A DNA stretch of 35,888 nucleotides from Candidatus Methanoperedens sp. BLZ2 (lineage in GTDB: Archaea; Halobacteriota; Methanosarcinia; Methanosarcinales; Methanoperedenaceae). Within the stretch, counting starts at the first letter, position 1. Each line of letters begins with the position of its first letter. The stretch lies in contig NZ_NTMG01000078.1 in assembly GCF_002487355.1 (NCBI RefSeq), positions 1-35,888 on the forward strand, written 5' to 3'. Below, one piece after another: positions 1 through 35,888 of the stretch. The notes under the pieces are model-generated. The model saw nothing but the letters and a program-made list of their open reading frames with translations, did not search any database and was not told the DNA's origin. Both the position numbers and the translations under genes were made by a program.

Positions 1-6
1 CGGTTG

Positions 7-1197
7 TCACAAATTCAGATTTCTAAACAATGATTGAATATTCAGACAAGCTCTAAGATAAAAAGCAGCTGTTTTCAAGTTTTCAAGGTTATGTTTGGCT
101 TCAACTTTCCCAATTCCATTAAGTTTCATTGCAGTAATATATGAAGCGTCTTCAAGTTTATTATCAGCGGCACCTCTACCAATCCACCAAAGAGCCGATA
201 TAAATAAATTTGTGATTTCAAATTCCTTTTCAGCACAAACTTTTCCGACATCTCCAAGTGATGTTATTACTAACATTGTAGAGTTTTTCAACTTATTATT
301 AACTGCAACCTCCCCAATCATATATAGGTTATTCAGTATCTCAATAGTAAAACTCTCATCATTTTTATCGGCAGCGATTTTTCCTATTGTTGTAAAGTTA
401 TGAAAAATATGTTTCGATATTTCAGATTCACTTTTTTCATCAAGAAATTCATCATTTAACATACATTTAGTAGAATTTCCAATTGTTTTCAATCCATATC
501 TTACTGTCTCGTAGTCATAACTTATCATTGAACTTCGCACAATGTCAATGATTGGTTGAATCGAGTCTTTTTCCATATCAACGACAGGATAATACTGTCT
601 TTCTTTAAAATTTTTTACATCTTTAAACGCGGATAAAATATTCTCAACTGTTATCCTTTTTGCCAGCTTTTCAATCAAAGTAGAGGGTTTCAAGAGTTCA
701 ATAATATTCAAGATATAAGGAACTAAAGCTACAAATGAAAAAATACCAAGAAAATATGCAGACCAAATATGAGCATCAAATTCAGATAAGTTGTTATTGT
801 TAATTAGGTTCAATAATCCAAGTCCGAATACAATAGCTATCAAGTATGTTTCTACAACAAACCACAAGCTAGGAGTATTTTTGAATACATCTATTACTCT
901 AAACGAATATTTTGAAGCAGCAATTTCTACAGCGACCAGACTAACAGATATAACTATTGCAAAGACTGCTACTTCACTTTGAACTAATACGCTTAACATA
1001 TTTCTTGTATTTTCTAAATCTGTATGCGGCGGAATCCTTAAGTAGGAAAAAAGGACAGGTAAAAATATCATAAATACAATTAATAAAATCAAATAGATTT
1101 TAGTTAACTCAAACAATTCACGCAATAAATCTATCTTTGATTTAAGTTCGAATATGACATTTTTCAGGTGAAAATTCCATGACTCCTTTATTGGCAT
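7..1197 (-). CDS. Membrane protein with C-terminal 23-residue helical repeats
   Basis: 396 residues. The first half has about four hydrophobic segments (roughly residues 34-52, 70-92, 110-133 and 143-168). The stretch 'SVSLVAVEIAASKYSFRV' resembles the DUF2254 membrane family (family knowledge, weak match). The second half is soluble and repetitive: glycines at 272, 295, 318, 340 and 363 begin units of the type G-K/E-x-A-A-x-x-K-L-E followed by a hydrophobic helix ending in I. That is about five copies with a 22-23 residue period, which suggests a small alpha-solenoid. A TATA-like stretch on the minus strand near 1224-1235 lies about 30 bases before the ATG, so the transcript may be almost leaderless. 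The gene is visibly AT-richer than the tetrapyrrole operon. Function unknown; a membrane-anchored scaffold or sensor is inference. Confidence 0.7.
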   Translation of the reverse strand: MPIKESWNFHLKNVIFELKSKIDLLRELFELTKIYLILLIVFMIFLPVLFSYLRIPPHTDLENTRNMLSVLVQSEVAVFAIVISVSLVAVEIAASKYSFRVIDVFKNTPSLWFVVETYLIAIVFGLGLLNLINNNNLSEFDAHIWSAYFLGIFSFVALVPYILNIIELLKPSTLIEKLAKRITVENILSAFKDVKNFKERQYYPVVDMEKDSIQPIIDIVRSSMISYDYETVRYGLKTIGNSTKCMLNDEFLDEKSESEISKHIFHNFTTIGKIAADKNDESFTIEILNNLYMIGEVAVNNKLKNSTMLVITSLGDVGKVCAEKEFEITNLFISALWWIGRGAADNKLEDASYITAMKLNGIGKVEAKHNLENLKTAAFYLRACLNIQSLFRNLNL

Positions 1198-1265
1198 ACT
1201 AAAGAATATTGATAGCTGTGAAGCATATAAAACTATTGAAACAAATTATAAATATAGAGACTAAA

Positions 1266-1426
1266 ATCTTATTCATTTGTCATCGGTTAACGATTTTGTT
1301 GCACAACTTTGAATACCTTCTATAATCCAATATAGCGATTTTCCATTTTAAGCATTAGAAACTGACATAAAAAGTGCTACTTTTTGAATTTAAATATCTT
1401 AAACCGATGACGAATGAAATCTTATT
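1266..1426. mobile_element. MITE-like element with terminal inverted repeats and target duplication
   Basis: Terminal inverted repeats TTCATTTGTCATCGGTT (1272-1288) and AACCGATGACGAATGAA (1402-1418) match at 16 of 17 positions. They enclose a 147-base AT-rich, non-coding element. The same word ATCTTA(TT) flanks both ends, at 1266-1273 and 1419-1426, as expected for a 6-8 base target-site duplication. No ORF lies inside, so it would need a transposase from elsewhere. No internal transposase remnant was recognised. Confidence 0.55.
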
Positions 1427-1730
1427 AACTATGTGAGAAAATAATAGAAATGAGGAGCTTAATATCGAAAATAAAATAATATTTTTTAAAAGTAATCTTA
1501 ACACTTTTTCGATAATATATTCAGTTCAGTTTAATGAGGAATGGTTCAGAGTAGAGTAACTACAATTCACTATGACCCTATAAAAATGTTAAGAAGTTTA
1601 ATCCTAATAAATAGAGTTGTATCCTATATTCACACCGCCACAGATTGAATCCATCCCCCTCTTCAATAAACAAATTATATATAGCAACCAGACCGAATGT
1701 ACATATCCAATTCTTGTCAGGGGTTATCTC
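1427..1730. other. Non-coding interval before the tetrapyrrole operon
   Basis: AT-rich with no convincing gene. A 9-base inverted repeat (TATCGAAAA at 1463-1471 and TTTTCGATA at 1506-1514) could form a long-loop hairpin. An in-frame ATG at 1617 would extend the downstream radical SAM gene, but the promoter element at 1672-1683 lies inside that extension, so I treat this stretch as leader and promoter. Confidence 0.5.
1672..1683 (+). promoter_or_regulatory. TATA box of the radical SAM/hem operon
   Basis: AAATTATATATA is a strong archaeal TATA-like box. With the usual 25-27 base spacing, transcription would begin near 1706. The ATG at 1731 then follows a short leader with AGGGGTT as ribosome-binding site (1719-1725). 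This decides the 1731 start over the upstream ATG at 1617. Confidence 0.5.
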
Positions 1731-2789
1731 ATGAAAACTGATTCCATAATAAGCTGCGGTTGCCTGCACCCGGATCACAAAGTCGCGATCAGATATTTTG
1801 AGGATGGAAAAGTCTATTCTGTCCAGATAGAATCCAATCTTGCCTGTTCCCAGGGCTGCCTCTACTGTTATGCCTCATCCACGGATGCTCCTCTAAAAGA
1901 ACTTCCGAAAAAGAACATAATTGAGGTGCTGGATTCAGCAGCCGATATGGGTGTCCTGGCTATTGACTGGCTTGGGGGCGATCCTCTTATGCGAAGTGAC
2001 TGGTATGAATTAATGAAGTATGCCATGGATAACGGATTAACAAACAATATCTGGACAAGCGGGATGCCATTAGAGAACTATGATGTGGCCAAAAGAGCAG
2101 TTGAGATGTCAGAAGGGGGTTTTATCTCGGTGCATCTTGACAGCCTGGATGAGGAAATATATGGAAAATTGCATACAGGTGACCCAAAACTAAAGATAAA
2201 TTCTATCCTGGAAGGGCTTGATAATATCCGGGCTCTTGGTAAGGATAACATCATTAATTGTATCACATTCACTAAACTTGTAGCAGGGGAAGACGTCAAT
2301 AAAACGATCAAATATTTCTTCGAGGATATGGGAATAAGAACCTGCCTTACCCAGATGTGCAAAGCAGGGCTTGCAGAGGGACATCCTGAATGGATCCCGG
2401 AAATCGGGGAAATAAAAGAAGCATGCAGTACAAGAGATAACGTTAATTACCAGGATTCTGCACTTTCCATGGGTTCAATGGATACCAATAAATTCTATTG
2501 CGGTGGGATGATTTGTGTGACCGTGGACGGGGATGTAACTCCATGTTCGGTGATCAGGAAAGGTTTTGGAAATATTCATACATCATCATTGGAAAATATT
2601 GTCGAACGATACCGGGATGACCTGCTCTTTACTCATATCAGGGATCCCGGGAAAATGCAGGGACACTGTGGGAGCTGTGAACATAATTCAGTGTGCTGGG
2701 GATGCAGGGCTACGGCATATTACGAATGCGGGGATATGCTTGCGCCAGACCCGAAATGCTGGATGAACTATCAAAAAATTTCATCATGA
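1731..2789 (+). CDS. Radical SAM/SPASM protein, AhbD/NirJ-like C-terminus
   Basis: 352 residues from the chosen ATG. The radical SAM CX3CX2C motif 'CSQGCLYC' (about residues 39-46) binds the 4Fe-4S cluster that cleaves S-adenosylmethionine, and 'LGGDPL' is the glycine-rich SAM-binding strand. The C-terminal cysteine-rich stretch (C..C near 'HCGSCEHNSVCWGC', then a late Cys before Trp) is a SPASM auxiliary-cluster domain. It closely resembles the tail of AhbD/NirJ-type tetrapyrrole enzymes, including the AhbD gene at 30580. It overlaps the next gene by ATGA, so translation is probably coupled. Substrate unknown. The position at the head of a hemL-hemC-cobA-hemD operon makes a tetrapyrrole or heme-peptide substrate plausible (inference). 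A ribosomal-peptide modifier is the main alternative, but no precursor peptide gene was seen. Confidence 0.8.
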   Translation: MKTDSIISCGCLHPDHKVAIRYFEDGKVYSVQIESNLACSQGCLYCYASSTDAPLKELPKKNIIEVLDSAADMGVLAIDWLGGDPLMRSDWYELMKYAMDNGLTNNIWTSGMPLENYDVAKRAVEMSEGGFISVHLDSLDEEIYGKLHTGDPKLKINSILEGLDNIRALGKDNIINCITFTKLVAGEDVNKTIKYFFEDMGIRTCLTQMCKAGLAEGHPEWIPEIGEIKEACSTRDNVNYQDSALSMGSMDTNKFYCGGMICVTVDGDVTPCSVIRKGFGNIHTSSLENIVERYRDDLLFTHIRDPGKMQGHCGSCEHNSVCWGCRATAYYECGDMLAPDPKCWMNYQKISS

Positions 2790-3634
2790 TTAATGTCAAC
2801 AACAAACAAATAGAACTGGTACTTATGAACGAAATTAGAAAAGGGAAAAAATTAGATTTTACCATAGCAGACGTAAATGAAATTTACGAGGGCCCTGTCG
2901 GTGTATTATGGGAGATACTGATGGGAGAACAGATCCACGTTGGCGGAGATTCACAAACAAATATCATGGCAAGAAAGGCTGGAGTGAATAAGAATACCAG
3001 CGTGCTTGATGTATGCAGCGCACTTGGCGGCCCGGCGCGGCACCTGGCAAGGAAGTTTGGGTGTAAAGTAACAGGTCTTGATGCCACAATGAAAATGGTG
3101 AACGAAGCCACAAAAAGAACCGAGAATGAAGGGTTAACGCATCTTATCACCTGTAAACCGGGGAATGCGCTGGATATGCCTTTTAAAGCTGCCGCATTTG
3201 ATATTGTCTGGGGGCAGGACGCATGGTGCTATGTAACTGATAAGGAGAGGCTCATAAAGGAAGCCCACAGGGTTTTAAAACCTGGAGGGATCATTGCTTT
3301 TACTGACTGGATACAGGCTGGTAATATGACAGACAGGGAATGGGAAGGCCTCAATAGTTTTATGGCTTTCCCTTATATGGAGTCACTCGCCGGATATGAG
3401 CAAATTTTAAAACAGAATGGTTTTGTTATTACCGAAAAAGAGGATATGACAACTGATTTTGCAAAGTACTGCCATATTTACCAGGACAGGGTCAGAAATG
3501 AACTTAAAGGAACGATTATTTCACAGTATGGCGCGCAAATGTGGAAGGCAGCCGATGATGGACTTGCATTATGGGTCAAAGCTGCCGATGAAGGAAAAGT
3601 TGGCTGGGGAAGAATAATAGGGAGAAAGGTTTGA
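2786..3634 (+). CDS. Class I SAM-dependent methyltransferase
   Basis: 282 residues from the ATG that overlaps the preceding stop codon (ATGA). An upstream in-frame ATG at 2693 lies well inside the radical SAM gene and is unlikely. Motif I 'VLDVCSALGGPARHLA' and the acidic post-I strand 'VTGLD' bind S-adenosylmethionine. 'FDIVWGQDAWCYV' and 'RVLKPGGIIAFTDW' are motifs II and III of the Methyltransf_11 fold. The layout resembles sarcosine/dimethylglycine or phosphoethanolamine N-methyltransferases (family knowledge). It lacks the cysteine pattern of arsenite methyltransferases. In context it probably methylates the product or substrate of the neighbouring radical SAM enzyme (inference). Confidence 0.75.
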   Translation: MINVNNKQIELVLMNEIRKGKKLDFTIADVNEIYEGPVGVLWEILMGEQIHVGGDSQTNIMARKAGVNKNTSVLDVCSALGGPARHLARKFGCKVTGLDATMKMVNEATKRTENEGLTHLITCKPGNALDMPFKAAAFDIVWGQDAWCYVTDKERLIKEAHRVLKPGGIIAFTDWIQAGNMTDREWEGLNSFMAFPYMESLAGYEQILKQNGFVITEKEDMTTDFAKYCHIYQDRVRNELKGTIISQYGAQMWKAADDGLALWVKAADEGKVGWGRIIGRKV

Positions 3635-3635
3635 T

Positions 3636-4346
3636 TTGACCCGGGAGAATGCTATCGTCATAATGGCCAAAGCGCCCTTACCCAACCAGGTAAAAACAAG
3701 GATGATCCCATCTCTTGACCCGGGGACAGTATCCGGCCTTTACCATAATTTCCTGCTTGATAAGATAGAACAGGTCAAAAATATTGAAGCGCAAGCTTTC
3801 ATTGCCTATACACCTGAAACTGAGTTTGCTTTCTTTCAAAGCATCGCACCTTCCGGATTCAATTTGATCAAACAGACCGGCTCCGGCCTGGGGGAGAGAC
3901 TGGCTAATATTTCAAGAAGTCTGTTTGAACAGGATTTTAAGAAAGTTTTAATGCTTGACAGCGATTCCCCAAACCTGCCTGTAGAGTATATAAAGAAAGG
4001 GTTGGAAAAACTCGATAATTGTGATATTGTCATTGGCCCATGTGAGGATGGAGGATATTACCTGATCGGCCTGAGGGAAAGCCAACCTCTGATTTTTGAA
4101 GGCATCCCCTGGAGTACATCCGGGGTAACAGAATTGACGATGAACAAAGCGCAAAGCTCAGGCTTGATCGTTTCTCTTCTTGAGAAGTGGTACGACATAG
4201 ATACAATAGAAGATCTCCAGCGATTAAAAAATGAAATGTATTCCTCAAACAACCAAAAAAACAGTTTTTTATGTAAAAATACCTGCTGTGCAATTCGCAA
4301 ACTTCAAGAGAAAACACAAATTATATTAGTTTATCCCCTAATTTGA
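3636..4346 (+). CDS. DUF2064/TIGR04282-type glycosyl- or nucleotidyl-transferase
   Basis: 236 residues with a TTG start one base after the previous stop. GGGAG at 3620-3624 and AGGT at 3627-3630 serve as ribosome-binding sites. The N-terminal motif 'MAKAPLPNQVKTRM' matches the K-P-x-x-G-x-V-K-T-R-L signature of DUF2064, a GT-A/CofC-like nucleotide-sugar fold. 'LMLDSDSPNLP' holds the DxD-type metal ligands and 'GPCEDGGYYLIGL' is also typical. The family is described as radical-SAM-associated glycosyltransferase 1, which agrees with the radical SAM gene two positions upstream. The normal fold ends near 'YDIDTIEDLQRL'. The roughly 40-residue Cys/Lys-rich tail after it is extra and may be non-conserved. 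Donor and acceptor are unknown. Confidence 0.75.
   Translation: MTRENAIVIMAKAPLPNQVKTRMIPSLDPGTVSGLYHNFLLDKIEQVKNIEAQAFIAYTPETEFAFFQSIAPSGFNLIKQTGSGLGERLANISRSLFEQDFKKVLMLDSDSPNLPVEYIKKGLEKLDNCDIVIGPCEDGGYYLIGLRESQPLIFEGIPWSTSGVTELTMNKAQSSGLIVSLLEKWYDIDTIEDLQRLKNEMYSSNNQKNSFLCKNTCCAIRKLQEKTQIILVYPLI
4318..4328 (+). promoter_or_regulatory. Possible internal TATA box ahead of hemL
   Basis: AAATTATATTA lies in the last codons of the preceding gene, about 30 bases before the hemL ATG. It could start a near-leaderless hemL transcript independent of the upstream operon promoter. There is no ribosome-binding site in front of hemL, which agrees with a leaderless start. Confidence 0.3.
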
Positions 4347-4353
4347 GTAATCC

Positions 4354-5619
4354 ATGGGAACAGAGAAATCAAGAAAATTATTCGATGAGGCGAAGAAGCT
4401 ACTCCCCGGCGGAGTAAGCAGCCCCGTCAGGGCAATAAAACCATATCCATTCTATACAAAAAGAGCGAACGGCTCAAAGTTAACTGATATTGATGGTAAT
4501 GAATATATCGATTACGTAATGGGTTACGGGCCATTGCTTCTTGGCCATAACCATCCTGCAATAAAGGAAGCTGTGATCAAACAGCTTGATGACGGCTGGC
4601 TTTATGGAACCCCGACCGAACTTGAAGTGTCTCTTGCGAATGAAATTATCAAAATATACAAGAGCATCGACATGGTGCGATTTGTCTCCACAGGAACCGA
4701 AGCGACAATGGGGGCTCTGCGCGCAGCAAGAGGTTTCACCGGGAAGAACAAATTCATCAAGATAGAAGGGGGCTTTCATGGCGCACATGACGCGGCGCTT
4801 GTAAAAGCGGGTTCAGGCGCAACAACCCTTGGCACGCCCGATTCTGCCGGAGTCCCTAAGGATTTCACGAAGAATACACTCCAGGTGCCATATAACGATA
4901 TCGAGGCCATGACAGAAGCGATTGAAGCCTATAAAGATGATGTTGCGGCAGTAATTATGGAGCCCGTACTTGGAAATATCGGGCCGATATTACCAAAAAA
5001 AGGATATCTGAACGATGTCCGCGCAGTAACAAAAGAAAATGATGTTGTATTGATCCTGGATGAAGTGATCACAGGATTCAGGCTTGCCATGGGTGGGGCG
5101 CAGGAGTATTACGGTATAACTCCTGATATGACTACCTTAGGGAAGATACTTGGCGGCGGTTTCCATATCGGTGTGATCGGGGGAAAGCGTGAAATAATGG
5201 AGAAAATTTCACCTGCCGGGCCTGTTTACCAGGCAGGAACATTCAATGGCAGCCCGGTTTCGATGACAGCAGGGCTTGCCATGATAAAAACACTCAAAAA
5301 AGAGAAAGTCCATGGCAAAGTGAATAGCGCAGGGGATTCATTAAGGTCAGAGTTATCCGATATCATAACCGATATCGGGCTTGATTACAACGTGAGCGGT
5401 GTGGGGAGCATGTTTAAGGTATTCTTCGGGGATATGCCTTCTAATTATCAGGAAGCCCTGAAATGCGACACAGCTAAATTCAATGTATTTTTCAAGAAAA
5501 TGCTTGATGACGGCATCTTCCTGCCCCCGTCTCAGTTCGAGACTAACTTCCTGTCACTTGCCCATTCAAAAGATGACATAGAAAAAACATTAAAAGCTTA
5601 CCAACGGAACCTGAAATGA
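4354..5619 (+). CDS. hemL: Glutamate-1-semialdehyde 2,1-aminomutase
   Basis: 421 residues, full family length. This cytosolic PLP enzyme converts glutamate-1-semialdehyde to 5-aminolevulinate in the C5 tetrapyrrole pathway. '[19 protein letters not shown]' binds PLP phosphate, '[11 protein letters not shown]' carries the Asp that pairs with the PLP ring nitrogen, and Lys264 in '[10 protein letters not shown]' is the expected Schiff-base lysine. The N-terminal '[12 protein letters not shown]' is diagnostic of HemL rather than ordinary class III aminotransferases. It is followed by hemC with an ATGA overlap. The partners hemA and hemB are not in this window. Confidence 0.96.
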
Positions 5620-6557
5620 AAAATCCCAAAAAACCATTGCGTATAGGAACAAGGGGCAGCAAACTGGCTCTTGCCCAGGCAAATCTCGTGAAAGATCTTC
5701 TTTCAAAAAACGGAATAGATACGGAAATTAAAATAATCAAAACATCAGGTGATACATTCACAGACAGGCCGCTGCATGAAGTGCAGGGTTTCGGGGTCTT
5801 TGTGCGTGAAATCGACGATATGATGCTGGCTGGCGAGATAGATATCGCTGTCCACAGCATGAAGGATGTTCCTACCGAACGTCCTCCTGAACTAACAATA
5901 GCTGCTGTAATGAAACGCGACTCACCCTATGATTTCCTGCTTACACGCAACAATACGAAATTAAAAGATCTTCCTGAGGGTTCAATCATTGGAACAACGA
6001 GCTTGAGACGGCGCGCCCAGCTATCCAGGTACAGATCAGGTTTTATCATAAAGGAGCTACGCGGTAATATCGACACACGTCTTCGTAAACTTAAGGAAGG
6101 GCAATATGACGGTATTTTCCTTGCGCAAGCCGGACTTGAGAGACTGAAATGGGATCTGCCCGGAGAACGCCTTGATCCTGACGATTTTGTCCCATCTGCT
6201 AACCAGGGAACAGTGGTCATAGTTACCAGGAAAGATTCAGAAGCGCAAAATGCAGTCCTTGTTTTAAATGACGAACAGACGCGGCTTGAGACAAGGATCG
6301 AACGCATAATAATCGGGATCCTTGGCGGCGGCTGCCTTGTTCCCATCGGGGCTTTCGCACAAACAGAGGGAAATGAAATACATGTCCGTACTGAAGTTCT
6401 CTCAGTGGATGGGAAGCGTTGCGTAAAAATAGATGAATTTATAAACCCCGCTGAGTATGAAAAGGAAGCCAAGCGAATCGGTAATGAGTTGAATAAAAAA
6501 GGCGGCGGCAAACTTGTTGATGAGGCAGTAAAAATGTTTGCAGCCAAAAGAGGATAA
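5616..6557 (+). CDS. hemC: Porphobilinogen deaminase (hydroxymethylbilane synthase)
   Basis: 313 residues. It polymerises four porphobilinogen units to hydroxymethylbilane. '[14 protein letters not shown]' is the N-terminal signature. '[12 protein letters not shown]' includes catalytic Asp84, 'SLRRRAQL' and '[12 protein letters not shown]' bind the acidic substrate, and Cys240 in 'GGGCLVP' is the attachment residue for the dipyrromethane cofactor. The ATG overlaps the hemL stop by four bases, so translation is coupled. All key residues are present and the length is normal. Confidence 0.96.
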
Positions 6558-6559
6558 TA

Positions 6560-7297
6560 ATGAACGGGAAAGTTTATCTTGTAGGCTCAGGTCCAGGTGA
6601 CCCGGAGCTTCTGACGATCAAAGCAAAAAGACTAATAGAGAGCGCCGAGGTCATTCTTTATGACCAGCTTCCTGGTAAAGCGATACTTGACATGCTGCCG
6701 GAATCGGCAGAGAAAATCGATGTTGGTAAATATGCCGGGAACCATAAGCTTTCCCAGTGGCAGATAAATGAGCTTCTTGTCAAAAGGGCAAAAGAAGGAA
6801 AGATCGTCCTGCGCTTAAAAGGCGGAGACCCGTATCTATTCGGCCGCGGAGGCGAGGAAGCCCAGACTCTTGCAGCAGAAGGTATCAAGGTCGAGGTAGT
6901 ACCAGGGATCACTTCAGCAATTGCAGTCCCTGCTTATGCAGGAATTCCAATTACGCATCGCGATTATGCATCCATGGTCACTTTCATAACAGGACATGAA
7001 GATCCTGACAAGGAAGAAACAGCTCTTAACTGGGAACTTCTTGCAAAATTTGAAGGAACACTTGTTATCCTGATGGGCGTCAGTATGCTGGAACGTAATG
7101 TAAAGGAATTAATGAAACATGGTAAATCCGTAGATACACCGGTAGCTGTTATCGAAAGAGGAACACGGCCCGACCAGCGGGTCACTATTGGAACGCTCGC
7201 TGATATTGTTGGTCTTTGTAAACAGCGAAAGGTGAAAGCTCCGGCAGTAACCGTAATAGGTGATGTTGTAAAACTGCATCATGAACTTGCTCCCTGA
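6560..7297 (+). CDS. cobA: Uroporphyrinogen-III C-methyltransferase
   Basis: 245 residues. It transfers two methyl groups from S-adenosylmethionine to uroporphyrinogen III, making precorrin-2, the branch point to siroheme, cobamides and, in archaea, coenzyme F430 and siroheme-derived heme. 'VYLVGSGPGDPELLT', 'LRLKGGDPYLFGRGGEE' and 'VPGITSAIAVPAYAGIPITHR' are the three SUMT signatures. It is the single-domain form, without the CysG dehydrogenase/chelatase. It begins two bases after the hemC stop. Confidence 0.95.
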   Translation: MNGKVYLVGSGPGDPELLTIKAKRLIESAEVILYDQLPGKAILDMLPESAEKIDVGKYAGNHKLSQWQINELLVKRAKEGKIVLRLKGGDPYLFGRGGEEAQTLAAEGIKVEVVPGITSAIAVPAYAGIPITHRDYASMVTFITGHEDPDKEETALNWELLAKFEGTLVILMGVSMLERNVKELMKHGKSVDTPVAVIERGTRPDQRVTIGTLADIVGLCKQRKVKAPAVTVIGDVVKLHHELAP

Positions 7298-7306
7298 TAG
7301 ATCGAA

Positions 7307-8077
7307 ATGAAAGTAATAGCCATTATGAGACCTGCCGGTTACCTGGCAGAGTCTGTCAAACTTGCATCTTCAATGGGTTTTTCCACTATAACAGCGCCTA
7401 TGATCGATGTAATGGATAAAACCGATTCAAATTTCAAAGGGTTCCTGGATCGCATAATGGGGGGAGAGGCAGATTATATCATATTCACAAGCGCTAACGG
7501 GGTCGAGTTCACTTTATTGAAAATTAAATACCCTGATGAATTTATTGAACGGCTCAATGAAACCAATGTTATAGCGATCGGCCCGAAGACAAGAGATGCA
7601 TTGTTGAAAAACGGAATTCACGTCACTATGATGCCCGGTTCTTACAGTTCTACAGGTCTTGTTAAAGAACTTTCAGGAATAGAAGGAGCAAATATCGAGA
7701 TCGCAAGGAGCAGCCATGGAGCTCCTGAACTTGTAAGAGGTCTTCTTGAAAAAGGAGCAGTTGTGCATGAGACCCAGGTATATCAGATCATCAGCCCAAA
7801 AGATGAACGACATGTTGCGCTTTTCAAACGGGCGCTTGCAGGTGAAGTGGATATTTTTGCATTCACAAGCACAATGATGGTCAGGAATTTCATGGCGCTT
7901 GCCCAGGAAATGGGAGAAAAAGATGAAATCATCAGGATTATGAATCAAAAGGTGGTAGCAGCTATTGGTAAACCCACTCGTGATACATTGATCGGGTTTG
8001 GGGTAAATGTGGGTGTCATTCCCGAACATTATACTTTTGAGGAAATGCTCCTTGAGTGCAAGAAGCATGATTGTTGA
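7307..8077 (+). CDS. hemD: Uroporphyrinogen-III synthase
   Basis: 256 residues. It cyclises hydroxymethylbilane with inversion of ring D to uroporphyrinogen III. The family is poorly conserved, but the two-domain pattern is visible: 'MRPAGYLAESVKLA', 'DYIIFTSANGVEFTL' (the TS/NG motif), 'VIAIGPKTRDALLKNGI', 'DIFAFTSTMMVRNFM' and the closing 'VVAAIGKPTRDTLIGFGV'. It lies nine bases after cobA as last gene of the operon, followed by a convergent gene. Confidence 0.9.
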   Translation: MKVIAIMRPAGYLAESVKLASSMGFSTITAPMIDVMDKTDSNFKGFLDRIMGGEADYIIFTSANGVEFTLLKIKYPDEFIERLNETNVIAIGPKTRDALLKNGIHVTMMPGSYSSTGLVKELSGIEGANIEIARSSHGAPELVRGLLEKGAVVHETQVYQIISPKDERHVALFKRALAGEVDIFAFTSTMMVRNFMALAQEMGEKDEIIRIMNQKVVAAIGKPTRDTLIGFGVNVGVIPEHYTFEEMLLECKKHDC

Positions 8078-8142
8078 CTTACTAAAAGGGAAAAAATAGT
8101 ATTTTGATAAGGAAAAAGTAGAGAGGATATGTTCATTCCATG

Positions 8143-11100
8143 TCACTTCCTCCCCGTCAGATAATCGATCATCGGCTGGGTAACAAGCGGCACGACATCA
8201 TCGATCATATGCGGCATCAGGTTATCCATGACCTTTGGTAAAAGTTCAGGCATCTGCTCTGCCATATATGCAGGCATTGGAATTATCTTTCCAATTTTTT
8301 CAAGCATCACTGGCATTACCTCTGGCATCATCTTCGGAAGAAGGATCGGGAATAGCACAGGGAACAATGGCTTCATCAGCGTAAGAGCCCCCGGTACTTT
8401 GCCCATCGCCCGCATCATCGGCCCCATTCCATAAGGCATTGCATCGATAAGCTCAGGCCACATGGTTCCCATAAGATCTGCAAATCCCCTGGGTGTCATA
8501 AGGGCTATCATCTTCTCAAAGACAGCCCATTGCACCTGTACTTCAGGTTTGGGATCGGGGAAATCATATCCCAGGGCTGATGAAGCAAAAGTCGCAAGAT
8601 CAACCACTTCGATCGGAATTTTTCTTGCATCTGCGCTTACCCTGAGCTGGAACTGGCAGCACGGGCAAAGAGCAAGAACCTTTTGTGCGCCTGCTTCAAC
8701 AGCTTCATCAAGACGTATCTTTCCAATACCTGCTGCCGTTTCTGGCTCCTTCAGGAGCGTCAGCACAGAGCCGCAGCAGTGAGCCTTTTCCCTGTTTGAG
8801 CTCATCTCAACGAACCTGACACCAGGAATTGCCTTTATAACATCACGCGGCGGGTCGTAAACACCTGATGCGCGTCCAATATGGCATGAATCATGCCACG
8901 TCACCGTAACAGGTTTTTCCACGCCGGTTTTGAACTTGAACTCACCGGATTTGATTTTCTCTGATACGACTTCACTATAATGCTTTGTGTTTATCTTGTA
9001 ATCGATACCGAGTTTTTCTGACCATTCAGGATATACCTGCCGCCACATCATATCACATGCAGGGCAGGAAGTAATCACAGTATCAGCTCCGGCTGCTTTA
9101 ACCGCGCTGATATTCTTTTTCATGGTTTTTTCAAAGGTATCCCATTTGCCTGCCACCAGCATTGGCGTAGCACAGCAGTTCTCCTTCTCGCCAAGATACG
9201 TAAAATCAACATTTGCCGCATCAAGGAGGCGCACGCTTGCCATACCTATGTCTTTTTCAACAAAACTTGCTGTGCAGCCAGCAAAATAAACATTCTTTGA
9301 TTTATGCATGGGTCCATGCTTTTCCTTAAGGTTCTCAGGGAACCATTTTGAACGGTCTTTCCTGTAACCTGCCCAGATATTTCCCTGTGAATTCAGAGCT
9401 TCTGTCATCATCTCAAATGGCGGGAAAGTCATCTTCTTTTCATCATTTATCAGTTTGCCGCGAAGCTTCATCCATGAAGGTTCGATTGGCAATGCTGCCG
9501 AGCAGCGCAGGTTACAAAGCTCACAAGTCGTGCATGAAATGACCGTGTCCACCATCTTCTGGTCCCATTCAACGTGCCCTTCCATGTACTCCCGCAGCCA
9601 GTACCATTTACCTCTTGGGCTCTGGCTTTCCCAGCCGCGCCCATAGAACTGGTCACATTCATCAATGCAGTAGCCACACTGGGAGCAGCTGTAAGCATAC
9701 CATGCCACATCTGCCGGGATATCCCCTACCTGTTTTTGCGGCCTTTCGCCAATAGTAGTAGTAACGGAATTTCCAAGCGGACGGATAACCGGCTCAAAAG
9801 TGCCAGCTATATCCAGGGCTATTCCCATAAGGCTGCTGCCTGTGACCTTTCCGGGATTCATTATATTTTTCGGATCGGTCTTGTTTTTGAAAGTCCGTAA
9901 TCGATCCATTCTTTCTTTACCTAATATGGAGTCAGCTTTTTTCGAGAAATATAAGCCTGTGGCATAGGGTCTCCCGCCATGTTTTTGTGCGATCTTCATA
10001 ATTGAAAGCACAAGACCGAATACGAAACTGTAACTGAATTTTCGCTGGTCGCCGGGAATAAATCCCAGGATGACAACTTCAGGTTCACCGTTTATCCCGT
10101 TACGGATGATCACGCCTTCCTTTACTATTGGCTGGAAAACCTTGTTCTGGATCTCACCCATTACATCGCCAAGGCTTGAAAGCGGAATTATTACCTCAGC
10201 AGGTACAAGTGAAGGGCCAAGCCGCTTTACGACCATGAGTTTGAAACGATTTTCCCATTCATGCCCTGCAATTTTGTCACTCAGGACTTCAGCTCCAAAT
10301 GAATTCACAAGATCAGGAAGTGCTGCCCTGACAGTTGAACTGTCTTTTTTACGAAAAGCAAGTGTAAGAATATATTTAGCAGGAAGCATTACACGCTCTT
10401 GTGCTGCATGACCGCCGTGTTCCATAACAGGAGCGCGGTTTTTCATTTCAGCCATCTGCGGGTTGATAAATACCATTGACCATATAGGAAGCTTTGATCC
10501 AATGATAGTATTCACAAGTTCCTGCAGCCGATTTGCATCAGGACAGGCAAGCCCTGCAACTTCAATATCTTCATAAGGCTGTATACGCAGCGTCACTTCT
10601 GTAATTAGTCCTGTTATGCCTTCCGCATCAGCTATTAACTCAAGTTCATCACCTGCAAAATCCTTTACCTCACCTGATGGTAATACCACTTTTGCCCTGA
10701 CAACATTTTCACGAAAATAGCCGTACTCATAGCTTCCGATACCTGCGCCGCCCTGCGCCAGCCATCCTCCCACAGTTGAAGAAGGATAACTTGTGGGATA
10801 TAACCTGATCGTCAGGTTTTGTTTTTTTAGTTCTGCATCAAGCTTCTCCCAGGTGATCCCGGGCTGTACTGTGACAATAAGGTTATTGGCATCGATAGCA
10901 AGGACTTTTTTCATCCTGTAAAAATCCACAACTATACCTTTTTTGACTGGAATTGCTCCCCCATATCCGGAAGTAGCCTTGCCTCTCGGTGTCAGGGGAA
11001 CATTACTTAGGACTGCCCATTTTACTATCTCAATGAGTTCTTCCTCATTTTGAGGCTGAACTACAGCGTCAGGCGTTGTATTGCCAATTAAAGGCTTCAC

Positions 11101-11238
11101 AAGTGCGGGAATGGCAGCAATATCATGACCATACAGCGTTCGTTCAACAGGGTCAAAGGTCACACGGGTTTTGAATTTTTCTTCAAGATATTCACGTTTG
11201 TTGAGGTTCATAATAATCATTGTTTTTGTCAATACCAT
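8143..11238 (-). CDS. Fused FAD-linked oxidase / Fe-S CCG-domain oxidoreductase (D-lactate/glycolate dehydrogenase type)
   Basis: 1031 residues. Residues about 50-220 form an FAD_binding_4 (PCMH-type) domain ('PLTPRGKATSGYGGA', 'VGGWLAQGGAGIGSYEYG'), followed by a GlcD-type C-terminal domain to about 470. Near 515 come 'CSQCGYCIDEC' and then 'CTTCELCNLRC', two 4Fe-4S ligand sets. Two CCG domains follow ('NCCATPML', 'AHCCGSVLTLL', 'CPCCQFQL'), as in GlpC, GlcF and HdrD. It is therefore GlcD and GlcF in one chain, probably oxidising a 2-hydroxyacid such as D-lactate and passing electrons to a membrane carrier (inference). The last 90 residues are Met/Pro/Leu-rich and may touch the membrane. The Mets at codons 7 and 10 are alternative starts, because a TATA-like box near 11253-11265 would start the RNA close to the first ATG. 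Confidence 0.85.
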   Translation of the reverse strand: MVLTKTMIIMNLNKREYLEEKFKTRVTFDPVERTLYGHDIAAIPALVKPLIGNTTPDAVVQPQNEEELIEIVKWAVLSNVPLTPRGKATSGYGGAIPVKKGIVVDFYRMKKVLAIDANNLIVTVQPGITWEKLDAELKKQNLTIRLYPTSYPSSTVGGWLAQGGAGIGSYEYGYFRENVVRAKVVLPSGEVKDFAGDELELIADAEGITGLITEVTLRIQPYEDIEVAGLACPDANRLQELVNTIIGSKLPIWSMVFINPQMAEMKNRAPVMEHGGHAAQERVMLPAKYILTLAFRKKDSSTVRAALPDLVNSFGAEVLSDKIAGHEWENRFKLMVVKRLGPSLVPAEVIIPLSSLGDVMGEIQNKVFQPIVKEGVIIRNGINGEPEVVILGFIPGDQRKFSYSFVFGLVLSIMKIAQKHGGRPYATGLYFSKKADSILGKERMDRLRTFKNKTDPKNIMNPGKVTGSSLMGIALDIAGTFEPVIRPLGNSVTTTIGERPQKQVGDIPADVAWYAYSCSQCGYCIDECDQFYGRGWESQSPRGKWYWLREYMEGHVEWDQKMVDTVISCTTCELCNLRCSAALPIEPSWMKLRGKLINDEKKMTFPPFEMMTEALNSQGNIWAGYRKDRSKWFPENLKEKHGPMHKSKNVYFAGCTASFVEKDIGMASVRLLDAANVDFTYLGEKENCCATPMLVAGKWDTFEKTMKKNISAVKAAGADTVITSCPACDMMWRQVYPEWSEKLGIDYKINTKHYSEVVSEKIKSGEFKFKTGVEKPVTVTWHDSCHIGRASGVYDPPRDVIKAIPGVRFVEMSSNREKAHCCGSVLTLLKEPETAAGIGKIRLDEAVEAGAQKVLALCPCCQFQLRVSADARKIPIEVVDLATFASSALGYDFPDPKPEVQVQWAVFEKMIALMTPRGFADLMGTMWPELIDAMPYGMGPMMRAMGKVPGALTLMKPLFPVLFPILLPKMMPEVMPVMLEKIGKIIPMPAYMAEQMPELLPKVMDNLMPHMIDDVVPLVTQPMIDYLTGRK

Positions 11239-11299
11239 ACATAACCGTTATCAAATATAAAGTTATGCACAATAAAAAGTTTCATTATTTCTACAGGCA

Positions 11300-11310
11300 C
11301 TTATATATAT
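11300..11310 (+). promoter_or_regulatory. TATA box of the permease gene in a divergent spacer
   Basis: CTTATATATAT lies about 30 bases before the permease ATG at 11339, giving a near-leaderless transcript. The 100-base divergent spacer also holds a minus-strand TATA-like word close to the oxidoreductase start, so each gene appears to have its own promoter. Confidence 0.45.
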
Positions 11311-11338
11311 CAAACAAACAAAATAGTGCTGTGGTATT

Positions 11339-12385
11339 ATGGTTTTATCCTCCAGGTTTCATTCAAGGTCATATCCTGTTATTTTCCTAGTTGCCATAGG
11401 CGTAGCTGCAATAATGATATACCCGTTCATTACTTCATTGATCCTTGCTGCAATAACAACATATATATTCAGGCCAATAATCAAGAAGATGGAGTCACAT
11501 AAGCTATTTTCTCCAGCGCTTGTACTCCTGATGGTCATCATAGGAATTACGATCGTTTTGGCGGTTTCATATATAATGAAAAATATTGGCCAGGTATTTG
11601 GAGATATTACCGGACTCAGCGGCAAGATCATATATTTTATTTCTGTGTTTTCAGATGCTATTTCGTCATTGGGATTAGGAACTTATATTGATGTACCTCT
11701 TGGAGTCCGGGAGATAACTTCCGCAGTCTCATCAATTGCGATCAGCCTTGTATCGGATTTTGTTACAACTATCCCTCTTCTGCTACTCGATATAGTAATA
11801 TTCATGTATGCGACTTATTATTTTATGCGAAATGGTCCTCAAATTATATGTTCTGTTAAAGACTATGCATCAACCCTCCCGCAAGAAGATGAGAAATTTA
11901 TATCAAGTATTATAAATGGCCTGAGAAAAAGCTTTGATGTACTCATTATGTCGTATATAGGAATGGCTTTGATCATATCAGCATTTTCTTTTATTGGGTA
12001 TTATATATTTGGAGTGCCACATGCGTTTCTCCTTGCAATTCTTACAGGACTATTCGGTTTTCTCCCTGTTTTTGGAACATGGATGGTTTATGCTCCGGCC
12101 GCAGCATATATGTATTATATCGGAAATACATTTGCAGCAGCAGGCGTTCTGGTTTTTGGTGTGGTTATACTATCTGTTTTTATCCCTATGGTCTTGCAGC
12201 CGTATTTTGGGTCCAAACAAGCTGATATCAATCCGCTTGCAATATTCATTGGTTTTTTTTCGGGGCCTATTATTTTCGGAGCAAAAGGGTTGCTTCTGGG
12301 CCCGATAATTATTGTTGTCGTCCAGACAATTATCTATGAATATATTACATTCAGGATAGATGAGAAAGAATCCTGTGATTTATGA
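11339..12385 (+). CDS. AI-2E family transporter (TqsA/PerM-like permease)
   Basis: 348 residues, normal for the family. It has an N-terminal hydrophobic pair ('YPVIFLVAIGVAAIMIYPFITSLILAAITTYIF'-type segments), the family's 'IFRPIIKKM' after helix 2, a long amphipathic middle, and a C-terminal block of helices including 'GLFGFLPVFGTWMVYAPAA' and 'GAKGLLLGPIIIVVVQTI', which are typical AI-2E/UPF0118 signatures. Members export or conduct small solutes, ions or autoinducer; the substrate here cannot be told. It is followed 26 bases on by a small membrane protein gene, possibly co-transcribed. Confidence 0.85.
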   Translation: MVLSSRFHSRSYPVIFLVAIGVAAIMIYPFITSLILAAITTYIFRPIIKKMESHKLFSPALVLLMVIIGITIVLAVSYIMKNIGQVFGDITGLSGKIIYFISVFSDAISSLGLGTYIDVPLGVREITSAVSSIAISLVSDFVTTIPLLLLDIVIFMYATYYFMRNGPQIICSVKDYASTLPQEDEKFISSIINGLRKSFDVLIMSYIGMALIISAFSFIGYYIFGVPHAFLLAILTGLFGFLPVFGTWMVYAPAAAYMYYIGNTFAAAGVLVFGVVILSVFIPMVLQPYFGSKQADINPLAIFIGFFSGPIIFGAKGLLLGPIIIVVVQTIIYEYITFRIDEKESCDL

Positions 12386-12411
12386 TAAATAATTTCGGCT
12401 GGTGATAGAAA

Positions 12412-12819
12412 ATGGCATTTGATGTGAATGTGAAAACCCTGGTAATGATAAATCTTGCAGTCCAGATATTGCTTATAATACTCCTTTCTTATTCTTCATT
12501 TATTGTAAGAAAGAAGGATTTACGAAAGCATTGCAGTATTAATCGAATTGCAGTCATTATCCAGATAGCAGCAATATTATTTTTTATGCTGCCTTCAATG
12601 CTGGGTTTTGTAAAAAACGGTATATTATTCGATCTTGAGATACTATTTCACCACACACTGGGGATATTATTGATCGGATTGTGGATATACATAAATCTCG
12701 CATATTCCAGAATCATCAAAGGACCAGATAATTTTAAATTAATTATGAGGTCAGCTTATATCCTCTGGACATTGGCTTTCATAGTCGGATTGCATATTTA
12801 CATACGGTTTTATTTGTGA
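12412..12819 (+). CDS. Small four-helix membrane protein
   Basis: 135 residues, almost entirely hydrophobic, with four predicted helices (about 10-28, 45-65, 75-97 and 110-132). 'LFHHTLGILLIGLWIYINLAY' has a His pair in a helix, reminiscent of DUF420/heme-copper-associated membrane proteins, but the match is too weak to name it. The gene ends exactly where a fragment of an aminotransferase gene begins, so the 3' end may have been made by a rearrangement. Confidence 0.6.
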   Translation: MAFDVNVKTLVMINLAVQILLIILLSYSSFIVRKKDLRKHCSINRIAVIIQIAAILFFMLPSMLGFVKNGILFDLEILFHHTLGILLIGLWIYINLAYSRIIKGPDNFKLIMRSAYILWTLAFIVGLHIYIRFYL

Positions 12820-12931
12820 GTTCGGGGATGGCGCAAAAGTGTATATCCGGTTTTCTTATGCTAATAGTATTGAGAATATTGGGGAAGGAATGAACAGGAT
12901 AGAGAAATATCTCCGGAAAGACTATAAATAG
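12818..12931 (+). pseudogene. 3' remnant of a class I/II aminotransferase gene
   Basis: The frame starting at GAG 12818 reads 'EFGDGAKVYIRFSYANSIEN' and on through 'IGEGMNRIEKYLRK' to a TAG at 12929. This is the typical C-terminal end of PLP aspartate aminotransferases (R-F-S-Y-A-N-S, I-E-x-G-x-x-R-I-x-x-x-L). No upstream part exists: the preceding bases belong to the membrane protein in another frame. It is therefore a deletion or insertion scar. Direct reading of the frame plus family knowledge. Confidence 0.65.
12923..12931 (+). promoter_or_regulatory. TATA-like box before a possible 42-codon ORF
   Basis: TATAAATAG lies inside the aminotransferase remnant, about 25 bases before the ATG at 12955. 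It may be fortuitous. Confidence 0.25.
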
Positions 12932-12954
12932 AATCTAATCAATTCAATTCTATC

Positions 12955-13083
12955 ATGGAACAACCTGTCCAAAATTTTACAATGCATAAATCAAATGAGG
13001 CTAAATCTAAAAAAGAATCGGACAGGCAATTAATAAGAGATATCCTGGATCGCAGGCATGCTGTGTCAGTTATTTTAAGTTGA
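12955..13083 (+). CDS. Possible 42-residue peptide
   Basis: ATG 12955 to TGA 13081-13083, charged and Lys/Arg-rich ('KSKKESDRQLIRDILDRRHA'). It has a TATA-like word at the right distance but no ribosome-binding site. It overlaps the end of the opposite-strand antitoxin gene by nine bases. No family recognised; it could be a chance ORF in a scar region. Confidence 0.25.
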   Translation: MEQPVQNFTMHKSNEAKSKKESDRQLIRDILDRRHAVSVILS

Positions 13084-13239
13084 TTCGGCGGAATGCATAT
13101 TTAACTTCGGTTTAATATCAATTTCAAATTCTGCTGGTTTTGTCTCCTCCCAGTTCTCGGCGATATCGTGCTTATCCCAGTATTCGCCAATTTCTTTGTA
13201 GCTTTGTGCTTTTGAGATTGAAGTTTTACTTTTGCTCAT
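13075..13239 (-). CDS. Truncated CopG-type (PF12441-like) antitoxin
   Basis: 54 residues from the ATG at 13237-13239; an upstream ATG at 13257 would add six residues. 'SYKEIGEYWDKHDIAENWEE' followed by 'EFEIDIK' is the hallmark W-D-x-H-D start of CopG_antitoxin proteins, which neutralise BrnT-like RNase toxins. The family normally continues for 30-40 residues with a ribbon-helix-helix or C-terminal helix. Here it stops after 'KPKLNMHSAEST', so the C-terminal part is missing. The ATG overlaps the stop of the toxin remnant (ATGA), the usual toxin-then-antitoxin order. Confidence 0.55.
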   Translation of the reverse strand: MSKSKTSISKAQSYKEIGEYWDKHDIAENWEETKPAEFEIDIKPKLNMHSAEST

Positions 13240-13374
13240 ATTTCTTCCGTTCTGCATTTGTCATGTCTCTTGCTGATACAATGAGTGCTTGTTTATCTTT
13301 TTTATATATGAAGGAAATAATGATTATCTTCCTGCATTTGTTCTACCAATTTTTTTATCAGCGGCGCCGCCCTG
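13236..13374 (-). pseudogene. Frameshifted remnant of a BrnT-like toxin gene
   Basis: Minus-strand reading gives 'ADKKIGRTNAGR', then after a one-base frame change near 13325-13330 'KIIIISFIYKKDKQALIVS' and 'ARDMTNAERKK' before a TGA at 13236-13238. The pattern G-R-T-x-x-G-R ... I-x-S-A-R-D-M-T-x-x-E-R-K is the C-terminal half of BrnT/COG2929-type toxins. The N-terminal half is absent: a stop and a GC-rich imperfect hairpin (13367-13392) lie where it should be. The RNase would be inactive. The frame is read directly; the family call rests on motif memory. Confidence 0.5.
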
Positions 13375-13437
13375 TCATCGAGCCAGGGACGGTGGGTTGA
13401 GTTTTTATTATCAGTTTATTAGTCTTAATAAATTATG

Positions 13438-14220
13438 TCAATTTTTTGGTGTCCAAATTACTCCAGTTGGATCACCTTTAGGTTCAGCCTTTCTATCTAG
13501 AAAATTACAGCCTACTAAAGCAGATAATACCCCATCTAACAAATCTTCATACCCTTTAAGACACTTAATTTTATAATAAGTGTTTGGGTCTAACAGCGGC
13601 AAGAAATCTTTAATGTTATCAACCTTCAAAGTTAATTTATTTCTTAATTCATTCAATTTAGAAATTATCTTGTGGTAACGTTCCTCAGAAGAATCATTAG
13701 GCCAGTATTTTGCTCTCTTTTGAATTTTATAGGGAAAACGTTTTTCATAACCAAAAAACTCAATAATCGCTACATGGGGATAAACTTCAATGAAGGCAGG
13801 AGTTTCCTTATATTCACATGCCCACTCGAAGCCGTTCTTTTTAAGTTGATCAAAAATATTGGTTGCTATAACACCAGGTCGTTTGGGGGAGGGACTATGC
13901 GTTGAAACTTTGAATTTACCATACTCGTGAGATATGATGTTATCCGCATTCCTGCGCTTAACTATAGGATGCGGAGATAAAGGAATATCAAGCGCAATTA
14001 AATCTACTTGAGAACAGCATCCAATAATATCTGAAAAATTTGGCATTGAACCTTCTAAATTATCTCGCCTCTCACCATTGCAGAATTCATCATAAGAGCG
14101 TCCAGTCTTTACTAATTTTGGAGCAGTATCGGAAGCCCATTTTAGTAGAGCAACACCAGAAGGATTTTTATTTGTCCATGCGGCATCTACACCCAAAACA
14201 TATTTTTCCATTTTAATCAT
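13438..14220 (-). CDS. DUF429 family protein (predicted RNase H-like nuclease)
   Basis: 260 residues; ATG at 14218-14220 or, equally possible, at 14209-14211. 'YVLGVDAAWTNKNPSGVALL' is the first strand of an RNase H-like fold with its acidic residue, 'DLIALDIPLSPH' is the second conserved acidic strand, and 'FIEVYPHVAIIEFFG' and 'DLLDGVLSALVGCNF' are the later family motifs (E-x-Y-P-x-A, D-A-x-x-A-A-x-x-A). The biochemical role of DUF429 is not established. The gene follows gyrA by 16 bases on the same strand and is noticeably AT-richer than gyrA, so it may be a later arrival. Confidence 0.75.
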   Translation of the reverse strand: MIKMEKYVLGVDAAWTNKNPSGVALLKWASDTAPKLVKTGRSYDEFCNGERRDNLEGSMPNFSDIIGCCSQVDLIALDIPLSPHPIVKRRNADNIISHEYGKFKVSTHSPSPKRPGVIATNIFDQLKKNGFEWACEYKETPAFIEVYPHVAIIEFFGYEKRFPYKIQKRAKYWPNDSSEERYHKIISKLNELRNKLTLKVDNIKDFLPLLDPNTYYKIKCLKGYEDLLDGVLSALVGCNFLDRKAEPKGDPTGVIWTPKN

Positions 14221-14236
14221 TCCGTAGTAATACGTA

Positions 14237-17200
14237 TTAAGGCTTCTGTTCCTCCTTAGGCTCCTTCATCTCTTCCAGCGTCACCTGCACAGCTTTCTCC
14301 TCCCCAGCCGTTTCCTCCTCCTTCGCAAGCGTAGCCACGCCCACGACCCTGTCCTTTTCCCCGACATTCATTATCTTCACACCCTGCGTATTCCTGCCCT
14401 GCACGCGTATTCCGCTTGCAGGCACACGGATAATGATGCCGTTTGAAGTCGTGACCATGATCTCATCATCTTCACGGACTGTCCTGATATCCACGACATT
14501 TCCATTCCTGATATTGACATCGATAGTGATAACACCCTGGCCGCCGCGGTTGCTTGTGCGATACTCATCAAACACGGTGCGCTTCCCGAAACCGTTCTCG
14601 GTCACAGTTAGAAGGGTTGCGCCTTCCTCCACGACTGCCATGCTGACGACTTCATCCTCGCCTACAAGCCTTACACCCCTCACTCCGTATGCGCTTCGTC
14701 CCATATCCCTTACATCATTCTCGTTGAACCTGATGGCTTTCCCGTGCTTGGTCCCGATCACCATTTCTTTTGTACCATCCGTGAGCTTCACGGATACAAG
14801 TTTATCCCCTTCATCAAGAGAGATGGCGATAATACCTGTTTTCCTGACATTTGCAAAATCAGTAAGCTGCGTCTTCTTGGCCGTACCTTTCTTTGTGACC
14901 ATCAAAAGGTAGTGCTTCTCATCAAATTTACTGATCGGTATGTACGCAGTGATCTTTTCACCCTGCTCAAGCTGCAGCAGGTTGACGATTGCAGTGCCTC
15001 GCGCCTGTCTTCCAGCTTCGGGTATTCCATATACTTTCAGCCAGTAAACTTTTCCTTTGTCTGTAAAGAAAAGGAGATAATCATGAGTATTGCCGATAAA
15101 GAGGTCGCTTACGAAATCCTCTTCCTTGGTCTCCATACCCATGACACCCTTCCCTCCGCGGCGCTGCTGTTTATATGAATCCACTGCAATGCGTTTGATG
15201 TAACCGCTATTGGTTATTGTGATAACATCATCTTCTTTCGGGATTAAGTCCTCAGTCACACGGTCACCTGTACTTTCAATTATTTCGGTCCGCCTCTTAT
15301 CTGAAAAGCGGGCTTTGATATCTGCAAGTTCTTCTTTTATAAGAGCAAGTATTTTTATTTCACTTCCCAGGAGTTCCTTGAGCCATGCAATAGTTTTCTG
15401 GAGCTCCCCATACTCAGCATCGATCTTCTCGCGCTCAAGACCGGTGAGCCTCTGGAGCCTCATATCAAGGATAGCCTTTGCCTGCTCAATACTCAGACCG
15501 AACTGTGACATAAGACCATCGCGCGCTTCATCAGGTGTCTGTGATGCTCTTATGAGCTTGATAACTTCATCGATATGGTCAAGCGCGATTATCAAACCTT
15601 CGAGTATATGAGCGCGTGCCTGTGCTTTCTTGAGCTCGAACTGGCTGCGGCGTATTATGACCTGCTTCCTGTGGGATATAAAATTGATGATCAATTCTTT
15701 TAATGGCAGGACCATCGGGCGCCCATCCACAAGAGCGAGGTTGATAACACCAAAAGTGGTCTCAAGCTGTGTGTGTGAGTAAAGCTGGTTTAAAATGATG
15801 TTGGCCTGCGCCTGTCGTGATATCTCAATGACGACGCGGATTCCATCCTTGTCGGATTCATCGCGAAGGTCGGTTATCCCTGCGATCTTCTTATCCCGGA
15901 CAAGGCCTGCAATATCTTCGATCATTTTTGCTTTATTCACCTGATAGGGAAGCTCACTAATGATGATCGTTTCCTTGTTTTTCACTTCCTCGATTATTGC
16001 GCGGGCGCGCATCTTTATTGAGCCGCGGCCTGTGGAGTACGCATCCCGGATCCCCTGTCGGCCATAGATAAAACCCGCCGTTGGGAAATCAGGTCCTTTG
16101 ACTGCGGTCATGAGTTCGTTCCATTCCACAGCAGGATTATCGATTACCATCGTTATTCCATCTATCACTTCGCCAAGATTATGGGGCGGCATATTGGTCG
16201 CCATGCCCACGGCAATACCTGTAGAACCATTGATAAGAAGGTTCGGGAGCTTGCATGGAAGAACAGAGGGCTCTTTTAATGAATCATCATAGTTTGGAAC
16301 GAAATCCACGGTTTCTTTATCGATATCACCAAGTATCTCGTCTGCGATCTTTCCGAGGCGGACTTCAGTGTATCGCATCGCAGCGGCGCTGTCGCCATCG
16401 ATAGAATTGTGAACGAACACTCCGCATGCGAGTAAGAAATTGTGATATTTATCAACGGAAATATCATATGTATCGACACGTTCCTCAAGGAACCGTTTGG
16501 ATATTATACGATGGTTATAGTTTTTAGCTGTATGCAGAAGATGATCGAAATCATTAAAATATTTTAGGGCATTTTCAATACGAGGGATCCAATTCATATT
16601 CCTGTTTTCACTATAAACCTCTGGAGTGACCACCTCATATTTCTTTAATAATTGTGCTACATAGCCTGCGATCTTTTGGCGCATGACAATGTTCTTATAT
16701 TCTGGGTCAGTCCATTTTTCAACAAGTTTGGAGGCCGCATGCGCTGCAAGTTCCGACATCATTATGGGATTTTGCTGCATTCGAGACTGATTGCTTTGAA
16801 CGACCCCGTTCCTTTGAGCCTCACGGAAAGCCTGGTCTTGCCGCTGTTCTGCGATTTTTTCTCGATGCATTGCTCGTGTTTCCGGTTTTTCCCAGCATTT
16901 GTGAGCCATTTTAGAAAAGTGATCTTCGGGATACTTTGCTCGATATTCCGGATTCTGCCAATTGCGCCTGGAATTTTCGCTCAGTTTTGCCCGCACTTTT
17001 TCAGATGACAAAGCGAGAGAAATAGCTTCAACAATTTCAGCACGCTTTTCATCATTCGCCCACATTTTCTTGCTTTTTTCAGAAATTATCTGCGTTACTC
17101 TTGCTTTTTCTTCGGGTGATAGCTTACGTTTCTCAATATTGGCAAGCGCAACTTTCATTCTGGCGCAATAATCCTCATCTTCCCATAACGCTTTCATCCT

Positions 17201-18322
17201 CTTTGAAATATCAGCGCATGCATTGGGGTTCTCTATGAAATATTTCTTCATCCCGATTGAACTGCGAAGTGCATTTTCCTTGCGGAATTCTTCATCCTGA
17301 TTCTGGTTCTTGAACCTTAACCGGCGTTCTTCAAGCACTTCTGGATGCTCATCGTAATAGCGCTTCACACCCTGTTTTTGTCTCTCGCGGAATTTGTCAT
17401 CTTCCCATAATTCTGTGATATATTCTGCATGTAAATGCAGATGTTCCAGAAATTCCATGCGTTCTATATTGGTTGGACGGTTATCCATCCGATCAAAATT
17501 CTTGTGATGCCGGACGAATGCTCCTCCAAATCCCCGTGCTATTCCTTTTTGGAAGTTGAATTCGTCAACAAGATGATGTACAAAATCATATTCTCCAGAG
17601 GCAGGCTGTAACACTCTCAGGTAATCATTAAGCCCTTCTTTAACTGGAATGGTATCAAAGTATCCTGGCATAAGACTATCATCGATAGTGAGATCCTGCG
17701 CCTCTTTATATGTGCCATCGCGCAGCATGAATCTGTGGTCTGGCGTGCAGCGTATCTTTTCACCACTATCGATAGTCAATTCTATGAGTTCTGCGTTACG
17801 GCGGGTTATCCGGGAATTTTTGCCTTCCCCAACTACAATATGCCCTTTATCATCAACTGAGTATACATAAAAAACATCATCAGGGCTTAAACTGGCAAGT
17901 TCCTCAAACGATTTTTCAGTACCGTCTAACAGTTTGATCTTAGTATCGCCTGTAAAACAGCCAAAGTTTCCCTGTCCATCTATCAAAGGATATCGTAAAG
18001 AAAACTCCTGTACCATCCTTACGAGAGAATCGTAAACAGCGATATCGCCGTGCGGGTGGTACTTACCAAGAACGTCTCCCACGATCCTTGCTGATTTTTT
18101 GTAAGGCTTATCGTGGGTCATCCCCTGCTCGTTCATCGCATAAAGGATGCGCCGGTGCACGGGCTTCAGGCCGTCCCTGACATCAGGGAGAGCGCGGCCA
18201 ACTATGACGCTCATCGCATAATCGATGTATGAGCGCTTCATTTCATCCTCGATATTGACCAGGGTGATCTTTTCCGGTACAAGGATTTGCTGTTCTGGTT
18301 CTGTGGATTCTGGTTCTGGCAT
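14237..18322 (-). CDS. gyrA: DNA gyrase subunit A, intein-containing precursor
   Basis: 1361-residue precursor; removing a 518-residue intein leaves 843 residues, normal for GyrA. It is the breakage-reunion subunit of the ATP-dependent type IIA topoisomerase that adds negative supercoils. 'LPDVRDGLKPVHRRILYAM' and 'SARIVGDVLGKYHPHGD' form the DNA-gate helix region. The catalytic Tyr is in 'AAAMRYTEV' (residue 651 of the precursor, 133 mature). 'KQQRRGGKGV' is the GyrA box that wraps DNA and marks a true gyrase rather than topoisomerase IV. It starts five bases after the nucleotidyltransferase stop; GAGCTGAT just upstream may be the ribosome-binding site. gyrB lies 2.1 kb upstream on the same strand. 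Confidence 0.97.
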   Translation of the reverse strand: MPEPESTEPEQQILVPEKITLVNIEDEMKRSYIDYAMSVIVGRALPDVRDGLKPVHRRILYAMNEQGMTHDKPYKKSARIVGDVLGKYHPHGDIAVYDSLVRMVQEFSLRYPLIDGQGNFGCFTGDTKIKLLDGTEKSFEELASLSPDDVFYVYSVDDKGHIVVGEGKNSRITRRNAELIELTIDSGEKIRCTPDHRFMLRDGTYKEAQDLTIDDSLMPGYFDTIPVKEGLNDYLRVLQPASGEYDFVHHLVDEFNFQKGIARGFGGAFVRHHKNFDRMDNRPTNIERMEFLEHLHLHAEYITELWEDDKFRERQKQGVKRYYDEHPEVLEERRLRFKNQNQDEEFRKENALRSSIGMKKYFIENPNACADISKRMKALWEDEDYCARMKVALANIEKRKLSPEEKARVTQIISEKSKKMWANDEKRAEIVEAISLALSSEKVRAKLSENSRRNWQNPEYRAKYPEDHFSKMAHKCWEKPETRAMHREKIAEQRQDQAFREAQRNGVVQSNQSRMQQNPIMMSELAAHAASKLVEKWTDPEYKNIVMRQKIAGYVAQLLKKYEVVTPEVYSENRNMNWIPRIENALKYFNDFDHLLHTAKNYNHRIISKRFLEERVDTYDISVDKYHNFLLACGVFVHNSIDGDSAAAMRYTEVRLGKIADEILGDIDKETVDFVPNYDDSLKEPSVLPCKLPNLLINGSTGIAVGMATNMPPHNLGEVIDGITMVIDNPAVEWNELMTAVKGPDFPTAGFIYGRQGIRDAYSTGRGSIKMRARAIIEEVKNKETIIISELPYQVNKAKMIEDIAGLVRDKKIAGITDLRDESDKDGIRVVIEISRQAQANIILNQLYSHTQLETTFGVINLALVDGRPMVLPLKELIINFISHRKQVIIRRSQFELKKAQARAHILEGLIIALDHIDEVIKLIRASQTPDEARDGLMSQFGLSIEQAKAILDMRLQRLTGLEREKIDAEYGELQKTIAWLKELLGSEIKILALIKEELADIKARFSDKRRTEIIESTGDRVTEDLIPKEDDVITITNSGYIKRIAVDSYKQQRRGGKGVMGMETKEEDFVSDLFIGNTHDYLLFFTDKGKVYWLKVYGIPEAGRQARGTAIVNLLQLEQGEKITAYIPISKFDEKHYLLMVTKKGTAKKTQLTDFANVRKTGIIAISLDEGDKLVSVKLTDGTKEMVIGTKHGKAIRFNENDVRDMGRSAYGVRGVRLVGEDEVVSMAVVEEGATLLTVTENGFGKRTVFDEYRTSNRGGQGVITIDVNIRNGNVVDIRTVREDDEIMVTTSNGIIIRVPASGIRVQGRNTQGVKIMNVGEKDRVVGVATLAKEEETAGEEKAVQVTLEEMKEPKEEQKP
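16406..17959 (-). other. GyrA intein (518 residues) with HNH-type homing endonuclease
   Basis: Begins with Cys ('CFTGDTKIKLLDG', block A), has 'CTPDHRFML' (block B, intein residues 71-79) and ends 'NFLLACGVFVHN' (block G, His-Asn), followed by Ser as +1 residue. Splicing residues are therefore complete. It interrupts GyrA between 'DGQGNFG' and 'SIDGDSAA', 11 residues before the catalytic Tyr. That differs from the mycobacterial GyrA intein site at the Tyr itself. Intein residues about 126-180 contain 'VRHHKNFDRMDNRPTNIERM' with later His residues, an HNH-like nuclease core. About 250 residues of charged modules containing W-x-D/N-x-E-x-R follow, probably DNA-binding modules. The C-terminal splicing block starts near 'YNHRIISKRFLEERVDTYDI'. 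Confidence 0.9.
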
Positions 18323-18327
18323 GGGTA

Positions 18328-18729
18328 TCAGCTCGAATTTATGTAAATTAATTGATTTTTGTTTGAATTTGCCATCTTTGCGCTTTTTGCATCGTAAATC
18401 TCAATTCCTTCTTCTTCAATAGTCATTATGAAATCCCTTTTTTCTTTTTTCATTGTTTCAAACTCCAAAGGTGAATACACCAGAGGTTCAAGCGAAATAA
18501 GGGTATTATTCAGCCTTATTACATCGGCAATTCTATCTATGAATCTCTTGGAGGTTTCTTTTATCAGCATTAGGTCAATATCGCTGCCTTCATGTGCGTC
18601 TCCTCTTGCATAAGAACCAAAAAGCACGATTTTCTGGGGGGCGTAGTTACTGATTATGCTCTGGATGATATCGGTAAATGAATTCTGGATTTTCTTGTCA
18701 TTTGAAATTTTTGTGATGTTTAAATACAT
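18328..18729 (-). CDS. MNT-type minimal nucleotidyltransferase
   Basis: 133 residues. 'KIVLFGSYARGDAHEGSDID' is the GSX10DxD signature of the polymerase-beta-like minimal nucleotidyltransferases, with the third acidic residue expected in the next strand. These often act as antitoxins that add nucleotides to HEPN RNase toxins, but no HEPN gene is adjacent here. The final 20 residues after 'EIYDAKSAK' look non-conserved and run up to the gyrA start five bases away. It may be transcribed with gyrA, and it lies inside the gyrB-gyrA accessory island. Confidence 0.75.
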   Translation of the reverse strand: MYLNITKISNDKKIQNSFTDIIQSIISNYAPQKIVLFGSYARGDAHEGSDIDLMLIKETSKRFIDRIADVIRLNNTLISLEPLVYSPLEFETMKKEKRDFIMTIEEEGIEIYDAKSAKMANSNKNQLIYINSS

Positions 18730-18789
18730 AAAGGTCTCTTAACTAATGGATAATTATGAAGCTCTTGTTGTCGAAAAATTAATTGATTC

Positions 18790-18873
18790 AACCGCAGATG
18801 AACGCAGATGAACGCAGATATTATCACCGTAGACGCAAAGGTTTTCATTGTTGAGCTTTGCGTTCTTTGTGGT
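18790..18873. repeat. Tandem and foldback repeat cluster (CGCAGATGAA / CACAAAGAACGCAAAG type)
   Basis: 18790-18820 contains CGCAGATGAA with a 10-base period (two and a half copies after ACC). Next to it, ACCGTAGACGCAAAG (18826-18840) and CTTTGCGTTCTTTGTGGT (18856-18873) form an imperfect inverted repeat around a short loop. The first motif recurs in reverse orientation at 19760-19790, and a sequence of similar design lies in the GyrB intein. It looks like a dispersed non-autonomous repeat family. Confidence 0.6.
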
Positions 18874-18902
18874 TTACTTTGGATACAATTATCATAAGTG
18901 AC

Positions 18903-18950
18903 CTTGCGCTCTTTGATTTCCCGGATAAGTTCTTCTGTTATTGGTTGCAT
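18903..18950 (-). pseudogene. Start fragment of a nucleotidyltransferase-like gene
   Basis: ATG 18950 encodes 'MQPITEELIREIKERK', the usual opening helix of MNT nucleotidyltransferases, in which the G-S motif would follow some 15 residues later. Instead the frame runs into the foldback repeat. A near copy ('MQPIPNKLIQEIKK') begins at 19830. I read both as 5' stubs cut off by repeat insertion or deletion. Confidence 0.4.
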
Positions 18951-18957
18951 AATAATT

Positions 18958-19686
18958 TTATAATTTGCTTTGCTTTAAGATTTCCATGCTGTGAGTCGCA
19001 AGCTTCTTGTTGAACCACGCATCGATATGATCCGGGTCGTTTTCAATAACCTTTTCGTAACACTTTATCGCCTCTTCATATCTATTTAAACTATGAAGGG
19101 CAAGACCTTTGCCGTACCACGCATAGAAATAATCAGGGTCTATCTCAAGCGCCTTTTCGCAGCATTTTATTGTTTCGTCATATTTTTCCAGATAATAAGA
19201 AGCAAGTCCTTTGCAGTACCATGTATCCGCATGATCGGGATATAATTGTATGACAGTTTCATAACACTTTATAGCATCCTCAAACCTGTCCTGGATATGA
19301 AACATCAGTCCCTTGTTGAACCAGATGAACCATGAATAAGCGTCAGTTGGCTGGAGTTCGATTTCTTTATCAAAACATTTTGCCGCATCTTCGAATTTCT
19401 CAAGGCTGCGCAGGGCAAATCCCTTCCAGCGCCATGCTTTTGAATGCCCGGGATTGATCTGCAAAACACTGTTATAATATGTTATTGCATTGCTAAACTG
19501 GTTCAAATTATGAAGCGCACGTCCTTTATTGAACAGGGCGTCAACATTTTTTGGTTCAAGCTTCAGTATCCGGTCAAATAGTTCTATAGCTTCATTATAT
19601 TTTTTTAAATTGACAAAGGCTAGAGCTTCTGTTTTCCATTTATCAGTATTTTTTCTTTTTGCAGAGAATTTCATAAATAATTTCAC
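18958..19686 (-). CDS. TPR-repeat protein
   Basis: 242 residues made almost wholly of 34-residue tetratricopeptide units (about six). Typical words are 'YNEAIELFDRILKLEPKNVD', 'FEDAAKCFDKEIELQPTDAY', 'YDETIKCCEKALEIDPDYFY' and 'YEEAIKCYEKVIENDPDHID', with the standard G/A-Y-A-P pattern. There is no signal peptide or membrane segment, so it is a cytosolic protein-interaction scaffold. The Met at codon 5 is an alternative start. It lies between inverted copies of the CGCAGATGAA repeat and between two MNT-like start stubs. The partner is unknown. Confidence 0.85.
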   Translation of the reverse strand: MKLFMKFSAKRKNTDKWKTEALAFVNLKKYNEAIELFDRILKLEPKNVDALFNKGRALHNLNQFSNAITYYNSVLQINPGHSKAWRWKGFALRSLEKFEDAAKCFDKEIELQPTDAYSWFIWFNKGLMFHIQDRFEDAIKCYETVIQLYPDHADTWYCKGLASYYLEKYDETIKCCEKALEIDPDYFYAWYGKGLALHSLNRYEEAIKCYEKVIENDPDHIDAWFNKKLATHSMEILKQSKL

Positions 19687-19759
19687 TTCATTATAATTCG
19701 ATCAGTCAAATATCTTATATGCATTTGCCTTGAAAACGTAGGTTGAAACCCAAACAACT

Positions 19760-19790
19760 AATCTGCGTTCATCTGCGTTTATCTGCGGTT
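19760..19790. repeat. Inverted copy of the CGCAGATGAA-type repeat
   Basis: AATCTGCGTTCATCTGCGTT followed by TATCTGCGGTT is the reverse complement of the 18790-18820 motif with one or two changes and the same 10-base period. With that copy it brackets the TPR gene as an inverted pair about 0.94 kb apart. Confidence 0.6.
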
Positions 19791-19830
19791 TTTTTATTTC
19801 CTGTATGAGTTTGTTGGGTATTGGTTGCAT
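19789..19830 (-). pseudogene. Second start fragment of a nucleotidyltransferase-like gene
   Basis: ATG 19830 gives 'MQPIPNKLIQEIKK', parallel to the stub at 18950. The next codons are the repeat itself ('PQINADERR'), and the frame then ends at 19702 without any G-S nucleotidyltransferase motif. The repeat sits directly at the break point. Confidence 0.4.
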
Positions 19831-19849
19831 GTTCTTTTTAGTAAGTAAC

Positions 19850-20428
19850 TTATACCCTAATATCATCAGTGGGCACTTTAAACTGAGAATTTCCATAGGA
19901 TTTAGTAAAACCCTTATAACCTATCAAATCAATCTTCACCGCTTCAAGTGTAATATAAAGTGACTTACCTTCTTTTTTTATTGATTTTAATTGGCTTATG
20001 AAATTTGGATGCAATTGGAGCTGAGATTGGTCATTTATAGTTCGTTGATGAGGAAGATCTATATTTTTTGGTGTTTCAATTTGTCCTAGTGTATAACCAG
20101 AGTTATGATCAGTAATAGTCATAGAAATTCTTTTAGTTTTAAAATCAAAGATACTGCGATTTGTAATAGCATACCTTACTTCCAAATAAGGGGCTGGAAA
20201 AGTGTCCTCTGCCCTGATAAATCCGTTATGAAAACTCGGTTCTATCATCGATTCATAATTACTTGAGTTTTCCTTAATAATTACTCTCAAATCGGTTAAT
20301 TCTTGTTCCATTTTTTTAAGTTGTTCTTCCTTAACAACCAAATTTTTTTCTTTTCGATTTAAATCAATATAATTTTTAATATAGGAGTATGCTCTATAAA
20401 CAATTGGAATTGATTCCCATCCAACCAT
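19850..20428 (-). CDS. Uncharacterised protein encoded directly after gyrB
   Basis: 192 residues. The first 20 residues are moderately hydrophobic without a clear signal peptide. Residues about 25-60 ('EKNLVVKEEQLKKMEQELTD') look like a coiled coil. The rest is rich in beta-strand patterns ('PYLEVRYAITNRSIFDFKTK', 'SLYITLEAVKIDLIGYKGF'), possibly an immunoglobulin-like or C2-like fold. The ATG is two bases after the gyrB stop, so it is co-transcribed, but nothing links it to gyrase function. It is AT-rich compared with gyrB. No family recognised. Confidence 0.6.
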   Translation of the reverse strand: MVGWESIPIVYRAYSYIKNYIDLNRKEKNLVVKEEQLKKMEQELTDLRVIIKENSSNYESMIEPSFHNGFIRAEDTFPAPYLEVRYAITNRSIFDFKTKRISMTITDHNSGYTLGQIETPKNIDLPHQRTINDQSQLQLHPNFISQLKSIKKEGKSLYITLEAVKIDLIGYKGFTKSYGNSQFKVPTDDIRV

Positions 20429-20430
20429 GA

Positions 20431-23040
<2,610 letters not shown>

Positions 23041-23203
23041 TTATAATAATATTTTATTTAAAATTTTCCTGTTTTTAACAATCCTAAATTAAATTTCATG
23101 CCTTCAGTTTTTGAAAACCTTCAGGTTTTAATTGTTTTTATAGCTTATATACCTTATCGCAGCGATGCATCTCGATTTTAATTTTATTGATACGAAATAA
23201 TTT

Positions 23204-23239
23204 AACACAAATTTTTGTTAAATTATTTCAGGAAAAGGG
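23204..23239 (-). terminator. AT-rich stem-loop after the pilin-like gene
   Basis: GAAATAATTTAACA (23204-23217) and TGTTAAATTATTTC (23226-23239) are a perfect 14-base inverted repeat with an 8-base spacer, about 17 bases past the stop of the pilin-like gene and upstream of gyrB. It could end the pilus transcript or be an operator for gyrB; the sequence alone does not decide. The rest of the 23023-23255 spacer is AT-rich, with another small hairpin AAAACCT/AGGTTTT at 23114-23129. Confidence 0.4.
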
Positions 23240-23255
23240 GAAAAATTCGATATCC

Positions 23256-24971
23256 TCATTTCTGCAAATATGTTACAAATTCCGAAGCAGTATTCACTCT
23301 AAAATCCAGATTATCCCCGTTATCTGTTTCGGTCACTTTTAACCAGTATTCAGCCAGGATATAATCACCAGGACCAAAAGTATAATACGGCGTAATACCG
23401 CTGATAGTTTCAGTAACACCATATCGTGTATTCAGATGATTAGAACTTCCGGTCAAATTAAATAAATAAGTAGTGGCCGTTGAATTATATTTATATACAT
23501 AGATTAAGATTTTGCCATTCCCATCATTTGTATCTGAATATGTCTTTACTTTGAAACTCCAGTCGCCTCCGATTGTGCCATTTACCGGTGTTTCGCTTGC
23601 CCAGCCATATCCTTTATATGTTGATCCGGGTGTTCCTGTTTGCGAATTTTCTTGACCGGGTTTGAAAATGTAGAAAACAGGATCATTAGAACCCAGCCGT
23701 ATGGTCGTACTGGTATCAGATGACCCGCCCTGAGAAGTACTCATATCCCAGGTATAAATTCCCGCAGGATTATCTGTGTTTCTCAGATAGACTTTCACAG
23801 TTAAAGGCGATACTGTGGTTGTGCTGTTAATATACCCTGATTTTGTGGGGTCATTTACTGAAGTCGCGGTGACATTAACTTGGAAAGGCCCTCCTGCTGA
23901 GGTATTTGTAACATTCAGGGTAAATATTCTTGTTTGTCCGGAATTAAGGAGGACGGGCGAAGAGATATTTAAGCCTGTCACAGAGGCAAGGTCCGGATTG
24001 GAAACCGTCAGGATATACGAATCCGTACCAGTCCCGTTATTTGTAAGATTCAATATATAGGTCGCATTGGTTCCCTTCAGTATGGTCCGGGAAAGATTAG
24101 TGATATTTGTAAGGCTCACGGCCCTGATAGCCATTGGTGTTGGGGTAGGTATTGCGGATACTCCTGTACCTGCAGCGATTGACCCATTGAAAGTATAAGC
24201 GTTTATGGTAATATTGCCCGGATAATCAACTGTTACAATGTTACCAGACACAATCGGATTTAAATTATATTTTCTTAAAAGAACATCCCAGAGCCGGGGA
24301 TAATTGGTATAAAAAGTTACAGTTACATCGGTATTATTATATGTGCTGATTTTTGATTGGAGATTATAATTCAGGGAATTTATTCCTGAAAAAGACACTG
24401 ATTCCTGGGGATAAGCGAGTATAAAGACATTAATTATATTATTGTCGAAAATAGCCTGGTTGGTATCGGTATAAAGATAATTGTCAATTGCGAAATCTTT
24501 GATGATCAGCCCGTGTTCATATACAAGCGATGGCGAATTGGAATAATAATTATAATTCGGTACAAATTTTATGCTTGTTGATGAATTATTGAAAAATGTC
24601 TGAGTCTGGTTAAAAGGCGTATAACTTACATTTATCCATGTATCATTTGTTGAAGTCAGGGTACCTGATGTATCAGCAGGATTGATAAATATCAGCCTGT
24701 TTGGATAGTGGGCACCCATATGGATCACACCTGATTTCGGGAACTGGAACAGTGCAACATCATTTATGTCGGATCTTATTTTCAGGAAATCATCATATAC
24801 AACATTGAAATGATCCATTTCCACCGCTTTATTCCATTCGGGTACGGACTGCGCCTGAATTATTGCGATCATAGAGACCACAATTGCCAGAAGCATAATT
24901 GCTGCAATTATCTCGCTTAACCCTGATTCGCAGTTTAAAAAAAAGTTAATATTTTTTCGAGCCAGGATCAT
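23256..24971 (-). CDS. Type IV pilin-like secreted/surface protein
   Basis: 571 residues. The N-terminus 'CESGLSEIIAAIMLLAIVVS' after a short charged leader is the archaeal pilin/archaellin-type signal: a Gly followed by a 20-residue hydrophobic helix that would be cut by a class III (PibD-like) peptidase and packed into a filament or kept in the membrane. The remaining 530 residues are Thr/Asn/Ser-rich with many N-x-S/T sequons, and a CARDB/NEW3-like beta module around residues 290-390 ('NATYILNLTNNGTGTDSYIL'). The ATG overlaps the stop of the FlaJ-like gene by four bases, so the three genes form one operon. It is unusually large for a pilin; it may be a tip or adhesin subunit (inference). 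Confidence 0.75.
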   Translation of the reverse strand: MILARKNINFFLNCESGLSEIIAAIMLLAIVVSMIAIIQAQSVPEWNKAVEMDHFNVVYDDFLKIRSDINDVALFQFPKSGVIHMGAHYPNRLIFINPADTSGTLTSTNDTWINVSYTPFNQTQTFFNNSSTSIKFVPNYNYYSNSPSLVYEHGLIIKDFAIDNYLYTDTNQAIFDNNIINVFILAYPQESVSFSGINSLNYNLQSKISTYNNTDVTVTFYTNYPRLWDVLLRKYNLNPIVSGNIVTVDYPGNITINAYTFNGSIAAGTGVSAIPTPTPMAIRAVSLTNITNLSRTILKGTNATYILNLTNNGTGTDSYILTVSNPDLASVTGLNISSPVLLNSGQTRIFTLNVTNTSAGGPFQVNVTATSVNDPTKSGYINSTTTVSPLTVKVYLRNTDNPAGIYTWDMSTSQGGSSDTSTTIRLGSNDPVFYIFKPGQENSQTGTPGSTYKGYGWASETPVNGTIGGDWSFKVKTYSDTNDGNGKILIYVYKYNSTATTYLFNLTGSSNHLNTRYGVTETISGITPYYTFGPGDYILAEYWLKVTETDNGDNLDFRVNTASEFVTYLQK

Positions 24972-26797
24972 TCAACTCCCTGCAGGAAATATGTAAATAC
25001 AACATACGCAATGACCAGCATTACTATGGAATGTTTCAATCCTGCCCGCAGATTTCCTTCACCCATCTGTCCTGCCACAAGTCCTGAGAAAAAGCCCTGA
25101 AGGAGCGAGGCATGATAAAAAAGTGTTTTTATATCAGAAAGACTGGAAGTCTTGAACATAGAGACCGTCCCTCCGGTGGGCATTTTTGAAAGGAAATACA
25201 CAAGAAGGACAACAATTATAAACAGGAACACGAAAAATGAAAGATAGACTATCACGACATATATTAACAGGTTAGCGAATCGTTCCTGTTTCAATCGCTG
25301 CCCGATATCTGCATCTTTTGCTGCAATAGACAGGACGTTTCGAATATCGCTTGTAGATTCGCTGGCCTTTACGATCAATGTGATAATCCTTGAAACAGCA
25401 CTTGATTCAATACGCTTTTCAAATTTCTGTAACGCACCTGTAGTTATAGTACCCCATTCGATAGCACGGTGTATTTTTTTTACCTCATAAGTAAGTACTC
25501 CCATGTTTGACTCAGCCGTGTGCGCGATAGCTTGAGTGAGTGTCAACCCTGCTTCATTCATACCCGCAAGCCGTTTTAAAAAATCAGGCATTCGTTCTTC
25601 AAATTTTCTTATCTTTCGTTTTCGCATCTCAAAAAAAACAGTAAAAGGGATAATGACAAAAAGAATCACTATCAAGAAATGGTTTTCTACTGCTTTTGAT
25701 GAAATATCCCTGGCATTGAAAAATAGATATATTATAGAAACGGGTACTGTTATGAAAAATGTCCTGCCTGGCTTTTCCATGAAAATTTTCAGGGGATTAA
25801 ACAATATGAACTTTATTTTAGATCTCTTTTCATACTGTTGCAGTCTCTTTATATCCCCTAATTCATGGGGCTGTTGTATCTTTAATTGTGGAACATCTTT
25901 AAAAACCTCCAGACTTTTGACCCTGGTATAAATGACAGGCATCTCTTCTCGAATGCCGGAAATAGTGTCTATGAGAACAATAAAGAGCAGGGTGCCAACA
26001 GGAATTACAACATATATTATTAATGACAATAACAATTCTACCCCGCCTCTCAGTAATCCCAGGACGACGATTATAACAATAAGAAATAATGGCCCTGCGA
26101 CCAGTGCACTGACATAGACCTCCCCAAAAAGCCCCAGAGTTTCAAGGAAATACTTCTGGTCCTGGGCAGCAGTCTCCTGATAATATTCAGACCTGCTTTT
26201 AAAGAAGCGGCTCAAGTCCCCGCCGCTGTTTATTACAGATATGAGATTATTGATAAAATCTTTGAACTTCCTCGAAGGCGTCCTCTTGCTTGCATTATGA
26301 AGTGCGGTAACTATGTCCATCCCGAAATATTCCATATCCCGGACGATCATTGCTATTTCTTCCGCTGTACCGCTATATATATGGATATATGAACCCAGGG
26401 ACTTGAACATATCAATTATATTCATCCCGCCCCGGCTCAATGCGTAAAGGTAGGTTAGAGCATGAGGCATGGACTGGTCTATTCGATACGACCGGTTCTT
26501 CGCTTTAAAAGACGGGTAAGAGATCAATATAAGGTATATAGCATAGCTGCCGCTCATTGCAAAAATTGCAGTTATCAGGAATATTACGAAGCTGTTTTGT
26601 GCCAAATTCCGGGCTAAAATATATCCGAAAACAAGAGATATCCAGCCTGCGATGAGTGAGTAAAATAAAGAACTGCACACATATTCATGCACATTTCGCG
26701 TTATATGCGCTTTTCTTATATTTTCTCTTAGCTCATCATAGTTTTCCTGATATACCCATTTTCCGAAAAGGATGCTTCCGATCTCTGAATTGATCAT
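24968..26797 (-). CDS. Archaeal FlaJ/TadC-like pilus platform protein (T2SSF domains)
   Basis: About 609 residues from the chosen ATG, which lies 19 bases after the ATPase stop; an in-frame ATG at 26899 would overlap the ATPase gene by 83 bases and looks less likely. About eight or nine membrane helices are visible, with two cytoplasmic T2SSF-type helical domains: one around 'YALSRGGMNIIDMFKSLGSY' and 'INNLISVINSGGDLSRFFKS', the other around 'PDFLKRLAGMNEAGLTLTQA' and 'SRIITLIVKASESTSDIRNV'. The family is the inner-membrane platform that works with the secretion ATPase to extrude pilins. The duplicated T2SSF arrangement is typical of archaeal type IV pilus proteins. Confidence 0.85.
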   Translation of the reverse strand: MINSEIGSILFGKWVYQENYDELRENIRKAHITRNVHEYVCSSLFYSLIAGWISLVFGYILARNLAQNSFVIFLITAIFAMSGSYAIYLILISYPSFKAKNRSYRIDQSMPHALTYLYALSRGGMNIIDMFKSLGSYIHIYSGTAEEIAMIVRDMEYFGMDIVTALHNASKRTPSRKFKDFINNLISVINSGGDLSRFFKSRSEYYQETAAQDQKYFLETLGLFGEVYVSALVAGPLFLIVIIVVLGLLRGGVELLLSLIIYVVIPVGTLLFIVLIDTISGIREEMPVIYTRVKSLEVFKDVPQLKIQQPHELGDIKRLQQYEKRSKIKFILFNPLKIFMEKPGRTFFITVPVSIIYLFFNARDISSKAVENHFLIVILFVIIPFTVFFEMRKRKIRKFEERMPDFLKRLAGMNEAGLTLTQAIAHTAESNMGVLTYEVKKIHRAIEWGTITTGALQKFEKRIESSAVSRIITLIVKASESTSDIRNVLSIAAKDADIGQRLKQERFANLLIYVVIVYLSFFVFLFIIVVLLVYFLSKMPTGGTVSMFKTSSLSDIKTLFYHASLLQGFFSGLVAGQMGEGNLRAGLKHSIVMLVIAYVVFTYFLQGVE

Positions 26798-26816
26798 AAT
26801 TTCGTGTACTCTTTTA

Positions 26817-28388
26817 TCAGGCCATTTCCAGTTTCGCCATGACATCTTTCGGATCGATATAGTATGCCTGGATGATATTTGCAAAACTCTTGTAGTCACG
26901 GATATTGTTTTTTACCATATATCGCAGTACAGCTTTTCTATTGTCGATCTCAGCAAGTAACTGGTCCATGCTCCACCCCTTCTCATGCATGATATTATTC
27001 ATTACATAAGATTCGCCACCCTTCTCAAAACAGTCATCCTGCGGATTCCATTTGAACATATCGTTGATCCTGATATTTCCGGTACGCGGATCAAGACCTG
27101 TGATCTCTACTAATTGCTGGCATCTCCTGCTCTTTTTCCCTTTTATTGTAATTTGTATCTGGACTGTAATTATATCAAGCGCCTTTAACATGGCGTGCGG
27201 CACGTTTATTGGTTCATTTTCCAGCCTGTTTATTACGTCCTGGATATCTCCTGCATGTATAGTGGAATATGTAGTGTGCCCCGTACTCATGGCCTGGAAC
27301 AGGGTTCGCGCTTCGCTGCCTCTCACTTCACCCACGATTATATATTCCGGTCTCTGGCGCAATGCCGATATTAGCAGGTCGAACATATTGATCTCACTCT
27401 CACCTTTTGCGAAAGGTTCTCTTGTGACTCCTGCTATCCAGTTATCATGGTATAAAGTGAGTTCCCGCGTGTCTTCTATAGTCACAACCTTGGATGCGGG
27501 TGGAATAAATAATGAGATGGAATTCAATGTCGATGTCTTGCCAGACGCTGTTCCGCCTGCTATCAGGAGGCTTTTATTGTTTTCAACAGCAAGCCACAGA
27601 TATGCCATCTGTTCTACAGATACAGTGTTAAAATTTATAAGATCAATAGGAGTGAGAGGAACTTCTTTGAACCTTCTTATGGTGAAAGAACTTCCACGTG
27701 TGGTTACATCATGTCCGAGCGTGGCCTGGATGCGCGATCCATCAGGTAGTGTAGCGTTTACAAGCGGTGAACCAAACGAGATATGTTTGCGTCCTTTCTG
27801 GCATAATTTAATAACAAACGAATTAAGATCAATTTCATCAAATTGAATATTCGTCTTAATGTTCCCGTATTTTCTATGATACAAAAAAATCGGTATATTA
27901 ACACCGTCACAGGATATATCCTCTATCATGGGGTCTTTCAATAAAGCATCTATCTTCTCGTACCCCAGGAAATTCCTGTTCAAATAATATAATATCTTAT
28001 ATACTGTTTGTTCTTCCAGCGAATTGGAATATTGGTACAGCAGCTCTATAGCATGTTCTTCTAATTTTTCTTTTTTTTGCCTGTCTTTATAAAGAGCTTC
28101 TTCTTCGGTCAGTATATCTTGCAGGTTAACATTTATTTTTTCAAGCAGCATTCTTTCAAAAGATGACAGCCCAGGCTCTCCGACATAATATAGTGTTTCT
28201 TTGGTCTGGATTTTAGTCAGGATGTATATATATACATACGGTTCATTTATCCAGTACTGTTCAACTTTACAGAAGCCCTCTGGAATTTCAAATAATACAA
28301 GATCGCCGTGTTTTGAATGAGAATATGGGTCTGTCTCCTGCCTGCTCTTCTTCTTAAAACATATAACGTTTCTTATATGATTCATCAT
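26817..28388 (-). CDS. Type II/IV secretion system ATPase (FlaI/GspE/VirB11 family)
   Basis: 523 residues. Walker A 'GGTASGKTSTLNS' (about 278-290), the Asp-box region 'VVTIEDTREL', Walker B 'RPEYIIVGEVRGSEA' and the His-box 'TGHTTYSTIHAGD' define the PilT/VirB11 superfamily. The N-terminal half carries the archaeal domain ending 'GSPLVNATLPDGSRIQATLG'. It powers assembly of the pilin-like protein through the FlaJ-like platform encoded next. It is the first gene of the minus-strand operon, with a short leader containing AGGGTAAC before the ATG. Confidence 0.92.
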   Translation of the reverse strand: MMNHIRNVICFKKKSRQETDPYSHSKHGDLVLFEIPEGFCKVEQYWINEPYVYIYILTKIQTKETLYYVGEPGLSSFERMLLEKINVNLQDILTEEEALYKDRQKKEKLEEHAIELLYQYSNSLEEQTVYKILYYLNRNFLGYEKIDALLKDPMIEDISCDGVNIPIFLYHRKYGNIKTNIQFDEIDLNSFVIKLCQKGRKHISFGSPLVNATLPDGSRIQATLGHDVTTRGSSFTIRRFKEVPLTPIDLINFNTVSVEQMAYLWLAVENNKSLLIAGGTASGKTSTLNSISLFIPPASKVVTIEDTRELTLYHDNWIAGVTREPFAKGESEINMFDLLISALRQRPEYIIVGEVRGSEARTLFQAMSTGHTTYSTIHAGDIQDVINRLENEPINVPHAMLKALDIITVQIQITIKGKKSRRCQQLVEITGLDPRTGNIRINDMFKWNPQDDCFEKGGESYVMNNIMHEKGWSMDQLLAEIDNRKAVLRYMVKNNIRDYKSFANIIQAYYIDPKDVMAKLEMA

Positions 28389-28436
28389 GTTACCCTAATC
28401 ATTTGTTATCATCATAATTACTATCATGTAAATATG

Positions 28437-28446
28437 TTTATATATG
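28437..28446. promoter_or_regulatory. Shared divergent TATA element
   Basis: TTTATATATG is nearly palindromic and lies between the ATPase operon (start 28388, minus) and the KaiC-like pair (start 28474, plus). On the plus strand it is about 30 bases before the chosen ATG; on the minus strand it gives a roughly 25-base leader. One box may serve both directions. Confidence 0.35.
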
Positions 28447-28473
28447 TTTAATTACTTATATCCTTTTTGGAAT

Positions 28474-29328
28474 ATGGAACAACACAGGATAGCTACTGGT
28501 ATCAGGTCTTTAGATCCCATCATTAAAGGAGGATTTCCCGCAGGTTCCTTCATAGTCCTGCTGGGTGAGATCGGAGCTGGCAACATTGAATTTGCCTACA
28601 GTTCCATGATCTTAAGCCAGTTAGAACAAAAAAAGAGCAAATCAGCGCCAACTACAGCAGAAGCCGGATTAAACTATAAATACTCAAAGAAGATATGTTA
28701 TGTTTCAATAACGAGATCAAAAGAAGATATCCTGAATGAAATAGCATTTGGATTCTCCAGGGAGTATAGTGCAGCCTTAAGAGATGTGATAAATTTCCAG
28801 GATTTTTCAAAGCAATTTTTTTTAAAATCCTCTGTTCCTTCCAGATGGATATCAGATAAAATATCGTTTGAGAAGCTCTGTGAACCTGTAGCAGACGCAA
28901 ATCTCCTGGTGGATCTTGTAGATTTCCTTGAGAAAAACGCATCGGATAGTCTGGTTATTCTCGATTCTTTGACGCAGCTTGCCCAGTATTGTGAAGAATA
29001 CATGAAATGGAATGAACTTTTATTTTTCCTGCGGGCGCTTCAAAAGGCCGCTAAACTATGGAATGGGGTTGTGTATGCAGTATTGAGCAAGAATGTTTTC
29101 CAGAGACGTAAAGAAGAATCAATCATAGATTGTGCCGACGGGGTACTGGTTTTTGACTGGGTGGAAACCGGGGTTGCACAGAGACAGCAGATCATGTATA
29201 TTAAAAAGTTCGGGGGACTTCTTCCAACCCTGGAGAAGGATAATATTGCGAATTTCGAGATAAAAATAATGCCAGCTACGGGTTTTCAGGTGACTAATGT
29301 CAAACAGATAGTATCTTTTGGCAGGTAA
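28474..29328 (+). CDS. RecA/KaiC-like ATPase with degenerate P-loop (FlaH-like)
   Basis: 284 residues from the ATG at 28474, chosen because TATA at 28437 and GGA before the ATG fit better than the upstream ATG at 28444, which overlaps the promoter. 'RIATGIRSLDPIIKGGFPAG' is the KaiC/RadA opening. The P-loop reads 'GEIGAGNIEF', so the Walker lysine is replaced by Asn, and ATP hydrolysis is doubtful. 'SLVILDSLTQLAQY' keeps the Walker B Asp. FlaH-type proteins bind ATP and regulate FlaI-type motors, and some work without hydrolysis (family knowledge). Divergent from the FlaI/FlaJ-like operon and followed by a second, intact paralogue. Confidence 0.75.
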   Translation: MEQHRIATGIRSLDPIIKGGFPAGSFIVLLGEIGAGNIEFAYSSMILSQLEQKKSKSAPTTAEAGLNYKYSKKICYVSITRSKEDILNEIAFGFSREYSAALRDVINFQDFSKQFFLKSSVPSRWISDKISFEKLCEPVADANLLVDLVDFLEKNASDSLVILDSLTQLAQYCEEYMKWNELLFFLRALQKAAKLWNGVVYAVLSKNVFQRRKEESIIDCADGVLVFDWVETGVAQRQQIMYIKKFGGLLPTLEKDNIANFEIKIMPATGFQVTNVKQIVSFGR

Positions 29329-29363
29329 ATTGAATAATATGGATCGTGAGGCGTCATTATAAT

Positions 29364-30068
29364 ATGGAACGAGTTAAAACCGGTATTGAAGATCTTGATG
29401 AAATGTTAAATGGAGGAATACCGCAGGGTTGCGTTACTACCATCATGGGGGGATACGGTACCGGAAAATCCACACTTGCCCTGAAATTCATTCATTCAGG
29501 CCTGGTTAAGGGTGAAAAATGTCTTTATATAAGCATCGACCAAAAAGAAGTCGAACTTATTAATAGTTCAGCTTTATTCGGATGGGATTTCAAACCGCAT
29601 ATAAAGAATGGAACCTTTAGAATCATACGATTGAGTCCGACTTTCCTGAAAACCACGATTGCAAAAATCGAAAGCGAATTGCCAGAACTCATAAAAACAT
29701 TTGCTCCGAAGAGGCTCGTTGTTGATCCTATCACGTTGTATGAAATGATTTTTGATAATGAAGGGGAAAGAAGAGAACAATTGTTCAAACTTATTGAGAT
29801 GATAAAAGACAGTGGAACTACATCTTTAATTGTATCCGAATCAAGCAAGGAGTCACCATACATGTCACGATTCGGGTTGATAGAGTATATAGCAGACGGG
29901 GTAATAACGCTCAGGAATATCCGGGGAACTGAGATGAAATCAGTTGCCCGGGTGATAGAAATATCAAAAATGCGGATGACTGAACATTCTGATGCCATCA
30001 AACCTTATGAGATCACAAAAGATGGAATTGTTGTTCATATCGGAGCAGAGATTTTCGGTGAATTCTAA
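29364..30068 (+). CDS. RecA/KaiC-like ATPase with intact P-loop (FlaH-like)
   Basis: 234 residues from the ATG at 29364; another ATG at 29346 is possible. 'KTGIEDLDEMLNGGIPQG' followed by 'GGYGTGKSTLALKF' is the KaiC-type Walker A, 'KRLVVDPITLYEM' the Walker B, and 'GTTSLIVSES' a sensor strand. It is a single-domain KaiC, the size of archaellum FlaH. Together with the neighbouring degenerate paralogue it may form a mixed ring that controls the FlaI-like ATPase encoded divergently (inference). A six-T run at 30096-30101 after the stop could end transcription. Confidence 0.8.
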   Translation: MERVKTGIEDLDEMLNGGIPQGCVTTIMGGYGTGKSTLALKFIHSGLVKGEKCLYISIDQKEVELINSSALFGWDFKPHIKNGTFRIIRLSPTFLKTTIAKIESELPELIKTFAPKRLVVDPITLYEMIFDNEGERREQLFKLIEMIKDSGTTSLIVSESSKESPYMSRFGLIEYIADGVITLRNIRGTEMKSVARVIEISKMRMTEHSDAIKPYEITKDGIVVHIGAEIFGEF

Positions 30069-30107
30069 TACAAAATACCCGGATAAATCCTAATATTTTT
30101 TCTATCG

Positions 30108-30575
30108 TTACTTTATATTGAACTTTACTCCGATCTTGAACAATCTCTTCGTAGGCAAATTCCTGAGCTCACATCCGGTCTTCTCTTTAAGTTCTTCAAG
30201 AATTTCATTTAACCTTTCTTCGCTTTCGGCTGAAACTGTGAACCAGACGTTAAAATTAGCAGGCCGCAGATAATTATGCGATACTTCTTCATATTCATTG
30301 ATAATAGCTGCAACTTCATCCACTCTCTCAGGCTGTACTTTCATTGCAACAAGCGTACCCATACCACCAGTTTTCTTTGTGCTTATTATGGGACCTATGC
30401 GCCTTATAGCGCCTTCTTTCTGGAGCCGCTGGATTCGTCTTATTACATCCTCCTCCTCCAGCCCCAGGTTTTTTCCCAACTCCTCGAAAGGTTTATTCAC
30501 AAGGGGAAAGTTTATCTGAATTGCATTCAATATCTTTTTATCAATATCATCCAGCGAAATTTTAGATAGAGCCAA
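30108..30575 (-). CDS. Siroheme decarboxylase subunit (AhbA/AhbB type, Lrp/AsnC-like)
   Basis: 155 residues from a TTG start at 30575, chosen because GAGGG lies 10-15 bases upstream and the product then begins 'ALSKISLDDIDKKILNAIQ', as in the family. Longer ATG starts (30599, 30686) overlap ahbD. The N-terminal winged helix ('LGLEEEDVIRRIQRLQKEGA', 'IRRIGPI') is followed by the AsnC-like ligand domain with 'HNYLRPANFNVWFTVSAESE' and 'LPTKRLFKIGVKF'. The H-N-Y-L-R and F-N-x-W-F-T words are diagnostic of AhbA/AhbB, which decarboxylate siroheme to 12,18-didecarboxysiroheme. The partner subunit and AhbC are not in this window. It cannot be decided here whether this is A or B. Confidence 0.85.
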   Translation of the reverse strand: MALSKISLDDIDKKILNAIQINFPLVNKPFEELGKNLGLEEEDVIRRIQRLQKEGAIRRIGPIISTKKTGGMGTLVAMKVQPERVDEVAAIINEYEEVSHNYLRPANFNVWFTVSAESEERLNEILEELKEKTGCELRNLPTKRLFKIGVKFNIK

Positions 30576-30579
30576 AAAA

Positions 30580-31644
30580 TCACTTCCCTCTTGATCCATA
30601 TACGCAATACGGCTCTTCTTCCAGGTAATCTCCCGTACCTGCATATGCCCTGGCGCGGCAGCCGCTGCATACATTCTTGTACTCACATATACCGCATTTG
30701 CCTTTCAGCAGTCCGGGGTCGCGAAGGTCGCAAAAAACCTTTGATTTCTCCCATATCATCTTAAAAGGTTTTTGCTTGATATTCCCGGCCAGGGCAGGGA
30801 GATATCCGCATGGATAAACATCGCCTTTACTGGAGACAAAACAGAAAGCTGAGCCTCCAAGGCATCCTTTGGTCATAGCTTCAAGACCGTGGGTTTCAGG
30901 TGTGATCCGTATCCCTTCTGCCTTTGCACGCTGCCGCATTATCCTGAAATAATGAGGTGCACATGTGGCTTTTAACTGCATTCTTTTGTCCTTGCTTTTG
31001 TCATAGAACCAGTTAAGCACCCGTTCATATTCCTCAGGCGGGATTTCTTCAGATTCTATTTCTTCGCCCCTTCCTGTCGGGACAAGAAGGAAAATATGAA
31101 GGGCTGATGCTTTGAGTTCAATAGCAAGATCATAGATTCGCGGGATTTCTTTAAGATTTCTCTGTGTGATCGTGGTATTTATCTGGAAACCCAGACCTTC
31201 TTTTTTCAGGATATCAATTGCACGAAGAGATGCTTCAAATGCACCTGGCTCTCCCCTGAAAACATCATGCATTTCCCCGGTTGCCCCGTCAATGCTAATG
31301 CTTACCCGCTGGATTCCCGCATCTTTTAATTTCCTGGCAATCTCAGGAGTAAGAAGCGTACCATTTGTCGCAAGCACCGCACGCATTCCTTTTCCTTTTA
31401 TGTATTGCGCTATCTCATATATATCAGCCCGAAGCAGTGGCTCTCCTCCGGTGAGGATTATTATCGGCTTGTACTCGACCAGTTCATCTACGAAATGCTT
31501 TGCCTCGGCTGTGGATAATTCTCCGGGCTGCGGCTCTTTAATTGCAGATGCCCTGCAGTGGATGCAGGCAAGGTTGCAGGCATTGGTCAGCTCCCATGCG
31601 ATGAGTCTTGGGGGTTTAACTTTTTGTTCTATCAATAAAATCAC
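30580..31644 (-). CDS. ahbD: AhbD heme synthase (radical SAM/SPASM)
   Basis: 354 residues with a GTG start. '[20 protein letters not shown]' contains the CX3CX2C cluster (Cys23, 27, 30), '[20 protein letters not shown]' binds SAM, and the C-terminal '[14 protein letters not shown]' plus late 'EEEPYCVYG' is the SPASM auxiliary cluster. '[20 protein letters not shown]' is typical of AhbD. It converts Fe-coproporphyrin III to heme b by decarboxylating two propionates, the last step of the siroheme-dependent pathway. The decarboxylase-subunit gene follows after four bases on the same strand. It is probably AhbD rather than AhbC because of the P-R-L-I-A-W-E-L-T opening. Confidence 0.85.
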
Positions 31645-31707
31645 GTATTATCGCATTATCGTTTGTTACCTTAATCTTTATGTAATAAGCGAAGAAATAT
31701 TACTGGT

Positions 31708-31836
31708 ATGGATTTGAGTTATTTAAATACAGCTTCTGGTATAGTGTGGATCGCGTTCATAGTTTATATTTTAAACCTGATCTGGCAGCGAAGGGCTCTT
31801 GTAAGCGAACTTAAAATGCTTGAAATTCTAAAATAA
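31708..31836 (+). CDS. CcmD-like small membrane protein (42 residues)
   Basis: ATG 31708 to TAA 31836. 'MDLSYLNTASGIVWIAFIVY' then 'ILNLIWQRRALVSELKMLEI' is one N-terminal transmembrane helix followed by a basic, helical cytoplasmic tail with L-x-x-L-x-x-L spacing. That is the pattern of CcmD-family peptides, which help release holo-CcmE in cytochrome c maturation. A TATA-like word (CTTTATGTAA, near 31676) is about 30 bases upstream. It is divergent from ahbD, so heme synthesis and a putative heme-handling peptide share a control region. The family call rests on a short pattern and is tentative. Confidence 0.5.
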   Translation: MDLSYLNTASGIVWIAFIVYILNLIWQRRALVSELKMLEILK

Positions 31837-31867
31837 TATAATAATATTATCTTAATAGTCTAATGAC

Positions 31868-32260
31868 ATGAGCATTGAAAGTATACTTAATTACAAAACC
31901 GTAGCAGTCGTGGGGATATCAGATGACCCGACGCGTCCGAGTAATTTTGTCGCGCGTTTTCTCAAGGAGCATGGTTACAAAATAATTCCGGTTAATCCAA
32001 AACTTAAGGAATGGGAAGGAGAAAAATGTTATCCTGACCTCGGATCTATACCTGAAAAAGTAGATATTGTTGATATTTTCAGGCGCTCTGAAGCTATTCC
32101 TCCGGTCGTTGATGAAGCAATTGTTATAAAAGCAAAAGTTGTCTGGATGCAGGAAGGTATCATTAACGAAGAGGCTGCTGAAAAAGCGCAAAAAGCGGGG
32201 ATTGAAGTTGTAATGGATAAGTGCATGAAAATTGAATGTGTGAAATTCAAAAGCAAGTGA
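31868..32260 (+). CDS. CoA-binding (COG1832-type) Rossmann protein
   Basis: 130 residues, full family length. 'KTVAVVGISDDPTRPSNFVA' is the dinucleotide/CoA-binding Rossmann loop, 'GYKIIPVNPKLKEWEGEKCY' and 'VDIVDIFRRSEAIPPVVDEA' are the conserved middle, and the C-terminal 'VVMDKCMKIE' holds the conserved Cys. The domain is like the CoA-binding part of succinyl-CoA synthetase, but stand-alone. Physiological role unknown. AT-rich TATA-like sequence (31831-31852) precedes it. Confidence 0.88.
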   Translation: MSIESILNYKTVAVVGISDDPTRPSNFVARFLKEHGYKIIPVNPKLKEWEGEKCYPDLGSIPEKVDIVDIFRRSEAIPPVVDEAIVIKAKVVWMQEGIINEEAAEKAQKAGIEVVMDKCMKIECVKFKSK

Positions 32261-32279
32261 AGCCTGCGCACTTCATAGC

Positions 32280-32287
32280 TTTTTTTT
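32280..32287 (+). terminator. Oligo-T terminator
   Basis: Eight consecutive T residues about 20 bases after the CoA-binding gene stop; oligo-T runs end archaeal transcripts. Confidence 0.45.
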
Positions 32288-32347
32288 AAGATGCAACAGT
32301 GATCCAGAGGCAAAATAAGTACCTGTAACCATTATTAATGTTTCGGG

Positions 32348-32398
32348 TAAATATATATAGAATTATGCGCTTATACTTTACAAGCGACAACAGGAGGG
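32348..32398 (+). promoter_or_regulatory. TATA box and strong ribosome-binding site
   Basis: TAAATATATATAG (32348-32360) is a strong TATA box, and AGGAGGG (32392-32398) is a near-perfect Shine-Dalgarno, 12 bases before the ATG at 32411. It is one of the strongest expression signals in the window, yet it serves an unknown small gene. Confidence 0.55.
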
Positions 32399-32410
32399 AA
32401 GATTAGCATC

Positions 32411-32695
32411 ATGGGGGATGACACTATTTCGGCAAAAGACCTGGCAAAACTTATAGAAACTCTGGCCGATATAATACAACAGATAGGGTCACTGGAAGAG
32501 CTTGAAGGTTGGTTAAGATCGCAACATTATATCAAGTCTATCAGAACGGCGGACTACCTTATCAAGACCAATCCACCACGCAAGGAATTATTGGTTACCT
32601 TCAAGATGGATAATGGCTCGACAGTCACAAAGGTCATCGATATAGTTCTTTACCCGAATAAGACATTTGGTCTGGCTGAAGTGCATGAACCATAG
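32411..32695 (+). CDS. Uncharacterised small soluble protein
   Basis: 94 residues, acidic, no membrane segment or signal peptide. Two halves are visible: an N-terminal helical part ('DLAKLIETLADIIQQIGSLE', 'ELEGWLRSQHYIKSIRTADY') and a C-terminal strand-rich part ('RKELLVTFKMDNGSTVTKVI', 'DIVLYPNKTFGLAEVHE'). No recognised family. The strong TATA and ribosome-binding site suggest an abundant product. Confidence 0.65.
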   Translation: MGDDTISAKDLAKLIETLADIIQQIGSLEELEGWLRSQHYIKSIRTADYLIKTNPPRKELLVTFKMDNGSTVTKVIDIVLYPNKTFGLAEVHEP

Positions 32696-32857
32696 TCCTG
32701 CAGCAAGACAATCTATGAGAAAGTCCAATTTGATTTTTGGCTTAAGAATCTAGTAATTCAATTCAATTATGTTGAAATTGTAAGCCCTGTATCAATTTCT
32801 TCGATTGATTAGTTAAGAACCCTTTATTCAACTAATAATTTGAGTTTGAGCGACATA

Positions 32858-32868
32858 TTTATATATTA
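32858..32868 (+). promoter_or_regulatory. TATA box of the protease gene
   Basis: TTTATATATTA lies about 75 bases before the ATG at 32942, so the transcript would have a leader of roughly 45-50 bases. GGTGG at 32931-32935 is the ribosome-binding site. The leader is much longer than that of neighbouring genes. Confidence 0.45.
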
Positions 32869-32941
32869 AAAAGAACACTTATTTTATAGGTGGGATTTAG
32901 AGCAGAATTTATTTCTCACTTAAATAAAAGTGGTGGTTTAA

Positions 32942-34228
32942 ATGTCTGATGGAAAAAATGATTTAATTAAAAAATTGAACAGCTTTGAAGCAGATCAACT
33001 ATTGGGGGAATTAAAGTCTCGTCCAAAGAAAGTAAGATCTAGCGGACCTTTTCAAGATGTTGATTCAGCTACGATTGCTAAAGTATTGAAAGATAAGCAA
33101 AAGGCAATATACGGTGTAGACGATAGAAAAGATTTATTCCTAGTTGACGATCAAGGAATTCTCAATGATGCCGATTGCGTGGTAAGTTTATTTCAGAATA
33201 GAGAGGTTGTGGACAATGGTGATGGTACATCTACACTTGCAGTAAAAAATTTTGGTACAGAATATAACTTATGCAATAATGAACGTTTTAGAGAGCAACC
33301 AACCGGAGCCTTTTGTTCTGGTTTTCTGGTAGCTCCAGACCTTGTAGCTACTGCAGGACATTGTGTCAATCCAAGCAACGTAACTAATATACTATTTGTC
33401 TTTGGGTTTAGAATGGTAGATGAAACAACACCACATACTAATATCGATAACAATGAAATCTATCGTGGTTTAAAAGTAATAGATCGAAAAGAAATATCCG
33501 ATGGTTCTGATTGGGCAGTTGTCAAATTGGAAAGAGCAGTCGCAAATCATAGGATTACTGATTTTAGAAGAACGGGGATAATACAGAATAATCAAGCTGT
33601 CCATGTAATCGGGCATCCATGTGGACTTCCTACTAAATTTGCAGGTGGAGCGAGAGTTCGCGATAACACATCCGGTGAATTTTTTGTTGCGAATTTAGAT
33701 ACTTATGGAGGCAATTCAGGTTCGCCAGTTTTCAATAGTGATACTCATCAGGTTGAAGGAATTTTAGTAAGAGGAGCAACAGATTTTGCTAGTTCTAACG
33801 GTTGCGACGTTTCTCTTGTATGTCCAAGTTCAGGCTGCAGGGGTGAGGACTGCACAAAAACTACCGAATTTTCATATCTATTTGGGCAAGAAAACGGGCC
33901 AGAAGTTATTTTGTTGGACACGACAATTTCATCCATGCTGCCTGATAAAGACAGCATTAAAGAATATGTTATTAAAGGAATTGAAAGTGGTAAAAAACTC
34001 ATTATAAATTTAGAGGGGCCAGAAGGGCAGGATTTTGACTTATATGTTAAATTTGGGTCACTGGCAAAAGTTGATGATTGGGATTCTCGCGGTTATACCT
34101 CTGACCCTAATGAAGAGGTAACAATTGACCCAACCGAACAGGGAGATTATTATATCACAGTGCACGCTTTTGCTGGTAAAGGTAATTTTAATCTTAAAGC
34201 CAATACTATGTCAAGCGAAAATGATTAA
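32942..34228 (+). CDS. Trypsin-fold (V8-like) serine protease with C-terminal PPC domain
   Basis: 428 residues. 'AIYGVDDRKDLFLVDDQGIL' is the usual pre-catalytic stretch of V8-like proteases. The triad is visible: His140 in 'VATAGHCV', Asp190 in 'GSDWAVVKL' and Ser259 in 'YGGNSGSPVF'. Several Cys ('CSGF', 'GHC', 'SGCRGEDC') could form disulfides. Residues about 335-420 ('FDLYVKFGSLAKVDDWDSRG', 'GDYYITVHAFAGKGNFNLKA') form a PPC (bacterial pre-peptidase C-terminal) domain. There is no signal peptide: the N-terminus is charged ('MSDGKNDLIKKLNSFEADQL'). Location is thus unclear: cytoplasmic, or exported by a non-Sec route. Closest relatives that I know are bacterial, and the gene is AT-rich, both of which fit lateral acquisition. 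Confidence 0.9.
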   Translation: MSDGKNDLIKKLNSFEADQLLGELKSRPKKVRSSGPFQDVDSATIAKVLKDKQKAIYGVDDRKDLFLVDDQGILNDADCVVSLFQNREVVDNGDGTSTLAVKNFGTEYNLCNNERFREQPTGAFCSGFLVAPDLVATAGHCVNPSNVTNILFVFGFRMVDETTPHTNIDNNEIYRGLKVIDRKEISDGSDWAVVKLERAVANHRITDFRRTGIIQNNQAVHVIGHPCGLPTKFAGGARVRDNTSGEFFVANLDTYGGNSGSPVFNSDTHQVEGILVRGATDFASSNGCDVSLVCPSSGCRGEDCTKTTEFSYLFGQENGPEVILLDTTISSMLPDKDSIKEYVIKGIESGKKLIINLEGPEGQDFDLYVKFGSLAKVDDWDSRGYTSDPNEEVTIDPTEQGDYYITVHAFAGKGNFNLKANTMSSEND

Positions 34229-34564
34229 ATGAGGCTCCCAACCCTGAAAAGGGTATCCGACAATTACTGTAAGTAATAAAAATTAACAAAAATTTTTCTC
34301 CTTTTTCGATTACTGAAATTGGCGTCTTAGGTCTTTCCAGGTTATTTCCTATTTTTGGTTCTTTTCCCGTTTCTCTATATTCCTCACAAACCTGATCTAC
34401 ACGTCTTTTTCAGGGCAAAAATTAGTGGGAAATTTTTCCGGGACTACACAAAAAAGTATTAAGATCGCAAATTTTATGACCTCCTATATGTATAAGTTAC
34501 TGAAATCGTGGTAATTTTGCTCTGAACATCCGGATAGATTTATTGGACATTACTAATCTAATTT
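34229..34564. other. Non-coding interval between protease and deaminase genes
   Basis: AT-rich with no supported gene. T-rich runs near 34290-34305 may end the protease transcript. AAAAATT/AATTTTT forms a small hairpin within about 34420-34440. A TATA-like word (CTATATGTATAAG, about 34486-34498) and ATAGATTTATT (34531-34541) are possible promoter elements of the deaminase gene. Confidence 0.4.
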
Positions 34565-34999
34565 ATGGACATATTTATGAAAGCTGCAATTGAAGAAGCA
34601 AAAATCGGGCTACTTGAAGGCGGTATTCCAATAGGTTCGGTTCTTGTGAAAAACGGTAAAATCGTGGGCAGAGGGCATAACAGGCGCGTCCAGGAAAATG
34701 ATCCTGTCATGCATGCGGAAATAGATTGCCTGCGAAAAGCCGGACGAATTGGAAATTACGACGGAACGATACTATATTCCACATTGATGCCATGTTATCT
34801 TTGCGCCGGTGCAATTGTCCAGTTCGAAATAAAGAAAGTATTCGCTGGTGAATCAAGAACATTTGAAGGCGCAATGGAATTTATGCAGTCGCATGGGGTT
34901 GAGGTAATAGATCTTGACCTTGAAGAATGTACGCAAATGATGACCGAATTCATTAAAAAGAATCCGCGTATATGGTCTGAGGATATTGGAAAACTTTGA
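34565..34999 (+). CDS. Cytosine deaminase, Fcy1-like
   Basis: 144 residues. The zinc-deaminase motifs are intact: 'MHAEIDCLRKAGRIG' (His50-Ala-Glu52) and 'LMPCYLCAGAIVQF' (Cys77, Cys80). The C-terminal 'CTQMMTEFIKKNPRIWSEDI' is the hallmark of yeast-type cytosine deaminase (Fcy1), which turns cytosine into uracil in pyrimidine salvage, rather than of guanine deaminase or TadA. The length also fits Fcy1. No ribosome-binding site is seen, so the transcript may be leaderless. Convergent with pth2, with seven bases between the stops. Confidence 0.85.
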   Translation: MDIFMKAAIEEAKIGLLEGGIPIGSVLVKNGKIVGRGHNRRVQENDPVMHAEIDCLRKAGRIGNYDGTILYSTLMPCYLCAGAIVQFEIKKVFAGESRTFEGAMEFMQSHGVEVIDLDLEECTQMMTEFIKKNPRIWSEDIGKL

Positions 35000-35006
35000 A
35001 ACTTTT

Positions 35007-35354
35007 CTAAAGAAGCTTCAAATTACCAGTTATCTTATCCAGTTCACCGACTTCAGCAGGCCCGATTCCAAGCACTGTAGTCGTTCCTGGAGGTACTTCG
35101 GTCAATCCCGCATCAGTAATAAGTACGGCTGGAAGGCCATGCCTCCTTGCAAGCTCCCTTAATTCAAAAAGTTCCTTCAGTCCCGGAACTCGTAAGACCA
35201 CTTTCTTCTGGCCTCCTTCTTTCCATGCATCACGGACTTTTTCACTTGTAAATTCATATGTGGAAATTGAAGCATGGGCGACCTGGACCGCAAGTTTGCC
35301 TTTAGATAATTTCAGGTCATCGCGCACGATTATGCATTGTTTATAATCAGTCAT
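35007..35354 (-). CDS. pth2: Peptidyl-tRNA hydrolase, archaeal/eukaryotic type
   Basis: 115 residues from the ATG at 35352-35354, which has GGTG just upstream; an ATG 12 bases earlier is possible. 'YKQCIIVRDDLKLSKGKLAV' plus 'QVAHAS' and 'LPAVLITDAGLTEVPPGTTT' are the Pth2 signatures, with the catalytic Asp in 'DAGLTE' and the final 'VLGIGPAEVGELDKITGNLK'. It frees tRNA from peptidyl-tRNA dropped by ribosomes. It replaces bacterial Pth1, which supports an archaeal host. It lies downstream of the small barrel-type gene. Confidence 0.95.
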   Translation of the reverse strand: MTDYKQCIIVRDDLKLSKGKLAVQVAHASISTYEFTSEKVRDAWKEGGQKKVVLRVPGLKELFELRELARRHGLPAVLITDAGLTEVPPGTTTVLGIGPAEVGELDKITGNLKLL

Positions 35355-35388
35355 AAAAAACACCACATGATCATTGAAAAACCAGGAG

Positions 35389-35718
35389 TCACCGGATCAT
35401 CATGCCTTTATCATCAAATTTCAATACATCTTTCTGATCTTCCCACTCTTTTCCCAGCCTCAGGGATTCTTCCATGTCAAAATCTCCGACTCTTATATTA
35501 TCGCCAGCTTTTATGATAGCTTCAAGAGGGATTGACATGATGCTTTCGGATTTTTTTATTATGATCCTTTTGCCATCAATTGCTATACTTTCCCCGATAT
35601 CAATGTAGTCCTGTTTAACGAATTTACCGATATACAAATGAGTCTTTAGCTGTGCGTCTTCTTCTAAATTCTGAGGGTTTTTCTTGAAAAAACCGGTGAT
35701 CTTGGCAATAATAGACAT
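35389..35718 (-). CDS. Small beta-barrel protein (DUF5749-like, PRC-barrel-like)
   Basis: 109 residues. After a basic N-terminus ('MSIIAKITGFFKKNPQNLEE') comes a run of short strands ('LYIGKFVKQDYIDIGESIAI', 'DGKRIIIKKSESIMSIPLEA') and an acidic C-terminus. It recalls the DUF5749/PRC-barrel-like proteins of methanogenic archaea that sit beside pth2, from memory of the family only. It may bind RNA or a protein partner; no catalytic residues are seen. Confidence 0.65.
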   Translation of the reverse strand: MSIIAKITGFFKKNPQNLEEDAQLKTHLYIGKFVKQDYIDIGESIAIDGKRIIIKKSESIMSIPLEAIIKAGDNIRVGDFDMEESLRLGKEWEDQKDVLKFDDKGMMIR

Positions 35719-35800
35719 TTACATCTTTTATTGTTTATTCTTGAATAAATACTATTGGAACGATAATTGATGAAAGTCCTGTGGTAGACGAGCCCATCCA

Positions 35801-35887
35801 TTAATTAATCCCTTCCATTCCATCATTGTTTTGTACCTTTACGAACAGATAGCACCAGGCTTTGTTATTGAAATAAGCCGTGATGTT
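35801..35887 (-). other. Open frame running in from the right edge
   Basis: The minus-strand frame reads 'NITAYFNNKAWCYLFVKVQN' then 'NDGMEGIN' before TAA at 35801-35803, with no start in view. W-C-Y-x-F-V-K-V-x-x-x-D-G-x-E-G resembles the N-terminus of enolase-superfamily (mandelate racemase type) enzymes, whose genes would not stop here, so it may be a decayed 5' fragment. Too short to be sure. Confidence 0.25.
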
Positions 35888-35888
35888 A

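Follow-up and report, generated by a model that had tools for sequence, protein, structure and literature searches.

What is made by three closely packed genes that lead directly into a tetrapyrrole operon in 'Candidatus Methanoperedens sp. BLZ2'? The genes lie within the first 35,888 nucleotides of contig NZ_NTMG01000078.1, the whole of which was analysed and is referred to here as the window. A first-pass annotation of this DNA had proposed that the trio could produce a modified tetrapyrrole or another cofactor whose supply is tied to porphyrin synthesis. We identified the following genes:

1731..2789, plus strand: first gene of the trio, radical SAM/SPASM protein of 352 aa, ATG start at 1731, with Radical_SAM and SPASM domains
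2786..3634, plus strand: class I SAM-dependent methyltransferase of 282 aa (Methyltransf_11, 77 bits)
3636..4346, plus strand: TIGR04282/DUF2064 transferase of 236 aa, related to CofC, with a TTG start (TIGR04282, PF09837)
4354..8077, plus strand: hemL-hemC-cobA-hemD operon, adjoining the trio

The ATG at 1731 agrees with the starts of homologues, the methyltransferase ATG (2786) overlaps the stop codon of the radical SAM gene (2789) in the sequence ATGA, and hemL begins at 4354, leaving a 7-nt gap after the DUF2064 gene. Pfam and NCBIfam matches support the assignments of the radical SAM protein (PF04055, 60 bits; PF13186, 28 bits, above cutoff) and the DUF2064 protein (PF09837, 106 bits; TIGR04282, 181 bits against a cutoff of 134), and hemL (593 bits), hemC (318), cobA (323) and hemD (277) each score above their own cutoffs. 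The ORFs, overlaps and family matches thus confirm that a tightly coupled trio runs into hemL-hemC-cobA-hemD.

We gathered radical SAM homologues from named genomes, 34 genomes of the family, 393 of the phylum and 293 of the phylum of a Thermoplasmatota member, and placed seven window proteins and the partners found later at each locus by tblastn. The radical SAM and methyltransferase genes were both visible at 33 archaeal loci. A hem operon is nearby in only 3 of these, the window and loci L021 and L023; the radical SAM proteins of these two loci share at least 90% identity with that of the window and fall in one clade with it. In L023, approximately 2.7 kb of other genes separate the trio from the hem operon, and in the close sister L022 the place of the operon is taken by an unrelated gene. 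Since hem adjacency is limited to the window and two close relatives, the position next to hemL is recent, and the hem link of the trio is local. Conservation of the trio beside hem genes, which the first-pass annotation had suggested checking, therefore fails at all but three very close loci, a distribution that the annotation itself had named as speaking against its proposal, and the flanking-ORF comparison found no tetrapyrrole genes among the recurrent neighbours. The window encodes the true heme enzymes at a different position:

30583-31644, minus strand: heme b synthase AhbD (TIGR04545, 573 bits, cutoff 500)
30111-30686, minus strand: siroheme decarboxylase subunit AhbA, beside AhbD (AhbA-AhbD region 30108-31644)

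The claim that the radical SAM protein has an AhbD/NirJ-like SPASM tail holds in part. It shares a radical SAM core and SPASM tail with AhbD, NirJ and TIGR04053 enzymes, the similarity is strongest over the last ~90 residues, and its best scores are to the TIGR04053, AhbD and NirJ2 models. However, these scores reach only one-seventh to one-quarter of the curated cutoffs (AhbD 105 bits against 500, NirJ2 92 against 500, NirJ 77 against 515), and the protein is neither AhbD nor NirJ. A radical SAM enzyme acting on siroheme or coproheme from the adjoining operon would suit the 7-nt gap and the kinship of the SPASM tail, but the trio has no conserved hem neighbour and the window has its own AhbD and AhbA. 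We rejected a tetrapyrrole pathway on distribution and family scores, and consider it largely refuted and extremely improbable.

The trio belongs to a larger conserved unit, a five-gene cassette in which a TIGR04283 family-2 glycosyltransferase (GT2) gene is divergent from a gene for a membrane protein of ~218 aa, followed by the radical SAM, methyltransferase and DUF2064 genes; the hem operon lies outside it. At each of the 33 archaeal loci that could be tested, the radical SAM gene directly neighbours the methyltransferase gene, a gene order far from chance. DUF2064 is adjacent in 28 of the loci, GT2 lies within the fetched stretch in 22 and the membrane gene in 16. Most gaps between cassette genes are shorter than 100 nt. 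When all flanking ORFs of 80 aa or longer were compared with one another, no additional family came up at five or more loci. In the genome that contains the window, the membrane gene and GT2 (TIGR04283, 191 bits against a cutoff of 182) are apart from the trio: they neighbour each other in divergent orientation on contig C49 (2301-2951 and 3149-3835). As suggested earlier, the genes do look like a pathway not yet described, in which DUF2064 is a transferase associated with radical SAM enzymes, and a literature search turned up no published description of the five-gene cassette.

Joint presence and absence across 34 Methanoperedenaceae genomes supports a single system. The radical SAM gene occurs in 11 of them and the membrane gene in exactly those 11, whereas 23 genomes are without the cassette, providing a natural experiment. 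TIGR04282 is also present in 11 genomes, namely 10 of the 11 radical SAM carriers and one incomplete genome, and this co-presence holds even where DUF2064 is unlinked (G008, G012 and G015). The hypergeometric chance of these patterns, with phylogeny ignored, is 3.5e-9 for the membrane gene and 8.9e-7 for TIGR04282. Among the 393 phylum genomes, the radical SAM gene was detected in 16 and the membrane gene in 4, all of them radical SAM carriers. As the membrane gene was not found in the other 12 carriers of this sample, and GT2 is missing beside some radical SAM genes, the membrane gene is not universal and the pathway may vary.

Cassette loci span Methanoperedenaceae, other Halobacteriota, Thermoplasmatota and Bathyarchaeota, an assignment that rests on matches in named genomes with each phylum sampled in part. 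Within the phylum, 136 genera were sampled and 7 of them have the cassette; some carriers are Methanomicrobiales (Methanoregula). On the bacterial side the deep search covered plasmids, so a restriction to archaea is not implied. The cassette behaves as an accessory unit: its patchy presence over several archaeal phyla, together with the placement of Methanoperedens radical SAM sequences in separate groups of a tree with long branches and open forks, fits an accessory and possibly horizontally moved trait.

The cysteines of two regions of the radical SAM protein are invariant in all 33 sequences:

1845..1868, plus strand: CxxxCxxC motif (C39, C43, C46), predicted to bind the SAM-cleaving 4Fe-4S cluster
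2499..2759, plus strand: SPASM region (PF13186) with C257, C262, C272, C313, C316, C322, C325 and C343

Residues C177 and C205 are also kept in 33/33 sequences. The motif, the SPASM cysteines and the PF13186 match place the protein in the SPASM superfamily. We draw only two points from a tree with long branches and unsettled bootstrap: the cassette proteins form one clade, with three solitary, distant Thermoplasmatota homologues inside the same fork, and they stand apart from ArsS. The Thermoplasmatota relatives at L088, L089 and L090 (33-36% identity) are without cassette genes, some lie beside HTH regulators, and they may differ in role. The genome with the hem-adjacent locus L021 carries a second radical SAM copy, 85% identical to that of the window, at a contig end (L024, G024:C21), which is either a duplicate or the result of a mixed assembly. 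An alignment search detected no relative of the radical SAM protein among viral contigs, and PHROGs gave generic matches only.

The nearest solved relative of the radical SAM protein is, weakly, PqqE. SPASM domains are common in peptide maturases, and TIGR04283 is named for the mycofactocin-type glycosyltransferase (glyco_like_mftF). The cassette might thus make a ribosomal peptide (RiPP), matured by the SPASM enzyme and then methylated and glycosylated, much as the mycofactocin cluster combines a SPASM radical SAM enzyme (MftC) with a family-2 glycosyltransferase (MftF). However, neither an MftA-like precursor nor an MftB-like peptide chaperone was seen with the cassette, and no maturase model reached its cutoff. 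Kinship with peptide-modifying enzymes that have precursor genes was the other finding named in advance as speaking against the first-pass proposal; in a scan of linked ORFs of at least 80 aa, the cassette offers no further recurrent gene, and there is little intergenic room for a precursor. We regard a peptide product as very unlikely.

The methyltransferase model (pLDDT 86) and profile searches match best to sarcosine/dimethylglycine and phosphoethanolamine N-methyltransferases (fold matches 2o57 and 3bus). Two sites are of particular relevance to this comparison:

2885..2887, plus strand: codon of invariant Tyr34, aligned to Tyr19 of the Plasmodium phosphoethanolamine methyltransferase (profile alignment, 3uj6)
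3218..3232, plus strand: motif D145-A-W-C148-Y149, in which D145 aligns with Asp128 of the Plasmodium enzyme and invariant Y149 replaces His132

Tyr19, Asp128 and His132 have catalytic roles in the Plasmodium enzyme. Y19F, H132A and D128A mutants of that enzyme appear in PDB titles. The class I fold and the Tyr and Asp positions are therefore shared with the phosphoethanolamine, sarcosine and dimethylglycine N-methyltransferases (3uj6, 2o57), whereas the histidine of the Tyr-His pair is replaced by Tyr149, which adjoins the invariant Cys148, and the protein scores 120 bits to NF041675 against a cutoff of 550. Without the catalytic histidine of the N-methyltransferases, the methylated atom is not predictable.

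The proximity of this enzyme to those making trimethyl amines raises the possibility of a methylated aminopentanetetrol (APT) or similar amine headgroup of archaeal phospholipids, with the N-methyltransferase-like enzyme forming the di- or trimethyl amine and the transferases attaching the headgroup and sugars. Methanomicrobiales are known to have N-methylated APT headgroups (PMC6423904, PMC2686161, PMC11346949), and the cassette carrier Methanoregula belongs to this order. However, APT is reported to characterise Methanomicrobiales at the level of the order and to be absent from Methanosarcinales, while the cassette is confined to few of the sampled phylum genera and extends to Methanoperedenaceae, Thermoplasmatota and Bathyarchaeota. 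Nor does APT synthesis seem to require a radical SAM reaction. We regard an APT-type product, too, as very unlikely.

The DUF2064 protein, whose nearest solved relative is 3cgx, keeps K20, D110 and G139-G140, and GT2 keeps H86-x-D88 and E166-D167; these are residues expected of active enzymes. The membrane protein has no Pfam or NCBIfam match and no match on plasmids, and its model (pLDDT 86) gave no significant match in the PDB, the best hits (E 0.56) being 7-helix receptors found by chance. Its many invariant polar residues (D37, R39, H42, N43, E107, H127, H138, R147, E161 and N170) suggest that it holds an active site and is not a simple anchor. In the Bathyarchaeota locus L026, a second copy (7468-8631, 33% identical) follows a ferritin-like domain in a fusion protein, which hints at a role linked to metals or redox.

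TIGR04282 and TIGR04283 are both annotated as arsenosugar transferases and lie beside ArsS on plasmids. A Thiodictyon plasmid carries in a row a GT2 glycosyltransferase, a membrane protein of sterol-desaturase type, ArsS and TIGR04282, and an Acinetobacter (A. portensis) plasmid carries ArsS, TIGR04283, TIGR04282, an ArsM-like methyltransferase, MTA phosphorylase and a sterol desaturase. The archaeal cassette resembles these clusters: both transferase families are present (each above its cutoff), along with a radical SAM enzyme, a membrane protein and a SAM methyltransferase, and the gene order is similar. In contrast to the bacterial clusters, its radical SAM protein is of SPASM type and not ArsS, its methyltransferase is N-methyltransferase-like and not ArsM, its membrane protein is unrelated by BLAST to the sterol desaturase, and MTA phosphorylase is lacking. 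The ArsS model TIGR04167 had no match in the genome of the window at E<=1e-20 and exceeded its cutoff in one of 295 phylum genomes. ArsM requires multiple conserved cysteines. Among 32 methyltransferase sequences of the cassette, C148 alone is invariant, with C77 in 25 and C93 in 22, and the arsenite methyltransferase 8xt7 matches at E=7e-6 only, with ArsM relatives scoring weakly. Direct membership in the arsenosugar clusters was rejected on the ArsS and ArsM comparisons. By the tests made, the cassette parallels an arsenosugar cluster in plan and is not a member of one.

In an archaeal counterpart of the arsenosugar pathway, the methyltransferase would methylate trivalent arsenic and the radical SAM enzyme would add a 5'-deoxyadenosyl group, with DUF2064 and TIGR04283 finishing the dimethylarsinoyl glycoside or arsenolipid. 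The parallel layouts and shared transferases favour such a route, C-As bond formation by radical SAM enzymes is known from the biosynthesis of arsenosugars and arsinothricin (PMC12159101, PMC8552651), and the patchy spread suits an accessory detoxification trait. On the other hand, by search and tree the radical SAM protein is not ArsS, the methyltransferase is closest to N-methyltransferases with a single invariant cysteine, and no arsenic gene was recognised among the recurrent flanking genes. We consider this route unlikely, although clearly less so than the peptide or APT products. A Methylobacterium plasmid (L101) carries TIGR04282 with GT87, a third kind of radical SAM protein, GT2 and an aminotransferase, a combination that is uncharacterised. 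As TIGR04282 occurs there beside an unrelated radical SAM protein, the transferases are not diagnostic of arsenic and do not fix the product, a warning for the use of the arsenosugar names borne by TIGR04282 and TIGR04283.

Given that the cassette lies almost always away from heme genes and resembles bacterial arsenosugar gene sets, its product is probably a small molecule that is methylated and linked to a sugar, rather than a modified heme. We favour the view that the trio supplies three of the five genes of an archaeal cassette dedicated to biosynthesis, most likely of a small methylated, glycosylated metabolite or lipid headgroup. From the gene families, their conserved order, their joint presence and absence and the conserved residues, we infer the nature of this product and each of its reactions. 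The SPASM radical SAM enzyme may make or remodel a bond on a small substrate through 5'-deoxyadenosyl radical chemistry, and the methyltransferase, with its small-amine N-methyltransferase fold and altered active site, may methylate the substrate or an intermediate, so that the two would together yield a small core. DUF2064 might then activate or transfer a nucleotide-linked sugar or phospho-group and TIGR04283 add a sugar, with the membrane protein serving in a last step at the membrane, in anchoring or in product export.

More tentatively, the cassette may represent an unrecognised pathway in anaerobic archaea, including the methane-oxidising Methanoperedens. It would combine a radical SAM/SPASM enzyme of a new family with an altered enzyme of N-methyltransferase type and a membrane protein whose fold is unrecognised, and would yield a glycosylated metabolite or lipid headgroup not seen before, perhaps an organoarsenical formed by enzymes other than ArsM and ArsS. 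An organoarsenical or new lipid headgroup would change the reading of arsenic cycling or of archaeal biomarkers in methane-oxidising sediments. In place of a loose heme guess, the locus now offers a defined five-gene unit with predictable partners.

Elsewhere in the window, both gyrase genes contain inteins (PF14890, Intein_splicing), at residues 132-639 of gyrA (14237-18322, minus strand) and residues 439-658 of gyrB (20431-23022, minus strand). A gene at 32942-34228 (plus strand) of this archaeal genome encodes a trypsin-like protease with a pre-peptidase C-terminal domain.
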